From NCBI GenBank assembly GCA_016191815.1, contig JACPVI010000057.1, positions 1 to 64,000 of the forward strand: DNA of 64,000 bases, written 5' to 3'. The DNA is from Myxococcales bacterium. Its GTDB lineage: Bacteria > Myxococcota > Myxococcia > Myxococcales > Myxococcaceae. The notes below the pieces were generated by a model. The model was not told where the DNA came from and searched no databases. It saw only the letters and a list, made by a program, of their open reading frames with translations. Shown here piece after piece: positions 1-64,000 of this stretch (position 1 is the stretch's first letter; every line of letters starts with the position of its first letter). Both the position numbers and the translations under genes were made by a program.

Positions 1-1
1 C

Positions 2-436
2 CTCGGCCTGCGAAACTTCTACGTGCAGGCAGGAGGCGACCTCTACCTCTCCGGTACCCGCTTCGGCCGCCCGTGGCGCGCCGGCATCCGGGATCCGCGA
101 GGCCCCCCGGACCGATCCTTCGCCCACCTCGAGCTCTCCGACGTGGCGTTCTCCACCAGCGGCGACTACGAGCGATTCTTCGTCGCCGGCGGCGTTCGCT
201 ACCACCACCTCATCGATCCGCGGACCTGCTGGCCGTCGCGCCGCTCGAGATCGGCCACCGTGCTCGCGAAGTCGGCCACCGACGCGGAGATCCTCACCAA
301 GGCGACCTTCATGCTGGGAGGCAAGGAGGGCCTCGAGCTGGCGCGCGCCTGGGGCGCCGAGGCGATCCTGGTGGACGGGGAGGGAAAGGTGCACGCGTCG
401 CCGGGAATCGACGGACGCATGGTGCCCTCACCCTGA
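2..436 (+). CDS. apbE: FAD:protein FMN transferase (ApbE family), 3' part
   Basis: The 5' end lies outside the window; the reading frame is open from base 2. ApbE enzymes attach FMN from FAD to a Thr of target flavoproteins such as Rnf/Nqr subunits, outside the cytoplasmic membrane. Visible family marks are the QAGGDLYLSG block near the left edge, the STSGDYERFF block, and YHHLIDPRT, which carries the conserved His-Ile/Leu-Asp-Pro stretch. The Gly that usually follows DPRT is Cys here. The C-terminal core (ATDAEILTKATFMLGG) and tail have normal family length. It converges on the CBS gene at 459. The family call is secure; the flavoprotein substrate cannot be told from here. Confidence 0.85.
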   Translation, partial: LGLRNFYVQAGGDLYLSGTRFGRPWRAGIRDPRGPPDRSFAHLELSDVAFSTSGDYERFFVAGGVRYHHLIDPRTCWPSRRSRSATVLAKSATDAEILTKATFMLGGKEGLELARAWGAEAILVDGEGKVHASPGIDGRMVPSP

Positions 437-442
437 CCCCTT
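425..442 (+). repeat. partial copy of dispersed CCCTCACCCTG-type repeat
   Basis: The stretch CCCTCACCCTGACCCCTT spans the apbE stop codon. It matches the outer arm of fuller copies at 18568-18605 and, inverted, 39703-39735. Such repeats commonly sit at gene ends in high-GC genomes. Confidence 0.4.
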
Positions 443-458
443 TCGGCGGAGTCTCGTT

Positions 459-866
459 TCAGCGCGCGGAGCGCCCGGTCCCCGAGGCGAGGAGCTCTTG
501 CGCGACCGCCACGAAGTCCGACTCGGTGACGATGCCCACCAACTGCTCGCCCTCGCCTACCACCGGCAGCGCCCCAATTTTCCGGTCCAGCATGATCTCC
601 GCCGCCCGGTGCGCGGGCGTCTCGGGCCGGACGGTGATCACCTCGCGGGTCATCACCTTGGACACCGGGAGCTTCTTGGCCCGGCCGGACCGGCCGAGCG
701 CCCGCATCACGTCGCGGTTGGAGACGATGCCAACCACGTGGCCCTTCTCGTCGACCACCGGAAGGTGGCGGATGTTGCCCAACTTCATCTCCACGTTGGC
801 CTGGGAGATCTCGTCCCTGGCGCGCAACGTCATCACGCCGGTCGTCATCAGGTCTTCCACGGTCAT
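459..866 (-). CDS. CBS-domain pair protein
   Basis: A 135-residue cytoplasmic protein made only of two CBS motifs (about residues 7-60 and 73-127). Each ends in the typical pattern of a hydrophobic strand followed by Gly-Ile-Val-(S/T)-x-x-D (VVGIVSNRDV and LVGIVTESDF). Stand-alone CBS pairs bind adenosine nucleotides and act as energy or redox sensors for partner proteins. The start is supported by a GGAGG ribosome site. It is the last gene of a minus-strand series with the hemerythrin-like gene, APS kinase and phosphotransferase, 81 nt behind the hemerythrin-like gene. The partner is unknown. Confidence 0.85.
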   Translation of the reverse strand: MTVEDLMTTGVMTLRARDEISQANVEMKLGNIRHLPVVDEKGHVVGIVSNRDVMRALGRSGRAKKLPVSKVMTREVITVRPETPAHRAAEIMLDRKIGALPVVGEGEQLVGIVTESDFVAVAQELLASGTGRSAR

Positions 867-947
867 CGCTTGGTCCTCCGGTCGCTCCGCCCCACCTTTC
901 GCCGGGCGCCGACCCTTACCACCTCGCGCTGCCCGCGGCGATCTGAC

Positions 948-1397
948 TCAGCCTCCGAAGCTCTCCGGCACCACGGTGTCGTCGCGGAGGAGCTCCGGCC
1001 GGAGGATGTCCCGATCCTCCGCCTCCAGATCCTCCCTCACCGTCGCGCAGACCGGGAGGGCGGCCTGGGCGAGCCCGCCCGCGTCCCCGTTCCTGCCGAG
1101 GTCTTTGAGCCGAGAGAGGGCCCCAAGGTGGACCTCGTGCACCCGCCGGAGCCTCTCGATCCTCAGGGTCATCCAGGCATCGCCGCCCTCGGCGAGGAGC
1201 GGGAAGAGCAGCTTCTCCTCGGACGCGACGTGTCGCTCGAGCGAGCCCGCCATCCGCGCCACCGCATCGCGCAGCCGCCCGGAGCGGCGGGCGTCGCCCC
1301 GGAGCGAAAGGTCGGCCAGGCGCGCCAAGACTCGCGCCCTTCGCCGGAGGCGAGCATGCTCGATGAGGAGCGCCTTCCGAACCTCGCTGGGCTTCAT
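948..1397 (-). CDS. hemerythrin-like domain protein
   Basis: A 149-residue, all-helical, Arg-rich protein with the layout of a hemerythrin four-helix bundle: His14 in helix 1, a His56-x3-Glu60 pair in ERHVASEEKLLFP, and His87/His90 in helix 3. The last helix reads DLEAEDRDIL, so the usual C-terminal His ligand seems replaced by an acidic residue. Hemerythrins bind a non-haem di-iron site and handle O2, NO or iron. The altered ligand set makes the metal state uncertain. It lies 26 nt downstream of the APS kinase gene in the same direction, so it probably shares its transcript. Confidence 0.65.
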   Translation of the reverse strand: MKPSEVRKALLIEHARLRRRARVLARLADLSLRGDARRSGRLRDAVARMAGSLERHVASEEKLLFPLLAEGGDAWMTLRIERLRRVHEVHLGALSRLKDLGRNGDAGGLAQAALPVCATVREDLEAEDRDILRPELLRDDTVVPESFGG

Positions 1398-1423
1398 GGT
1401 CGGGCCTCGGGAACGGTGGAATA

Positions 1424-2017
1424 TCAGCTCCGCGACGGCGCGTGGCGGGCCGGCGGTCTGCTCCGTCTGCGGCTGAACGGCTGCCGTCCAGGCCCAATCA
1501 TCGCCCTCCCCTGGCGGGGGAGGGTCCTCTCGAGCACCTCCTCGACCGCCCGCGCGTCCCGCCCGCCCTTGGCCACCACCTCGGGCTTCGAGGGTGGCTC
1601 GTAGCGCACTCCGGCTCCCGGGAGCGTGGGCGCCAGGCCGGCTCTCGCTCGCGCGTAGAGGCCCTTGGTGTCCCTCCGGGCGCACTCCTCGGCGGAGACG
1701 TCGAGGTAGACCTCCAGGAAACGAGGGGCGAGCTTCCGGGCACGCGCCCGGATGACGCGGCGGTGGGCGGTGGCGGCCACCAGCACCACCAGGCCCTGGC
1801 GCGCGAGGGCGCCGGCGAGGTTGGCGAGCGTGGCGTAGAAGCGCTCGCGCTCCTCCGGAGAGTAGCCGGGCGACGGCACCAGCGACCTGCGCACCTCGTC
1901 GCCGTCGAGGAGAACGCTCGCCCGCCCGCGCTGCCGAAGCTTCCTGAGCACCGCGCCCGCGAAAGTGCTCTTCCCCGAGGAGGGGCGCCCTGTCACCCAC
2001 ACCACCCAGCCCTTCAA
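1424..2017 (-). CDS. cysC: adenylyl-sulfate kinase (APS kinase)
   Basis: A 197-residue P-loop kinase that phosphorylates adenosine 5'-phosphosulfate to PAPS. Seen are Walker A GRPSSGKST near the N-terminus, DGDEVRRSL (family DGDNVRxGL), RRDTKGLYARARAG (family RDPKGLYxKAR) and the GAGVRYEPPSKPE block. The likely start is a TTG overlapping the stop of the upstream phosphotransferase (TTGA), so translation is probably coupled. No sulfate adenylyltransferase gene is nearby, so the kinase may serve sulfation or act on another nucleotide substrate. The final 30 or so residues run through an inverted-repeat element and look like junk extension. Confidence 0.8.
   Translation of the reverse strand: MKGWVVWVTGRPSSGKSTFAGAVLRKLRQRGRASVLLDGDEVRRSLVPSPGYSPEERERFYATLANLAGALARQGLVVLVAATAHRRVIRARARKLAPRFLEVYLDVSAEECARRDTKGLYARARAGLAPTLPGAGVRYEPPSKPEVVAKGGRDARAVEEVLERTLPRQGRAMIGPGRQPFSRRRSRPPARHAPSRS
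1504..1524. repeat. CCCTCCCC/GGGGAGGG inverted repeat inside cysC 3' end
   Basis: Eight-base arms CCCTCCCC (1504-1511) and GGGGAGGG (1517-1524) flank a TGGCG loop. It lies in the C-terminal tail of cysC, beyond the normal end of the APS kinase fold, and resembles the core of the gene-end repeats at 18568 and 39703. Confidence 0.45.
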
Positions 2018-3102
2018 GGGAACAGCTCCTCGGCCCAGGAAGGATCGAAGGAGGGCGCCTCCAGCGCGCGCTCGGCCAGCGAGAGGAGCGCGTCCCGCGC
2101 CTCGGCCGGAAAGGCGGGGTAGAAGCGCGGGCTCGACACCACGAGCGCCCGCCACGCGAAGAATGGGGCTGCCACCTCGAGGAGCAGGCGGTCGCCGCTC
2201 AGCTCCAGGTACGCGCTCCAGAAATGCCGCCAGAGCGACATCAGTCCGGCGCACCTCGCCGGCTGCTCCAAGGCGAAGAAGACGTAGTTGATGGCCAGGG
2301 CAGTGACGTCGTCGGCGGGCTCGCCGCGGCCGCCGCGGCTGGCGTCCAGGGCGGTGAAGCGCGCGCCCTCCTCGAAGAGGATGTTGAAGGGATGGAAGTC
2401 CCCGTGCGTGCGCGCAAGCCGGCCCTCGCGGCCGCGGAGGCGCCACCTCCAGGCGAGGCAGCGCTCCTCGAGGTGGCGCAGCCTCGCGGCGCTCGTCCCG
2501 GGCACCCTCGGGGGGTAGCCGTCCACGATGCCGAAGATGCCCTCCCCGTGGCCCAGAAGGTCCCGCACCGCGCGGCGGTACGCCGGAGCGTCGTCCATCT
2601 TCCGCGCGTGCAGCTCGGCCAGGTACCGCGCCAGCGCCTCGCAGCGCAGGTGGTCGAGCGAGGTGGCCGAGGCCTCGCGCGCGATGCGGCGGAGGTCCTC
2701 GGCGTACGGCACGCCTCGGGCGAACTCGGTGAGCAGGTAGAACTCCCCCGTCCCGCGCAGGGAGAGCAGCTGGCCGTCCGCGATGGCGCCCACGTCGAGC
2801 GCCTTCACATGCCTGGGCATCTCGCGGTAGGTGTCGTAGGCGAGGATCAGCCCCGCCGCCCGGTCGGCGCGCCGGTCGTGCCCGTACTCGTCGGAGGTCG
2901 CCCAGCGGAGCACCAGCCACCGCCTCTCGCCCGACGTCTGCTCCAGCTCCACCGCGAGGGGGCGCCCGTAGCCCGCCGCCTTTCCGGTGGCCCCGGTGCC
3001 GGTGTCGGCCGCGAGCGCGCGCACCCCCTGAATCCTCGCCCCGGGGAAGAGCGAGGCCAAAAGCTCGCATAGCCCTGCCGGCACCTCCGCGCCGACGCCC
3101 AT
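2014..3102 (-). CDS. aminoglycoside phosphotransferase-like kinase (APH fold)
   Basis: A 362-residue protein-kinase-like small-molecule kinase. The catalytic loop is THGDFHPFNILF (HGDxxxxN type), followed by the metal-binding block FTALDASRGGRGEPADD, where the usual Ile-Asp-Trp is Leu-Asp-Ala. An N-terminal lobe with VLRWA holds the ATP-side strand. The ATG at 3102 is chosen because upstream codons are low-complexity and lack conservation. Its stop overlaps the APS kinase start, which ties two kinases into one transcription unit. The substrate (sugar, nucleoside or choline-like) is not evident; antibiotic resistance is only one possibility. Confidence 0.75.
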   Translation of the reverse strand: MGVGAEVPAGLCELLASLFPGARIQGVRALAADTGTGATGKAAGYGRPLAVELEQTSGERRWLVLRWATSDEYGHDRRADRAAGLILAYDTYREMPRHVKALDVGAIADGQLLSLRGTGEFYLLTEFARGVPYAEDLRRIAREASATSLDHLRCEALARYLAELHARKMDDAPAYRRAVRDLLGHGEGIFGIVDGYPPRVPGTSAARLRHLEERCLAWRWRLRGREGRLARTHGDFHPFNILFEEGARFTALDASRGGRGEPADDVTALAINYVFFALEQPARCAGLMSLWRHFWSAYLELSGDRLLLEVAAPFFAWRALVVSSPRFYPAFPAEARDALLSLAERALEAPSFDPSWAEELFP

Positions 3103-3367
3103 GACGCCAATCGGCCTCCGGCCGGAAGGTAGTGACGATGCCCCTGGGGGGGCTGGCGTTTGCCCGCTCGAACGCCTCCCGCTCGGGCTTGTGGGCGCCA
3201 GAGCACTAGCTTCATGTCGCCTCCCGGACAAAGGTTGGGCGCGAAGTGCACCGAGGGCCCCTGTGCCCTGCGGCCTGGGCCGCGTGGATTCGCTCGCTTC
3301 GTTGCCAACGAGACGCTAAAGGCAGGCTAAATTGAAGGTCCCGGGCGCGGCCATTACTTTCGCGCCG

Positions 3368-4510
3368 ATGGCAGAAACCTTGTTCGAGGAGCTGAAACGC
3401 TACGTCCATTTCGGACCCTCCGACGAGGAGGCCCTGCGTTCGCTCTACCCGGTGATCAAGCCGGAGTTCGCCCGCATCGCCGAGGTGTTCTACGCCCGCA
3501 TCCTGGAGCACGACGAGGCCCGCACCGCGCTCCAGGGGGGCGAGGCCCAGGTCGGCCATCTGAAGATCACCCTGCAGGGTTGGATGGAGAAGCTGTTCAA
3601 CGGGCCCTGGGACCAGGAGTACTACGAGCTGAGGGCCCGCATCGGCAGGGTGCACGTGCGGATCGCGCTTCCCCAGCACTACATGCTGGCGGCGATGAAC
3701 GTGGTCCGCACCGAGATGAACGGCATCCTCGACCGGACCCTGATGGGCAAGCCGGACGTGATGAGGAAGCGCGCCGCCCTGGCGAAGGTCCTCGATCTCG
3801 ACCTGGCGATCATGCTCCACACCTACCGGGAGGACCTGCTCGCCAAGCACGCGCGGATCGAGCGGCTCTCCACCTTCGGCCAGCTCGTGGGCTCGATCGG
3901 TCACGAGCTGAGGAACCCGCTCGGAGTGATGGAGACCTCGCTGTACATCCTCAAGGGAAAGCTTTCGGGCGACGAGCGGGTCTCCAAGCACCTGGAGCGC
4001 ATCTCGGATCAGCTCAAGATCGCCAACGACATCATCACCCAGCTCCTGGACATGATCCGCGAGCGCCCGCTGTTGCGGCAGCCGGTTGCGCTGGTGGAGG
4101 TGGTCGGCGAGGCGGTGCACGCGGTGAAGCTCCCCGAGCGGGTGAAGGTGTCGGTGGAGGGGCTCTCGGCGCTGCCGGCGATCGAGGCCGACTCCGCGCA
4201 GCTCCGGCAGGTGTTCCTGAACCTGGTGGAGAACGCGGTGCAGGCGGTCTCGCCGGACGGCGAGGTGTGGGTCCAAGGCCGCGAGCAACCCCGCGGGGTG
4301 GAGGTGTCCGTGGAGGACAGCGGGCCCGGCGTCGATCCCTCCATCCGCGCCCGGCTGTTCGAGCCTTTGGTCACCACCAAGCCGAAGGGGATCGGCCTGG
4401 GGCTGGCGCTGGTGAAGCGGATCGTGGAGCGCCACGGGGGGAGCATCACCTACGAGACCGGGAGGACGGGCGGCGCGCGGTTCGTGGTGCGACTGCCGCT
4501 GCGCGGCTGA
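3368..4510 (+). CDS. globin-coupled sensor histidine kinase
   Basis: A 380-residue cytoplasmic kinase. Residues 1-155 form a protoglobin domain, with [16 protein letters not shown] giving His96 as the probable proximal haem ligand. Then come HisKA with the phospho-His in SIGHELRNP (His179) and a HATPase with N-box [16 protein letters not shown] and [12 protein letters not shown]. The haem domain should bind O2, NO or CO and gate autophosphorylation. The ATG at 3368 is preferred over upstream starts because the protoglobin domain begins there. It heads an operon of three: the double receiver starts 6 nt after its stop, and a receiver-kinase overlaps that. A receiver in the next gene is the likely phosphate acceptor. 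Confidence 0.9.
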
Positions 4511-4516
4511 TGCGCG

Positions 4517-5224
4517 ATGGCGAGCCTTCTCCTGGTCGATGACAACCTCGAGCTGGCGGAGAACGTCTCGGAGATCCTCCGCGACCGGGGCGACGAGGTG
4601 GACGTCGCCACCGAGGGCCTGGAGGCCTTGCGGTTGCTCAAGGGCCGTCGCTACGACGTGCTCATCACCGACATGAAGATGCCAGGGATGACCGGCGCCC
4701 AGCTGGTCCACGAGGCCCGGTCGGTGGACCCCGGTCTCCCGGTGATCGCGCTCACCGCCTACACCAGCCGGACCGACCTCCGCACCGCGCGCAACGACGG
4801 GCTTTTGGCGGTGCTGGGAAAGCCGCCTCCCTTGCCGCTGATGTTCGAGCTGTTGTCCGCGGCGCGGAGGGATGGGATCGTCGCCTTGGTGGAGGACGAC
4901 GAGGCGCTCTCGGACAACCTGTGCGAGGCGATGCGGGCGAGGGGCTTCACCGCGGTCACCGCGAACACCCTCATCGAGGCCACCCGGCTCGGGAACATCC
5001 GCCCGTTCGCCGCGGTGGTGGACCTGGTATTGCCCGGAGGGCCCTACGGAGAGGTGATGAACCACCTGGACAAGCGCTTCCCCGGCTTGCCGCAGGTCGT
5101 CATCACCGCGCACAGAGAAGTGTCGCTCCCGAAGCCGCCTCACCGTATCTTCTACAAGCCCTTCGACACGGGCCAGCTCCTGTCGGAGCTAGAGAAGCTC
5201 TACGCGCAAAAAACCAAGCGATGA
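4517..5224 (+). CDS. response regulator with two receiver domains
   Basis: A 235-residue protein consisting of two REC domains and no output domain. REC1 has acidic pocket VDDN, phospho-Asp52 in ITDMKMPG and Lys102 in LGKP. REC2 has VEDDE, Asp169 in VVDLVLPG, Thr in VITAH and Lys214 in FYKPF. Both keep all phosphorylation residues, so the protein can be a two-port relay or phosphate sink between the globin kinase upstream and the receiver-kinase downstream. Its stop overlaps the next start (ATGA), implying coupled translation. Confidence 0.9.
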   Translation: MASLLLVDDNLELAENVSEILRDRGDEVDVATEGLEALRLLKGRRYDVLITDMKMPGMTGAQLVHEARSVDPGLPVIALTAYTSRTDLRTARNDGLLAVLGKPPPLPLMFELLSAARRDGIVALVEDDEALSDNLCEAMRARGFTAVTANTLIEATRLGNIRPFAAVVDLVLPGGPYGEVMNHLDKRFPGLPQVVITAHREVSLPKPPHRIFYKPFDTGQLLSELEKLYAQKTKR

Positions 5225-6315
5225 CCGCAGCCGCGCAGCCTGCCCGAGTCCTGGTGGTCGACGACAACCGGTCCCTGGCGGAGAACCTGGAGGACATACT
5301 CAACGAGGCGGGCTACGAGGTGCGCCGCGCCGAGACCTGCCAGGCCGCCGAGGAGCGGGCGAGGGAAGGGCTGGAGGTCGCGCTGGTTGACCTCAAGCTG
5401 CCCGACGGCGACGGCACCGCGCTGGCCGGCAGGCTGAAGGCGATCCGTCCGGAGTGCGAGGTGATCCTCCTCACCGGGTTCGCCACGGTGGAGTCGGCGG
5501 CGGCGGCGGTGCGCTCCGGGGCCTGGGCGTACCTGGTCAAGCCGGCGGCCACCTCCGAGGTGCTGCTCACGGTGGAGCAGGCGCTCAGGCAAGTGCGGCT
5601 CCAGTACGAGAAGCGCGAGCTGGCGCGTCGGGCGCAGGTGGCGGAGAAGCTGGCGGCGGTGGGCACCCTCACCGCCGGGCTGTCGCACGAGATTCGAAAC
5701 CCCCTGAACGCGGCGGCGCTGCAACTTCAAGTACTGGAGCGGAGGTTGCAGAAGCTATCGCCGGAGCTTCGGCCGTCGCTGATCGAGCCCTTGCACCTGG
5801 TGCGGGACGAGATCCAGAGGCTGGACCACGTGCTCCAGGACTTCTTGCAGTTCGCGCGGCCGGCGCAGTTCCAGCCGGTGGCGGTGGACTTGAAGGACGT
5901 CCTGGAGAAGGTGGTGGCGCTGTTGGGAGGAGACGCGGAGCGGCGAGGCATCAAGATGGAGCTGCAATGTGCGCCCTTGCCGCCGGTGGCGGGCGATGAG
6001 GGGAGGCTCCGGCAGGTGTTCATGAACCTCTGCTTGAACGCGCTGGAGTCCACTCCTTCCGGCGGCGCGGTGCGGATCTTCTCGCGACCGGACAGCCACG
6101 AGGTGGTCTCCCACGTCGATGACAGCGGGCCGGGGATCTCGCCGGAGATCGCCGATCGGATCTTCGAGCCGTTCTTCACCACCAAGGAGAGCGGCTCCGG
6201 CCTGGGGCTGCCGATCGTGCATGCGATCGTCACCCAGCACTGCGGGGCGGTGGAGGTACAGAGGGCGCCCACCGGGGGGGCGCGCTTCACGGTGCGCCTG
6301 CCTCGGGCTCGATAG
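5221..6315 (+). CDS. receiver-histidine kinase hybrid
   Basis: A 364-residue cytoplasmic protein with REC at residues 8-122 (Asp57 in LVDLKLPDG, Thr/Gly in LLTGF, Lys in LVKPA). A coiled coil, HisKA (His156 in GLSHEIRNP) and HATPase (NLCLNALE, DDSGPGIS, GSGLGLPIVHAI) follow. Unlike classical hybrid kinases the receiver is N-terminal, so phosphorylation of the REC domain probably controls the kinase. With the globin kinase and double receiver it forms an O2/NO-type multistep relay. It converges on the NtrC-type regulator gene at 6318, which is a natural but unproved target. Confidence 0.9.
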   Translation: MTAAAQPARVLVVDDNRSLAENLEDILNEAGYEVRRAETCQAAEERAREGLEVALVDLKLPDGDGTALAGRLKAIRPECEVILLTGFATVESAAAAVRSGAWAYLVKPAATSEVLLTVEQALRQVRLQYEKRELARRAQVAEKLAAVGTLTAGLSHEIRNPLNAAALQLQVLERRLQKLSPELRPSLIEPLHLVRDEIQRLDHVLQDFLQFARPAQFQPVAVDLKDVLEKVVALLGGDAERRGIKMELQCAPLPPVAGDEGRLRQVFMNLCLNALESTPSGGAVRIFSRPDSHEVVSHVDDSGPGISPEIADRIFEPFFTTKESGSGLGLPIVHAIVTQHCGAVEVQRAPTGGARFTVRLPRAR

Positions 6316-6317
6316 GA

Positions 6318-7736
6318 CTACGGCCTCGGGGCCCGCGTCGCCGACGGCTCCTCCTCGGCCTCCGGCGCGCCCTCGCGCGGCGCCTGGCCGCCGTACTCCT
6401 TGAGCCGGTACTGGATCTTCCGCACGCTGATCCCGAGGATCTCCGCCGCCCGGGTGGTCGAGCCGTTCACCATCTCCAAGGTGCGCAGGATGGCCTCCCG
6501 CTCGATCTCGTACATCGTGGCGCCGGGGATCAGCCCGCCCGAGGATTTCTCCCGCGGCCTCGGGCCACGCAAAGTCGCCGGCAGGTCGTCCGCGGTCAGC
6601 TCGGAGGCGGTGGCCAAGACCACCGCCCGCTCCACCACGTTCTCCAGCTCCCGCACGTTCCCCGGCCAGTCGTGCGCCAGCAGCGCGTTCAAGGTGCCCG
6701 GAGCCAGGCCCTTCACCTGCTTGCCGTAGCTGCTCGCGTACTTGTCCACGAAATGCGCCACCAGCGCCGGGATGTCCCCCTTGCGCTTCCTCAGCGGCGG
6801 CAACGTCACCGCCACCACGTTCAGCCGGTAGAAGAGGTCCTCCCGGAAGTGGCCCGCCTTCACCTCTCCGGCCAGGTCCTTGTTGGTGGCCGCCACCAGC
6901 CTCACGTCCACCTTCAAGGTCTGCGTGCCGCCCACCCGCTCGAACTCCTTCTGCTGCAACACCCGGAGGAGCTTGATCTGCAACGCCGGGCTGATCTCCC
7001 CGATCTCGTCGAGGAAGAGCGTCCCGCCGTCGGCCAGCTCGAACCTCCCTTCCCTCCTCCCCACCGCGCCGGTGAACGAACCCTTCTCGTGCCCGAACAG
7101 CTCGCTCTCCAACAGCGTCTCCGAGAGCGCCGCGCAGTTCACCTTGATGAAGGGCCGGTCCTTCCGCGGCGACTCCTCGTGCAGCGCCTGGGCGATCAGC
7201 TCCTTGCCGGTGCCGGACTCGCCCAGGATCAGCACCGTGGCCTTGGTCGGCGCGGCCCGCTTCACCACTTCGAACACCGCCTGCAGCTCCGGGCTCTCCC
7301 CGACGATGTTCTGGAACTTGTGCCGCTCGCGCAGCCGCTCGCGCAGCGCCGCGGCGTCCCGCACTAGCCGCCGCTTCTCCAGCGCCTTCTCCACCACCAC
7401 CCGCACCGCCGCCATGTCCAGCGGCTTCACCAGGTAGTGCTCCGCCCCCGAGCGCATCGCCTCCACCGCCGCCTCGATGCTCCCGTAGGCGGTCATCATC
7501 ACGAAGGCCGCGTCGTGCCCGTCCTCCTTCGCCTTCCGAAGCAGGGTGAGCCCGTCCATCTTCGGCATCCGGACGTCCGCCAGCACTGCCTCCGGGCCGA
7601 AGTCCGACATCACCGAGAGCGCCTCCTCCCCATCGGAGGCCTCCGCCACGTCGAACCCCTCCTCCCGCAAGAGCACCTTCAACGCCTCGCGAGCGTTCTG
7701 CTCGTCGTCCACCACCAGGATTCGAGGGTTGGCCAC
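6318..7736 (-). CDS. sigma-54-dependent response regulator (NtrC type)
   Basis: A 472-residue transcription activator. Its REC domain has phospho-Asp54 in [11 protein letters not shown] and Lys in LVKPLD. The AAA+ domain has Walker A GESGTGKE, the sigma-54 contact loop GSFTGA, Walker [10 protein letters not shown] and arginine fingers. A Fis-type HTH ([19 protein letters not shown]) ends the protein. The GTG start at 7736 follows a GAGG ribosome site, and the REC fold begins immediately. A sigma-54 promoter and two palindromes lie directly upstream, which suggests self-activation. The gene faces the three-gene relay operon, so those kinases are candidate phosphodonors. Confidence 0.92.
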
Positions 7737-7768
7737 GGTCCGGTCCTCAGATCGATCAGCGCTCCTGT

Positions 7769-7784
7769 AGCAATCACCTTGCCC
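7769..7784 (-). promoter_or_regulatory. sigma-54 promoter of the NtrC-type regulator
   Basis: Read on the minus strand the sequence is GGGCAAGGTGATTGCT. It carries the invariant GG and GC of the -24/-12 boxes exactly 10 nt apart and matches TGGCACG-N4-TTGCT except at two places. The start codon at 7736 lies about 34 nt downstream with GAGG before it, so the leader would be about 20-25 nt. Confidence 0.7.
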
Positions 7785-7801
7785 GCCCCCAGGGGGCTCT
7801 C

Positions 7802-7820
7802 TCGCGCAAATTATGCGCGA
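7802..7820. promoter_or_regulatory. palindromic site, probable activator-binding (UAS 1)
   Basis: A perfect inverted repeat TCGCGCA-AATTA-TGCGCGA with 7-bp arms. Its centre is about 50 bp upstream of the expected sigma-54 start site. It lies in the region shared with the divergent peptide transporter. Confidence 0.55.
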
Positions 7821-7840
7821 TTTTCGGAGGGCTGTCGCGA

Positions 7841-7859
7841 GGCGCGAAAGTTTTGCGCC
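7841..7859. promoter_or_regulatory. second palindromic site (UAS 2)
   Basis: GGCGC and GCGCC arms flank an A/T-rich centre (GAAAGTTTT). It resembles the first site and its centre lies 39 bp from it, close to four helical turns, as expected for paired enhancer sites. Confidence 0.45.
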
Positions 7860-7965
7860 GACGGCGAGCGGGGCCGGCATTTCGGCCTTCTAACGCCTGG
7901 CGAGGGCGGTGGAACTCCGGAAACCAGTGCTGGCCTGGGGCTGCCCGTTGAGCGAGAAAGCGGGC

Positions 7966-9429
<1,464 letters not shown>

Positions 9430-9441
9430 GCTCGCCTCCCA

Positions 9442-10329
9442 ATGTCGCGGTGGCTCGCCATCGGGCTCGCTCTCTGCCTGGGCGCGTGCGGCCCCAAGGG
9501 GCTCAGGGCGCGGCTGGCCAACGCCGAGAAGCGCGCGGTCCAGGCGGAAGCCGCTCTGGACGAGGCCGAGCGGAGGCTGGACGAGATGGACGCCGGCGGC
9601 GCGGAGGGGAAGCTCCGCGACGCCCGCTCAGCACTCGAGGACCCAGACGTAGGCTACTACCCCGAGCGCGAGATGATCGCCGACAGGCTGGACGCCGCCG
9701 AGCGCAGGCTGGAAGGGGTGAAGAAAGAGAAGGACCGCCGCGAGCTGGAGAAGAAGGTGGCCGAGCGAAAGAAGGAGATCGAGTTCCGCATGGAGGAAGT
9801 GAAGCGGGCGATCGAGGAAGCCCGGGCGCCGGAGGCGACCCGCTCCCGGGCGGACGGGCTCAAGGACGCGATGGAGGACCTCTCCGGCGTCCTCGAGGAC
9901 GGCAAGGAACTGGAGGGCCGGCACGGCGCCTACGCCCGATTCGCCCTTGACGCGCGCCGCTCGCTGGAGCAGGGCCGCAAGGAGCTTTCGGTCGTCCAGG
10001 CGCGGGTGAGCTTCGCCGGCGGTCCGGGCGCGGCCTACCTCGAAGGCCGGTCGCTCGCGCAAGAGGCCCGTGGAGAGAAGAGCAAGGAGCGCCGCGGGAA
10101 GCTGTTCGGCGAGGCGAGGGCGCGCCTCAAGTCGTGCGCGCTGGATGGAAAGGAGATGCTCGCTGCCGAGGCGAAGCTGGCCCGCTCGCCGATCGCGCTG
10201 GACGGCGAGGTGCTCTCCGCGGGGGTAATCACCTCCCGCTGCGAGTCGGAGGCGGACTCGGTCGGGAAGCCGGCGGCGAAGAAGGCTCGGCCGGCGGCGA
10301 AGTCCTCCGGCAAGAAGAAGCTTCGCTAA
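9442..10329 (+). CDS. coiled-coil lipoprotein
   Basis: A 295-residue protein with a signal peptide and lipobox LGAC (Cys at about residue 15). A long, highly charged coiled coil rich in Glu, Arg, Lys and Ala covers residues 20-170. A less ordered middle and a Lys/Ala-rich tail (KKARPAAKSSGKKK) follow. It is probably anchored in the outer or inner membrane with a rod-like periplasmic body and a basic tail able to bind peptidoglycan or nucleic acid. No enzyme motif is visible. It begins 12 nt after the transporter stop and may be cotranscribed. I do not recognise the family. Confidence 0.7.
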   Translation: MSRWLAIGLALCLGACGPKGLRARLANAEKRAVQAEAALDEAERRLDEMDAGGAEGKLRDARSALEDPDVGYYPEREMIADRLDAAERRLEGVKKEKDRRELEKKVAERKKEIEFRMEEVKRAIEEARAPEATRSRADGLKDAMEDLSGVLEDGKELEGRHGAYARFALDARRSLEQGRKELSVVQARVSFAGGPGAAYLEGRSLAQEARGEKSKERRGKLFGEARARLKSCALDGKEMLAAEAKLARSPIALDGEVLSAGVITSRCESEADSVGKPAAKKARPAAKSSGKKKLR

Positions 10330-10334
10330 GGCGC

Positions 10335-10754
10335 TCACTTGCCGATGAGCCCAATGCCGAGCTTTCTTGCCGCTGACCGCAGCTCGTCATCCAGTGTCGC
10401 CAGCGGCAGCCCCCGTCGAAGCGCCAGCTCGAGATAGGCAGCATCGTACGAGGTGAGCCCGTGACTTCGGCACAGTGTGAGCAGATGGCCAAACGCGCGC
10501 CCGGCCGTCTCGCCATCGATCTCGATATCGACGGCCTTGAGCAACCCGAGGAACGCCGCGCTCTTGGCGGGCGTGATGCGCTTGCGCTTCTCCGCCATCG
10601 CGAGAACGTTTACGACCTCTAGACACCAGTGCGTCGGCACGAGCGCAGCCTCGCTCTCCAGCCGGTCTTGCACTTTCGAGGCCGCCGGTGTGGCCTCGTC
10701 GGCGAAGCACCACGACATCGTGATCGAGCAGTCGATGATGAACGCCACGTTCAA
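10335..10754 (-). CDS. vapC: PIN-domain toxin (VapC type)
   Basis: A 139-residue PIN-fold ribonuclease. Acidic residues that bind Mg are seen at the start (IIDCSITMSWCF), in LEVVNVLAMAEKR, and in TSYDAAYLELALRRGLPLAT followed by LDDEL. Such toxins cleave tRNA or rRNA when freed from their antitoxin. The likely start is a TTG overlapping the antitoxin stop (TTGA); a GTG at 10748 is an alternative. The antitoxin gene is directly upstream. The toxin stop is 5 nt past the convergent lipoprotein stop. Confidence 0.85.
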   Translation of the reverse strand: MNVAFIIDCSITMSWCFADEATPAASKVQDRLESEAALVPTHWCLEVVNVLAMAEKRKRITPAKSAAFLGLLKAVDIEIDGETAGRAFGHLLTLCRSHGLTSYDAAYLELALRRGLPLATLDDELRSAARKLGIGLIGK

Positions 10755-11005
10755 CGGCGACCTTCGGCGACCAGCTCCCTTATCCGCAAGCCCCGAAGGC
10801 TCAGCCCGCTGGCCAGCTTTCGCATTGCCGCGATCGCGGCCCGCCTTTGCGCCGGCGTCCGATGCTCTCTCGCGGGAACGAGCCGCGCCACGGGCGAGCC
10901 GTGACGGGTGATCGTGATTTCCTCGCCGCCGGCGACCCTTTCCAGGAGCTCGGAGAAGTGCGTCTTTGCCTCGTACGCCCCGATCGTGCCATCGCCCTCT
11001 GTCAT
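10751..11005 (-). CDS. Phd/YefM-family antitoxin
   Basis: An 84-residue protein with the Phd/YefM DNA-binding fold: IGAYEAKTHFSELLERV, then GEEITITRHGSPVARLVP. The C-terminal half is Arg/Ala-rich and should wrap the PIN toxin. It is the first gene of the pair and overlaps the toxin by 4 nt. A nested palindrome lies 12 nt before its start, so the complex probably represses its own promoter as in other pairs of this class. Confidence 0.88.
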   Translation of the reverse strand: MTEGDGTIGAYEAKTHFSELLERVAGGEEITITRHGSPVARLVPAREHRTPAQRRAAIAAMRKLASGLSLRGLRIRELVAEGRR

Positions 11006-11016
11006 CGCTCACCGTT

Positions 11017-11042
11017 CAACTAGTCTGAGACTAGTCTAGTTG
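11017..11042. promoter_or_regulatory. operator of the Phd/PIN pair
   Basis: Nested dyad symmetry. The inner palindrome CTAGTCT-G-AGACTAG (11020-11034) is perfect, and the outer arms CAACTAG (11017-11023) and CTAGTTG (11036-11042) are also perfect. It lies 12-37 nt before the antitoxin start, where the promoter should be, which fits autorepression. Confidence 0.7.
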
Positions 11043-11179
11043 TTGACGCGCATCCCGGCAACCATCCACTGGCCTTGTCCCAGCCCGTCCGGGAAGCCGG
11101 CGGCGGGTCGCGGCACGCCCGGGGCGAGCGTGGCCGACGCCGGGGAGCTGTCCGCCCTGCCCTGAGCCAGACGCACGCG

Positions 11180-13078
11180 TCAGGGCGAGTTGAGGTTGTC
11201 GAACGCCACCGTGTTCACCGCAGTGTCGGGCGCCGCGATGCGGCCGGAGAGCACCACCCGCACCTCGCGCATCAGGATGGGGTTCGCCTCCTGGTGGAGG
11301 ACGGCGAAGCTCAGCCGGTCCTGCGAATACTCCCAGTAGGTGGTGCCGCCCTGCTCGCGGATGCGGAGGTACCTCATCAGCGCGAGGCTGTAGGAGAGGT
11401 TGGCCATCTCGCTCCACGCCCCGCCGAGCTGCTTCTGAGCGCGGATCCTCCCGCCGCTCACGGAGATCGCCACCGAGTTGAGCGCGTCCCGCTCTACCCT
11501 CAGCGCCGCGGAGAGCCCGGCCACCACTTGCGGGCCGGCGTCCAGAAGCTCCACTACCACCGAGGAGCCCTCGCCGCCGGCCAGCCGGCTCGTCACGCCC
11601 GCCAATCCCGCGTCGGAGGCGCCGAGCTCGACCTCCAGGCGGGTGTTGCGCTCGAAGACTCGGCCCACGCCGCTCTCGAACGTGCTCCACAGTGCCGGGT
11701 CCAGGAGGTTGTCTCCGAAGTCGTCCTTGAGCGAAGAGAGCTTGTCGATACAGGAGGAGGAGCTGCTGCACGAGAAGCCGGCCGCGCAGCCGGCGTCGCC
11801 CGAGCAACTGGTGGCGCAGGTCAGCGAGCCCCCGCACAGGTAGGGCGAGCAGCTTGGCTCCCCGTCGCTCCCGGCGTCACGGATCGAGCAGATTCCCTGC
11901 CGCCCGGCCAGGTCGCAGGCGTCGCAAGGCCACAGACAGCCCGAGTTGCAGCAGTAGCCGTCCACGCAGTTGCCCGACTGGCACTCGCGCGCCCCGCTCG
12001 AGCAGGGGCTGCCGTTGGCTTGCTTGAGGGCGCACTGGCCGCCGTCGGTGCAGTACGCCGTGCCCGCGCAGAAGGTGTCGTTGACGCACGCGGCGGTGCA
12101 GCTTCCGGAGGTGCCGCTGCACCGGTACGGCTCGCAGCTCGGCGAGCCGAGGAAAAACGCGGGCATCACCGTGCAGGTGCCGAACCGGCCAGCCACGTTG
12201 CACACGTCGCAGGGCTGGTCGCAGTCGGTGTCGCAGCAGAACCCGTCCACGCAGTCGCCGGAGAGGCACTCGGCGTTCTCCTTGCACCCCTTGCCGATGG
12301 CCTCCTGAGGGCCGCACTGCCGGTTCGGCTTGCAGTAGTAGCCCTGGGCGCAGTGGGAGTGGTCCAGGCACTGGTTCGGGCAGGTGGAGGAGAGTCCGTT
12401 GCAGGCGTAGATCCCGCAAGAGGCGTTCTGGGTGCCGGCCGGAGAGGGAGCGCAGATGCCGGCCGAGCCTGGGAGGTTGCAGGAGTCGCAGGGCGCCGGG
12501 CACAGCCCGCTGCAGCACACCCCGTCGATGCACAGGCCGGAGCCGCATCCGGCATCGGCGGAGCAGGGGCTGCCGAGGCCTCCGTCGACGATGCCTGCGT
12601 CGCCGCCATCTGGGCGGCCGCCGTCCACTCCCGCATCGCCCCCGTCGTCGCCGGCGTCGGTGCCTGCATCTGCCGGCCCGGCATCGAGCCCTGCGTCGAG
12701 CCCGCCGTCGTCCACCGCTGGGTCGGGTAGCCACAGCCTCATCTCTCCGCCGGTGGCGGTGAGGAGTTTCCCCTGGGCCTCGGCTTGGGAAACCACCCGG
12801 GCCTTGAGGTAGGCTCGTGCCCTCAGGCGCAGCTCGGTGCCCGGCGGGGTCGACGGGCCCGAGAGCAGGTTGAAGCTCACCGGGAGTGGCCGCAGCGATT
12901 CTGCCTCGAGCGACTCCTCGACGATCGATTCGCCGTCCAGACGCGAGACCTCGAGGGTAAGGCGGTCGAAGTCCGAACCGGGCTGGAGCCGGCCGTCGAT
13001 CACCACATGGAGGCCCCCATCCGGCCGGCGGCAGCCCACCGCCGCGGCAAGCGCCACCATGCAGCCGGCCCGGAGCAT
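11180..13078 (-). CDS. Cys-rich multi-repeat lipoprotein
   Basis: About 632 residues. Signal peptide and lipobox (LAAAVGC) are followed by a beta-rich domain and an Asp-Ala-Gly linker near residues 130-170. Several Cys-rich repeats (about 170-450) then follow, with recurring GxCVDGxCC and CDxCNxAGxxGxC patterns. The last 180 residues look like a concanavalin-type beta sandwich (LKDDFGDNLLDPALW onward). The protein should sit on the cell surface, held together by disulfides, with the C-terminal lectin-like domain exposed. The architecture is common in Myxococcota. The ATG at 13078 is chosen; a GTG at 13084 overlaps the upstream stop. Confidence 0.75.
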   Translation of the reverse strand: MLRAGCMVALAAAVGCRRPDGGLHVVIDGRLQPGSDFDRLTLEVSRLDGESIVEESLEAESLRPLPVSFNLLSGPSTPPGTELRLRARAYLKARVVSQAEAQGKLLTATGGEMRLWLPDPAVDDGGLDAGLDAGPADAGTDAGDDGGDAGVDGGRPDGGDAGIVDGGLGSPCSADAGCGSGLCIDGVCCSGLCPAPCDSCNLPGSAGICAPSPAGTQNASCGIYACNGLSSTCPNQCLDHSHCAQGYYCKPNRQCGPQEAIGKGCKENAECLSGDCVDGFCCDTDCDQPCDVCNVAGRFGTCTVMPAFFLGSPSCEPYRCSGTSGSCTAACVNDTFCAGTAYCTDGGQCALKQANGSPCSSGARECQSGNCVDGYCCNSGCLWPCDACDLAGRQGICSIRDAGSDGEPSCSPYLCGGSLTCATSCSGDAGCAAGFSCSSSSSCIDKLSSLKDDFGDNLLDPALWSTFESGVGRVFERNTRLEVELGASDAGLAGVTSRLAGGEGSSVVVELLDAGPQVVAGLSAALRVERDALNSVAISVSGGRIRAQKQLGGAWSEMANLSYSLALMRYLRIREQGGTTYWEYSQDRLSFAVLHQEANPILMREVRVVLSGRIAAPDTAVNTVAFDNLNSP

Positions 13079-13080
13079 GC

Positions 13081-14901
13081 TCACTTCTTGACCGGGCCGA
13101 CGCCGGGCAAGGTCGCGTCGGCACCTGGGTCGGTCGAGGGGATTTCCTCGACCTCGGGGGTGGAGGAGAGGTCGGCGGGGCGGCTCAGGGTGGTGATGGT
13201 GACCTCCTCGGCCCAGGCCTCGGGCAGCGAAGGCAAGGGCTCCACCGGCTCGGCCGCCCGCATCGCCGCCAGCGCGTAGGGCACGGTGGGCACGCGGGCG
13301 AAGTCCTCGTCGGGAGTGCCGCCAGTGCCGAAGATACGCGCGGACGGCACGGTGGGCTCGAAGGGGGACGGCTCGGCAGCCGCCTGCTGGCGCCGCTGCA
13401 GGTTGAGCTGCTTTTGCAGGGAGGCGACCTGCGCCTTGAAGATGTCACGCTCTGCCGCGGCCGCCTCCAGCGACTGGCGGGCGCGCACCGCGCCGGCCAG
13501 GGAGCTCTCCGCCTCCTCCCGCCGGCGCCGCTCTTCTTCGGCCGCTTCGGCGTGGGCGGCCCCCGTCTCCCGCCCCGCCTGCAGCTCCCTCAAAAGCCCG
13601 TCCACGCGCGCCTTCTGATGCTCCGACTGTGCCCGGGCCGCCGCCGAAGCCTCACGCTCGGCGTCGAGAGCCGCGGCGACCTCCGAGGCACGCTGCATCT
13701 CGGCGTCCCTCTCCGCGCGCAGCGACTCAAATTCCTGGCGGGACCTGTCCCGCTCGGCTTCCAACCTCTGGCGCGCGCTCTCCACTTCTGCGGAGAGCGC
13801 CTGGGAGCGCTCCCGCTCGGCTTCCAGCTCCTGGCGGGCGGTGTCCGCCTCGATCGAGAGCGCCTGGGAGCGCTCTGGCTCTGCCTCCAGCTCCTGGCGG
13901 GCGCTCTCCACTTCGCCGAAGAGCGCCTGGGAGCGCTCTCGCTCTGCCTCCAGCTCCTGGCGGGCGCTCTCCACTTCGCCGAAGAGCGCCTGGGAGCGCT
14001 CTCGCTCTGCCTCCAGCTCCTGGCGGGCATTCTCCGCTCCGCCGGAGAGCGCCTGGAAACGTTCGCCGAGCGCGGCTGATCGCTCCCGCTCGGCCTGCAG
14101 CGCCTGGCGAGTCCTCTCCGCCTCGCGCGACAGCGACGCCACCCGGCCGCGCTCCGCCTCCTGCTCGCGCCGGGACTTCTCCAAATCGTCGGAGAGGACG
14201 GCGGACCGCTCTATCTGCTCGTCCAGCTCGGCGCGCAGGGACTCGGCCTTGCCCAGCTCCTCCCCCCTCAGCTCCAGCTCGTGCCGGATGCGGTCCAGCT
14301 CCTCTCCAAGTGCGGCGGACCTCCGCCGCTCCGATTCGAGCTGCCGGGTCAAAAGCTCCGCCCGGGCCTCCTGGGCGCGCCCGGCCTGTAGCTCTTCCGC
14401 CGTCTGGCCGAGCTGGACGGAGAGCCCTTGGATCTCCTCGCGGGCAGCGGCGAGAGATTGCCGGGCCTCCGACAGCTGCTGGAGGGCGGCGGCGCGTTCG
14501 GCGGCGCCAGGGATCGCCCGATCGAGCGCGGACAGCTCCGCTGCGGCGAGCCGATGCTCCAGCTCGGACGAGCGGCACCGCTCCAAGGCGAGCTGGGCCT
14601 CGAGGGAGGCCAACCCGGAGGTGGCCAGCGCCGGGCTACCGTCCGCCCGAGCGATGGTGACGGCCTCGGGGGTCCCGTCGGGCGAAAGTGCGAGGGCCAC
14701 GGACAGCTTCCCCACGCCTGGAGCATCGAGGAAGACGCCCACCGCCTGGCCTGACGCCTTCTCATCGACCGAGACGCCGACCTCCACCGAGCCGACTTCG
14801 GCGACGGCGTGGAGGCCCACCTCGTAGCCTCTGTCGGTGCGCAGGGTCTTGACTCCAGCCGGCCGGTCGCCCTCGTCGGGTGGTTGCTGTTCCGAGGTCA
14901 C
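13081..14901 (-). CDS. long coiled-coil protein with tandem 21-residue repeats
   Basis: About 606 residues. A short beta-rich N-terminal domain (about 1-100) precedes roughly 380 residues of continuous coiled coil rich in Glu, Arg, Ala and Ser. Within it a 21-residue unit related to ERERSQALFGEVESARQEL is repeated in tandem. The C-terminal 130 residues are Pro-rich and probably disordered. There is no signal peptide, so it is probably a cytoplasmic rod or scaffold. It overlaps the start of the Cys-rich lipoprotein gene. The start is uncertain: GTG at 14901 fits the first ordered domain, with other options up to 14991. Function unknown. Confidence 0.6.
   Translation of the reverse strand: MTSEQQPPDEGDRPAGVKTLRTDRGYEVGLHAVAEVGSVEVGVSVDEKASGQAVGVFLDAPGVGKLSVALALSPDGTPEAVTIARADGSPALATSGLASLEAQLALERCRSSELEHRLAAAELSALDRAIPGAAERAAALQQLSEARQSLAAAREEIQGLSVQLGQTAEELQAGRAQEARAELLTRQLESERRRSAALGEELDRIRHELELRGEELGKAESLRAELDEQIERSAVLSDDLEKSRREQEAERGRVASLSREAERTRQALQAERERSAALGERFQALSGGAENARQELEAERERSQALFGEVESARQELEAERERSQALFGEVESARQELEAEPERSQALSIEADTARQELEAERERSQALSAEVESARQRLEAERDRSRQEFESLRAERDAEMQRASEVAAALDAEREASAAARAQSEHQKARVDGLLRELQAGRETGAAHAEAAEEERRRREEAESSLAGAVRARQSLEAAAAERDIFKAQVASLQKQLNLQRRQQAAAEPSPFEPTVPSARIFGTGGTPDEDFARVPTVPYALAAMRAAEPVEPLPSLPEAWAEEVTITTLSRPADLSSTPEVEEIPSTDPGADATLPGVGPVKK
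13735..14049. repeat. 63-bp tandem repeat array in the coiled-coil gene
   Basis: Five units with a strict 63-bp period (marker CGCCTGGGAG at 13798, 13861, 13924 and 13987; close variant CGCCTGGAAA at 14050). Three central units are almost identical in DNA, which points to recent unequal exchange rather than ancient duplication. Each unit encodes 21 residues (three heptads), so copy-number change keeps both frame and coil register. Confidence 0.85.
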
Positions 14902-15007
14902 GGGACATGTCGTACCACGAACAGGGCGCGCGCTCCCGCGCTTGCCCGGACGGGCAGCGCCCCGACGGCCCGCTTGCGCTCCGGCCGGCACGCGTTAGCT
15001 ATGAAGC

Positions 15008-15217
15008 GTGACCGAAGAAGCCGCCAAGGCCCGAGAACAGTCCGCCGAGCTTGTCATCCCGGGCGGTTGCCTGCTTTGCGGGCGCGACTTGCCCATCCGA
15101 GTCACCTCGTCCGGGGCGTACGCCTGTTGCTCTGCCTGCCGGTGGATTTCCAGGCCTCACCTCAAGTTCTCGCGCGAGGGCCTCACCGTGGCGTACACCC
15201 TGACTGGGCAGGCCTGA
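15008..15217 (+). CDS. small zinc-ribbon-like protein
   Basis: A 69-residue protein with a GTG start. Two Cys pairs, CLLC (Cys21/24) and CCSAC (Cys41/44), are about 17 residues apart, as in a zinc ribbon. A basic C-terminal segment (RPHLKFSREG) follows. There is no signal peptide. Its role is unknown; small ribbons often bind nucleic acid or a partner protein. A stem-loop starts at the last base of its stop codon. Confidence 0.55.
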   Translation: MTEEAAKAREQSAELVIPGGCLLCGRDLPIRVTSSGAYACCSACRWISRPHLKFSREGLTVAYTLTGQA

Positions 15218-15262
15218 GAGGCTGTGAAGCGGGCTCGGTCCGGGGATATCCTCACAGCCTCT
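15217..15262 (+). terminator. stem-loop after the zinc-ribbon gene
   Basis: Perfect 11-bp stem AGAGGCTGTGA (15217-15227) with TCACAGCCTCT (15252-15262) and a 24-nt G/C-rich loop. No T-run follows, so it is a weak intrinsic terminator at best or an RNA-stabilising hairpin before the moaDE gene. Confidence 0.4.
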
Positions 15263-15306
15263 GAGCGGGCTTGCGCGGCCGCGAGGCCGGGTCGACACTT
15301 CCGCCC

Positions 15307-15968
15307 ATGGGTGCAAGGGTAGCGGTCCTTTACTTCGCCGCCGCGCGTGAGCGGGCCGGAAGCTCGCGAGAGGAGATGGAGCTTCCCGAGGGTGCCACGG
15401 TTCGCTCGGCGCTCGAGAGGATCGCGGCGCTTCACCCTTCACTCGCTCCCCTGATGCCTCACCTCCGGGTGGCGGTGAACCAGGAGTTCGCGGGGGTAGA
15501 TGATCTCGTGCCAAATGGCGCCGAGCTGGCGCTCATCCCCCCGGTCGCTGGCGGGGCAGGGGTCTTCCGCGTCACCCGCTCACCGCTCTCGCTCGAGGAG
15601 GTGGTGCGAGCGGTAGGCGGCGAAGACGTGGGCGGGCTGGTGACTTTCAGCGGCGTGGTGCGCGGGCAAACGCGTGGAAGAGGGGTGCAGCGCCTGGAGT
15701 ACGAAGCCTACGCGCCGATGGCCGAGAAAAAGCTCGCCGAGATCGGCCGGGAAGTCGCCGAGAGGTGGCCGGGCACGCGCCTCTCCATCGCGCACCGAGT
15801 GGGCGTGTTGGAGCCGGGCGAGCTGGCGGTGGTGATCGCCGCCGCGGCGCCGCACCGCAAGGAGGCGTTCCGCGCCTGCGAGCACGCCATCGACCGGCTA
15901 AAGCAGGACGCGCCGATCTGGAAGAAGGAGGTCTACCAGGACGGCGAGGTCTGGGTGGGGCTCGGGCC

Positions 15969-15972
<4 letters not shown>
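15307..15972 (+). CDS. moaX: fused molybdopterin synthase MoaD-MoaE
   Basis: A 221-residue fusion. Residues 1-83 are MoaD, the ubiquitin-like sulfur carrier, ending in VAGG (Gly82-Gly83). Residues 86-221 are MoaE, with GLVTFSGVVRG, the SIAHRVGVLEPGE block and the catalytic Lys region in DAPIWKKEVY. The enzyme inserts two sulfurs into precursor Z to give molybdopterin. MoaD needs a free C-terminal Gly-Gly for thiocarboxylation, so the fusion probably must be cut after Gly83, as reported for mycobacterial MoaX. Its stop codon shares CTAG with the convergent mtnA stop. Confidence 0.88.
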
Positions 15973-17025
<1,053 letters not shown>

Positions 17026-17045
<20 letters not shown>

Positions 17046-17664
17046 ACATCTCCTCCAACGCGCGGGCCTCGTGGTCGGGCAAGAGCGGCGGCCGGCCGAG
17101 GAGGTGGGCGCGGTGCAAGACCTGGGCGGCATGCTCGAGGCGCTCCACCAGGGCGTAGGCGTCGTGCACGGAGCGGCCCAGGGTGAGGGTGCCGTGGCGC
17201 TCGAGGATGAGGGCGTCGCCTTTCTCCACGAAGCCGACCAAGGACTCCCCGAGCGCTTGCGAGATGGGGCGGGCGTAGGGCACCACGGTGATCCGTCCCA
17301 CCGAGAGGATGACCTCCGGCAGGACCCCGTTGAGGCGGAGGTTCTTGAACAGGGAGAGGGCGATGCAGGTGGGCGGGTGGGCGTGCATCACCACCGGCCG
17401 GTCGGGGCGGAGGCGGAGGGCGGTGAGGTGCATGGCGACCTCTCCGCTGGGGGCGCCGCGGCCTTCGACCACCCGGCCGCCGTCATCGATGACGATCAGC
17501 TCCTCCGGGCGGAGGAAACCCTTGTGGACGCCGGTGGGGGTGATGAGGATGCGGCCGGGCCCTAGCCGCACCGACACGTTGCCGTCGGTGGCGGCGAGGT
17601 AGCCCTTCTGGTGGAGGAGCTGGCAGTAGGCGACCACCTGCTCCTTGACGTCCAGCTCGCGCAT
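17026..17664 (-). CDS. class II aldolase (fuculose-phosphate aldolase type)
   Basis: A 212-residue Zn-dependent aldolase. Catalytic Glu75 is in SGEVAMH, and zinc ligands are His94 and His96 in VVMHAHPP and His157 in LERHGTLTLG. ATDGNVSVR is the phosphate-binding loop. Linked to mtnA with overlap, it is a good candidate for cleaving methylthioribulose-1-phosphate to DHAP and methylthioacetaldehyde, as shown for FucA-like Ald2 enzymes of DHAP shunts. The sequence looks nearer to FucA than to the MtnB dehydratase of the same superfamily, but MtnB cannot be excluded without an alignment. Confidence 0.8.
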
Positions 17665-17742
17665 CCGGGGGCTCGGTGGCTGTCTACCAGAACGCGGGCC
17701 GGTGCGCGCGTCAGCTCGTGGGCACCCGCCCGCGAAACTTCT

Positions 17743-18576
17743 CTACAGGCACACACCTACGTCCAGGTGCCCCGAAAGCTTGGTACAGGTGCCGCTCGAG
17801 CAAGCGGGGCTCCCGGAGGGGTAACGGCAGAGCTGGCGGCAGGCGCTCGGCTGGCCCAGCACGCAGGTGCTGGCCTTCTTGCAGTCGTTCGCGAAAGTGC
17901 AGGCATCGGTGTCGCTCCGCGCGCCCGCCACGTAGCAGGCGGCTCCGGTCGGTCCCGGATAGCAGCCGTCCGTCGCCCGGGCGCAGTCCTGGGCCAGCGG
18001 GTTGCACGAGGGAGGAGGATCTCCACACACCAGCGGCCGCTCGTCGCTCCCGGCGATCGACACCAGCACGTAGCACTGCTGGGGGGAGGCGCAGTCCGCA
18101 GTGGAGTGGCAGAAGCGCACGCACACCGAAGCACTCCCGCCGTCCGCCTGCGCCCTCAGCGCGCAGATGAGCCCCTTCTTGCAGGTGTTCGAGCTCGGCG
18201 TCCCGGTGCAGGGCTGGCCCAGATCGGCGGATCCCTCGGGCGTGCAGCCGCGCGCGAAGGCCCCCCCGTCACCCACGTAGCTGCACTTCTCTCCCGCCGG
18301 GCAGTCTTGCCTCACCAGGTCGCAAGCGCCGACCAGGCACCGCGTGCCTTGCCCGCCGTCGACGAGCCCCGCGTGCATGCAGCTCCCCGCGTCGCAGTCC
18401 TGCGCGGCCACGCTGCACTGTTCGTCGGGGCGTCCCGCGTCCGGACCGGCGTCTGCTCCCGCGTCCGAAGGCCCTGCGTCGGCTCCGGCGTCCTCGCCCG
18501 CGTCCGGAGGGATCGGAGGGTTGGTCGGGCAGCCAAGGAGGGCCGCCGAACCGAGGAGGAGTAGGGCCACCCTCAC
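17743..18576 (-). CDS. Cys-rich lipoprotein with Asp-Ala-Gly linker
   Basis: A 277-residue secreted protein. Signal peptide and lipobox (SAALLGC) are followed by a linker of DAG/DAGAD repeats (residues 25-50). About 24 Cys residues then sit in irregular pairs typical of myxobacterial disulfide-rich surface lipoproteins. The GTG at 18576 is chosen because sequence before it is a dispersed repeat and would block the signal peptide. No catalytic motif is seen. It is probably a surface-exposed structural or binding protein. Confidence 0.7.
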   Translation of the reverse strand: MRVALLLLGSAALLGCPTNPPIPPDAGEDAGADAGPSDAGADAGPDAGRPDEQCSVAAQDCDAGSCMHAGLVDGGQGTRCLVGACDLVRQDCPAGEKCSYVGDGGAFARGCTPEGSADLGQPCTGTPSSNTCKKGLICALRAQADGGSASVCVRFCHSTADCASPQQCYVLVSIAGSDERPLVCGDPPPSCNPLAQDCARATDGCYPGPTGAACYVAGARSDTDACTFANDCKKASTCVLGQPSACRQLCRYPSGSPACSSGTCTKLSGHLDVGVCL

Positions 18577-18605
18577 CCTGTCCCTCTCCCGCAGGCGGGA
18601 GCGGC
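18568..18605. repeat. dispersed gene-end palindromic repeat
   Basis: Contains CCACCCTCACCCTG, then CCCTCTCCCGC facing GCGGGAG, the pattern of short palindromic repeats that are frequent between genes in many high-GC bacteria. It overlaps the 5' end of the Cys-rich lipoprotein gene, including its GTG start. An inverted relative lies at 39703-39735. Confidence 0.55.
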
Positions 18606-18712
18606 GTCGGCTTGATGCATCTGGCAGTCCCACGGGTCTTCTCCTCGGCGCCGGTTGTAGCGCACCGGCTCGCTGCCCAGCTCGACAGCCCCCGCCAAGT
18701 GGCGAGTTCTAC

Positions 18713-20647
18713 TCACACCACCCGCGACCTCGCCCAGAGCAGCTCGAACTGCGAGCGGAACGCCGCCGACATCTCCGCGCTGTTCTTCACCACGAAGCGG
18801 TCCTCGCTGTGCTTGGTCGAGGAGGACTCGGAGAAGTTCGCGCTCCCGAAGAAGACGTCGTCGCCCACCACGCCGAACTTCTCGTGCATCGTCTTGGCCG
18901 ACTGCACCCGGACGTCGATCGGCACTCCTTGGGCCTTGAGCGCCTTCATCGCATTCACCGCCGTCTCGGTGTAGTCGTCGTTCACCACCACCCGCACCGA
19001 AACCCCCCGCCTGGCGGCGGCCACCAGCGAACGGAACTCCGGCGAGGTCGGGCTGATGCCGTACATCGCCAGCCCGATGCTTTCCCCCGGCTTGGCCCGC
19101 GCGAACAGATCCGCCGCCCCGGCGGTCACGCTCGCTGGCGCTGGCGAAACGACGCCTCCCCCCGCCATCACCGCAGTCGTCCGGCTCCCCCCCGAGCCAT
19201 ACCCCGTCCCCGCCGCCGTCGCGCCGTAGGGCCGGCTGTTGAAGAACGCCTCCACGTCCACCGCGGTGAGGTACTTCTTCGCGAAGGCCATCCGATTCGC
19301 GGTCATCAGAGGCACCTTCAACAGCTCCTCCAAGGATTCGAAGTCTCCATTCCGCTCCCGGTAGTCGACGATCGCCTTCGCCATCTCCTTGCTGAACCCG
19401 GCGTTGTCCAGCTCCTCCAGCGTTGCGTCGTTGATGCTCACCGCGTGCGAGCCGAAGCTGGCCGCCGCCTCCAGCGCCGCCCGCTTGTCGGGGGAAAGCG
19501 CGGCCACGCCCGGCACCCGCTCCGAAAGCTCGGACAGGCTGGCGAACCTCCCGTGCCGGGCCCGCTCGGAGTAGATGCTCGAGGCGAGCGTGCGCCCCAT
19601 CTGGACCTCCAGCCGGCTCCGGTCCTCGCTCCTAAAGCCGTTGAGGTCGAAGCCCTTGGTGTCCACCGGCACCGAGTAGGCCGGGGTGGGATCGGGCGGC
19701 TTGGCGGTGAAGGCCGAGGGCCGGCCGCCGTTCGCCGCCACCATCTCGTTCCACTTGGTCCGCTTGAAGTTGTAGAAGGCGTTCGGCGAGAGGCTCGCCT
19801 CTTCGTTGTTGAAGAAGCCCGCGAACTCGTCGGCGTACTGCAAGACCGCCCGGCGGGTCGCCGCGTCCGAGCTGCGCATCACCACCAGGTCCTCGTAGTT
19901 CTTCTCGTCGGCGGTGTCCGACCAGTTGAACGAGCCGGTCGCCAGCCGGTCCGGCATCCCGTCGATGAAGGTGGCGAAGCCCTTGTGGTGGTTCAGCCCC
20001 GCCGTCGCCCCGTGGTTGTACACCGGCATCCCCTTCGCGGCGCTCCATACGTAGGGGAAGTCCTTCTTGAATTTCACCTGCACGTTCGGGAGCCGCTTGG
20101 AGAGGATCGACGGCAGCGCGTTCCCTCCCGAGCTGGAGGCCTGGCCGCTGTCCGCGACGATCCGGAAGGTGACGTTCGGGTTGTGCTGCGCCAAGTCCAC
20201 GATCGCCCGCTCCACCTCGTCGGACTGGAACTCGAAGATCATCATGTTCACCTCCATCGGCCTGCCCGCCGCCCGCCCCACCGCGTCTTGCAGCTCGAAG
20301 ATGAGCTTCGCCTCCAGGCTCTCCTGGGTGGTGAAGTGCGCCGAGACGCCGTCCACGTTGGAGAGCGTCTCCATCGACTTCACCACCACCGCGGCGTGAT
20401 CCAGCGCCGCCCCCAGCACGGCCCCGGTCAACGCCCCCGCGGCGCCGCCCGACGCCTGCTCGAAGGCGTCCGCCACCGCCCTCGCCTCCGCCGCGGTGAG
20501 GTAGCCGTCCCCGTTCTGCTTCGCCGCCGCCGCCAGAAGCTCCTTCACCTTCGCCAGATCCGCCCCCGAGGCGCGCGAGAGCGCTCGGTTCACGTGCTCC
20601 TGCGCGCCGGGCGCGAGCTTCAGCTTGTCGAAGTTGACTGGAGGCAT
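18713..20647 (-). CDS. phospholipase D family protein with central helix-hairpin-helix
   Basis: A 644-residue protein with two HKD catalytic modules. The first has HHKGFATF and GSFNWSDTADEKNYED (about residue 220). The second has MHEKFGVV and GSANFSESSSTKHSED (about residue 586). Between them (about 385-445) is a ComEA-like helix-hairpin-helix, INDATLEELDNAGFSKEMA onward, which suggests DNA binding. The N-terminus has an EF-hand-like loop (NGDGYLTAAEA) lacking the first Asp. The pair of HKD modules should form one active site for phosphodiester cleavage. Lipid or DNA may be the substrate. No signal peptide is visible. Confidence 0.85.
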   Translation of the reverse strand: MPPVNFDKLKLAPGAQEHVNRALSRASGADLAKVKELLAAAAKQNGDGYLTAAEARAVADAFEQASGGAAGALTGAVLGAALDHAAVVVKSMETLSNVDGVSAHFTTQESLEAKLIFELQDAVGRAAGRPMEVNMMIFEFQSDEVERAIVDLAQHNPNVTFRIVADSGQASSSGGNALPSILSKRLPNVQVKFKKDFPYVWSAAKGMPVYNHGATAGLNHHKGFATFIDGMPDRLATGSFNWSDTADEKNYEDLVVMRSSDAATRRAVLQYADEFAGFFNNEEASLSPNAFYNFKRTKWNEMVAANGGRPSAFTAKPPDPTPAYSVPVDTKGFDLNGFRSEDRSRLEVQMGRTLASSIYSERARHGRFASLSELSERVPGVAALSPDKRAALEAAASFGSHAVSINDATLEELDNAGFSKEMAKAIVDYRERNGDFESLEELLKVPLMTANRMAFAKKYLTAVDVEAFFNSRPYGATAAGTGYGSGGSRTTAVMAGGGVVSPAPASVTAGAADLFARAKPGESIGLAMYGISPTSPEFRSLVAAARRGVSVRVVVNDDYTETAVNAMKALKAQGVPIDVRVQSAKTMHEKFGVVGDDVFFGSANFSESSSTKHSEDRFVVKNSAEMSAAFRSQFELLWARSRVV

Positions 20648-20740
20648 GGCGGCTCCGCGTTCGGTGTAGGTGTTATCGACTGGCTTCGAAGTGCGATAGA
20701 GTCCTGGCCGTACTAGGCCGGCCTCGATTCCGAGGTTCGA

Positions 20741-23146
20741 TTGTACCGAAACGCCTGCGTCGCGAGCGCCTTCTCCGCGGCGATGCTCGTGGCCTGCTCC
20801 GGCGGAGTGCCAGATTCGGGCTGTCCTGCGCCCTGTCCTTTTGGGGAAAGGTGCGACGCGATCGCCCGCCGGTGTGCGCCTTCCGCTCCGGACGCCGGAG
20901 CGCCCTCCTGCACGACTGACCGCGATTGCACCTCCTCGGCGCCCAGGTGCCGGATCGAGACCGGCCTGTGCGTGGGGTGCCTGAGCGAAGGGGACTGTCT
21001 CTCCGGCCGCTGCACCGATTTCCGCTGCGTGCCCCTGCCCGACACCTGCCAGACCGCGGAGGCGCTGGATCTCTCGCCGGGGAGCGCCACGGTGACCGGG
21101 GACACTTCGCGCGCCACCAACGACACCCGCGCCTACTGCTCGGCGTCGGCCGCCACCGGGCCGGATCTGGTCTTCTCCTTCACCCTGACGGAGAAGCGCC
21201 GGCTGGTCGCGGTCGCCCGGCCGGAGCCTGGGAGCAGCCTGAGGCCGGTGCTGATGCTCAAGAGCGCGTGCGACCCGCTCGACTCTTCGACCAACCTCGG
21301 TTGCAGCTACCGGCCCACCGGCGCGGCCGAGACCTGGCTCACGGTGGACGGGCTGTCGCCCGGCACCTACTGGCTGTGGCTCGACAGCGATGGCGACTCC
21401 GCGGGCGCCTTCACGCTCACGCTGTCCGCCGAGTCCCCCCAGCCCGCCGAGAGCTGTGCCAGCCCGAAGGTGATCGCGCCCTTCAAAGGAGAGCTGCTCC
21501 TCTCCGGCGACACCTCGCAGGCCAAGGACGACGCAGCGGGCAGCTGCGGAGGCCTGGGCGCGCCGGACCAAGTGTACGCCCTGGAGCTGGCAGTGGCGCA
21601 GCGCCTCAAGCTCGAGCTCACCTCGCTGGCGCCGAGCTACTACCCGGCGCTCTACCTCCGCCGGCAGCCGTGCGAGAGCGCGGATCCGGCGACGCAGCTC
21701 ACCTGCGTGAAGGCTGTCCCCTACGGCCAGCCGATGCCGATCTCGGTGGAGCTCTCCCGCCTGGAAGCCGGAACCTACTACCTCTTCGTGGACGGCATCC
21801 CCGCCGGGGGCTCCGGCTCCGGTGGCGGGCCCTTCAACCTCAAGCTGTTCGTCTCGGACCCGCTGCTGCTCCCGACCAACGATGGTTGCGCCGGGGCGCT
21901 CGCGCTCCCCGTCCCCTCCAGCGGCTTCGGCACCGTGTCGGCGCAGGGAGACACCACGCTCGCGGTGGGCGACACCATGGGGACCTGCGGAGGCAGCGGC
22001 CCCGACGTGGTCTACAAGCTGAGCCTGAGCCGGCCCACCCAGCTCACCGCCAGCGTCGGCGCCGCCACCGGCTCCGCCTTGCGGCCGGTGGTCTACGTCC
22101 GCGCCATGGGAAAGTGCGGCAGCGAGCTGTTCCAGGACCAGCTCGCCTGCAGCGTGGCGCCCCCCGGCGGGAGCACCGCCACCGTCACCACCCCCGGCCT
22201 CTCCCCGGGCGAGTACTACATCTGGATCGACGGCTACTTCGGGAGCAAGGGCGCCTTCGCGCTCACCGTGGACCTGGCGGCCCCCTTGTCGGTCCCCTCC
22301 AACGACACCTGCGCCAGCCCGCAGCAGGTGCCGATCTCCGCGGGGTACGCGCTCCTCACCGGCACCACCTCGGGCGCCAAAGACGACACCACCAGCTGCG
22401 AGTTCCCCTCCGGCTCCACCGCGCCGGACGTGGTGTACGCCATCGACATCCCCGCCAAGCAAGCGCTCTCGGTGGACCTGAAGGCGATGCAAGGCTCGGC
22501 GCTCGAGCCGGTGATCACCCTGAGGCCCGCGGGCAAGTGCTCGAGCCTCTCGCTCGCCGACGAGGTGTTCTGCGCCTGGGGCGACCCGCAATTCCCGGAC
22601 CGAGCGGTCTACAACGTGGGCTCGATCGATCCCGGCACCTACTTCCTCTGGGTGGACGGCGACTACGCCACCCACGGGCAGTTCAGCCTGCGGGTCGGGC
22701 TCGGCCCGGCCGTGCCTCTGCCCCCGAACGACGATTGCCTGGCGCTGCCGCTGCCAGCCCTCCAGACCGGCGTGGCGGTGGTCGGGGACACCCGCTCCGC
22801 GGCGGACGACGGCAAGGGGAGCTGCGGGGGCCTGGCCGGAGCCTCGGGCGACTACGCTCCCGATCTGGTGTACCAGTTCTCGCTGGGCGCGACGAAGTCG
22901 GTGACGGTCACCGTCACCCCGGACCTGGCCGACGGGCAGCTGCTTCGCCCGGTGGTGTACGTGCGCGGGCCCGGCTCGGCGGCCTGCCCGTCGATCTACG
23001 CCTCCGACCAGAAGGGCTGCCACGTGGCGGCGGCCTACGGCGGCCAGGCGGTGCTCTCCTTGGCCAACCTGGCCCCCGGCTCCTATTACGTGTGGGTCGA
23101 CGGCGCCGGCCACAGCAGTGGGAAGTTCTCGGTCAAGCTGCAGTGA
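20741..23146 (+). CDS. lipoprotein with Cys-rich head and five PPC-like repeats
   Basis: An 801-residue secreted lipoprotein (lipobox MLVAC). Residues 25-95 are Cys-rich with short EGF-like spacing. The rest holds five repeats of about 130-140 residues. Each begins with a Cys-containing NDxC-type motif, contains GDTS/GDT and APDxVY or GPDLVF, and ends in LSPGTYYLWVDG-like strands, matching bacterial pre-peptidase C-terminal (PPC) beta-sandwich domains. No peptidase domain is attached, so it may be adhesive or structural. A TTG start follows a GAGG ribosome site at a good distance. Confidence 0.75.
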   Translation: MYRNACVASAFSAAMLVACSGGVPDSGCPAPCPFGERCDAIARRCAPSAPDAGAPSCTTDRDCTSSAPRCRIETGLCVGCLSEGDCLSGRCTDFRCVPLPDTCQTAEALDLSPGSATVTGDTSRATNDTRAYCSASAATGPDLVFSFTLTEKRRLVAVARPEPGSSLRPVLMLKSACDPLDSSTNLGCSYRPTGAAETWLTVDGLSPGTYWLWLDSDGDSAGAFTLTLSAESPQPAESCASPKVIAPFKGELLLSGDTSQAKDDAAGSCGGLGAPDQVYALELAVAQRLKLELTSLAPSYYPALYLRRQPCESADPATQLTCVKAVPYGQPMPISVELSRLEAGTYYLFVDGIPAGGSGSGGGPFNLKLFVSDPLLLPTNDGCAGALALPVPSSGFGTVSAQGDTTLAVGDTMGTCGGSGPDVVYKLSLSRPTQLTASVGAATGSALRPVVYVRAMGKCGSELFQDQLACSVAPPGGSTATVTTPGLSPGEYYIWIDGYFGSKGAFALTVDLAAPLSVPSNDTCASPQQVPISAGYALLTGTTSGAKDDTTSCEFPSGSTAPDVVYAIDIPAKQALSVDLKAMQGSALEPVITLRPAGKCSSLSLADEVFCAWGDPQFPDRAVYNVGSIDPGTYFLWVDGDYATHGQFSLRVGLGPAVPLPPNDDCLALPLPALQTGVAVVGDTRSAADDGKGSCGGLAGASGDYAPDLVYQFSLGATKSVTVTVTPDLADGQLLRPVVYVRGPGSAACPSIYASDQKGCHVAAAYGGQAVLSLANLAPGSYYVWVDGAGHSSGKFSVKLQ

Positions 23147-23210
23147 GGGAGTGATCGGGAGCGCGTTTCGACACTCCCCAAGGGCGCGCTCGGGCTAGAC
23201 TGGCCGGCGC

Positions 23211-23555
23211 ATGGCTCCCGACCACCCTCCGCCGCCCGAGCGACGACGCGAGGAGCGGGTTGCCGCTCGCATCGAGGTCCACTTCGGCGAGCGGATGGCA
23301 GCCGCCAAGGCGCTCAGGGCCTACTCCTTGAACTTCTCCGCCGGCGGGCTCTGCCTCAAGACCCAGCGCGCCTACGCGATCGGAACGCCGCTGGAGCTGA
23401 GCCTCCTGGTGCAGGGCGAGCCTTTGAGCCTCAAGGGGATCGTCGCCTGGACGCGGCAGGGAGCGATCGGCGTCCGCTTCGAGGAAGTCTCCCCCGACGC
23501 CCGCGCCCTCTTGGATCAGCTCCTGGCTTCGCTCAAGCAGGCGAAGGCCGGCTAG
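23211..23555 (+). CDS. PilZ domain protein
   Basis: A 114-residue single-domain protein. RRREERVAARIEVHF gives the RxxxR half of the c-di-GMP site, and SLNFSAGGLCL gives the (D/N)xSxxG half, so nucleotide binding is likely intact. VAWTRQGAIGVRFEE closes the barrel. In Myxococcota such proteins link c-di-GMP to motility or development. It shares a CTAG with the convergent GNAT gene stop. Its target is not evident. Confidence 0.85.
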   Translation: MAPDHPPPPERRREERVAARIEVHFGERMAAAKALRAYSLNFSAGGLCLKTQRAYAIGTPLELSLLVQGEPLSLKGIVAWTRQGAIGVRFEEVSPDARALLDQLLASLKQAKAG

Positions 23556-24037
23556 CGCCTGTCCATGCCGGGAGCGTCGAAGGCCTGGGAGCTCCGCCGC
23601 ACAAGTCCGCACGCCTCGAGGAAGGCGGCGGCCTCTTCCCCGGACCGGGCGTAGATCTCGAAGCCCTTGGCCGAGAGGACCTTGGCTCGATCCAGCGCCC
23701 GCCGCATCAGCTCGCGCCCCACCCCCCGCCGGCGCCACACCTCGGTCACCACCAGCTCATCGACGGTGACGATGCGGGCCCTCAGCCGGAGCTGAGGCCG
23801 GTGCGAGAGCGCCAAAACCCCGATCGGCCGGTCGTGGGAGTCCGCGCCCACCAGGATCTCCATCTCCGGGTGGCTGATGATCCAGTGAACCGTCTGGGCA
23901 TCGGTCCCTTCGGGGTAGCCGGCCTCGGCCAACAGCAGTCGAATGGCCTCCGCGTCGCCTCGCCGGGCCGGGCGGATCCTGAAAGGCGGGCCGGCCGATT
24001 CCTGCACGTCGGCGGTCTTGGGCGTGGGTCCGTACAA
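23552..24037 (-). CDS. GNAT-family N-acetyltransferase
   Basis: About 161 residues with the GNAT fold. IRPARRGDAEAIRLLLAEAG is the first strand-helix unit. VDELVVTEVWRRRGVGRELM contains the acetyl-CoA pyrophosphate loop (RRRGVG), and the AAAFLEACGL helix ends the fold. The TTG start at 24037 gives a short leader; a GTG at 24007 is an alternative. The substrate is unknown. It is a single gene between convergent and codirectional neighbours. Confidence 0.8.
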   Translation of the reverse strand: MYGPTPKTADVQESAGPPFRIRPARRGDAEAIRLLLAEAGYPEGTDAQTVHWIISHPEMEILVGADSHDRPIGVLALSHRPQLRLRARIVTVDELVVTEVWRRRGVGRELMRRALDRAKVLSAKGFEIYARSGEEAAAFLEACGLVRRSSQAFDAPGMDRR

Positions 24038-24091
24038 GCTGTGCAGAGTCTAACGGACATGGGCGCAGCTGCCAAAAGACGGGCTCATGGC

Positions 24092-25498
24092 CTACTTCGC
24101 CAGGAAGACCCCGCGCAGGTCCTCGGTGAGGCTAATCAGGTTCTGGAGGTTGCCCCGGGCGGACGCCTTCCACTGGTAGACGCGGCCCTGGCCGAGCGGG
24201 GGTCCGGCGTAGGCGACCGCGACGTTCCCGCTGGAATCCTTCACGTCGGGCACATCGGTGCGCTCCCAAAGCTTGTTCCCGAACGAATCGAACACCGCGA
24301 TCTCGTACCCCTGGGCGCTGGAGTAGGGCTTCCAGGTGAAGGTCGGCGTCCCGCTCACCCCCTCGACGGACTCGCCGGCGCCCGGGGACACCATGGAGAT
24401 GGCGCCGGTCACCTTGAACTGGGGCTGAGCGGAGGCGGCCCCTCCTTGGACCTGGAGGTGCTGGATCTGCGTGCCGGCGATCTTCGGGTCCGGGTCGCGG
24501 ACATTGCCGTCGTTCTCGAACGCGGCGAGCACCACGTAGCGGCCGTCGGGGACGCCGTCGATGCTGAAGGCGCCGGTGATGTTGGGGGCCACGCCCGGCT
24601 CGGGCGCGCGGAGCCCGGGCGGCATCTCGCCTCGCACCAGGTTGGCGTTGAAGGTGCTCTCCACCACCATCACCACGCTGGTGCCTGCACCGTTGGCGCC
24701 GGCCACGAGCTGGATCGTCCCGGTGAGCGTGGCGGTGGGAGCGGTCGACTTCTTGATCTCCACCCCGGTCGAGTCCTTGCCCGCGACCACCGTCACGTCC
24801 GCGCCGGTGTAGTTCGAGCCGCGGCTGTAGGCCTGCACCTTGTAGGCGCCTGGCGCCACGTTGAAGATGCGGAAGGCGCCCTTGCCGTCGGCCACCGCGC
24901 TCACGCCAGGCGCGCCGGCGGCTTCAGCGACCACCAGCACTCCGCGCTGGGTGGGGGAGATCTCCACCGTCCCGGAGATCGACGGCCGGCCCGTCTCGAC
25001 GTCGGGCAGCGAGATCAGCCCGATTTCGCTCAGGGGACCGGAGAGGACGTGGGGTTTTCCTTCGCCGCTCTTCGCGGCCGCCCCGGTGTCCAAAGGAAGC
25101 GCCACCCGCACTCCCGAGGGGAAGGGCGCGTAGCCGCTCGCCGCGGCACGCAAGGTCACCTTCTTCCCGGCGAAGCCGCCCTTCTCGTCGGTGCGGAGGG
25201 AGGGCACCCGGATGGAATAGGCCCCCGAAGGCCCGGAGATTGACACTGTGCCGACCGGAGAGCCGTTCGCGTCCAGCGCGGTCACCTCGGCCTTCTCGAT
25301 GCCGGCCGAGGTGGCGAGGTCGAACACCTTTCCGTCGATCTGCACCGGCGCGAAGCACATCGGCTTCTCCCGGCCCTGCACCTGCTCGCAGATCTGCTCC
25401 GCAGGGCAGCTGGCTGGATCCTCCAGCCGGCACTCGTTGGAGCTGCATCCGGCGGCGAGGGCGAGCGCGGCCGACCAACAGACGAGACGCTTCTTCAT
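24092..25498 (-). CDS. lipoprotein with carboxypeptidase-regulatory-like repeats
   Basis: A 468-residue lipoprotein (lipobox LAAGC) with a short Cys-bearing N-terminal region. At least three beta-sandwich repeats of the carboxypeptidase regulatory or CnaB-like type follow. They are recognised by IDGKVFDLATSAGIEKAEV, SISGTVEISPTQRGVLVVAE, FRIFNVAPGAYKV and FSIDGVPDGRYVV. The C-terminal 100 residues have a fibronectin-like stretch (PTFTWKPYSSAQGYEIAVFD). It should be a surface scaffold or binding protein. It follows the lipoprotein gene at 25574 by 75 nt in the same direction. Confidence 0.75.
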   Translation of the reverse strand: MKKRLVCWSAALALAAGCSSNECRLEDPASCPAEQICEQVQGREKPMCFAPVQIDGKVFDLATSAGIEKAEVTALDANGSPVGTVSISGPSGAYSIRVPSLRTDEKGGFAGKKVTLRAAASGYAPFPSGVRVALPLDTGAAAKSGEGKPHVLSGPLSEIGLISLPDVETGRPSISGTVEISPTQRGVLVVAEAAGAPGVSAVADGKGAFRIFNVAPGAYKVQAYSRGSNYTGADVTVVAGKDSTGVEIKKSTAPTATLTGTIQLVAGANGAGTSVVMVVESTFNANLVRGEMPPGLRAPEPGVAPNITGAFSIDGVPDGRYVVLAAFENDGNVRDPDPKIAGTQIQHLQVQGGAASAQPQFKVTGAISMVSPGAGESVEGVSGTPTFTWKPYSSAQGYEIAVFDSFGNKLWERTDVPDVKDSSGNVAVAYAGPPLGQGRVYQWKASARGNLQNLISLTEDLRGVFLAK

Positions 25499-25573
25499 GG
25501 CGTCCTCCTCGGAAAAGGTCCCGCCGCCATGACTGCCGGGCGGGACGCGTGCGGTACGGCGAGATGAAGCCGT

Positions 25574-26248
25574 CTACTCGACGTTGACCTCGATCCGGTG
25601 CTTGCTGGTGCCGCGGAAGATCGAGCCCGGGGTGCCTCCGGCCAGCTCGATCTCGTTGACGCGCTCGAGGGTGATGCGCTCGTTGTTCTCCGACACCAGG
25701 CGGTTGGCCTCGATCTCGTGGGAGAGCGGGTCCTCCGGCAGGGTGCGCTGGTACTTGGCCTTGTCCACGTCGACGGTGACCGTCTTGGCGCGCCGATCGA
25801 AGGAATCCTTCCATTTGACCGCCAGCGGCTTTCCCTCGGTGCGGCGGAACGTGGTCTGGGCGATGGGCTCCACGATGGTGGTGTACCCGGGCGTCTGCAG
25901 ATAGGCGTCGAGCCGGTCGTTTCCGCGGCGGACCTCGATCGCCCAGCCCGGCTCCCAGGCGATGCCGGACTTGAAGTAGGAGCCCAACGCGAAGTCGCCC
26001 CACTTGAGTCCCTGCCAGGGCAGCGAGCTTTCGCCGGACTTGTCGCCGCGGAGGATCACCACCGCGTCGGTGATCAGCGTGCCTCCGCTCGAGCCCTCGC
26101 GGACCTCGAGGCCGAGCCGGGTGCCGTCGGTGGTCCCGTCGGTCTCCGCCTGGGCCTTGACGTAGAGGGTGCGGGTGCCGCCGCCCGGGTTGCTGCCTCC
26201 GCAGGCGGCGAGGGCGATGGCGGCAGCCACGAGGATTGGAGCGCGCAT
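25574..26248 (-). CDS. hypothetical lipoprotein
   Basis: A 224-residue lipoprotein (lipobox ALAAC, then GGSNPGGG). The mature part is beta-rich and Thr/Arg-rich with no Cys after the anchor. The ATG at 26248 is well placed after a GGAGG ribosome site. No known domain is recognised. It is upstream of and codirectional with the carboxypeptidase-regulatory-like lipoprotein gene, so the two products may act together at the cell surface. Confidence 0.7.
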   Translation of the reverse strand: MRAPILVAAAIALAACGGSNPGGGTRTLYVKAQAETDGTTDGTRLGLEVREGSSGGTLITDAVVILRGDKSGESSLPWQGLKWGDFALGSYFKSGIAWEPGWAIEVRRGNDRLDAYLQTPGYTTIVEPIAQTTFRRTEGKPLAVKWKDSFDRRAKTVTVDVDKAKYQRTLPEDPLSHEIEANRLVSENNERITLERVNEIELAGGTPGSIFRGTSKHRIEVNVE

Positions 26249-26407
26249 GAAACCTCCAGTGGGGGCAGGCCCCTCGGGACGGCAGAGGCTGCCACGGCGG
26301 CTGGCGGAAGCAAGCCTGGTGCGCACCAATGGGTTCGCGGGATTACGCGGCTGGAGCATGGCTGTCCCGGCCCGTCCGCGACCGGGGCGCCATGTAAGCC
26401 CAGCTGC

Positions 26408-28834
26408 CTAGCGATTGATCAACTCGCGCCAGTTATCCGGCAGCAGGTGCGCCACCGCCTCGGGGTTCTCGAGGCTGTTGACGTACAGCTTGAGCACCAC
26501 GTCGTTGGGGACGTGGGGGTTGAAGGTGCCCTTGGCGTTCCAGTCGGGCTTGCCTTCGACCCCCCAGAGGAAGTCCCACTGCCCGCTGATCACCCCGGAG
26601 TTGATCGGCTTTCGGTTCTCGTCCAGCTCCATCCAGAACTGGAGCCCGCCGTAGGTGGAGCCCTTGTTGCCCAGGTTGAAGTAGTAGAGGTTGTCGGGAT
26701 CCTTCACCTTGCCGCGGTAGCCGGTGAGGGTGGATGGATCCGCCGGCGCCCAGCTCGGCTTGTCGGCGGCGTTGGCCGGCCACCGCTTGATCTCCTCGAT
26801 GGTGCGGGTGCCGTTGGCGACCGAGGAGCCGGTCCAGGAGTCGGCGGCGAAGATGCCCTTGTTCCTGACGATGTAGGCCAGGGCCTCCTCGGCGAGCACC
26901 TCGTTCAGGTCCTCCCTCACCAGGTAGCTCACCTCGGAGAGGGGCACGCGCTTGGCCTCGCCGCGCACGGTGGTCATCGCGACCTCGCCCAGGATGGGGC
27001 GTTCGGCGCTGTTCTTGAGGACCAGGGTGCCGTCGGACTGCCGCTCCGCCTCGCGGAAGCTGAGCTTGGTCTTCAACGCGCCGGTCAGCTCGGTGCCGTC
27101 CTTGAGGACGATCTTGTCGTCGGGTTGCTGGCCGGTCACTGCGTCGGGCCGGGCGTTGGCGGCGCGGCGGATCTCCTGAATGTCCTCGGCCTTGATGTCC
27201 CGGTCCGAGCGGGCGCCGTCCGCTCCGAGCACGCTCACCAAGACGTTGCCCTTGGGAACCTCCGGGCTGTCCGGGGTGAGGACCATGGTGTCGCCGGTCC
27301 GGTAGGTGTCGGGCTTGTAGAAGTTCAGCTCGCCGCCGATCTTCCCCGCGAGCACGGTTCCGTCCTTGAGGTGGATCTGGTCCGGCTCGTCGTCGTAGCG
27401 GTTGCCGGCCTGGGTGGTCTCGGGGAACAGCTCGGTGAGCCGCCTGCCGACGATGAGGCGCACGTCGGCCGCGGTGAACTTGAACTCCTTCTCGCCCACT
27501 TTCAGGGTGGCGTCCTTCTGCGGCTGGGGGAAGCCGTACTTCATCGTCACCAGGCCCTGCATGGCGTTGCGGTCGCAGAAGCCCCACCAGCTCGCCGAGT
27601 AGCTCCCTTGAGCCTGGCCGTCGCCCTTCACGTTGCCCCTGGCGTCCTGGATGACGCAGGTCACCTTCGAGGGATCCACCACCGCTCCCGCCTCGTCCTT
27701 GAACACCGGCTTCCAGTGGTTCTCGCCGACGTTCTCCAGCTCGACCTTGAGGGCCTTCTTGGTCTCGTCGTGGATGGGTACCAGCTTCTCCCCCCGCGCC
27801 TTGTTGAGGGAGACGAAGTTGCCCCAGGCGTAGAAGTCGACCTTGAGGTCCACCGACGGATCCAGCGTGCGCTTGCCGACCGCGCGCTCGTCGGAGAGGA
27901 GCTTCTTGGCGAAGTCCACACCGGTGGAGCGGATGGCCGACGCCTCGGCGAAGGTGGAGGACGGCTTGGTGTTGCCGGTCTCCTCGCCGACGATCCAGTT
28001 GAGCGGGCTCTTCTTCTCGAAGGCCTCGGCGTTGGCCGGCTTGCCGAGCGCGGCCAGGTACTCGTCGACCTTCTTGGCGGTGCCGACGAACTCGCCGTTC
28101 ATGCTCATGTAGGCCGACCAGGACTTGTTCCTGTCGATCTCGAAGCTTCCCTCGGGCCGCTCGGGGTCGGTGCCCCAGGCGATCTCCCAGGCAGTGCCGA
28201 GCAGGTCGTCGTCCGGATCGGCGGCGCCGTAGGTCTTCGCCGCGGGCTTCTCGAAGAAGGCCTCCAGGAGGGCCTGCCGCGCCTGGACCACCTCCGGCCC
28301 GGAGCCGGCGGCGTTGATCACCTTCGCGTAGTCCTCGAGCAGGTGGAGCAGCTTCTTGGCGCGCTCGTCCTCGGAGAGCCGCGGGTTCTCGAAGAGCTCC
28401 GCCTTGCGCTGGTTGTACTCGTGGTTGAACACCGCCGCGGTGTGCTCGAGCTTGATGTTTGGCGTGCGGCCGATGTGGCGCGAGAGGTTGCCCTCGATGG
28501 TCCCGTGGGGAACCTCGCCGATCGCCTCGCGCCCCTGGCCGCCGCCGGCGTGCACGGTGCGGATGTCGAGCACCTGCTCCAGCCTGCGGACGCCGTCGTC
28601 GGTGAGGAGGTTTCGCCAGTCGCTCTCCAGAAGGTGCTTGAGGGCGGAGGTCTCGAAGGTGTCCACCTCGCGCGGCTGGCCGGCGGGGACGGGCGAGGCC
28701 TCGGCTTCGGTGATTCGGTTTTCCTTGGCGTACTTGACCAGCTCGTCCACCCGGTTGGCGTCGACCAGGTCGAGGCCGCCGCGGGTGAGGTTGTCCCAGA
28801 AGAAGCGCTGGATGGGATTTCGGATATCGGGCAT
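26408..28834 (-). CDS. large transglutaminase-like (TGase-elicitor-like) protein
   Basis: An 808-residue protein without signal peptide. Centrally, SWWGFCDRNAMQGL places a Cys at a helix start as in transglutaminase-like enzymes. C-terminally, the block with FWMELDENRKPINSG and GQWDFLWGVEG resembles the end of elicitor-type transglutaminases. Between them are two copies of a small beta motif, DQIHLKDGTVLAGK and DKIVLKDGTELTGA. The helical N-terminus (about 1-120) has an EF-hand-like rhythm (ENRITEAEA). The small gene upstream is 24 nt away and likely cotranscribed. The enzyme class is inferred from memory of the family, not from an alignment. Confidence 0.55.
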   Translation of the reverse strand: MPDIRNPIQRFFWDNLTRGGLDLVDANRVDELVKYAKENRITEAEASPVPAGQPREVDTFETSALKHLLESDWRNLLTDDGVRRLEQVLDIRTVHAGGGQGREAIGEVPHGTIEGNLSRHIGRTPNIKLEHTAAVFNHEYNQRKAELFENPRLSEDERAKKLLHLLEDYAKVINAAGSGPEVVQARQALLEAFFEKPAAKTYGAADPDDDLLGTAWEIAWGTDPERPEGSFEIDRNKSWSAYMSMNGEFVGTAKKVDEYLAALGKPANAEAFEKKSPLNWIVGEETGNTKPSSTFAEASAIRSTGVDFAKKLLSDERAVGKRTLDPSVDLKVDFYAWGNFVSLNKARGEKLVPIHDETKKALKVELENVGENHWKPVFKDEAGAVVDPSKVTCVIQDARGNVKGDGQAQGSYSASWWGFCDRNAMQGLVTMKYGFPQPQKDATLKVGEKEFKFTAADVRLIVGRRLTELFPETTQAGNRYDDEPDQIHLKDGTVLAGKIGGELNFYKPDTYRTGDTMVLTPDSPEVPKGNVLVSVLGADGARSDRDIKAEDIQEIRRAANARPDAVTGQQPDDKIVLKDGTELTGALKTKLSFREAERQSDGTLVLKNSAERPILGEVAMTTVRGEAKRVPLSEVSYLVREDLNEVLAEEALAYIVRNKGIFAADSWTGSSVANGTRTIEEIKRWPANAADKPSWAPADPSTLTGYRGKVKDPDNLYYFNLGNKGSTYGGLQFWMELDENRKPINSGVISGQWDFLWGVEGKPDWNAKGTFNPHVPNDVVLKLYVNSLENPEAVAHLLPDNWRELINR

Positions 28835-28858
28835 GGCGAATCTCCTCGCGATCGGCGG

Positions 28859-29143
28859 CTAGTAGCTGATCTTCCGGCTGGAGGGGCGGAACTGTCCCCC
28901 GGTCATGAAGCCTCGGACGTAGGGCGGGAACGGCGGGCGGGCGGTGCTGTCGCGGTGGAAGGAGCCGTCGGCCAGCTCCATCCAGCCGGGCTGTCCCGCG
29001 CCGCCCAGCTCGCCGCCTCCTTCGATCTCGCCCTCGGGCACGAAGCGCCCCTCATGGATTCGCCCGCGCACGAAGAGGAACTCCTTCGGCGGCTCCTGCT
29101 GAACGACCTTGCCCGTGGAAAGCTCGAGGTAGCCCATGCTCAT
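28859..29143 (-). CDS. small protein with internal duplication
   Basis: A 94-residue protein with two related halves. GYLELSTGKV, then EFLFVRGRIHEGRFVP, is echoed by GWMELADGSF, then PPYVRGFMTGGQFRP. Each half looks like a small beta unit of about 40 residues. No signal peptide is visible. It precedes the transglutaminase-like gene by 24 nt, which suggests a chaperone, inhibitor or substrate for it. I do not recognise the family. Confidence 0.6.
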   Translation of the reverse strand: MSMGYLELSTGKVVQQEPPKEFLFVRGRIHEGRFVPEGEIEGGGELGGAGQPGWMELADGSFHRDSTARPPFPPYVRGFMTGGQFRPSSRKISY

Positions 29144-29467
29144 CTGTCCTCCGGCGGTGAAGTGGGGGCCCCGCCCCCGGGGGCCGGCACCCTACCACAG
29201 GCAGGCGGGCGAGCGCCCGAAAGCTCAGGCCGCGAAGGCGAGCTCTTCCGGGAGGCGAGTGGCGCCGAGGTCGAACCGCCGGACGCGCTGGACAAGGCGC
29301 CGGCCTCCTGGGCCCGCCAACAGCCGCGGCACCAAGCAGCCAGGTCGTGCCACGCGGAGGATGCTCGACGGCCTGCCGGCCCGGGGATCGATCGTCCTTG
29401 CAAGGCTGGTCGCAGTCGAACTAACAATGAACTGATAATTCAAAAAGTTTTGTTAGTTGTCCGGTCC
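29144..29467. other. intergenic region upstream of fic
   Basis: 324 nt without a convincing gene between the divergent small-protein gene and fic. The left two thirds are GC-rich and featureless. The right end (29419-29460) drops sharply to A/T-rich sequence and holds a 9-bp inverted repeat. A 72-codon minus-strand frame here has no supporting features. Confidence 0.5.
29419..29458. promoter_or_regulatory. inverted repeat before fic, probable operator
   Basis: Perfect arms AACTAACAA (29419-29427) and TTGTTAGTT (29450-29458) are separated by 22 nt of A/T-rich DNA, ending 9 nt before the fic ATG. A loose -35 (TTGCAA at 29398) and -10 (TAACAA at 29422) would place the left arm on the promoter, fitting repression. 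Confidence 0.5.
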
Positions 29468-30811
29468 ATGAGGATTCCCGAATCTCCGCCTGACCCTGCC
29501 CAATTCTTCCAATCGATCTTCGCGTCTCCCGACCGCCTCCGCGCCTTCTTCGCCCGACGGCACGGGGCCGAGGTCGATGGGGAGTACTTGCACTGGGATG
29601 AGCTGCGCCACCGTGAACCGCCCGACGGCATGACTCGCCAGGAGTGGTGGCTCGAGCTGTTCCAGGCGCGGAATCACCTCTGGGGGGAGCTTCCCCTCAA
29701 GGACAAGCACGGAAGGGCATTCGGGTTCTCCCGTTCGGACGGCGTTCTTCGCGGGTTGCACGAGCTCGATCGGGAATTTGGAGCTCGCCGCGTGGAGATG
29801 GCAGACCCCCACCTCGCGAGCCGCGAAACCCGCGACCGATACCTCATTCGATCGCTCATCGAGGAGGCAATCACCTCGAGTCAACTGGAAGGCGCCTCGA
29901 CCACGCGAAAGGTCGCGAAGGAGATGCTCCTCTCCGGGAGGCGCCCGCGCAACCGCGACGAGCGCATGATCGTCAACAACCTTCGCGCCATGGAGTTCCT
30001 CCGCGGGAAGACGAAAGAGCCGTTGTCGCGCGCGCTCCTTCTAGAGCTGCACGAGATGCTCGCGGAGGGCACTCTCGGCCCCAACGAGGCAGGGAGATTC
30101 AGGCGTTCGGACGAGCACGTCTCGGTGCGGGATCTCGGCGATGGCCAGGTTCTGCACGTTCCGCCTGATGCCAGCGAGCTGCCCGCCCGCGTGGACGCGT
30201 TGTGCAAGTTCGCGAACGAAGAGTCGGAGGGCGCATTCCTCCACCCCGTTGTACGCGCCATCGTGCTTCACTTCGCGCTTGCGTACGATCATCCCTTCAC
30301 CGACGGCAACGGCCGCACAGCTCGCGGACTCTTCTACTGGAGCATGCTCCGCCAGGACTACTGGTTGGCGGAATTCCTCTCGATCTCGCGAGTGATTCAG
30401 AGAGCCCCCGGCCAGTACAGCCGCGCGTTCCTGCACTGCGAGAACGGCCCCAGCGACGTGACCTACTTCATCTTGCACCAGCTCGGGGTGATTCGCCGCG
30501 CCAACGAGGATTTGCGCCTTTACCTCGAGAGCAAGGCGAGGGAGCTGCGCGAGACAGAGCAGCTGATGAAGGACGCCGAGGCCTTCAACCACCGGCAGCG
30601 AGCGTTGCTGGCTCACGCGCTGCGACATTCCCGGGCCCGTTACAGCATCGAGGGCTTCCGCAGAGAGCATGGCGTCGTGTACATGACCGCCCGGCGGGAT
30701 CTGCTCGACCTTGCCGACGCCGGCTACCTCCGGAAGCGAAAGATCGGCCGGGCCTTCTACTTCGACGTTCCCCCGGACCTCGAACGGCGACTCAGGAGCC
30801 GGCGTCGCTGA
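29468..30811 (+). CDS. fic: Fic family protein, class II, with winged-helix C-terminus
   Basis: A 447-residue Fic protein that should transfer AMP to hydroxyl side chains of target proteins. The active-site loop HPFTDGNGRTARG starts at His275. A complete inhibitory motif, SxxxEG (Ser137 to Gly142, SSQLEG), precedes the Fic core, so the enzyme is class II and self-inhibited. The last 75 residues form a winged helix (YSIEGFRREHGVVYMTARRD), typical of Fic proteins that control transcription. An inverted repeat lies just before the gene, and the region is A/T-richer than its surroundings, which hints at transfer. Confidence 0.92.
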   Translation: MRIPESPPDPAQFFQSIFASPDRLRAFFARRHGAEVDGEYLHWDELRHREPPDGMTRQEWWLELFQARNHLWGELPLKDKHGRAFGFSRSDGVLRGLHELDREFGARRVEMADPHLASRETRDRYLIRSLIEEAITSSQLEGASTTRKVAKEMLLSGRRPRNRDERMIVNNLRAMEFLRGKTKEPLSRALLLELHEMLAEGTLGPNEAGRFRRSDEHVSVRDLGDGQVLHVPPDASELPARVDALCKFANEESEGAFLHPVVRAIVLHFALAYDHPFTDGNGRTARGLFYWSMLRQDYWLAEFLSISRVIQRAPGQYSRAFLHCENGPSDVTYFILHQLGVIRRANEDLRLYLESKARELRETEQLMKDAEAFNHRQRALLAHALRHSRARYSIEGFRREHGVVYMTARRDLLDLADAGYLRKRKIGRAFYFDVPPDLERRLRSRRR

Positions 30812-30819
30812 GGGGCTTC

Positions 30820-30846
30820 CGTTCGCGGTGAGCCTGTCGAACCGCG
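30820..30846. repeat. dispersed GTGAGCCTGTCGAAC-type palindrome
   Basis: CGCGGT (30824-30829) and ACCGCG (30841-30846) flank GAGCCTGTCGA. The core GGTGAGCCTGTCGAACC matches a repeat that I know to be scattered in many bacterial genomes, usually just after stop codons. Here it is 10 nt after the fic stop. Confidence 0.5.
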
Positions 30847-30860
30847 TTCTGAGCAACCTG

Positions 30861-33089
30861 TCAGCGGGTGAACTGGCACCCCCCGCTCCAGCTTCCGTCG
30901 GAGCTCTGGGCCGGCGCCGGGCAGATCCCGCCGTTGTAGGGCTTGGGGTAGCTCGTGAAGGCGGTGCGGATGCGGTAGGGCATGTCCGCGTAGGAGCTGC
31001 GGTCGACCGCCACCACGTTGATGTAGAAGCGGCCTCCCTTCACGAAGCGGCGCTCGAAGCAGAAGCACCCCCACGCCAGCGCGGTCACCGTGGTGCGGGT
31101 GGCGTCCGAGCTGCGGCTGTAGACCGGCTGGAAGGGCGCTCCCGCCACGCCGGCGCTGTGCCAGGCGCCCAAGTCGCCGCCCTTGTAGCCAATCTTCCGC
31201 GCCACCACCGAGCAGGAGCTGGTCGAGTTGTTCCCGTCGCAGAACTCCAGCTCCAGCACCACGTCATAGGGCGCGCCGCCGCCGGCGTGGTCGATCTCCC
31301 ACTGCAGCTCCCAGGTGCGGTCCGTCGGGTCAGGGATGCCCGCAGGGAACACCAGCTCGTACCGATCGCGGTCGGAGACGATGGCGTCATAGTCCCAGCC
31401 GCTGCGCACGCCCTGGCCGCGGTCGTAGTCGAAGTTCCGCCAGTACCCGTGCCCGAACGACAGCCTCCCGGTCAGCTCGAAAGCGGGACCGGACGGCGGC
31501 ACCGGGAAGCCGGAGGCAGCCGCATCCTCCGCGATGGCGCGGCTGACCGTGCCGGGCCGGCTCTCCTCGTCGGGGTCCGTCCGCCACTCCACCCGGAGCT
31601 GGAACTCCTTGTCGTCGGCGTAGTCGTTGCTCTCGTCCTCGAAGAGCACGTAGGTGCGGACGGTGGAGGAGTGCGGCGCCACCGGCAGCGCGCCCTCGAA
31701 GTTCCGGATGTTCGCGAAGTCCGAGTCCTCCTCGCGCGAGGAGCGCATGCACCTGGGCGGCGTGAGCGAGCAATAGTCGTCGATGAGGCCGTTGGTGAAG
31801 TCGCCCGCCTCCTTCCGGGGGCAGACGTTGTCGTTGGTCTTGCAGGCCTGGATCCTGTCCGCCAGCGTCGCCCCCTGGTTCACCACGGTGAATACCCGGA
31901 GCTGCCGGTCCACCGCGCCAGGCAGCGCCGGGAAGCGGCCGCCGGTCGAGCTGGGGGTGACCTTGTAATAGAAGACCGTCGGCCTGCTGGTGGCCGCGAG
32001 GTCGAAGGCGAACCACTCCGCGTCGGGAGTGCGCTCCAGCCGGCCGGTGAACACCTGCGCCGAGCCACCCGGGGCCCCGAGGGAGACCACCTTCGGGTCA
32101 TCGAAGGAGTCGTTGGGCTCGTTCGAGTCCAGCTCGTCCAGGAGCTTCACCTCCACCGAGTACTGCAGCCGCAGATCTCCCGGCACTGGCCCGGCGGTGC
32201 CGATGCCCGCATAGCCGCGGACGAGCAGGGTGTAGGCCCCTCCGGTGACCAGCCGCGCCGATGCCAGCTCGAGCGGGAGGAACTCGTTGAGCACCCGGCC
32301 TTCGGAGACCTGGGTGCCTTGCGGATCCAGCACCACGAACTCCACCCGGAACGGCGGCGGAGGGGTCAGCTTCGGCCCCGAGACGCGGAGGTAGAGGATC
32401 TTCCTCGCGTTCGGCGCCTGGAAGGAGAAGCGGTCCACGTCCCCGGCGGTGGCCAGGTAGCCCGCCTGCGTCCCGGCCAGCGCGGCGCCTTGCGGAGAGA
32501 GCGGAATCGCCGTCGGCTTCTCGTCGTTCGGCTCGTTCACGTCGGGGTTCTCCACCACCTCCACCTTGAGCGAGTACGGATTGCGGGCGTCGAAGGCGTT
32601 CCTCGGCGACCCATCCGCCACGTGGATCAGGAGCTGCGCCCCCGACTCGCCGAACGGCACGATGAGATCGATCGGCCGGGGAGCGGCCTGCCCGTGGGCG
32701 TCCACTCCGCGGGTGAGGCTGGTGGTGCCGTCCTTCCTGAGCACGTTCACCGCCAGCTCCACCGCGGTGTTGGGGGCGCTGTACCCGGCGCTCACGTGCA
32801 GGAGGCTCCGCGGGGTGAGGTTTGCCGGCAGCTTCACGGTGAACCAGTCCTGGTCCTTGGACAGGCCGATCAGCTCCAGCCGCGCCTTTCCCACTGCCAG
32901 CTCGCAAGCAGGATCGGCGAGCGCCTCCTCCTTGGTGTTGCAGACGTCTGGGGGCGGGACCCACTCCGGAGCCAGCTCCTCCTCTTCCTGAGGCGGAGGC
33001 GGCTCGCAGGAGGTAGCGACCGCGAACAACCCAGTGAGGATCAACAGCGAGCCGACCAGCGGATGCGGCGTGCAGACGCGCTGAGACAT
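30861..33089 (-). CDS. large beta-rich lipoprotein
   Basis: A 742-residue lipoprotein (lipobox VATSC followed by EPPPPQ). The mature chain contains repeated PPC-like beta domains, each announced by NEPND (VNEPNDEKPTAI, SNEPNDSFDDPKVV) with DVDRFSF or DAEWFAF strand motifs. The C-terminal 250 residues are Cys-containing and unlike known domains. It is probably a surface protein; PPC units often assist secreted hydrolases but none is fused here. A 270-nt gap separates it from the divergent kinase operon at 33360. Confidence 0.7.
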   Translation of the reverse strand: MSQRVCTPHPLVGSLLILTGLFAVATSCEPPPPQEEEELAPEWVPPPDVCNTKEEALADPACELAVGKARLELIGLSKDQDWFTVKLPANLTPRSLLHVSAGYSAPNTAVELAVNVLRKDGTTSLTRGVDAHGQAAPRPIDLIVPFGESGAQLLIHVADGSPRNAFDARNPYSLKVEVVENPDVNEPNDEKPTAIPLSPQGAALAGTQAGYLATAGDVDRFSFQAPNARKILYLRVSGPKLTPPPPFRVEFVVLDPQGTQVSEGRVLNEFLPLELASARLVTGGAYTLLVRGYAGIGTAGPVPGDLRLQYSVEVKLLDELDSNEPNDSFDDPKVVSLGAPGGSAQVFTGRLERTPDAEWFAFDLAATSRPTVFYYKVTPSSTGGRFPALPGAVDRQLRVFTVVNQGATLADRIQACKTNDNVCPRKEAGDFTNGLIDDYCSLTPPRCMRSSREEDSDFANIRNFEGALPVAPHSSTVRTYVLFEDESNDYADDKEFQLRVEWRTDPDEESRPGTVSRAIAEDAAASGFPVPPSGPAFELTGRLSFGHGYWRNFDYDRGQGVRSGWDYDAIVSDRDRYELVFPAGIPDPTDRTWELQWEIDHAGGGAPYDVVLELEFCDGNNSTSSCSVVARKIGYKGGDLGAWHSAGVAGAPFQPVYSRSSDATRTTVTALAWGCFCFERRFVKGGRFYINVVAVDRSSYADMPYRIRTAFTSYPKPYNGGICPAPAQSSDGSWSGGCQFTR

Positions 33090-33359
33090 GCCTTGTCGCT
33101 CGCTTGGGGAGTGGCCCCCCCTTTCTCGGAGCCATTCGCCCGCAAGAGTCAGGGCAACATCCATGCCCTCGAAGCCGGCTCCCAACCCCGCGGTTCCACG
33201 GCGGCAACCGGCGCGCCCGGGCGAGTGTGGAGCCCAGGTGACCGGCCTGGGTGCGCCGCCCCACTCCATGTGGGATGTCGCGAGCCTTGACACCGGCGGC
33301 TCCGCCGGACTTCCACGGGCAGCGTCGGTCACTACCTTGTTCCGAAGGAGCGCGAGGGC

Positions 33360-35723
33360 ATGCAGCTTGACCAGGAAGCCCACGGCTCTCCCCCGGGCCG
33401 GTTCGAGAGCGCGGTGACGGCCATCGCCGGCGCGCTGGACCAGCTTCCCGCCGCTGCTTGGGCCACCGACCGCCAGCTCCGCATCCGCTTTTGCCTCGGG
33501 CGCGCGCTCGAGCGGGTGGGCGTCCGCTCCTCCGATCTCCTCGGGCGCACCGTCGATGAGCTGGTGCAGGACCAGGGGCACGCCTCCGAGTTGCTCGAGG
33601 CCCACCGCCGCGCGCTCGAAGGGGAGCTGCGGCGATGCGAGTGCTCCTTCCGGGGGAGGGTTTTCGAGGTCCAGGTCGGGCCCTTTCGCGACGAGGCGGG
33701 GGAGCTGGCAGGCTGCCTCGCCGCGCTCTTGGACGTGACCGAGCGAAAGGCTGCCGAGGAAGCAAGTCGCACCGCCGCCCGGCGGATGGCCGAGGCCGAG
33801 CGCGTCGCGGGGGTCGGAAGCTGGGAGTGGGACCCGCACGCCAACCGAGTGGTGTGGACGGAAGAGCTGCACCGGCTCCATGGGCTCAGGCCGGGAGAGT
33901 TCGCCGGCACCTACGAGGCCTTCCTCGAGCGCGTCCACCCCGACGACCGGGAGTCGGTGGGGCGGGGCGTCGCCCAGGCGCTGGAACGTCCCGGCCCGTT
34001 CTCGTTCGAGCACCGTACGGCCTGGCCGGACGGCACGGTGCGGATCCTCTCGGTGCGCGGCGACGTCCTCTGCGACTCGGAGGGCCGGCCGGTCCGGATG
34101 ATCGGCGCCTGCCACGACATCACCGACAGGAGGAAAGCCGAGCAGGCGAGGGAGCGGGCGCTCTCGCTGCTCCAGGCCACTCTCGAGTCGACCGCGGATG
34201 GAATCCTGGTGGTCGACCGGCAGGGAAAGTTCGCGAGCTACAACGAGCAGTTCGCCACCATGTGGCGGATCCCCCGGGAGATCCTCCTCGCGGGAGACGA
34301 TGCTCGAGCGCTGGACTACGTGCTCTCCCAGCTCGTGGACCCGCAGGGATTCTTGCGGAAGGTCCAGCAGCTCTACGGCGAGCCCGAGGCCGAGAGCTTC
34401 GACGTGCTCAGGTTCGGGGACGGGCGCGTCTTCGAGCGGCTCTCCAAGCCCCAGCGTACAGGGAGGGAGATCGCCGGGCGAGTGTGGAGCTTCCGAGACG
34501 TCACCGAGCGGCGGCGAGTGGAGGCTGAAAGGGACCGCCTGCTCATCGCCGAGCGCGAGTCTCGCCTGGCCACCGAGCAGGCTGCCGACCGGTCTACGCT
34601 CTTGGCGGATGCGAGCCGCCTGCTTGCGTCCTTGGACCTCGAGGGCGCGCTCTCGGGAGCGGCCTGCCTCCTGGTGCCGCGATTCGCCGACTGGTGCGTG
34701 GTGGACATCGCCGAGGTCGACGGAGGGAGCCGGCGCCTGACGGTCGGCGTGGAGCCCGGCAAGAAAGACCTCGCCCAACAGCTCGAGCAGCGCCCGGAAG
34801 AGCCGATCGGCCCCCGCAGCGAGCTGGTGCGGGAGATCGGCCATCGCTCCAGCCGCGCGGTGCCGCTGGCGGTCGGCGGCCGGAAGGTCGGGACGCTCAC
34901 CTTGGTGCTCGCGGGCGAAGAACGCGCGCTGGGCCCCGAGGATCTCGCCATGCTGCAGGATCTCGCCGGGCGAACCGCGCTCGCCGCCGAGAACGCCCGG
35001 CTCTACCGGCGGCTCCAAGAGGCCCTGCGCGCCCGCGACGAGTTCCTCTCCATCGCCTCGCACGAGCTGCGCACGCCGCTCTCCTCGCTGTACCTGGCGG
35101 TGCAGGCCCTGGCCCGGTCCGAAGCGGAGCCCCGCACCTCCGCCGGCGGCGCGCTGTCCTCCCGCAGGCTCCTCGCCACCGTCCAGCGGCAGGCGAGGCG
35201 CCTGGAGAAGCTGATCGACGAGATGCTCGACGTCACCAGGCTCCAGGCGGGACGGGTAGATCTCGAGTCCGAGGAGTTGGACCTCGTCGAGCTCGCGCGG
35301 GAGGTGGTCGCCCGCTTCGAGCCGGAGGCCGAAGCCGCCCACACCGAGGTGCGGATCCTGGCCCGCGAGGCGGTGGTGGGACAGTGGGACCGCTCGCGCC
35401 TCGATCAGGTCATCTCCAACCTGCTTTCCAACGCCATTCGCTACGGCGAGAAGAAACCGGTGGACGTCTCGGTGGAACGCTGGGGTGACCGCGCGGTGCT
35501 CCAGGTGGTGGATCGGGGGATCGGAATCTCCCCAGAGCGGCTCCCGTACATCTTCGACCGCTTCGAGCGCGCCGTCTCCCCGCGTCACTACGGCGGCCTG
35601 GGGCTCGGCCTGTACATCGCCAGCCGCCTGGCGTCGCGGATGGGAGGCAGCCTGGCCGCCCGTAGCGAGCTGGGAAAGGGGTCCACCTTCACGGTGGAGC
35701 TTCCCATCGCGCGTGCGCAGTGA
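33360..35723 (+). CDS. PAS-PAS-PAS-GAF sensor histidine kinase
   Basis: A 787-residue cytoplasmic kinase. Three PAS units (about residues 20-130, 150-260 with GSWEWDPHANRVVW, and 270-390) are followed by GAF (about 400-545), HisKA with IASHELRTP and HATPase (NLLSNAIRYG, DRGIGIS, GLGLGLYIASRL). No membrane segment is visible. It is first in a four-gene overlapping operon: its stop overlaps the GTG start of the corrinoid-binding gene (GTGA). No receiver gene is in the operon, so its partner is elsewhere. The context suggests a signal tied to corrinoid or one-carbon metabolism. Confidence 0.9.
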   Translation: MQLDQEAHGSPPGRFESAVTAIAGALDQLPAAAWATDRQLRIRFCLGRALERVGVRSSDLLGRTVDELVQDQGHASELLEAHRRALEGELRRCECSFRGRVFEVQVGPFRDEAGELAGCLAALLDVTERKAAEEASRTAARRMAEAERVAGVGSWEWDPHANRVVWTEELHRLHGLRPGEFAGTYEAFLERVHPDDRESVGRGVAQALERPGPFSFEHRTAWPDGTVRILSVRGDVLCDSEGRPVRMIGACHDITDRRKAEQARERALSLLQATLESTADGILVVDRQGKFASYNEQFATMWRIPREILLAGDDARALDYVLSQLVDPQGFLRKVQQLYGEPEAESFDVLRFGDGRVFERLSKPQRTGREIAGRVWSFRDVTERRRVEAERDRLLIAERESRLATEQAADRSTLLADASRLLASLDLEGALSGAACLLVPRFADWCVVDIAEVDGGSRRLTVGVEPGKKDLAQQLEQRPEEPIGPRSELVREIGHRSSRAVPLAVGGRKVGTLTLVLAGEERALGPEDLAMLQDLAGRTALAAENARLYRRLQEALRARDEFLSIASHELRTPLSSLYLAVQALARSEAEPRTSAGGALSSRRLLATVQRQARRLEKLIDEMLDVTRLQAGRVDLESEELDLVELAREVVARFEPEAEAAHTEVRILAREAVVGQWDRSRLDQVISNLLSNAIRYGEKKPVDVSVERWGDRAVLQVVDRGIGISPERLPYIFDRFERAVSPRHYGGLGLGLYIASRLASRMGGSLAARSELGKGSTFTVELPIARAQ

Positions 35724-36433
35724 GTGTTCGCGCCTCGACACTCGTACCCGCGCATGCTACGCCGCCGCTTCCCAGTGAGGGGTGGACTGTGCTGGCGCTC
35801 GAGCAGGGCCGATTTGAATTGGAGAAGGCCCTGCTCTCTCTGGACCGGCTGTCGGCGAGAGAGCTGATGCGCAATGCGTCCGCCGCCCATGCGCCGGCTG
35901 CGCTGGCCGAAGCGCTGATCGCGCCGACGCTCGAGCACCTGGGCGCAGCCTGGCAGCAAGGCACCGTGGCGCTCTCGCAGGTCTACATGGCCGGCCGGAT
36001 CTGCGAGGAGCTGGTGGACGAGTTCTTCCCCAAGGACGCCGCTGAGCGCCGGGCGGGGCCCAGGATGGCGATCACTGTCCTCGAGGACCACCACGAGCTG
36101 GGCAAGCGCATCGTCTACTCTTTGCTCCGGGCGAGCGGGTTCGAGTGCGCCGACTATCGGCGTCAGACGGTGGCGGAGTGCTCGGCCCGCGTCGCCGGCG
36201 AGGGGATCGAGCTGTTGCTCGTCTCCACGCTGATGCTCCCCTCGGCGCTCAAGGTGCGGAGCCTGCGCGAACGGCTGGCGGCCGTTGGCTGTGGCGCGAA
36301 GATCGCCGTGGGTGGCGCGCCGTTCCGCCTGGACAGCGAGCTGTGGAAGGAGGTGGGGGCCGACGCGACGGGAGCCACCGCCTCGGATGCGCTGGCGCTC
36401 GCCGCCCGGTTCTCCGCGGAGGGAGCAAGATGA
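35720..36433 (+). CDS. corrinoid (B12)-binding protein
   Basis: A 237-residue protein of the methyltransferase corrinoid-protein type. A helical cap domain (about 30-105) precedes a Rossmann-like B12 domain with the base-off motif DxHxxG (Asp123, His125, Gly128 in LEDHHELGKR). A later Gly-rich strand, KIAVGGAPF, fits the nucleotide-tail site. It should carry cobalamin with His125 as lower ligand, either as a methyl carrier for the adjacent UroD/MtaA-like protein or as a sensor module. The start and stop overlap both neighbours (GTGA and ATGA). LitR-like light sensors use the same fold but carry a DNA-binding domain, which is absent here. Confidence 0.85.
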   Translation: MSVRASTLVPAHATPPLPSEGWTVLALEQGRFELEKALLSLDRLSARELMRNASAAHAPAALAEALIAPTLEHLGAAWQQGTVALSQVYMAGRICEELVDEFFPKDAAERRAGPRMAITVLEDHHELGKRIVYSLLRASGFECADYRRQTVAECSARVAGEGIELLLVSTLMLPSALKVRSLRERLAAVGCGAKIAVGGAPFRLDSELWKEVGADATGATASDALALAARFSAEGAR

Positions 36434-37485
36434 GCGGCGGCGAAGTCACCTCCCTGGAGCGGGTGAAGAAGGCCCTCTCCGGGGCGCAGCCTGACCGGAT
36501 CCCGGTGGTGCTGCCGCTCACCATGCACGGCGCGCGGGAGGTGGGCCTGCCCATCCGCGAGTACTTCGCCAAGCCGGAGAACGTGGCGGAGGGCCAGCTC
36601 CGGCTCCACCGGCGCTACGGAAGCGACGCCCTCACCAACTTCCACTACGCCGCCCTGGAGCTGGAGGCGTGGGGAGGCGAGGCCCTCTTCCGCGAGGACG
36701 GGCCGGCCAACGCCGGGGCGCCGCTCGTCCGCCGGCTGGAAGAAGTGGCGAAGCTGGAACCCCCGAAGGTGGCCGACTGCCCTTGCCTGGGGAGGGTGCT
36801 CGAGGCCACCCGGATGCTCCGCCAGCGCGTGGGCGGCGACGTCCCGATCCTGGGGCTGGTGGTGTCGCCGTTTTCCTTGCCCGCGTTGCAGCTCGGCTTC
36901 GAGCGGTACCTGCAGCTCCTCTGCGAGAGGGATGACCTCCTCCCCCGGCTGCTCTCGGTCAACGAGGAGTACAGCGTGGAGTGGGCCAACGCCCAAGTCG
37001 CCGCCGGCGTCGACGCGATCGGCTACTACGATCCGGTCTGCTCGGCGACCATCATCCCCCCGGAGATGTTCAGGGGGACCGGCCAGGGAGCGGCGGAGCG
37101 GACCTTGAGCCGGATCCGCGCTCCGGCGGTGACGCTGGTGGGCGCCGGGCGCTGCCTGCCGATCATCGACGGCCTCGCCCGGACCGGCACTCGAGGGCTT
37201 CTGGTCGGACCGGCCGAGGAGCTGCGCGAGGTGAAGGCGGCAACTTCCGGGAAGCTCGCGCTCCTGGGCGACCTCAACAGCGTGGAGATGAGGCGCTGGG
37301 ACCACGCCCGGGTAGAGGCCGAGGTGAAGCGCGCCATCTCCGCCGCCGGTCCCGGAGGCGGCTTCATCCTCTGCGACGGCAGCGGCGAGGTGCCTTGGCA
37401 GGTGCCGGAGGAGGTACTGCTGGCGATCGTCGAGGCCGGCAAGAGGTGGGGCAGATACCCGCTCGACTGGATCGAGCGTGCCTGA
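36430..37485 (+). CDS. UroD/MtaA-like methyltransferase-fold protein
   Basis: A 351-residue TIM-barrel protein of the uroporphyrinogen decarboxylase/MtaA/CmuA superfamily: SLERVKKALSGAQPDRIPV at the N-terminus, LELEAWGGEALF and GVDAIGYYDP strands, and GLLVGPAEEL near the end. Family methyltransferases bind zinc through an HxC pair and a late Cys. At the HxC position (about residue 234) it has TLVGAGRC, and the late site reads CDGSGEVP, so the ligands look substituted. It may be a corrinoid-linked sensor or an atypical methyltransferase. It overlaps the corrinoid gene before it and the kinase gene after it. Confidence 0.8.
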   Translation: MSGGEVTSLERVKKALSGAQPDRIPVVLPLTMHGAREVGLPIREYFAKPENVAEGQLRLHRRYGSDALTNFHYAALELEAWGGEALFREDGPANAGAPLVRRLEEVAKLEPPKVADCPCLGRVLEATRMLRQRVGGDVPILGLVVSPFSLPALQLGFERYLQLLCERDDLLPRLLSVNEEYSVEWANAQVAAGVDAIGYYDPVCSATIIPPEMFRGTGQGAAERTLSRIRAPAVTLVGAGRCLPIIDGLARTGTRGLLVGPAEELREVKAATSGKLALLGDLNSVEMRRWDHARVEAEVKRAISAAGPGGGFILCDGSGEVPWQVPEEVLLAIVEAGKRWGRYPLDWIERA

Positions 37486-39727
37486 GCCCGCCGCCATACT
37501 GGTGTGCGAGCACTTCTTCGGCGAGGCCCAGGCCATCGTCCGGGAGAAGAAGCTGGGCCAGGTCGACCTGGTGCCCCTGCCGTGCGCGGACGCCGAGGCG
37601 AGGTCGGCCACGCTCCACGCCCTCTCCGGCCGGCGGATCGACGTGCTCGCCGGGTGCCGGCCGATCCCCAGCGGGCCCTGGCCCCCAGCGTGCCGGTTCC
37701 ACCTCACCCAATCCTGCTTCGACCTGGTGCTCGACGGCCGGCTGATCGAACAGCATGTCCGCGCCGGCGCTCATCTGGTGACTCCGGGCTGGCTGGCCGG
37801 TTGGCAGCGCCACGTCCAGCGGTGGGGGTTCGACCGCGAGGGCGCGCGGGAGTGCTTCCGGGAGTTCGCCAAGAAGCTCCTTTTGCTCGACACCGGGGTC
37901 GACCCCCGCTCCGCGGAGCGCCTGAGCGAGCTCTCCGAGTTCTTGGCGCTGCCCTCCGAAGTCCAGCAGATTGGCCTCGAGCTGCTCGAGCTGCGCCTGC
38001 GCGCAGTCCTCCTCCAGCGGCAGCTGGATTCTTCGATGGAGCGCACCACCGCGGCGGTCGCCGGTGACTTCCGGAAGGTCGCCGAATACGCCATCTCGCT
38101 GGACCTGGTCAGCCGGCTCGCCCGCCCGATGGTCGAGAAGGAGGCGGTGGAGGCGGTCTTCGAGGCCTTCTCCATGCTGTTCGGCCCAGGGAAACTGGCC
38201 TGGCTCGCGGTGGTCGACGGCGCGCCTGGCCGCATGATCGCCCGACCGGACGAGGGCGCCGATGCGCACGCGCTGATCTCCAACCTGGGCGGGCCGGATT
38301 CGTCCACCGCCTCCGCGCTGATCGACGGCGGCTTCGCCCTCCGGGTGGAGCACGCCGGCGAGACGTTGGGCATCTTTGAAGTCTCTCGCCTCGCGGTGCC
38401 GGAGCGCGTGCACGACTACCTCAACCTCGCGCTCACCTTGAGCGGAGTGTGCGGCCTGGCGATCTCCAACGCCCGCGGTATGGAGCGCCGCGAGCGGGAC
38501 AACCACTTCAAGCGCTTCCTCGGCGAGGCCCAGGCCGAGCTGGGCGCCTCTCTATCGATGGAGACCGTGCTCAGGCGCGCGGCCGAGCTCTTCGTGCGGC
38601 GAATGGCCGACGCCTGCGCGCTCGACGTGATCGCCGAGGGCTCCGCCCCCAGGCATGTCGTGCAGAGCCTCGGGGTCGGCCCTCTGTGGGCGCTCCCGGC
38701 CCGGCCCGATGACGCCACGCACCCGGTGGGAGAGGCGATCCTCACTGGCCGAGCGGTGCTCGTCCGGGAGTTGGCCGGCTGGGAACCGAGCAAGAAGGCC
38801 CTGCTCGGCGACGGCCGCTTCGCCTCGCTCATCATCCTGCCGCTCGAAGTCGGCGGCCGGAGGTTCGGGGCGCTCTCCCTCGCGGTGGCGGGCAGGCGCT
38901 ACGATGCAAGGGACCTCGCGGAGGCCGAGGAGCTGGCCCAGCGATCGGCGCCGGCGATCGAGAACGCCCGGCTGTATGAGCAGGCCGCCAGGGCGGTGCA
39001 GGAGCGCAACGACTTTCTCTCCGCCGTCTCTCACGATCTCAAGAACCCTCTCACCGCGATCAGGCTGTGGGCGGACCGAGTGTCCCGCCGCGCCGCGAAG
39101 TCCGGCAGCTCGGACGCCGAACGCCTCACCGGCGACTCGGACCTGGTCGGCCGGCAAGTCACCCGGATGTCGCGGATGGTCGATGAGCTGCTCGACTTCG
39201 CTCGGCTCCAGGTGGGCAGGCCCTTGGACCTCCTCCGCTCGCGAACGGATCTGGTCGCGCTGGTACGCCAGGTGGCTCGCGACCAGCAGAATTTGACCTC
39301 TCGGCACCGCATCGTGCTCGAAGAGAAGGCCCCTGCGCTCGTGGGGGAGTGGGACCCGGCCAGGCTGGAGCGCGCCCTGATCAACCTGGTCTCCAACGCG
39401 GTCAAGTACAGCCCGGAGGGAGGACAGATTTCGATCGCCCTGTGGCGGGAAGAGTCGGGCGAGTCTGGGTGCGCGCGGGTGGAGATCTCCGATCAGGGCC
39501 TGGGCATCGCCGAGGAGGATCTCCCCCACCTCTTCGAGCCCTTCCGAAGGGGGAAGAACGCGAAGGGGATCTCCGGCTCCGGCATCGGCCTGGCCAGCGC
39601 GCGCCATGTGCTCTCGGAGCACAGGGGCCGGCTGGAGCTGTCCAGCGGGGAAGGCAGAGGCACCACCGTTTCGGTGACCCTGCCGCTCTCGAGCGGCCCT
39701 CTGCCCAGCGGGGAGAGGGAAGGGTGA
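37478..39727 (+). CDS. DUF1638-like/GAF sensor histidine kinase
   Basis: A 749-residue kinase. Residues 1-190 form a Cys-rich domain (Cys10, 36, 60, 72, 80 and 116) resembling DUF1638, a family I associate with corrinoid methyltransferase genes. Signature stretches are FHLTQSCFDLVL and GAHLVTPGWLAGWQ. Two GAF-like regions (about 225-350 and 365-510), HisKA (VSHDLKNPLTAI) and HATPase (NLVSNAVKYS, DQGLGIA, GSGIGLASARHV) follow. The start overlaps the UroD-like gene by 8 nt. The C-terminal PSGEREG tail is encoded by a dispersed repeat. Fusion of this domain to a kinase implies sensing of corrinoid or methyl-group state. Confidence 0.8.
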   Translation: MPEPAAILVCEHFFGEAQAIVREKKLGQVDLVPLPCADAEARSATLHALSGRRIDVLAGCRPIPSGPWPPACRFHLTQSCFDLVLDGRLIEQHVRAGAHLVTPGWLAGWQRHVQRWGFDREGARECFREFAKKLLLLDTGVDPRSAERLSELSEFLALPSEVQQIGLELLELRLRAVLLQRQLDSSMERTTAAVAGDFRKVAEYAISLDLVSRLARPMVEKEAVEAVFEAFSMLFGPGKLAWLAVVDGAPGRMIARPDEGADAHALISNLGGPDSSTASALIDGGFALRVEHAGETLGIFEVSRLAVPERVHDYLNLALTLSGVCGLAISNARGMERRERDNHFKRFLGEAQAELGASLSMETVLRRAAELFVRRMADACALDVIAEGSAPRHVVQSLGVGPLWALPARPDDATHPVGEAILTGRAVLVRELAGWEPSKKALLGDGRFASLIILPLEVGGRRFGALSLAVAGRRYDARDLAEAEELAQRSAPAIENARLYEQAARAVQERNDFLSAVSHDLKNPLTAIRLWADRVSRRAAKSGSSDAERLTGDSDLVGRQVTRMSRMVDELLDFARLQVGRPLDLLRSRTDLVALVRQVARDQQNLTSRHRIVLEEKAPALVGEWDPARLERALINLVSNAVKYSPEGGQISIALWREESGESGCARVEISDQGLGIAEEDLPHLFEPFRRGKNAKGISGSGIGLASARHVLSEHRGRLELSSGEGRGTTVSVTLPLSSGPLPSGEREG

Positions 39728-39735
39728 GGGTGGAG
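39703..39735. repeat. dispersed gene-end repeat, inverted copy
   Basis: The plus strand carries CCCAGCGGGGAGAGGGAAGG followed by TGAGGGTGG, the inverse of the repeat at 18568. It spans the stop of the kinase gene and encodes its last residues, so that protein's natural C-terminus was probably replaced by repeat insertion. Confidence 0.55.
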
Positions 39736-39739
39736 GCCG

Positions 39740-41620
39740 TTACTTCTCGATCATGAACTCCACCCGGCGGTTGAGCGCGCGGCCGGGAACGGTCTTGTTG
39801 TTCGCGATCGGCTTCGACTCGCCGAACCCCACCGCCGAGAGCCGGGAGATGGAAACGCCGCGCTCCAAAAGCGCGCGCTCAACCGAGCGAGCCCTTCGCT
39901 CCGAGAGGTCCTGGTTGTAGGCGTCGTCGCCCTGGCTGTCGGTGTGCCCCTCGATGCGGATCAGCTCGAGCTGCACGTTCTCCAGGATGGTCGCCGCCAC
40001 CTGGTCGAGCAGCTGGCCCGAGTCGGGGAGGATGACGTCCTTGTTGGTCGCGAAGTGGACCTGTTTCTTGATCTCGATCTTGTCCTTGCGGAGGACGACC
40101 AGGGTCTTCTTCGGCACCGCCTTCAGCACGAAGTCGGCCACGACCGTCTCTCCCGGCCGTGCCACCAGCCTTCGCCCCTGCTTGAGGTGCCCGGCAGCGC
40201 TCGCCTCGATGGTGATCTCCCCGGAGCTAGTGTCGAGCTGGTATTCGCCTCCGGCGAAGGACTTGGGCGCCAGTCCCGCCGACGGCACGCTGACCTCCGC
40301 CGCGGTGAGCGGCTTGTCGGTCTCGCTCACCACCGTGCCCTTGAGGGTGGCCGGAGCGGGCGGGGGAGGCGGCAGCGCTTTGAGGGCCAGCTCCAGGTGG
40401 ATCTCCTTGCCCGCCGCAACCGTTCCTCCCACCTCGCCGGAGGCGTAATCCTTCCGCTCCGCCTTCACCTTCAAAGGCCCAGGCTCGACCTCGGGGATCT
40501 CGAACTTGCCGTCCTCGCCTGCCAGCACCCGGGGCTTCCCGGGCAGGGTGACGATCGCGTCGGAGATAGGCTTGCCGGTGGCCGCGTCGTGGACCACCCC
40601 GCGGACGGTGCCCTTGGAGGGAGCGCGCTCCACCAGCTTCTCCTTCTCGATCGTCCGCTCGATGGTGCGCTCCACCAGCTCCCGCTCGGGATCGAAGAAG
40701 GCCTGGTACCCGAGCGCGACCATGGCCATGTACGCCGGCACCGCCGGGACCCCCGCCGGGGTGCCGCGGGTCAGCCCCAGCTCGACCGCCGCGTCGAGGA
40801 TGAAGCCCCGCCACGGCCTCACCCGGACGCCAGGCGTCAGCCGCGAGGGCATGCTCCCAGAGCCCAGCGGCGCGTCCATCGTCCACTCCACGAAGGGGGT
40901 GAGCTGGGCGCCGCCGAAGCTCCACCTACCCTCGGCGCCGAGGCCGAGGGAGACCTGGTTGTACTTGGTGATGCCCAGCGCGTACTCGCGGGTGGGATCG
41001 GTGTTGGTGCCGGGCGCGGCGAGCGCCTTGGTGTTGTCCGCGGTGAAGCCGGCGTTCAGATGGAACCTGAATGGCTGCATCGAGTATGTGACCAGGCCGC
41101 CCACTTGAGGAGAGACGCCCACCACCTGGCCCCAGGTGCCCATCGGCGGCGGGATGCGCAAAGAGCCCTCCAGGGCCAGCGCGAGCGCCCCGCCCGACAC
41201 CTCCGTCCCGCCCTTCCCGTAGAGGAAGACCTCGTTCAGCCTCACCAGCCGGGAGGGCGTGGAGAAGGACTGGTCATGGGTGGAGGAGCGGCTGGTGATC
41301 GCCAGCTCTAGCCAGCTCGTCGGCGCCACCGCGGCGCCCACCAGCATCAGCCGGTGCTGGTCCACTCCCGCGGAGGCGGTGAGGGCGCCTTGCTGGAAGG
41401 TGCCCCCGTGGGCGGAGACGGCGATCGACCTCGGCAGGATCGAGGCGGAGCGCACGCGCGAGAGACCGACGCCGCCGTACTGCGAGCGGCCGTCGTCCAG
41501 GCGCTGAGCCTTGACCTCCGCGGGCGGAGGTCCCTCGGCTGCGCTCGGGGCGGGCTCCTCGGCCCACGCGGCGAGAGGGCCGCAGAGCGCGACCAAGAGA
41601 AGTGAACGGACCCGAGCCAT
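39740..41620 (-). CDS. OmpA-family outer membrane protein with regulatory-like beta domains
   Basis: A 626-residue protein. A signal peptide (about 1-21) precedes a beta-barrel-like region (about 60-310, alternating strands). A short coiled linker (ELVERTIERTIEKEKLVER) and two carboxypeptidase-regulatory-like beta domains (about 340-410 and 425-490) follow. The C-terminal OmpA peptidoglycan-binding domain has IEGHTDSQGDDAYNQDLSER and the RALNRRVEFMI end. It should tie the outer membrane to the wall. The ATG at 41620 follows an AGGGGG ribosome site. Residues around [13 protein letters not shown] derive from a dispersed repeat. Confidence 0.85.
   Translation of the reverse strand: MARVRSLLLVALCGPLAAWAEEPAPSAAEGPPPAEVKAQRLDDGRSQYGGVGLSRVRSASILPRSIAVSAHGGTFQQGALTASAGVDQHRLMLVGAAVAPTSWLELAITSRSSTHDQSFSTPSRLVRLNEVFLYGKGGTEVSGGALALALEGSLRIPPPMGTWGQVVGVSPQVGGLVTYSMQPFRFHLNAGFTADNTKALAAPGTNTDPTREYALGITKYNQVSLGLGAEGRWSFGGAQLTPFVEWTMDAPLGSGSMPSRLTPGVRVRPWRGFILDAAVELGLTRGTPAGVPAVPAYMAMVALGYQAFFDPERELVERTIERTIEKEKLVERAPSKGTVRGVVHDAATGKPISDAIVTLPGKPRVLAGEDGKFEIPEVEPGPLKVKAERKDYASGEVGGTVAAGKEIHLELALKALPPPPPAPATLKGTVVSETDKPLTAAEVSVPSAGLAPKSFAGGEYQLDTSSGEITIEASAAGHLKQGRRLVARPGETVVADFVLKAVPKKTLVVLRKDKIEIKKQVHFATNKDVILPDSGQLLDQVAATILENVQLELIRIEGHTDSQGDDAYNQDLSERRARSVERALLERGVSISRLSAVGFGESKPIANNKTVPGRALNRRVEFMIEK
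41529..41551. repeat. in-frame dispersed repeat in the OmpA-like gene
   Basis: GGTCCCTCGGCTGCGCTCGG and following bases are the reverse complement of the copy at 42121-42146 apart from single-base changes. It is read as PAPSAAEGP just after the signal peptide. Confidence 0.55.
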
Positions 41621-41708
41621 CTGGCACCCCCTTCGAGGTTGGCGCCGGGACACTACTTCAGCTTCGCCCGCCGGGCTCAGGTTTTCGATCGGCCCAGGGT
41701 GGGGCGGG

Positions 41709-41978
41709 CTAGTCGCACTCCAGCATCGAGTCCTTGATGCGGCACTTCATGTCCTCGGCGAGCTTGGCGCTGCCGGCGCCCTTCACCTTGAGCTTGCAGC
41801 CGACGCTGGAGAGCCCGAGCGAGGTGGTGGTGTTGCTGCCGATGCTCGAGTGGGTGGTGCTGCCGCCGCACTCCAGCTCGTACTCGTAGCTCTTCGAGTC
41901 CTCGTTGCGCAGCTCGGGAGAGAAAGCCAACGCCGCGCCGCCTGCGAGCAAGGCCGCCGCGAACAGGATCCGCTTCAT
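41709..41978 (-). CDS. small secreted protein
   Basis: An 89-residue protein with a clear signal peptide (MKRILFAAALLAGGAALAF). A mature part of about 70 residues carries four Cys (ECGG, VGCKL, MKCRI, LECD), probably two disulfides, and many Ser/Thr. The ATG at 41978 has an AGGG ribosome site. No family is recognised. It stands alone between the OmpA-like gene and the divergent transglutaminase gene. Confidence 0.65.
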   Translation of the reverse strand: MKRILFAAALLAGGAALAFSPELRNEDSKSYEYELECGGSTTHSSIGSNTTTSLGLSSVGCKLKVKGAGSAKLAEDMKCRIKDSMLECD

Positions 41979-42102
41979 GATGCCCTCCGTTGTGGGTGGT
42001 TCGCGGTGCTTCATACCCCCGGGCCAAAACGCGTGCGCAACATTCCTCGGCCGAGCTGCCCGCGTCGGGAGGAGGGTTTCCTGGTAGCCTCCACCGCTCA
42101 CC

Positions 42103-42798
42103 ATGGGCGCGGATGCGTGGCCTGCCCCGAGCGCGGCCGAGGGGCCTTACCTCTCGCCGACCTTCTACCTCGACTCGGATCACCCCGAGGTCCGCGCCTT
42201 CGCCCTGCGCGCCGCCCAGGGGGACGAGGTGGAGCGGGCGGTCCGGCTGTTCTACGCGGTGCGCGACGGCATTCGCTACGACCCCTATTGCATCCGGCTG
42301 GTGCCGGAGGACTACCGGGCGAGCGCGGTGCTCGAGCGAGGGCAAGGCTTCTGCGTCCAGAAGGCCATCCTGCTGGCGGCCGCGGCGAGGGCGTCCGGCA
42401 TCCCCAGCCGGCTCGCCTTCGCCGACGTGCGGAACCACCTCACCACGCCGCGGCTCTTGGAGTTGATGGGCACCGACGTCTTCGTCTTCCACGGCCTCAC
42501 CCACCTGTACCTGGAAGGCCGCTGGCTGAAGGCGACTCCCACCTTCGACATCGGGCTCTGCCGCCGCTTCTGCGTCAGGCCGCTGGATTTCGATGGCAAG
42601 ACCGACGCCGTCTTTCAACCCTTCGACCCCAAGGGCCAAAGGCACATGGAGTACCTGCGCGACCGGGGCCACGCCGCCGATTTCGATCTCGCCCAGATGG
42701 AGGCCGCCTTCCGGGAGGCCTACCCCCGCCTGTTCCTCACCGGGGCGGCCCCGGGTGGCGATTTCCTCAGCGAGATTCCAGGCCTGACGGATCGATAA
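42103..42798 (+). CDS. transglutaminase-like cysteine enzyme
   Basis: A 231-residue protein with the complete papain-like triad of the transglutaminase-core family: Cys84 in RGQGFCVQKAIL, His134 in FHGLTHLYLEGRW and Asp149 in KATPTFDI. Bacterial members are mostly peptidases or amidases. No signal peptide is visible, so it probably acts in the cytoplasm. The short N-terminal PAPSAAEGP stretch comes from a dispersed repeat. A sigma-54 activator gene begins 19 nt downstream and is probably in the same operon. Confidence 0.85.
   Translation: MGADAWPAPSAAEGPYLSPTFYLDSDHPEVRAFALRAAQGDEVERAVRLFYAVRDGIRYDPYCIRLVPEDYRASAVLERGQGFCVQKAILLAAAARASGIPSRLAFADVRNHLTTPRLLELMGTDVFVFHGLTHLYLEGRWLKATPTFDIGLCRRFCVRPLDFDGKTDAVFQPFDPKGQRHMEYLRDRGHAADFDLAQMEAAFREAYPRLFLTGAAPGGDFLSEIPGLTDR
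42121..42146. repeat. in-frame dispersed repeat in the transglutaminase gene
   Basis: CCTGCCCCGAGCGCGGCCGA followed by GGGGCC encodes the N-terminal PAPSAAEGP. It is the inverse of the copy at 41529-41551 and related to the triplet in the alcohol dehydrogenase gene at 58683. Confidence 0.55.
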
Positions 42799-42817
42799 TC
42801 GCCGCCCGGGGGAGACG

Positions 42818-44587
42818 TTGATCAGGGACCCGCTCGAAGACGAAACCAGGATCATCGAGGCCCGGCCGCCGCGACCGGTGAGGCTGCAGCTCTTGGTCTT
42901 CTCCCAGAGCGTCGCCACCTACCCCTTGCCCGCCCAGGGCTCGGTGGTGCTCGGCCGCTCCGGCAGCGCGCGGATCCGGATCGAAGATCCTTCGGTCTCG
43001 CGCGAGCACGCCCGGCTGCACATCGGCGAGACGTTGGAGGTCGAGGACCTTGGCAGCGCGAACGGCACCTGGCTTCGCCAGGAGCGGCTGGCCCCGGGGC
43101 GCCGCTACGAGCTCGCGCCGGGCGACACCGTCGACCTCGGGGCGGCGATGGTGATGGTGCAGAAGGTGACCTCGGCGGTGGCGCGGCCGCGGCGGCTGTG
43201 GAACCACGGCTACTTCGAGGCCAGGGTGGAGGACGAGTGCGCCCGGGCGGAGCGCTCCGGAGGCGCGTTCGCGGTGGTGCGGGTGCACCTCGAGGGCGGC
43301 CTCTCCTCTGAGGTGCAGGACTCGGTGATGGGCCAGCTTCGCCCGGCCGACCTGGTGGCCGCCTACGGCCCCGACGAGTACGAGCTCATGCTGGTGGAGG
43401 CGCCCAAGGCAGTGGTGGAGAAGATCCTCTCACGCATCGCCGAGCAGCTCTCGCAAAAGAAGCGCCGGGTCCGCTTCGGGGTGGCGATGTACCCGGCCGA
43501 TGCCCGCTCGCCGGAGGCGCTGATCGCCAAGGCCTGCGACGGAGTGAGGCCGGCGCCGCCGCGGAAGGCCGGGCTGCCGGACGAGCTGGTGATCGAGGAT
43601 CCGGCGATGCGGCGGCTCTACCAGGTGGCCGAGCGGGTGGCGACCAGCGACATCAACGTGCTGCTGTTGGGCGAGACCGGCTCGGGCAAGGAGGTGCTGG
43701 CCGAGTGGGTACACCAGCGCTCGCCAAGGCGGGACAAGCCGCTGCTCAGGCTCAACTGCGCCGCGCTGACCGACTCGTTGGTGGAGAGCGAGCTGTTTGG
43801 CCACGAGAAGGGCTCGTTCACCGGCGCGGTGCAGACGAAGATCGGCCTGTTGGAGAGCGCCGAGGGCGGCACGGTGTTCCTCGACGAGATCGGCGAGCTG
43901 CCCATGCAGAGCCAGGGGAAGCTGCTCCGGGTGATTGAAGACCGGAAGCTGATGCGCATCGGCGGACTGACGCCGCGGGCGATCGACGTGCACTTCTTGT
44001 CGGCGACCAACCGGGACCTGGAAGCGGAGGTGGCCCGGGGCGCCTTCCGGCAGGATCTCTACTTCCGGCTGGCCGGGATCTCGCTCGCCATTCCGCCCTT
44101 GCGCGAGCGCGCGGGGGAGGTCGAGCGGCTGAGCGCGGTCTTCGTGGCGCAGGCCTGCCGGCGCGCCGAGCGGACGGAGGCGCCGGTCGTCTCCACCGAG
44201 GCGATGCGGTTGCTCACCGGCTACTCGTGGCCGGGGAACATCCGCGAGCTGCGAAACGTGATTGACCGAGCGGTGCTGTTGTGCACGGACGGGGAGATTC
44301 GCCCCGAGCACCTGCCGCTCGAGAAGATGGGCACCACGATGATCGTTCCGGGAGCGCCGAAGGCGAGCCCCGCGGGAGCCGCGGCGGCCGTCGCCAGAGC
44401 TGCTGCCACCGCCGCGAAGCCCTCGTCGCCGCCCGGAGGGGAAGACGCCGAGCGCCGGCGGGTGGTGGAGGCGCTGGACCACTGTGCCGGGAACCAGACC
44501 CGGGCGGCGAAGCTACTCGGCATCTCGAGGCGGACGCTGGTCACCCGGCTCGACCGGCTGGGGTTGCCGCGGCCGCGGAAGCGGTGA
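42818..44587 (+). CDS. sigma-54 activator with FHA and degenerate GGDEF domains
   Basis: A 589-residue regulator. The FHA domain (about 20-115) has LGRSGSARIRIEDPSVSREH and DLGSANGTW, so it should bind phosphothreonine. Residues 125-250 look like a GGDEF fold in which the signature reads GPDEY, so cyclase activity is unlikely. The AAA+ domain has GETGSGKE, GSFTGA and TVFLDEIGE, and a Fis-type HTH (NQTRAAKLLGISRRTL) ends it. It links Ser/Thr kinase signalling to sigma-54 promoters. A TTG start sits behind GGGGGAG. I do not know the FHA-GGDEF-like-AAA+ order from described regulators. Confidence 0.88.
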   Translation: MIRDPLEDETRIIEARPPRPVRLQLLVFSQSVATYPLPAQGSVVLGRSGSARIRIEDPSVSREHARLHIGETLEVEDLGSANGTWLRQERLAPGRRYELAPGDTVDLGAAMVMVQKVTSAVARPRRLWNHGYFEARVEDECARAERSGGAFAVVRVHLEGGLSSEVQDSVMGQLRPADLVAAYGPDEYELMLVEAPKAVVEKILSRIAEQLSQKKRRVRFGVAMYPADARSPEALIAKACDGVRPAPPRKAGLPDELVIEDPAMRRLYQVAERVATSDINVLLLGETGSGKEVLAEWVHQRSPRRDKPLLRLNCAALTDSLVESELFGHEKGSFTGAVQTKIGLLESAEGGTVFLDEIGELPMQSQGKLLRVIEDRKLMRIGGLTPRAIDVHFLSATNRDLEAEVARGAFRQDLYFRLAGISLAIPPLRERAGEVERLSAVFVAQACRRAERTEAPVVSTEAMRLLTGYSWPGNIRELRNVIDRAVLLCTDGEIRPEHLPLEKMGTTMIVPGAPKASPAGAAAAVARAAATAAKPSSPPGGEDAERRRVVEALDHCAGNQTRAAKLLGISRRTLVTRLDRLGLPRPRKR

Positions 44588-44635
44588 GGAGGAACCAGGC
44601 GATAGGTGCCCCCCGGCGTCATGCGGTGGGGACTG

Positions 44636-44654
44636 TTACCCCACCTTATTCACC
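44636..44654. repeat. left terminal inverted repeat of the IS1380-like element
   Basis: TTACCCCACCTTATTCACC, the exact reverse complement of 45780-45798. Confidence 0.85.
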
Positions 44655-44836
44655 GTCCGGTCGAGCGATCGGTAGTCCTTGTGGCTCGTGAGCCCGCGAT
44701 CAGCGCCGCTTCATCCCCGCGGGAGAGAAGGGCGTGAGCGCTACCGCGAGGTGATCTCCGACTGCTCCCGAAGGTCGGAAGAGGTCTGTCCAGTCTTCGG
44801 CGTTGTTCGTGCTGCTCAGCGGGCCGGCGAAGTCGG

Positions 44837-45769
44837 CTACGTCACCTCGGCGACGCGCAAGAGCCGCAGCTTTCTCCACAGCATTTCCCAGAGCCGCGCC
44901 GAAGACTTCGCGATGACGAGGATCGCGTGACGTTCGTGGACCAGCACGCGGGCTGCCACTCGCAGCACGCGCTCGCGGAAGCGCTTCATGCTCCAGCCGT
45001 CGCCAGTGGCGGTCTCGAGCATCACCCTCGCGGCGTGGACCACCTGGTAGGCGAGGACGTTGAGGAGCAGGAGCACTTCGTTCTGCTCGAAGGAGTCGCC
45101 GGATGGGAAGCGCGTTTCGGGCTCCTCGCCGCGGTAATGGCTCTTGGGGCGAGGCGAGGAGGAGAGCGCCGGCTGCAGGACGCTCATCAGCTCCCCCATG
45201 TGCCCCTCCGCGGTGCCGCGCTGACGGTACATCTCGAGGAGCGCCGCGCCGGTCATCTGTGAGGGCAGCCAGTTGGTGATGAGCCAGAAGTGGTGGAGGA
45301 ACAGCTCCTCCTCGCGCTCGAGGACGACCAACACCACCCTGCGCGCATGGCTCCAGTCTTTCGCCTGGTAGTTCATCTCGTAGAGCCAGGTGCGGGGCTC
45401 GTTCGGCGGCCTGCCCACGGGCCGGTTCAAGAATGGCAGGGCCATCTTGTCGAGGACCGGGTTGTTCTTTACCCGAGCCACGTAGGGCGTCTGCCGCTGT
45501 TCGAGCATCGAAAGCAGCTTCTCCTCGGGGAAGCCCGCGTCGATGCGCACCGCCGCCACCTGGCACAAGTCGCGCTCGACGCGGTCGAGCAGCTGCGGGA
45601 TGAACTCCAGCGCTCCGTCAGCGGTGTGGACGTTGCCCGGACGAAGCCACGCGTCGATGAGGTCGCCCGTCTCGGCCACGCTCGCGATGAGTGGGTGGTA
45701 GATGCGAGCGTGGTAGTGCCCATTGTGCTCGGAGATCGGCGCGTCTTTTCCTTTCCTGCCGCCCCTGCG
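44837..45769 (-). pseudogene. IS1380-family transposase, 5'-truncated
   Basis: The open frame covers about 310 codons and begins without a start codon. The N-terminal region is lost, but EHNGHYHARIYHPLIASVA and GNVHTADGALEF near the new 5' end match the IS1380 DDE core, as do VRIDAGFPEEKLL (second catalytic Asp) and YRQRGTAEGHMGEL (Glu region). The first catalytic Asp is missing, so the product should be inactive. The nearest internal start is at 45679. Confidence 0.8.
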
Positions 45770-45779
45770 TCACGTGGGT

Positions 45780-45798
45780 GGTGAATAAGGTGGGGTAA
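45780..45798. repeat. right terminal inverted repeat of the IS1380-like element
   Basis: GGTGAATAAGGTGGGGTAA, the exact reverse complement of the left end at 44636-44654. Confidence 0.85.
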
Positions 45799-45848
45799 TG
45801 CAAGTCGGCCGGTCTTCCTCCTCCCGTCCGCCCCCGAAGGGGGCTCCC

Positions 45849-45950
45849 CAGGTAACGAGGGGACGAAGTGGGAAACGCCGGCCGCCCGCGGCTCCGCCGG
45901 CCGCGCCGGAGGCGCGCCGCGGGCGGCCTGTGACCAGGTGCAGGTAACGA
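45849..45950. repeat. hairpin flanked by direct repeats
   Basis: Arms GGCCGCCCGCGG and CCGCGGGCGGCC enclose 25 nt. CAGGTAACGA occurs on both sides, each time followed closely by CGAAGTGGG. The layout suggests a small palindromic repeat unit or a remnant of a mobile element end. Confidence 0.45.
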
Positions 45951-46149
45951 AGTGGGGAGCAGCTCGGCAGCTAAAGAAGGGAGGACCTCGCGCAGATCAG
46001 ATCGAGCCTCCGCGCGTAGCGGATCGGCACATCAGCAGCGCCTGCGAGGCCCTGGCCGGCTGCACTTCCTCCCTTAGCTGCCCGCGGACGGCAGCCGGGC
46101 CAGCGGCCGGTTTGGCTTCTCTCCTGGCCAAAGCGTCAAGTCGGCACTA

Positions 46150-46166
46150 TTGTGCGAGTAGTACAA
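46150..46166. promoter_or_regulatory. dyad before the RelBE-type pair
   Basis: TTGTGC-GAGTA-GTACAA is a near-perfect dyad (one mismatch) ending 14 nt before the antitoxin ATG, a usual place for an autorepression operator. Confidence 0.4.
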
Positions 46167-46180
46167 CAGGACTCGAAGCC

Positions 46181-46441
46181 ATGACTGAACTCAGCTCCAG
46201 CGAGGCCCGAGACGCCTTCGCCGACATCATCAACCGTGCTGCCTACGGCAAGGAGCGCGTCGTCCTGACCCGCCGCGGCAAGAAGCTGGTCGCCGTCGTC
46301 CCCGTCGAGGACCTCGAGCGGCTCGAGGCGCTGGAGGACAAGCTGGACGTCGCCGCCGCCGAACGCGCCGAGAAGCGCGCCAAGGCCAAGGGGGAGAAGC
46401 CCATCCCCTGGGACAAGGCGAAGAAGAAGCTCGGGCTGTGA
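46181..46441 (+). CDS. Phd/YefM-family antitoxin
   Basis: An 86-residue antitoxin: ELSSSEARDAFADIINRAA is the N-terminal DNA-binding fold, and RVVLTRRGKKLVAVVPVEDLERL completes it. A charged Lys/Ala-rich helix (AERAEKRAKAKG) binds the toxin. The toxin gene follows after 3 nt. The pair lies next to an IS remnant in repeat-rich DNA, as expected for a mobile accessory unit. Confidence 0.88.
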   Translation: MTELSSSEARDAFADIINRAAYGKERVVLTRRGKKLVAVVPVEDLERLEALEDKLDVAAAERAEKRAKAKGEKPIPWDKAKKKLGL

Positions 46442-46444
46442 CCG

Positions 46445-46708
46445 GTGGCTGTCTACACCGTCACCATCCTCCCAGAGGCGCTGCGCGCTCTCGAGAAGCT
46501 GCCCAAGGAGGTGCAGCGCCGCATCCGGGACAAAATCGACCGTCTCGCCCACAACCCTCGGCCGCCCGGAGTGAAGGCCCTCCAGGGTAGCGAGCGGGGC
46601 TACTTGCGCCTGCGCGTCGGCGACTACCGGCTCATCTACCGCGTCGAGGACGAGCAGCTCTTGGTGCTCGTCGTCCGCATCGGCCACCGGCGGGAAATCT
46701 ACCGATGA
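46445..46708 (+). CDS. relE: RelE/ParE-family toxin
   Basis: An 87-residue toxin of the RelE fold: YTVTILPEALRALEKLPKEV opens, followed by GVKALQGSERGYLRLRVGDY, RLIYRVEDEQLLVLVVRIGH and a C-terminal RREIYR. The basic residues and terminal Arg/Tyr fit ribosome-dependent mRNA cleavage as in RelE rather than gyrase poisoning. GTG start, 3 nt after the antitoxin. Confidence 0.88.
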   Translation: MAVYTVTILPEALRALEKLPKEVQRRIRDKIDRLAHNPRPPGVKALQGSERGYLRLRVGDYRLIYRVEDEQLLVLVVRIGHRREIYR

Positions 46709-46897
46709 GGGCAGTGCGATCCCAAGAAACTCGGCGGGGCAGCGGATTCCAGGGGCTTGGCGTCTCAGCTGTGTCCCTTCGACGGAGGCCGTTCGGCCGG
46801 GAACTCGCGATCGCCGCCGACATGGTAGCTTGCCCGTGCCCCGTGTCCCTCCGCCAGACCGCATCCCCACGACGAGCTTGAAAGGCAGGGCCGGATC

Positions 46898-48511
46898 TCA
46901 CGGCACGCACGAGAGCGCCTGGGAAGGAAGGAGGAAATGCACGCCCTCCGACTCCAGCGGCCCGAGCGCGGCCGCGAGCTCCGCGGCGGGGTTCGACCAG
47001 GCAGAGGCGCTGAGGAAGAGCACCGGCGGCCGCTCCGCCTCCGGGCGCCGGGCGATCTCCCTTATCCGCCCGGCGATCGCCGCCGGAGTGTCGTCGTAGC
47101 TCCCCGACGCCACCAGCACCGGCAGCCCGCCCGAGGTACGGAAGGCCGAAGGCCCTCCGATGCCGAAGTATCCCAGCAGCACCCCCGAGGGATGCCCCTC
47201 CACCGCGAGGCGGGACATGAGCGACCAGGTGGCCGCGGTGGAGTTGCCGTAGAGATCCGGATCCAGGCTCCAGAAGGTGAAAAGCCCGCCGTCGCGCATC
47301 CGCTCGAAGCTCTGGGAGAAGAAGAAGCGCCGGTCCGGGTAGAAGCCGGAGTAGGCGTAGCCGACTCCGAGCATCGCCACCCACTCGTCGCGGTCCGACG
47401 CGGTGCTCAGGTAGTAGTGGGCCGCGCCCGGGGCGAGTGCCCGCAGGGCGAGTGACAAGCTCCAGCCCAACGGCAGTGTCCCGCGCGACTCCGAGCGCCA
47501 GAAGCTGGTCCAGGCGAACCGGTTCAGCGGAAGCGCCAGATTGTCCCCGTCGCTGATGGCGAGCACGACGTTGAGGTCTCCCTGGCGGCAGGGCGGATCG
47601 GCCGCGGGGATGGGCTTCGCGCGCGGCGGCGAGGCGGGCACCACCGAGAGGTGGAAGGAGAGGTTCGGCGTGGTGTCGGTGGGGATGAGGAACTTCCCCG
47701 CCTCGGAGAGGGCCTTCACCGCCCCCAGCTCCTCCAGTCCTGTGAGCGCGACGTACCCGTAGACGGGGAGGTTCCCCGGCGTCTGGCGGAGGATCTCGGT
47801 CACCGCCGGCCACTCCTCGGTGGTCGGCCGGCCGTAGATGGTGACCACCCCCTGCTGCACCAGGAAGTCCCTCAGGCGGTATTGCTCGGGAGAGAGGATG
47901 CCCAGCCCGCGGTGCGGCATCTTGGGGTACCACTGGGACATCAGCTCCCGGTAGCAGGACGAGGCGTCCTTCCAGCGGCCCACCATCGAGTCGAGCTGGG
48001 GCACGCCGGCGGATTCCAGCAGCGCGCGCTCGGACTCGAAGGCCACCACCGCGCCCTCCACGGAGGCGACGGTGGTGGCCGCGTTGATCGTCCAGGGCTC
48101 CGACCGAGAGGCCAGGACGTAGCCCTTCACCTCGCCGGAGAAGCGCCGGACCAGCTCCTCCACGCCCCCCTCCCACTCGCGCCGAAGCCCTGCCTCCTGC
48201 TCGTACCAGGAGAGCCAGAACTCGTTCGCCTCGCGCTCGGAGGTCGTCTCCCAGGAGCGGTCGCCGGTCGGCTCACCGTCGAGCACGAAGATCCGGGCCT
48301 CGGTGCCGTTGACCACTCCCTGGAGGGTGGAGGCGAGCACCTTCCGCTCGAAGGTTTCCCCCGCGAGATCCACCACCGACGCCCCTCCGAGCGGAGGGCG
48401 GCGCGAGAGGTACAGGCCGTCCATCGAGGGAGGTGGAGCCGGCGGCCTCGGGCAGGCGATCAGGCATGCGGCGAGGCTGCCCCACAGCAGTCGAAGGCCG
48501 GGGTGGGTCAT
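46898..48511 (-). CDS. GxGYxYP-family lipoprotein
   Basis: A 537-residue lipoprotein (lipobox LIAC). It has the eponymous motif GVGYAYSG followed by FYP at about residue 380, and ISDGDNLAL before it, as in GxGYxYP proteins that have been proposed, not proved, to be glycoside hydrolases. An N-terminal domain (about 35-290) precedes the motif domain. Its start overlaps the stop of the giant kinase gene (ATGA), so a surface or periplasmic carbohydrate-linked protein is made together with a cytoplasmic regulator. Confidence 0.75.
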   Translation of the reverse strand: MTHPGLRLLWGSLAACLIACPRPPAPPPSMDGLYLSRRPPLGGASVVDLAGETFERKVLASTLQGVVNGTEARIFVLDGEPTGDRSWETTSEREANEFWLSWYEQEAGLRREWEGGVEELVRRFSGEVKGYVLASRSEPWTINAATTVASVEGAVVAFESERALLESAGVPQLDSMVGRWKDASSCYRELMSQWYPKMPHRGLGILSPEQYRLRDFLVQQGVVTIYGRPTTEEWPAVTEILRQTPGNLPVYGYVALTGLEELGAVKALSEAGKFLIPTDTTPNLSFHLSVVPASPPRAKPIPAADPPCRQGDLNVVLAISDGDNLALPLNRFAWTSFWRSESRGTLPLGWSLSLALRALAPGAAHYYLSTASDRDEWVAMLGVGYAYSGFYPDRRFFFSQSFERMRDGGLFTFWSLDPDLYGNSTAATWSLMSRLAVEGHPSGVLLGYFGIGGPSAFRTSGGLPVLVASGSYDDTPAAIAGRIREIARRPEAERPPVLFLSASAWSNPAAELAAALGPLESEGVHFLLPSQALSCVP

Positions 48512-51500
48512 CCTTTCTCGATCCTAATCCGAAGGAGGTCCAGCCGTTTTCCCCAGTGGGGGAGCTCCGAGGCTGCCTCCAACGCTTCCCCCAGGAACGA
48601 TGCGGCAGCGGCCCTTCGGCCCCAGAGGGGGGCCGCGTCGGCGGCGTGACAGAGCACCTCCACCAGAGCGTCGGAGGAAAAACCGCTCTCGCGCGCGGAG
48701 CGCACCAAGTCCTTCCACGCGGCGTCCTCGGCCGGGTTGGCCAAGCAAAGCTCGAGCATGCGCGCCCAGAGGTGGTTCGACGGGGAGAGGGTGCAGTGGG
48801 CGGCCACGAAGTCGAGCAGCGGCCGGATTTCGCTCCGCTCCCCCTCGGCCGCCAGGATTCGCCCTACCAGCAGAGCGTCGTCCGGGGGGTGCCGCCCGTA
48901 GAACCGCAGCTCCAGCTCCCGGGCCCTCCGGGCGGCGATCAGCGCCTGAGCCAGCTCGTCGCTCCACAGCAACAGCTCTGCGAGGTTGAGCTGGGCGGTT
49001 CGCTCGAGCTGCGCATGCCCCAGCTCGCGGGCCAGCTCCACCGCGCGGCGCAGGTCCTCGAGGCCGCGGTGCCGGTCCTTCCGCTGCCACAGGAGCACTC
49101 GATTGCCGTAGGCGGTGCAGAGGTGGAAGCGGTCCCCGGTGCGCTCGCAGAGATCAATCACCTCCTCGAAGGTGCGCTCGGACTGGTCGATGCGCTCCAA
49201 GACTGCGAGCGACGGCGAAAGCAGCAGGAGCGAAATCACCCGCGCCTCGTGATCGCCCAGCGCCGCCGCCTGGTCAGCGGCGGCGCGCAGGGGTCCGACG
49301 CACTCGGAAAAGCGCTCCGAGCGGACCAGCGCACGGCCGCGGGCCAGCAGGCACCGTGCCGCGAGGCGCGGATCTCCCAAGGGTTGCGCGACCGCTTCGG
49401 CCTGGGCGGCGGCGCGCTGCGAGCCTGCCCAGTCGAAGGACCAGTCGAGCAGGGTTGCCTCCTCGAGCAGGAGGTCGGCGGTGAGCGCGGCGTCCGCCTG
49501 TGACTCGGCAATCCTTCGGGCGGCGCGAACGTCTTCAAGCGCTTCCTCCATCCGCCACAAGCGGTAGCGCACCCCTCCGCGTCCGGACCAGGCCTGGCAC
49601 CGGAGCGTCTGTTCACCGGGTGGCAGGTGGGCGAGCGCGCTCGTGTAGTGCGCCTCGGCCTCGACGTAGCGGTGGCGCCTTCGGGCATCGTCGCCTAGCT
49701 GGAGGTAGCCCATGGCGGCCGCGCGTTGCTCACCGCACTCGGACGCGTGGCGCGATAGGCGGGCGAGCTCCGAGCCGGTGAGCGGGCGCCTCCCGGCCAA
49801 CCCGTGGAAGGCGGCCACGTGCAGGCGCCGCCGGAGGTCTGCGGGCGTCCGGCGCTCGATGGCCAGCCGAAGCATCGGGTTGGGGAGCTCGAAGTGCCCG
49901 TTCCCCGTTCTCCGCAACACCCGCCGCTGCGCCAGCCTGGAGAGGCCGACCTCGACATCGAGTCGCTCGCCTCCATCTTTCGCGCGGAGGAACCGCTGCA
50001 CCCGCTCTACCTCGTCGAGGTGCAATGGATCGGCCAGCACCGCGCACAGCTGCGCCAGTTCCACCAGGAGGGGGGTCAGCCCCCCCAGAGTGATGTCCGC
50101 GAGGCGGTCGGCGGGCGAGGCGATCGCCGAAAGATTGTTCAGCTCCTCGACGGGGAGGTGCCAGGCTTCCGCGCCCGCGAGGCGGCGGATCGCGCCAGCC
50201 GCCTTCAGCGCCTCCACCAGGTCCACCAGTAGGCCCGGCACCCGCTGGGTCGATTCGAGCAGACGTTTCACCACCGGTTCGGCCAAGAACTCCACTGGCT
50301 GGATCAGCTCGAGCAGCAGGGTGCGGGCGTCGGCCTCCTCGAGCGGAGCCATCTGGTGGGAGTGTGCCACTCGTGCCCGCTCTCCCCACGATGGCCTGAG
50401 AGCTCGGAGCTCCGCCCGCGCGCAGACGCAGATCCAGAGGGGACGGCGTGGGCCGCCCATGGTTGCCAGCTCGACCGCGTCGAGCAAAGCAGCGTCGGAG
50501 GATTCGGCATCGTCCAGGAGGAGGCCGACCGGCTCCCGCTCCGCAAGCCGCCGGAGTCCCGCTGCGATCGCGCGCGCCAGCGAGTGCCTGAGCGCTCCAG
50601 GCGCATCCACTGGACGCGCCTGGCCGAGCGTCCCCTCATCGGACAGGCCCATCGCCAGCGCCACCGCTGGCCAGGCCGCGTCCAGCTCGGGGCCGAGAGC
50701 ACTGGCACAGGTGCGACGCACCTCATCGATGCCGGCAGTCGGCCGCAGCCCCAGCGCCAGCGACACGGCTTCTCGCAGCATGTCCTCACGGCCGGCGCGC
50801 GGCGCCGCCAAGCCAGGAGCGAGGAGCACACATTGGTCCTTGAGGGAACCGCGCAGCTCGGCGAGCAATCGGGTCTTGCCGAGCCTCGAATCCCCCACGA
50901 CGGTCGATAGCGCCGGCGAGCCGTGCGTCCAGGCGGCCACGGCCTCATCCTTCAGCCGGCTCAACAGCGCGTCCCGGCCTTGCAGCGATGCCGTCCGAGT
51001 GGAGCCCGAGTCACCGTGCGTCGAGAGGGGGGCGTGGAAGCGCGCTTCTTGATCGAGAGCGGTGGTCTGTTCCCGGCAGTGCGCTGCGGCTTCGGACGTC
51101 AGGCAGATGGGCGCGATGGGCGGCTCGCTCGGACACCAGTCCCGGAAGCCGTCGATCGCTGTCCCCAGCACCTGAGTACCCCGGTTGCCGGTCCTGACGC
51201 GGACCTCGGCGGTGTGGATGGTCGCCGCCGTAGCGAGCGGACCCAGCCGCCGGGCGGCCCTGAGGGCCGAGCGCACTCCCGCCTCCGGCGTCGCGACCTT
51301 CGTGAAGGCCACCACCGCCCGCTCCCCCTCGGCGCGCGCGACGACGCCGCCCTCGAGCGCAAGCATCTCCACCATGGTCTCCAAAGGTCCGTGCGCGGTG
51401 AAGGCCAACAGGCCGGCCCAGCCTTGTGACTTCGTCGCCCGCGCAGTCGGTCGAGAGCTCGAAGAGTGGCCGGAGGCCCGAACCTCGAACGCGGCGTCCA

Positions 51501-52494
51501 GCCGGTCCGCGATCTCGATCGCGCTGACAGGTCTCCGGACTGGGTCCTTGGCGAGGCAGGCGAGCACGACTTCATCGAGAGAGGGCGAGGGCGCCAGTCC
51601 CATCGCTGCGGCCACCTCCGAGGGGGCTGGCGGTTCGAGGAGCAGGTGGGCGTGCTCGACGCGCGCGTCTTCGCCCACGAATGGCGGACGGCCGGCGAGC
51701 AGCTCGAACAGCATGACGCCGAGCGCGTAGAAGTCTGCGGTGGTGCCAATCCGATCCTGGGCGCGCCACTGCTCGGGGGCCATGTACGCTGGCGTGCCCG
51801 GCCGCTCACCGATGCGACTCGCCCTGCGGCTGTTGGCCGGAAGAGGTAGGTCTTCGAGCAATCGGCAAACCCCGAAGTCCAGCAGCGCGACTCGCATCGG
51901 GAGCCTTGGCCCCCCGGCCACCGTCTCCTCCGATTGACCCCCGCCGCTGGGGCGCAAGGTCAGAGTTACTCCGGAGCCCACCGGCGCCTCGCACAGGAAG
52001 ACGTTCTCGGGCTTCAGGTCGCCGTGGGCGATGCCCGCGCGGTGCATGGCCTCGACCGCGCTGCAAAGCGGGCGGAAGATCCGCGCCGTCTCCCGCGGGG
52101 CAAGTGCGCCTTCGGGCGACCCGACGAGGCAATCTGCGAGAGTCTGACCCCAGAGCCGCTCCATCACCAGCACCGCCTCGCCGGAGCGAGTTCGCTCCTC
52201 GCCGAGCAGATGCGGAGAGTGGGGCGGTCCCAGCCGGCGCATCGCCTGGGCTTCCCGGGCCAGCCGGTCTTGGAATCCCGCCCGGAAAACCTTGAGCGCT
52301 ACCTCCGAGCCATGCTCCACGCCGCGCGCCGAGTACACCGTCGCGAATCCGCCCTCGCCCAGCAGCTCGAGGGCGGAGTATCCGTGGATCTCCGGCAGCG
52401 GCACTCCGACCGCCTCCCGGGAAACCTCCATGGTGGGGTGGCGAGGGCACGCTCGTCCCGGCGCGACGCGTCGATGGCAGCTTGGGCAGCGCAT
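48508..52494 (-). CDS. giant Ser/Thr kinase with ATPase and TPR domains
   Basis: 1328 residues. A Cys/His N-terminus (MRCPSCHRRVAPGRACPRHP) looks like a small zinc site. A kinase domain (about 38-310) follows, with LGEGGFATVY, VALKVF, HGDLKPENV, DFGVCRL and APEQW. Then come a cyclase-like degenerate region (about 325-490), an ATPase with Walker A GDSRLGKT near residue 535, and TPR-like helices to the end. Without a transmembrane segment it is a cytoplasmic signalling hub. The HGD for HRD change is common in active bacterial kinases. The ATG at 52494 is chosen at the zinc motif. Confidence 0.85.
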   Translation of the reverse strand: MRCPSCHRRVAPGRACPRHPTMEVSREAVGVPLPEIHGYSALELLGEGGFATVYSARGVEHGSEVALKVFRAGFQDRLAREAQAMRRLGPPHSPHLLGEERTRSGEAVLVMERLWGQTLADCLVGSPEGALAPRETARIFRPLCSAVEAMHRAGIAHGDLKPENVFLCEAPVGSGVTLTLRPSGGGQSEETVAGGPRLPMRVALLDFGVCRLLEDLPLPANSRRASRIGERPGTPAYMAPEQWRAQDRIGTTADFYALGVMLFELLAGRPPFVGEDARVEHAHLLLEPPAPSEVAAAMGLAPSPSLDEVVLACLAKDPVRRPVSAIEIADRLDAAFEVRASGHSSSSRPTARATKSQGWAGLLAFTAHGPLETMVEMLALEGGVVARAEGERAVVAFTKVATPEAGVRSALRAARRLGPLATAATIHTAEVRVRTGNRGTQVLGTAIDGFRDWCPSEPPIAPICLTSEAAAHCREQTTALDQEARFHAPLSTHGDSGSTRTASLQGRDALLSRLKDEAVAAWTHGSPALSTVVGDSRLGKTRLLAELRGSLKDQCVLLAPGLAAPRAGREDMLREAVSLALGLRPTAGIDEVRRTCASALGPELDAAWPAVALAMGLSDEGTLGQARPVDAPGALRHSLARAIAAGLRRLAEREPVGLLLDDAESSDAALLDAVELATMGGPRRPLWICVCARAELRALRPSWGERARVAHSHQMAPLEEADARTLLLELIQPVEFLAEPVVKRLLESTQRVPGLLVDLVEALKAAGAIRRLAGAEAWHLPVEELNNLSAIASPADRLADITLGGLTPLLVELAQLCAVLADPLHLDEVERVQRFLRAKDGGERLDVEVGLSRLAQRRVLRRTGNGHFELPNPMLRLAIERRTPADLRRRLHVAAFHGLAGRRPLTGSELARLSRHASECGEQRAAAMGYLQLGDDARRRHRYVEAEAHYTSALAHLPPGEQTLRCQAWSGRGGVRYRLWRMEEALEDVRAARRIAESQADAALTADLLLEEATLLDWSFDWAGSQRAAAQAEAVAQPLGDPRLAARCLLARGRALVRSERFSECVGPLRAAADQAAALGDHEARVISLLLLSPSLAVLERIDQSERTFEEVIDLCERTGDRFHLCTAYGNRVLLWQRKDRHRGLEDLRRAVELARELGHAQLERTAQLNLAELLLWSDELAQALIAARRARELELRFYGRHPPDDALLVGRILAAEGERSEIRPLLDFVAAHCTLSPSNHLWARMLELCLANPAEDAAWKDLVRSARESGFSSDALVEVLCHAADAAPLWGRRAAAASFLGEALEAASELPHWGKRLDLLRIRIEKG

Positions 52495-52632
52495 GTCGCG
52501 AAGAGTCGACCCAAGCCTACCACCCAGCCGCTTCTGTCCTTTCTCGATACACCCTTTCTCGATTCGTGCAGCCGCACCTTGACCAACTTGCGCAAGCGCC
52601 GAGACCAACTGCGCGTGAGCACTGGAGCCATT

Positions 52633-52657
52633 CATGGGCATGGCCCATGCGTATAAT
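52633..52657 (+). promoter_or_regulatory. promoter and operator of the WINNG-repeat gene
   Basis: A perfect -10 TATAAT (52652-52657) is preceded, inside the spacer, by an inverted repeat CATGGGC-ATG-GCCCATG (52633-52649). The -35 is weak (TTCATG at 52631, 15 nt spacing). The layout suggests an activator or repressor bound between the boxes. The start would be near 52664, followed by an AGGGGGA ribosome site. Confidence 0.6.
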
Positions 52658-52683
52658 TCGATCGGTCAACTGAAGGGGGAGTC

Positions 52684-54120
52684 ATGCGCCTTTCAACTCT
52701 TGGGCAGCGCAAGCGGTGGGTGCCGATGGGGGGCGGGCTGGCGCTAGTGCTGGGGGCAGTCGCGGCATTCGCGGCGCTCGGGGTGCCTGGCCAACACGGG
52801 TGTGGGGGAGTGGATGAGAGCGGCCGGCCGGTGACTCCGCTGGAGGTGACGCCCGAGCCGGAGAAGGACCTGACCGCGGGTGCGTTCTCGGCCCGGAAGG
52901 TAGAGGATGGGCCGGGCACCACTCGGCAAGAGGTGATCAACAACGGTTGGATCAACAATGGCTGGATCAACAACGGCTGGATCAACAACGGGTGGATCAA
53001 CAACGGCTTCATCAACAACGGCTGGATCAACAACGGGTGGATCAACAACGGCCTGACCAACACCGGCAGCGGCACCACCAACACCGACATCCGAAACGTG
53101 GTCGCCGACGCCAACACCCGAAACTTCATCAAGTACGTCGTGGAATGCGCGCTGCCCAAGGGCCACACGCTCACCCTCCAGGACAAGTACGGCACCAACT
53201 GGACGTTCGCGGGCGCCGTCGGGCTCGCGCCGGAGTGGGAAACTGGAGCCTGCTACCAGGAGTGCCAGCGCTGGGTGTCCGGGTGCCTGATCGCCCGCCA
53301 GAACAACCGCGGCTCGGCGATCCCGCTGTCGATGCGAAAGCCGCCGAGCCTGCGAAACAACGGCTACGCCGACGCCCTCAACAAGCTGGGATCCTACGAG
53401 GCTTCTGACTTCCCCTACCAGGAGGGCGCGTTCTGGGGAAACGTCTTCCAGGTAGACCTCAACAAGGCCCCGAAACCGGTCGCCTATGCATGCTTCGGGA
53501 GTGGCAACATCACACTGCGGCAGCAGTACCTGATGGGGCTTTCCGACCGGGTGCTTGCGGACAATGGCCTGCCCGGCGCGGCGCTGATCGGGACGTGCGA
53601 GGACCTCGGCTACTACGCCTACTACGCCGACAAGGCGCAAAGGGCGTGCGGTTCGACCGACGGGAACGGTACCTTCTACAACTGCGGCCTGCGAGACCTA
53701 GTGGACGGCGTGCCGGCCGGCGACGGGGTGGCCTACAACCAGGTCATTACCATCTACCGAGGCCCGGGCCCGGCCAAGCCCCACTCCGACTACACCACGG
53801 GCGCGGCGCTGCCGGCGGCCTCCTCGCCTTGCGCATACAAGGTTGCACGTGAAATAAAGACGTCCTGGGGTGCGACCGGAGACGGGTACTGCGCCTCATC
53901 GGGCTGGGACGGCGTGTGCAAGAATGAGGCAGCCGACCTCTGTGGAGCCCACAGCGTCAGGGCGGAGGGTGCACCGCTCAGTCCCGCCGACAGCGACTGC
54001 ATCAAGCTGGTCTGCACCGGGTACTTGAACAGCACCTACCCGAGCGGGGACTCGTACTGCTGCAGCAATCGCTGGGACTGGCAGTGCACGCAGGAGGCGA
54101 AGACGTACTGCGCGCTGTGA
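52684..54120 (+). CDS. secreted protein with WINNG pentapeptide repeats
   Basis: 478 residues. The N-terminal hydrophobic segment (about 15-36) is a signal peptide or anchor with a following Cys (HGCGG). Residues 85-124 are eight tandem copies of INNG(W/F). The rest is a Cys-rich globular part ending in repeated GDGYCASSGWDGVCKNEA- and GDSYCCSNRWDWQCTQEA-like units. It looks like a surface or spore-coat protein. It has its own strong promoter with an embedded dyad. I know no characterised homologue. Confidence 0.75.
   Translation: MRLSTLGQRKRWVPMGGGLALVLGAVAAFAALGVPGQHGCGGVDESGRPVTPLEVTPEPEKDLTAGAFSARKVEDGPGTTRQEVINNGWINNGWINNGWINNGWINNGFINNGWINNGWINNGLTNTGSGTTNTDIRNVVADANTRNFIKYVVECALPKGHTLTLQDKYGTNWTFAGAVGLAPEWETGACYQECQRWVSGCLIARQNNRGSAIPLSMRKPPSLRNNGYADALNKLGSYEASDFPYQEGAFWGNVFQVDLNKAPKPVAYACFGSGNITLRQQYLMGLSDRVLADNGLPGAALIGTCEDLGYYAYYADKAQRACGSTDGNGTFYNCGLRDLVDGVPAGDGVAYNQVITIYRGPGPAKPHSDYTTGAALPAASSPCAYKVAREIKTSWGATGDGYCASSGWDGVCKNEAADLCGAHSVRAEGAPLSPADSDCIKLVCTGYLNSTYPSGDSYCCSNRWDWQCTQEAKTYCAL
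52936..53055. repeat. 15-bp tandem repeat encoding INNGW
   Basis: Eight units of exactly 15 bp (consensus ATCAACAACGGSTGG) with only silent or Trp/Phe/Leu changes in the last codon. Period and frame are perfect, so copy-number change would not break the gene. Confidence 0.9.
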
Positions 54121-54128
54121 TTCTCTGA

Positions 54129-55829
54129 TCAGTGCGGGGCCAGCAGTCCGGTGGCGATCAGCGCCGCCACCGCCACCGCCACGACCGCCTCCCCGGCGAT
54201 ACCTCCGGCCGCGGCCGCGGCAGCGCCCTCGAGCTTCCAGCGCCGGCCCATCGCCCAGGTGGCCAGCGCTCCAAGGCAGATGGGGACCGCGTACATCGCC
54301 GGCACCAGGAAGCCGATGCCCAAGGCGATCGGCGACGGCAGCGCCCGGGACAATCGCGTGCGCGAGAGCAGGGAAAGGAGCAGCCCCGCGGCGAGCCCGA
54401 CGCCCCCGGCCCACAGCGCGCCGGGAGGGACCGCCGCCCCCTCCCGGCCGACCAGCTCGGCCAGCACCTTCCACGGCATCGCTCCAGGCGCGGGCAGCGC
54501 CGGCGAGCCCAAGCCGTGCGAGGTGGTCAGGAGCCGATAGATCGGGACCACCAGCACGCCCCCGACCAGCGCGCCGATCAACTGCGCGACCACTTGTCTC
54601 CGCGGCGAGGCGCCGAGCAGGTGCCCAGCCTTGAAGGACCACAAGAGCATGCCGGTCTGCGCGGCTGCTCCGGACGGCACCGCGCCCGCCAGGGTCGCCG
54701 CGTGGGGGGCTCCGGGCGACGCGGCTCCGAAGGAGAGCAAGGTCACCTGGCCGATCTGCCCCACCGGGCTGATGTCCGTCTCTCCCGCGGCCCGGGCGCA
54801 GGTCGCCGAGAGGATGACCGTCGCGGCGATCGCCGCCACCAGCGCCAGGGGGTGTAGGTCGAACGCGAAGTGGCCAAGCAGAACGAGCGCCGCTGACGCG
54901 CCCAAAAACGCGATGGCGAGCGGCCTGCCGGTCGCTCCGGGGCCCGAGGCGAGATCTCCCAGCGCGCGCCGCGCGGTGAGCAAGAGCCCCGCCAGGCTCA
55001 CCAGCGCCTCGGCCAGGCCGAGTCCGACCCCGGGGAAGACCAGCCAGCCGATCAGCGCCTCGTAGCTTCCCGCGGCCGCGCCGCGTGCGACCAGCGCCGG
55101 ACCCACAGCTCCCCAGGCCACCACCGCGCCGAAAAGAAGGCTCAGCCCCACCCGCGGCCCCGCCAGGATGCCCACCGACAAGAGCATCGGGCTCACCGCG
55201 AAACCGACGCCCAAAGGCGCCAGCGGCACGCCGGCCGCCTGGCCCGGGAAGGGCAGGGCGGCGGGAATCCAGGAGGGCCGGCCGTCGCGCAGCCAGGCGA
55301 CCGCAGCGGAGAGGCCTCCTCCAGCGAGGAGGGCGCGGGTGCGAGCTTGCCTCTCCGCCGCGCGCTCGTGCAGCGCGCGGATCAGCGTCGCGGTGGCGAT
55401 CCCGGAGGGAAAGGGCAGCGCCTCTTTGACCACCAGGCGAGCGCGGAGGGCGTGGGCGATCGCCACTCCGATCACCGCGAGAGTCAGGCCCCATGAGGCG
55501 ACTGCCCAATCGGGGTAATCGCGGCCCATCAAGGAGAGTGCCGGGAAGGCACCGAGCAGCCCGGCGACCGCGGCGGATACTCCCGCGGAGGTGGCGGCGG
55601 TCTGACAGACGTTGGTCTCCAGCGCGGTGGAGCACCCGCCGGAGGCGAGGCGCAGGACCATCGCCCCGGCGAGCGCAGCGGTCACCGAACCGGTGTCGAA
55701 GAATCCGGTCTTGAGGCCGATGTAGACGTTGGCGGCTGCCAGCACCGCACCGATCCCCAGCCCGGCGGCCAGGCCGCGCATGGTCAGCTCGGCCGTCGCG
55801 GCGCTCGCCGGCGCGACCGTTGCGGTCAT
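54129..55829 (-). CDS. OPT-family transporter
   Basis: A 566-residue, about 15-TM inner-membrane protein. NVYIGLKTGFFDTGSVTAAL opens the chain, and GETDISPVGQIGQVTLLSF is typical of OPT family oligopeptide or metal-chelate transporters. The ATG at 55829 overlaps the stop of the pseudokinase gene (ATGA), so the two are coupled. Substrate not evident: family members carry peptides, glutathione conjugates or iron-siderophore complexes. Confidence 0.85.
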   Translation of the reverse strand: MTATVAPASAATAELTMRGLAAGLGIGAVLAAANVYIGLKTGFFDTGSVTAALAGAMVLRLASGGCSTALETNVCQTAATSAGVSAAVAGLLGAFPALSLMGRDYPDWAVASWGLTLAVIGVAIAHALRARLVVKEALPFPSGIATATLIRALHERAAERQARTRALLAGGGLSAAVAWLRDGRPSWIPAALPFPGQAAGVPLAPLGVGFAVSPMLLSVGILAGPRVGLSLLFGAVVAWGAVGPALVARGAAAGSYEALIGWLVFPGVGLGLAEALVSLAGLLLTARRALGDLASGPGATGRPLAIAFLGASAALVLLGHFAFDLHPLALVAAIAATVILSATCARAAGETDISPVGQIGQVTLLSFGAASPGAPHAATLAGAVPSGAAAQTGMLLWSFKAGHLLGASPRRQVVAQLIGALVGGVLVVPIYRLLTTSHGLGSPALPAPGAMPWKVLAELVGREGAAVPPGALWAGGVGLAAGLLLSLLSRTRLSRALPSPIALGIGFLVPAMYAVPICLGALATWAMGRRWKLEGAAAAAAGGIAGEAVVAVAVAALIATGLLAPH

Positions 55830-57274
55830 TCCTTCTCCGCGTCCGCGGGGAGCCTGAAGAGCCGGGTCGATTCGACCGGCTCCGGGGTGAACGGCAAGCC
55901 GTCCAGCGCCTCGCGGGTGGCGCACACCGCGCCGGAAGGGGAGCCGGTCGCCCAGGAGGTCACCTTCATCAAGTCGCCGCCGAGGATCTTCCCCTGTCCG
56001 TCCCCCTCCTTGATCAGCAGCGACCCCGCGTGGGCCGACAGCGCCAGCTGCAGCCGCTTCGACGCCCCGGGCCGGCTGGAGACCGTCCGGGCGAGCCGCA
56101 CCGCCGCGCGCAGGGCGCTCTCCCGCGCCCGCCGGGCCTCCTCGGGCTGTTCGGGCAGCAGCACCACCCCGAGGAGCGCGTTCGGGGCGTCGATCGCCAG
56201 CCGCGCGCCGAGCGCGGAGAGGGCGCCGCGGACCGACTCGGAGAGGCGGTCCAGATCGTCGAGGTCCGCGTCGGTGAGGTCATCGCTCGAGCCTTCCACC
56301 CGGAGATCGGCGTAGAGGCCCATCCCGGTCCGCTCGGCCTTGACCGAGGAGGGCGCGGTGAGCTTCTTGAGGTCCGCCACCAGGTCCTCCACCGTGGGGT
56401 AGCGACGTTCCTTCGCCTTGTCGAGGCAGCGGGCGAGCACCAGGTCGAGCGCGGGCGGCACCGGGGCCAGAAGGCTCGCCCGCGGCGGAGGGGTGTGCAG
56501 GTGCATCTCCTGAACCTCCGCCAGGGTGGTGGCCTCGAAGGGCAGCCGCCCGGTGGCGAGCTGGTAGATGAGCACCCCCACGGCGTAGATGTCGGTGCGC
56601 GCATCGCAAGGCGCGCCGAGGATCTGCTCCGGGGCCATCGTCTCTGGAGTGCCGATCACCGTGCCCTTGGCGGTGCGGCCGGCGTTGGGCGAGGAGGTTG
56701 GCACCAGGAACTTGCTCAGGCCGAAGTCGACCAGCTTGAGCTTGAACCAGGCGCCGTCGGGGACCGCCATGATGTTGGAGGCCTTGAGGGCGCGGTGGAC
56801 GATGCCCGCGGCGTGGACCGCCGAGAGCGCCGATCCCAGCTCGCTCACCAGGGCGACGATCTCCGGCGTGGAGAAAGCGCCGCGGGACAGGAGCTCCCGG
56901 TCGAGGTTTCGGCCCTCGATCCACTCCATCACCAGATAAGGGCGGCGGTCGGGAAGCTCATCGATGTCGTAGATCTCCACGATGCCGGGGTGCTTGACGC
57001 GGTTGATCGCATCGGCCTCCAGCCGGAAGCGGCGGACCACGTCGGGCACCGCCACGAAGTCGTGGTGCAAGACCTTGAGGGCCACCGGTCGGTCCATCGA
57101 GACGTGGCGGCCCTTGAAGACCAGGGCGAAGCCGCCGGCGTGGTGGAACCCTTCGACCAGGTAGTTGCCGAGGCGCTGGCCGATCAAGAGGTGCTTGGTG
57201 ATGGCCCTGCCCCTGGCGGTGGTCTCCTCGCCATCGGGAGAGAAGGCCTCGGGCAGTTCCTTCGGGTCCGGCAT
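55826..57274 (-). CDS. probable Ser/Thr pseudokinase with cyclase-like tail
   Basis: A 482-residue protein with a kinase fold (about 33-300): ATP-binding VALKVL, DFGLSKF and TMAPEQ are kept, but the catalytic loop reads HRALKASN. The base Asp is Ala162 (codon GCC), so phosphotransfer is probably lost. Residues 315-475 resemble a degenerate class III nucleotide-cyclase or CHASE-like regulator (ALSAHAGSLLI, GGDLMKVTSWATGSPSG). It starts 22 nt after a selenocysteine tRNA gene and overlaps the OPT transporter gene, suggesting it regulates that transporter by binding. Confidence 0.85.
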   Translation of the reverse strand: MPDPKELPEAFSPDGEETTARGRAITKHLLIGQRLGNYLVEGFHHAGGFALVFKGRHVSMDRPVALKVLHHDFVAVPDVVRRFRLEADAINRVKHPGIVEIYDIDELPDRRPYLVMEWIEGRNLDRELLSRGAFSTPEIVALVSELGSALSAVHAAGIVHRALKASNIMAVPDGAWFKLKLVDFGLSKFLVPTSSPNAGRTAKGTVIGTPETMAPEQILGAPCDARTDIYAVGVLIYQLATGRLPFEATTLAEVQEMHLHTPPPRASLLAPVPPALDLVLARCLDKAKERRYPTVEDLVADLKKLTAPSSVKAERTGMGLYADLRVEGSSDDLTDADLDDLDRLSESVRGALSALGARLAIDAPNALLGVVLLPEQPEEARRARESALRAAVRLARTVSSRPGASKRLQLALSAHAGSLLIKEGDGQGKILGGDLMKVTSWATGSPSGAVCATREALDGLPFTPEPVESTRLFRLPADAEKE

Positions 57275-57295
57275 CGCCCCAGGAGCATAGCGGAG

Positions 57296-57394
57296 TGGCG
57301 GTAGAGCACAGGAATCGAACCTGCCAATCCCGCCTCTCAGCAGGATTCACCGGTTTTGAAGACCGGGCCGGCCACCAGGTCCGGTTGCTCTACC
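57296..57394 (-). tRNA. selC: tRNA-Sec (anticodon TCA), with encoded CCA
   Basis: On the minus strand the RNA starts GGTAGAGC, forms an 8-bp acceptor stem with GCTCTACC and ends G-CCA. The anticodon arm CCGGT-CTTCAAA-ACCGG holds TCA (57357-57359 on the plus strand). The long variable arm (AATCCTGC with GCGGGATT) and the T arm CAGG-TTCGATT-CCTG are typical. The length of 99 nt with CCA and the 8-bp acceptor stem identify selenocysteine tRNA, not a suppressor. The cell should therefore also carry selA, selB and at least one selenoprotein gene outside this window. Confidence 0.95.
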
Positions 57395-57483
57395 TCGGTG
57401 GACCCGCGAGGGTATAGCGGCGCGGGCGGGAGAGGCAACGAGCGAGCGGCCTGGCTGTCCGATGCCGGCCGGGGTGAGGTCCG

Positions 57484-58344
57484 CTAGGGCGCGCGGTGGA
57501 CGTCGTTGCCGTCGCCCCGCATCGAGACCGAGGGATCGCCCTTGGTGCCTCGCTTCCAGGTGATCTGGTTCCCGTCGCCGTGCACCGCAATGGCCGCGGC
57601 CGTCTCGATCGCGATGGAGTTCTGGTCTCCGTTCACCGCGACGTTGCGGCAGGCTCCGGTGAAGGTGAGCGCGTTGTGGTCGCCGTTGATCGCCACGTTG
57701 GCGCCTCCGCAGTCGTAGGTGCTCCGGAGGCCGTCCTGGTTGATCGCGATGCCGGAGGCGGAGATCACCGCGCCCGCCCCGCCTCCGGCCGACGCCGCGT
57801 GCACGCCGCCGCCCAAGACCACCACCTTCTTGCCCGAGCTGTCCTCGGACTTGCGCACCTCGACGGAGACTCCCCCGGCGTTGACGGTCACCGTCTTCTT
57901 GCCGCCCCGCTTGTCGCCGCTGACCGTGACGGACTCGCCATCGCCTGCGCCCACCCCGACCGCCGCACCTGCCGGCTCGCCAGGCGGCGGGGCCACCGCA
58001 GCTCCCTTGGCCGGCGCCGCGCCTTGCTGCACGGTGTTCCGGTTGCCAAGGTTGGCAATGGCCGGCTGCTTGCCCGCTGCGCCGCGCTCCCAGAGCACTC
58101 GGTTGTCGTTGCCCAGGACCTGCAGCTTGGCCGCCGCCTCGACCTGGACGGTGTTCAGGTTCCCGTGGACCTTGACCGACTTGCACTCACCTCGGAGCGC
58201 GAGAGAGGCCGAGTTGCCATTCACCACCACCTCTCGGCCGGCGCAGTCCTCGTCGAGCCGCGCCCCGTTGTCGTTGATCACGAGCTTACCGTCCGCGAAG
58301 GCGGGCGAGGCCAAAAGGAGCGAGGTGAAGACCAGCGATCGCAT
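57484..58344 (-). CDS. secreted DUF3060-like protein
   Basis: A 286-residue protein with a signal peptide (MRSLVFTSLLLASPAFA). Two beta-repeat domains (about 20-95 and 195-286) have the DUF3060 rhythm of Val-x-Val-x-Gly-x-x-Asn (VVVNGNSASLAL, VKVHGNLNTVQVE, VAINGDHNALTFTG, VAVNGDQNSIAIE). A Gly/Ala/Pro-rich middle contains KSEDSSGKKVVVLGGG. The repeats probably stack as a beta solenoid on the cell surface. Function unknown. It is the first gene beyond selC on this strand and is not linked to its neighbours. Confidence 0.75.
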   Translation of the reverse strand: MRSLVFTSLLLASPAFADGKLVINDNGARLDEDCAGREVVVNGNSASLALRGECKSVKVHGNLNTVQVEAAAKLQVLGNDNRVLWERGAAGKQPAIANLGNRNTVQQGAAPAKGAAVAPPPGEPAGAAVGVGAGDGESVTVSGDKRGGKKTVTVNAGGVSVEVRKSEDSSGKKVVVLGGGVHAASAGGGAGAVISASGIAINQDGLRSTYDCGGANVAINGDHNALTFTGACRNVAVNGDQNSIAIETAAAIAVHGDGNQITWKRGTKGDPSVSMRGDGNDVHRAP

Positions 58345-58475
58345 CGATTCCTCCCGAGTTGGCCGGTGGAGAAGCCCGCTCGGCCAGGGCCGCGCAGTGT
58401 AGCCGACAGTCGGCTGCCGAGCGCGAGTTCGGTTCGGCGGTGACTCCGCCGCTGCGCGGCCGTAGCTTCTCACCC

Positions 58476-59540
58476 ATGCGAGCGATGGTCCTCGACAGGC
58501 CAGGGTCGCCGCTCAGGCTCGCGGACCTGCCGGTGCCCGAGCCTGGGCCCGGCCAGCTCCTCATCCGCGTGCTCGCCTGCGCGGTGTGTCGGACGGATCT
58601 CCACGTAGTGGACGGAGAGCTGCCGAACCCGAAGTCCGCGCTCGTCCCCGGCCACCAGATCGTGGGGACCATCGCCGGGGTCGGTCCCTCGGCTCCTCTG
58701 GGGACAGGTCCCTCCGCTGCGCTCGGGGCAGGCCCCTCGGCCTCGAGCGGCGCGGAGCCGGCGGCATCGCGCTGGCAGGCGGGTGATCTCGTCGGCGTGC
58801 CCTGGCTAGCCTCTGCCTGCGGGCAGTGCCGCTACTGCCGCGATGACCAGGAGAACCTCTGCGACCGGCCGCGCTTCACCGGCTACCAGGTCGACGGGGG
58901 CTTCGCCGAGCTCACCCTCGCCGACCACCGGTTCGCGGTGGAGATTCCCCGGGGAGGCGACCCGGTGCACCTCTCTCCGCTTTTGTGCGGTGGGGCAATC
59001 GGCTACCGGGCCTACTCCTTCGCCGGGGACGCCCGCCGGCTGGGCCTGTACGGATTCGGTGCCGCCGCCCACATCTTGGTCCAGCTCGCGCGCAGCCAGG
59101 GGCGGGAGGTCTACGCCTTCGTGCGCCCCGGCGACGAGCAAGCGAAGCGCTTCGCCCTCAAGCTCGGTGCGAGGTGGGCCGGCGACTCGAGCCAGGCCCC
59201 GCCCGAGCCGCTGGATGCGGCGATCATCTTCGCCCCGGTGGGATCCCTGGTGCCTGCCGCGCTGGCGGCCGTGCGCAAGGGCGGGACGGTCGTCTGCGGC
59301 GGCATCCACATGAGCGACATCCCGCCGCTGCCGTACTCGCTCCTGTGGGGAGAGCGGGTGCTCCGTTCCGTCGCCAACCTCAAGCGGTCCGACGCTTCCC
59401 AGCTCATCGCGCTGGCGATGGCCATCCCCATCCGCACCGAGGTCCGGCGCTTCCGACTGGAAGAGGCGAACGAGGCGCTCTTGGCCCTCCGCTGTGGGAA
59501 GCTGTCGGGATCGGCGGTGCTGGAAGTCGCCTCCAGCTAA
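58476..59540 (+). CDS. zinc-dependent alcohol dehydrogenase
   Basis: A 354-residue medium-chain dehydrogenase. Catalytic zinc is held by Cys38 ([11 protein letters not shown]) and His60 (PGHQ). The structural zinc Cys cluster [15 protein letters not shown] is complete. The NAD-binding Rossmann region has [10 protein letters not shown]. Residues 70-93 are an unusual insert, [24 protein letters not shown], encoded by a 24-bp tandem repeat. The stop shares CTAA with the convergent apt gene. It could reduce methylthioacetaldehyde made by the mtnA-linked aldolase. Confidence 0.85.
58683..58754. repeat. 24-bp triplicated insertion in the alcohol dehydrogenase gene
   Basis: Three 24-bp units at 58683, 58707 and 58731, each beginning GGTCCCTCGG or GGCCCCTCGG with small changes. 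Each encodes eight residues of the GPSAxLGA type. They match the dispersed repeats at 41529 and 42121. The insert lies in a surface loop before the structural-zinc region, so the fold is probably kept. Confidence 0.8.
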
Positions 59541-60088
59541 CTGGCGTACCGGAGCAGCGACTTCACCTCGAAGTCACCCAGCCTCGAGCGTCCGTTGAGG
59601 AAGTCCAGCTCGACCACGAATCCGAGCCCCTGGATCACCGCCCCCAGCGAGGTGGCCAGGTCGCACGCCGCGCGCGCGGTCCCGCCCGTCGCCAAGAGGT
59701 CGTCCACGATGAGGACCCGCTGGCCCTTGCTGACCGCGTCGCGGTGGATCTCCAAGGTGTCCGTGCCGTACTCGAGGGCGTAGGTCACCTTGGCCGTTTC
59801 GGCCGGGAGCTTCTTGGGCTTGCGGACCGGCACGAAGCCGGCGTTGAGCCGGTAGGCGAGCGCCGGCCCGAAGATGAACCCGCGCGCCTCGATGCCCAGC
59901 ACCAGGTCCACGTGCTCCTCGAGGTAGTGCTCGGCCAAGGCGTCGATCAAGGTGGCGAGCCCCACCGGGTCCTTGAGCAGGGTGGTGATGTCGTAGAAGA
60001 GGATGCCCTTCTTCGGGAAGTCGGGGACCTCGCGGATCAGCTTCTTCAGCGGCTCGCAGTTGATGGCGCGTTTGGGTTGGGGTTGCAT
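59537..60088 (-). CDS. apt: adenine phosphoribosyltransferase
   Basis: A 183-residue enzyme that makes AMP from adenine and PRPP. The PRPP-binding loop [13 protein letters not shown], the N-terminal [17 protein letters not shown] block and the [10 protein letters not shown] segment are typical. It salvages the adenine released by MtnP, whose gene starts 39 nt away on the opposite strand. Confidence 0.93.
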
Positions 60089-60126
60089 AGGGCCTCCCTC
60101 CCCATTTACCGGATAAGGGTGTTTCC

Positions 60127-61005
60127 ATGAAGGACATCGTGGTGGGCGTCATCGGCGGCTCCGGGCTGGGAGAGGCCTTGGGGACGATCGGCCGGGGCGA
60201 GGCCTTGGAGGTGGACACTCCCTTCGGCAAGCCCTCGGGGCCGGTGGTGCTGACCGAGGTGGCGGGCGTACGCACCGCGCTGCTCGCCCGGCATGGAGAC
60301 GGCCACCGGTTCAACCCCTCCTCGGTCCCGTACCGGGCGAACATCTATGCGCTCAAGAAGCTGGGAGTCACGCACGTCTTGGCGAGCGCCGCGGTGGGCA
60401 GCCTGCGAGAGGAGATCGCCCCGCGGCACCTGGTCATCCCCGACCAGGTGATCGACCGCACCTTCCGCCGGCCGTCCACCTTCTTCGACGAGCTGGCGGT
60501 CCACGTGGAGTTCGCCTCTCCGTTCTGCCCGGGGCTGCGGGCGCTCCTCGTCGAGCAGGGGAGGGCGTCGGCGACCACGGTGCACTCCACGGGGACGTAC
60601 GTGTGCATGGAGGGCCCGCAGTTCTCCACGCGTGCGGAGAGCGAGCTGCACCGCGCCTGGGGCGCGCACCTGATCGGGATGACGGTGATGCCCGAGGCCA
60701 AGCTCGCCCGCGAGGCCGAGCTTTGCTACGCGATGGTGGCGCTGCCCACCGACTACGACTGCTGGAGGCCGCACCCCGACGGGCTGGACCAGGTGCAGCT
60801 GCTCAAGGAGATCATCGGCAACCTCAAGGCGGCGACCGAGCAGGGGCTGGACCTCATCCGCCGGACGGTGGCGGTGATCCGCGACCGCACGCGGGATTGC
60901 TCCTGCCAGACGGCGCTGGCCCACGCGATCTGGTCGGACAAGGCGAAGGTGCCGGCGGAAGTGAAGAAGCGGCTGGAAGCGGTGGCCGGGAAGTACTGGG
61001 CCTGA
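60127..61005 (+). CDS. mtnP: S-methyl-5'-thioadenosine phosphorylase
   Basis: A 292-residue purine phosphorylase of the MTAP type. [14 protein letters not shown] at the N-terminus binds phosphate, [19 protein letters not shown] binds ribose, [11 protein letters not shown] is the family signature and PTDYDCW places the base pocket. It splits methylthioadenosine to adenine and methylthioribose-1-phosphate; many members also act on 5'-deoxyadenosine. The divergent apt gene recycles the adenine, and mtnA at 16 kb uses the sugar phosphate. Confidence 0.92.
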
Positions 61006-61024
61006 TTCCAGGCTCAGGCCAGCG

Positions 61025-61417
61025 TTGCGCTTCGCGCCGCGGAGCGCCATACTAACCTTCGACGGTGGGGTGCTGATTGCCCTCGAGCGCGGCCAGCAAC
61101 GCGCGGCGAGAGTCCTTCGCGCGGCGACGGACACTGGCCGGCGGATCACCGTGCCGACGGTCGTCATCGCCGAATGGTGGCGGGGGCGAACGGATGTCCG
61201 CGAGGAGATCCTCGGCGCCGTCGACGTGGAGCCGCTGTCCGAGCGAGTGGCCAGGCTGGCCGGAGAGGCCCAGGCTGCGGTGCCGAAAACGAGCGCCATC
61301 GATGCCATGGTGATGGCGTCGGCAGCGATGCGGGGCGATCTGGTCTACACCTCGGATTTCGACGACCTCGACCGGTTGCGTCGCTTTTTCCCTTCGGTGC
61401 GTGTTCTGCGAGTCTAG
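61025..61417 (+). CDS. orphan PIN-domain protein
   Basis: A 130-residue PIN fold with acidic residues in ILTFDGGVLIAL, VVIAEWWRG and SAIDAMVMASAAMRGDLVYTSDFDD. It should be a ribonuclease. No antitoxin gene is adjacent: mtnP ends 19 nt upstream and the next gene is convergent. It may be paired with an antitoxin elsewhere or be a degraded pair. A TTG start is assumed. Confidence 0.75.
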   Translation: MRFAPRSAILTFDGGVLIALERGQQRAARVLRAATDTGRRITVPTVVIAEWWRGRTDVREEILGAVDVEPLSERVARLAGEAQAAVPKTSAIDAMVMASAAMRGDLVYTSDFDDLDRLRRFFPSVRVLRV

Positions 61418-62052
61418 GCCAGCAGCGCCGCACATCGACGCGCGCGCCCTGGCCGCTGGCGTACTTCCTCGCGCAGCCGCTCCAGGCCGGCGAGGTCATC
61501 CACGTCGTAGGCCTCCGGCAACTCCGCGAGCGCCAGTCCGAGATGCCTCGCTCGCTGCCGGGTTTGCTCCATCACCTCTCCCGTGCTCCAGCGGATTCCC
61601 CGGAACAGCTCGGGCCGCGGCTCGCTGAGGCCCACCAGGTAGTAGCCTCCGTCGCTCGCCGGCCCCAAGAGCACTCGCCCCGTGCCCGATAGCTCGGCGA
61701 GTGCAGGCCCGATTCGATCGAACGGGAGCGTCGGCGAGTCGCTGCCCAGTACCACCGCGGGCACCTCCAGCTCGAAGAGTCGGTCGAAGGCCCTCACCAG
61801 CCGCTCCGTCAGGTCCGCCCCTTCCTGAGGCACCACCCGCCACGAAGGCGGGGCCAGCGAGCGCAATAGCTCCGGTCCCTCGTCTTCCGGCGCCGCCAGC
61901 AGCACCTTGGTCGCCTCCAGAGGCTCCAGGCCCTCCAGCACGTCGAGCAGCATCGCCCGGTAGAGCTGGGCCGCCCGCTTTGCGCCCAGGAGCGCCGCGA
62001 GCCGCGTCTTGCATCGGCCCGGCACCGGGGCGCGGGCCATCACTCCAATCAC
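61414..62052 (-). CDS. glycosyltransferase-like protein (TIGR04282/DUF2064 type)
   Basis: About 212 residues of the nucleotide-diphospho-sugar transferase fold. The N-terminal MARAPVPGRCKTRL block is the family hallmark, LGSDSPTLPFDRI holds the metal-binding Asp, and LGPASDGGYYLVGL follows. A GTG at 62052 overlaps the stop of the upstream TPR-zincin gene (GTGA). Family members often sit with surface-modification genes. The sugar donor and acceptor are unknown. Confidence 0.8.
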   Translation of the reverse strand: MIGVMARAPVPGRCKTRLAALLGAKRAAQLYRAMLLDVLEGLEPLEATKVLLAAPEDEGPELLRSLAPPSWRVVPQEGADLTERLVRAFDRLFELEVPAVVLGSDSPTLPFDRIGPALAELSGTGRVLLGPASDGGYYLVGLSEPRPELFRGIRWSTGEVMEQTRQRARHLGLALAELPEAYDVDDLAGLERLREEVRQRPGRARRCAALLA

Positions 62053-63116
62053 TCCAGCCCGCGCTCCCAGAGGTCCTCCTCGTCCAGCCCGATCAGATGC
62101 CCGACCTCGTGCATCACCGTGATGCCGATCTGCTCGATCAGCTCTTCCTTGGTCCCGGCGAAGCGCTCGAGGTTGCGCTGGTAGAGCACGATCGCCGCCG
62201 GGAAATGGTCGAACGCCGAGGAGACGCTCCGCTCCCCCACCGGGGTGCCTCGGAAGACCCCCAGGATGCACGGCGAGAGCGGCGGCCGCGAGGCCAGCAG
62301 GTCCTCCTCCGAGGGCAGCGCCTCCACCGAGATGTTCACGTTCTCCAGGTGCTTCATCACGTGCGCGGGCAGCCGCGCCACCGCCGCTTCCACTGCGGCA
62401 TCGAACTCCGCGTCCGACAGCTCCACCGGCGGCGGGAACTCCTCCGGGGCCAGCCTCCTTCCCCTCGAGAAGCGGCGCTTCGCCTCGCGCAGCTCCCCCC
62501 GCCGCTCGGCCAAGAGCCCCAGATAGTGATGCGCCCAGGGCTCGTCCGCCGCCACCGACACCACCTTCTTGAGCTCCCGCTCCGCGGCGTCGAACCGGCA
62601 CAGCTCGAACAGCGCGATGCCCCTCTCCAGCGCCGCATCCACCGAGCCGGGATCGATTCTCAGCGCCTCGTCGAGCCGCGCGAGCGCCAGCTCGCACTGG
62701 CCAAGCTGGTTCAGCCCGATGCCCTCCAGCAACAGCAGCTCCACACAGAGCTCTCCATCTTCCTTTCCCAGCCGCTTCCGGCCGCGGGCGCACAGGGCGA
62801 TGCCCTCCTCCACCATCGAGCGGTCCTCCCCCGGATGGCAGATGAGCAGGTCCGCGAGCCCGAGGAGGATTTCCGGATCCTCCGGCGAAAGCTTCGAGGC
62901 CTTCCGGTAGGACGCCTCGGCCGCCTCGGCGTCACCGAGCTCGAGCTGCGAGGCGGCCCGGTAGTGCAGCGCCTCCGCGTTGCCGGGGTGCTCCTCCAAA
63001 GCCTGCTGCGCCAGCGAGAGGACCTGGTCGAAATGGCCCTGCTCGAACTCCTCGGCCGCGCGCTCGAGGAGCGGCGCGATCCTGCCGTCGGCGTCTACCC
63101 GTTCGGACCGATCCAT
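62049..63116 (-). CDS. TPR protein with C-terminal minimal zincin
   Basis: A 355-residue protein. Residues 15-235 are TPR-like helices (EHPGNAEALHYRAASQLELG and later units). The last 120 residues end in an HExxH zinc site, TVMHEVGHLIGLDEEDL, matching the small metallopeptidase family of COG3824. The peptidase may act on proteins gathered by the TPR part. The stop overlaps the glycosyltransferase start. Confidence 0.85.
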   Translation of the reverse strand: MDRSERVDADGRIAPLLERAAEEFEQGHFDQVLSLAQQALEEHPGNAEALHYRAASQLELGDAEAAEASYRKASKLSPEDPEILLGLADLLICHPGEDRSMVEEGIALCARGRKRLGKEDGELCVELLLLEGIGLNQLGQCELALARLDEALRIDPGSVDAALERGIALFELCRFDAAERELKKVVSVAADEPWAHHYLGLLAERRGELREAKRRFSRGRRLAPEEFPPPVELSDAEFDAAVEAAVARLPAHVMKHLENVNISVEALPSEEDLLASRPPLSPCILGVFRGTPVGERSVSSAFDHFPAAIVLYQRNLERFAGTKEELIEQIGITVMHEVGHLIGLDEEDLWERGLE

Positions 63117-63182
63117 ATCGCCCCAGATAGAGACCGGGGTGCAGCGTTGTCAACGCGCGGGCAAGCCTGTTAGGACTCCGAC

Positions 63183-63563
63183 GTGGCCCCCGCCAACCAG
63201 CACATCAAGGTCCTGGTGGTCGACGACGACCTCGATCTCTGCTCGTTGATCGCCCGGTTCCTTCGCGGTCACGGCTACACCGTTCTCACCGCTCCCGACG
63301 GCGTCCAGGCGAAGGAGATCCTCCTGCGGGAGCCGATGAACCTCGTCATCACCGACCTCATGATGCCGCACCTGGACGGTATCCGGTTCAGCGAGCAGCT
63401 CAGGGCCCTGCCCCAGTACCAGGACCTGCCGATCATCCTCATCACCGCCTACCCGTCGGACGAGCTGGCCGACAAGGGCATGCGCAAGGGCGTGGCGATG
63501 ACCCTGGCCAAGCCTTTGGACCTGAACAAGCTCCTGGACCTCGTGGGCTTCGCCACGCACTAG
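63183..63563 (+). CDS. single-domain response regulator
   Basis: A 126-residue receiver with no output domain: acidic pocket VDDD, phospho-Asp58 in VITDLMMPHLDG, Thr in LITAY and Lys110 in LAKPLD. CheY-like, it may act by protein contact or in a relay. GTG start. It lies 2 nt before the protease gene with no kinase nearby. Confidence 0.9.
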   Translation: MAPANQHIKVLVVDDDLDLCSLIARFLRGHGYTVLTAPDGVQAKEILLREPMNLVITDLMMPHLDGIRFSEQLRALPQYQDLPIILITAYPSDELADKGMRKGVAMTLAKPLDLNKLLDLVGFATH

Positions 63564-63565
63564 CG

Positions 63566-64000
63566 ATGCGCGCGCTTGCCCTCGCCCTCGCTGCGCTCGT
63601 CGGCTGCGCGCAAAGGCCCGGCGAGCATGCCGACCCGTCCTTTCGCCGCGACGCCATCCTCGGCGGCACCTCGGATTTCGCCGATCCCGAGGTCTTCATG
63701 ATCGAGATGAGCTACGACGGCGGCGCCTCTCTTTGCACCTCCACCCTGGTCGGCCGGCGCACGCTGCTCACCGCCGCGCACTGCCTCCAGCCGGAGGCCG
63801 GGAGGCTCCCGCGCGTGCGCGCCACCAACCTCACCGCGGCCAGGGATGCGGGGGACTCGGACTTCATCTCCTCTTCCAAGGTGCGGCCCCACCCCGGGTA
63901 CACCTCCGGAGGCTCCTTCGCGAACGACATCGGCCTGGTCTTGCTCGACCGCGCTCCCACCGTCCGGTTCAAGCCCTGGAACCGCGACAGCGTCAGCGGG
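63566..64000 (+). CDS. trypsin-like serine protease, 5' part
   Basis: The gene runs off the right edge. A signal peptide with a lipobox (AALVGC) precedes a chymotrypsin fold: ILGGTSDFADP at the new N-terminus, TLLTAAHC with His57, and NDIGLVLLDR with Asp102. The catalytic Ser would lie beyond the window. It begins 2 nt after the response regulator stop and was found by reading the plus strand to the edge. Probably a secreted, lipid-anchored protease; a myxobacterial bacteriolytic role is possible but unproved. Confidence 0.88.
   Translation, partial: MRALALALAALVGCAQRPGEHADPSFRRDAILGGTSDFADPEVFMIEMSYDGGASLCTSTLVGRRTLLTAAHCLQPEAGRLPRVRATNLTAARDAGDSDFISSSKVRPHPGYTSGGSFANDIGLVLLDRAPTVRFKPWNRDSVSG

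Follow-up and report, generated by a model that had tools for sequence, protein, structure and literature searches.

A corrinoid protein and a UroD-family barrel as a candidate sensory input module with interchangeable signalling outputs

Within the window, the whole 64,000-nucleotide stretch of Myxococcales DNA analysed here, adjoining genes encode a corrinoid-binding protein, a UroD-family barrel and a histidine kinase with a DUF1638-GAFx N-terminus, and this three-gene unit recurs across bacteria and archaea. That the module is a sensor is well supported. We consider it probable (roughly 0.6) that the UroD and corrinoid proteins form a sensory input module that arose from a corrinoid methyltransferase, with the state of the cobalt read by DUF1638-GAFx. 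What is sensed would be a methyl donor, the corrinoid state or another cue. The features on which the argument draws are as follows.

33360..35723, + strand: HK1, PAS-PAS-PAS-GAF-HisKA-HATPase sensor histidine kinase (Pfam), a partner particular to the window and outside the conserved core
35789..36433, + strand: corrinoid-binding protein of 214 aa, B12-binding_2 cap plus B12-binding domain (Pfam; TIGR02370, 68.7 bits)
36086..36103, + strand: DHHELG, the DxHxxG lower-ligand motif (alignment of homologues)
36430..37485, + strand: UroD-family TIM barrel of the type I sensory clade (PF01208, E 1.2e-48; tree)
37135..37137, + strand: Leu236 of the window UroD, mostly His in homologues (80/87, alignment) and the first Zn ligand in MtaA
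37381..37383, + strand: Ser318 of the window UroD, mostly His in homologues (83/87, alignment); the third Zn ligand of MtaA is Cys
37478..39727, + strand: HK2, output protein of the module, a kinase with the architecture DUF1638-GAFx-GAF-HisKA-HATPase (Pfam, GAFx profile)
37478..38041, + strand: DUF1638 domain with four conserved Cys, two-lobed alpha/beta (Pfam; model pLDDT 94)
38069..38488, + strand: GAFx, a conserved GAF-fold domain missed by Pfam, aa ~198-337 (model, profile scans)
38552..38962, + strand: ordinary GAF_2 of HK2, aa 359-495 (Pfam)
39005..39691, + strand: HK2 transmitter, HisKA aa 510-578 and HATPase_c aa 626-738 (Pfam)

An earlier note on this DNA had described a plus-strand set of four genes overlapping by 4-8 nt. 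All four are present, and the PAS/GAF kinase at their head is confirmed by Pfam, which gives HK1 three PAS domains and a weakly scoring GAF besides HisKA and HATPase_c; an antisense ORF put there by a simple gene caller was rejected, as these matches show HK1 to be real. The overlaps of the corrinoid gene with UroD (4 nt) and of UroD with HK2 (8 nt) stand, whereas that claimed between HK1 and the corrinoid gene (4 nt) is doubtful. It requires the upstream start at GTG 35720 and a product of 237 aa, the length given in the note. The start is probably GTG 35789, because the resulting 214 aa fits the length of homologues (206-216 aa) and a GAGGGG motif lies shortly 5' of it, which leaves a gap of about 65 bp after HK1. 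Both HK1 and HK2 carry HisKA with the phospho-acceptor His together with HATPase_c (Pfam), and ASHELRTP and VSHDLKNP are the H-boxes in the two translations. As the note had stated, no receiver domain was detected by Pfam in the four genes or the neighbouring ORFs scanned; HK1 would probably feed, or share, the same unlinked response regulators as HK2. Elsewhere in the window are an FHA-sigma54 activator-HTH_8 regulator without a receiver domain, 3' of a transglutaminase-like gene (42818-44587, +), a putative GxGYxYP glycoside hydrolase (46898-48424, -) and a Ser/Thr kinase with AAA_16 and TPR (48508-52431, -). A DDE transposase (44837-45679, -) less than 6 kb from the module is compatible with mobility of the region.

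Conservation of the gene set was assessed by a scan for UroD only, with a query built from four UroDs, across about 85,000 species genomes, and the best 80 loci were read. Their UroDs are 46-56% identical to that of the window and, by record titles, span about 12 phyla, including methanogenic archaea as the archaeal hosts and, among bacteria, Pseudomonadota, Thermodesulfobacteriota, Myxococcota, Chloroflexota, Spirochaetota, Actinomycetota, Verrucomicrobiota, Lentisphaerota, Bacillota, Bacteroidota and Riflebacteria. A corrinoid gene lies directly upstream of UroD in the same orientation in 80/80 of these loci, and in 79/80 its end is no more than 30 nt from where UroD starts. The gene directly 3' of UroD encodes DUF1638 in 66/80 and GAFx in 77/80; of the three loci without GAFx, one lies at the end of its contig and another is truncated. 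The C-terminal parts of these downstream proteins differ. When the window protein and 79 others were tallied with Pfam (some of those with no output domain assigned are cut by contig ends), DUF1638 was found in 65 of the 80, HATPase_c in 41, HisKA in 37, GGDEF in 21 and Response_reg in 12, with Hpt (4), EAL (1) and SpoIIE (1) rarer. Since outputs vary behind it, DUF1638-GAFx is an input unit to which exchangeable outputs are attached, and this swapping of outputs behind a fused DUF1638-GAFx is the strongest evidence for signalling.

Neighbourhoods of the module loci held no other gene family that recurs across lineages. The gene at the position of HK1 varies or is absent in L038-L043 and L045-L124, and HK1 was dropped as a core member. 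The conserved unit is therefore the corrinoid gene, UroD and the DUF1638-GAFx signalling gene, not the four-gene set with two kinases proposed in the earlier note. Co-conservation, which the note had made one of two tests of its proposal, holds for these three genes far beyond Myxococcota and fails for HK1; the sensing idea itself is strongly supported by the physical fusion of DUF1638-GAFx to outputs such as kinases and diguanylate cyclases.

Within Myxococcota, three close UroD homologues (43-47% identity) occur, spread over two genomes from a related genus and a single genome from a different family, and DUF1638 adjoins UroD or its corrinoid gene at all three. L038 has DUF1638::kinase followed by REC-HDOD and REC-HD, and a REC-HDOD gene lies 5' of the corrinoid-UroD-DUF1638 trio in L040. 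GAFx was also searched alone, blind to its neighbours, in 195 Myxococcota and 141 Geobacter-order genomes. It was found in 4/195 Myxococcota genomes, at exactly the four UroD loci, and in 20/141 of the Geobacter order, always adjoining UroD and DUF1638; these 20 genomes alone in that order hold a UroD above 500 bits, the next group reaching at most 245 bits. Thus all 24 GAFx copies were beside UroD and none was found away from the module in the 336 genomes of the two clades, using a profile built from module members and so biased towards them. The Myxococcota copies do not group in the UroD tree, and this, with the patchy distribution (4/195), fits horizontal transfer without proving it.

The second group of UroDs in the Geobacter order (type II; 213-245 bits, 25 genomes, 17 loci read) has a layout of its own. 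The order corrinoid protein, UroD, DUF1638, signalling protein was seen in 16/16 loci readable there (L187-L203), the signalling protein being nearly always a histidine kinase, often hybrid, with DUF1638 separate and GAFx absent. These UroDs have none of the zinc ligands of MtaA. Loci L041-L043 of Myxococcota are similar, with hybrid kinases. There are thus two related sensory lineages, type I, to which the module of the window belongs, and type II. One type II corrinoid protein (L041:8863-10284) is extended at its N-terminus by about 230 residues that Pfam does not recognize. Type I also has variants. GAFx occurs without DUF1638 in L057, L059, L070, L071, L085, L090 and L110, six from Desulfotignum and the last from Chloroflexota, and in these seven short proteins a tail with a Cys motif, e.g. 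SHCKKVRDD-GYW, replaces the kinase; large hybrid kinases lie near most of them. L050 has a tandem pair of corrinoid-UroD-DUF1638 sets with a RACo gene 5'.

The Cys-rich, DUF1638-like N-terminus that the earlier note had recognized in HK2 matches PF07796 at 31.7 bits (aa 78-171), above the curated cut-off of 27, so that the other test set by the note is passed as well. Its cysteines C10, C36, C60 and C80 (codons at 37505, 37583, 37655 and 37715) are conserved in the family and in the model sit at the ends of successive strands, an arrangement in keeping with a metal or iron-sulfur site. Foldseek returned no clear solved structural relative of the model (best E 7e-3); weak matches (VIA) were to a receiver domain (Z ≤7.9) and, over 160 residues, to the PrpR sensor domain (2pju; 7.5). 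The adjoining GAFx is predicted to have a GAF fold (pLDDT 88), and its top Foldseek matches are mostly GAF domains. In Phaeobacter inhibens, genes for DUF1638 and a RamA-like protein are both needed for B12-dependent methionine synthesis, tying DUF1638 genetically to this synthesis and to reactivation, although no function was proposed for it (PMC5764234), and in Ruegeria DUF1638 is co-induced with RamA (PMC12478193). Together these observations link DUF1638 to corrinoid proteins.

The UroD of the window is a full-length URO-D barrel with MtaA/CmuA (TIGR01463) as its best NCBIfam match, at 106.2 bits against a cut-off of 235.4. Zinc in MtaA is held by His, Cys and Cys (His-x-Cys ... Cys) and activates the thiol acceptor. 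Type I UroDs have His-Ala-His in place of this triad (T-H-x-A-S-G ... D-N-H-G-E-I-P), with H236, A238 and H318 occupied in 80/87, 81/87 and 83/87. At these positions the window UroD carries Leu236, Gly238 and Ser318, and no other type I member lacks both His. The earlier description of a UroD/MtaA-like barrel thus holds for fold and nearest family; a standard MtaA-type zinc enzyme was dropped, since the zinc triad is absent. Loss of the zinc ligands argues against a thiol acceptor and not against methyl transfer, because CdmB, of the same superfamily, is a zinc-free methyltransferase that charges a corrinoid protein (PMC13222342). With its short tree branch (0.18), the window UroD does not give the impression of a gene in decay. 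Without both family histidines, this copy may bind without turnover, or its ligand may differ.

A working methyltransferase of corrinoid protein and UroD, with the kinases merely linked regulators or co-regulated, would account for the descent of these genes from the MtaA/CmuA group. It would also account for relatives that keep the H-C-C triad and sit in metabolic operons with a B12 protein and RACo (L044, L136, L137, L138 and L156). Against such an operon, the corrinoid-linked DUF1638 is fused into signalling proteins, outputs switch among kinase, GGDEF, EAL and SpoIIE, no metabolic neighbour gene recurs, and RACo/RamA is absent from the source genome. We regard it as improbable. RACo is likewise missing from 12/20 module genomes checked. 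The only other B12-binding_2 protein of the source genome is a MetH with an activation domain, so that the module, for which these searches gave no second methyltransferase-like corrinoid pair in this genome, does not depend on RamA-type reactivation and is not part of a RACo-dependent pathway. A corrinoid-UroD-RACo operon in Thiorhodococcus (L139, G207) has the triad H-T-C, intermediate between the metabolic and sensory sites.

The corrinoid protein bears on two further readings. The earlier note's B12-binding protein with an intact DxHxxG is borne out: PF02607 and PF02310 both score above cut-off, and DxHxxG, S-x-L and GG are all kept. The D, H and G of DxHxxG are present in 86/86 homologues readable there (87 aligned, one cut off), and S169, L171 and G198-G199 are nearly invariant among the 87. 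A B12 light sensor, in which light breaks an alkyl-cobalt bond and the kinase reads the change as in CarH or photocobilins, might be suggested by the cap Trp, W78, conserved in 83/87 homologues, and by several phototroph hosts (Thiocapsa, Thiocystis, Heliophilum). Many hosts are non-phototrophic, however, and come from sediment or groundwater, and the methyltransferase corrinoid proteins (TIGR02370), the best NCBIfam match although under its cut-off of 215.3, score 68.7 bits against 36.4 for CarH. CarH and LitR have a Glu-His pair after the cap Trp. This pair is replaced by V-Y in the window protein, with Y in the second place in 84/87 homologues, and Pfam finds only B12 domains and no HTH DNA-binding domain. 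On these two grounds a CarH-type DNA-binding photoreceptor was rejected, and since light sensing of any kind would also leave the obligate UroD partner unexplained, we judge it distinctly improbable. Quite unlikely, too, is a sensor of tetrapyrrole supply in which the UroD barrel, the B12-type domain or both bind haem or porphyrinogen. The UroD family does bind tetrapyrroles, and the family His318 aligns with a conserved His of HemE-like rows, but the cobalamin motifs are retained and the window UroD scores only 39.6 bits against HemE, far under the NCBIfam cut-off of 302.95.

We therefore favour the sensory module, in which binding of the corrinoid, methyl transfer and contacts between the proteins, all of them predicted, might be combined as follows. 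The ligand of the UroD barrel would be a small molecule, probably a donor of methyl or alkyl groups, bound close to the corrinoid in the B12 protein, and the cobalt would thereby change its state (methylated, Co(I), Co(II) or occupied). DUF1638, whose four cysteines probably form a metal-bearing pocket, would dock on the corrinoid protein and pass the cobalt state via GAFx to the kinase or other output. Because some loci keep GAFx only, DUF1638 cannot be the sole reader. A stronger version, which we put forward tentatively, is sensing by catalysis: a methyl donor would react or bind at cobalt and the resulting state would be sent via DUF1638-GAFx to kinases or diguanylate cyclases, in an undescribed class of sensors widespread in bacteria and archaea. 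Without RACo there is no evident source of Co(I), so that readout by catalysis may not be possible, and passive readout of redox state or ligand is more likely. For the window copy, the missing RACo and the lost histidines make binding or redox state a likelier signal than repeated catalysis.

Full-text searches of the open-access literature returned no prior description of a UroD and corrinoid protein combined with a kinase or GGDEF protein, in agreement with the earlier note, which knew of no such system, and no report of DUF1638 in signalling. Several known systems share parts of it. MtaC/MtaA-type pairs, such as the mlp clusters of Kountz and Balskus, likewise have side-by-side genes for a UroD barrel and a cap/Rossmann corrinoid protein; their paper on the type 1 mlp cluster deals with relatives in metabolism, and its text makes no reference to a sensor, a signal, DUF1638 or GGDEF (PMC10418091). 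The module differs from MtaA/CmuA in its triad, its signalling outputs and the lack of RACo in the operon. CdmB, MtvB, OdmB and MtoB share the UroD fold, and CdmB methylates a corrinoid protein without zinc, but these enzymes are catabolic, only some are zinc-free, and no fused kinases are described; regulation of the 26 methyltransferase systems of one acetogen is largely unexplored (PMC13222342). DUF1638 of Phaeobacter and Ruegeria also works with a B12 protein and a RamA-like partner, but is stand-alone and metabolic, without GAFx or kinase (PMC5764234, PMC12478193). CarH/LitR and photocobilins also use a cap and B12-binding fold for sensing, but are light-driven, lack a UroD partner and have DNA-binding or other outputs. 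Orphan PAS/GAF histidine kinases of Myxococcota resemble HK1 and the output half of HK2 without the DUF1638-GAFx input. We rate the input module as the new part; the outputs fused to it are ordinary two-component or c-di-GMP components.

Little is known of how microbes detect methylated one-carbon compounds or the state of their own corrinoids, and the module offers a concrete candidate for such a sensor. It occurs in cultivated hosts, among them Geomonas, Thiocapsa, Zoogloea and Heliophilum. DUF1638, known so far in the open-access literature searched from mutant phenotypes and expression only, gains a second context, and GAFx constitutes a new GAF subfamily that marks the module. If the proposed reading is true, an enzyme pair has been re-used as an interchangeable sensory front end; and if sensing proceeds by catalysis, vitamin B12 would itself be the sensing element.
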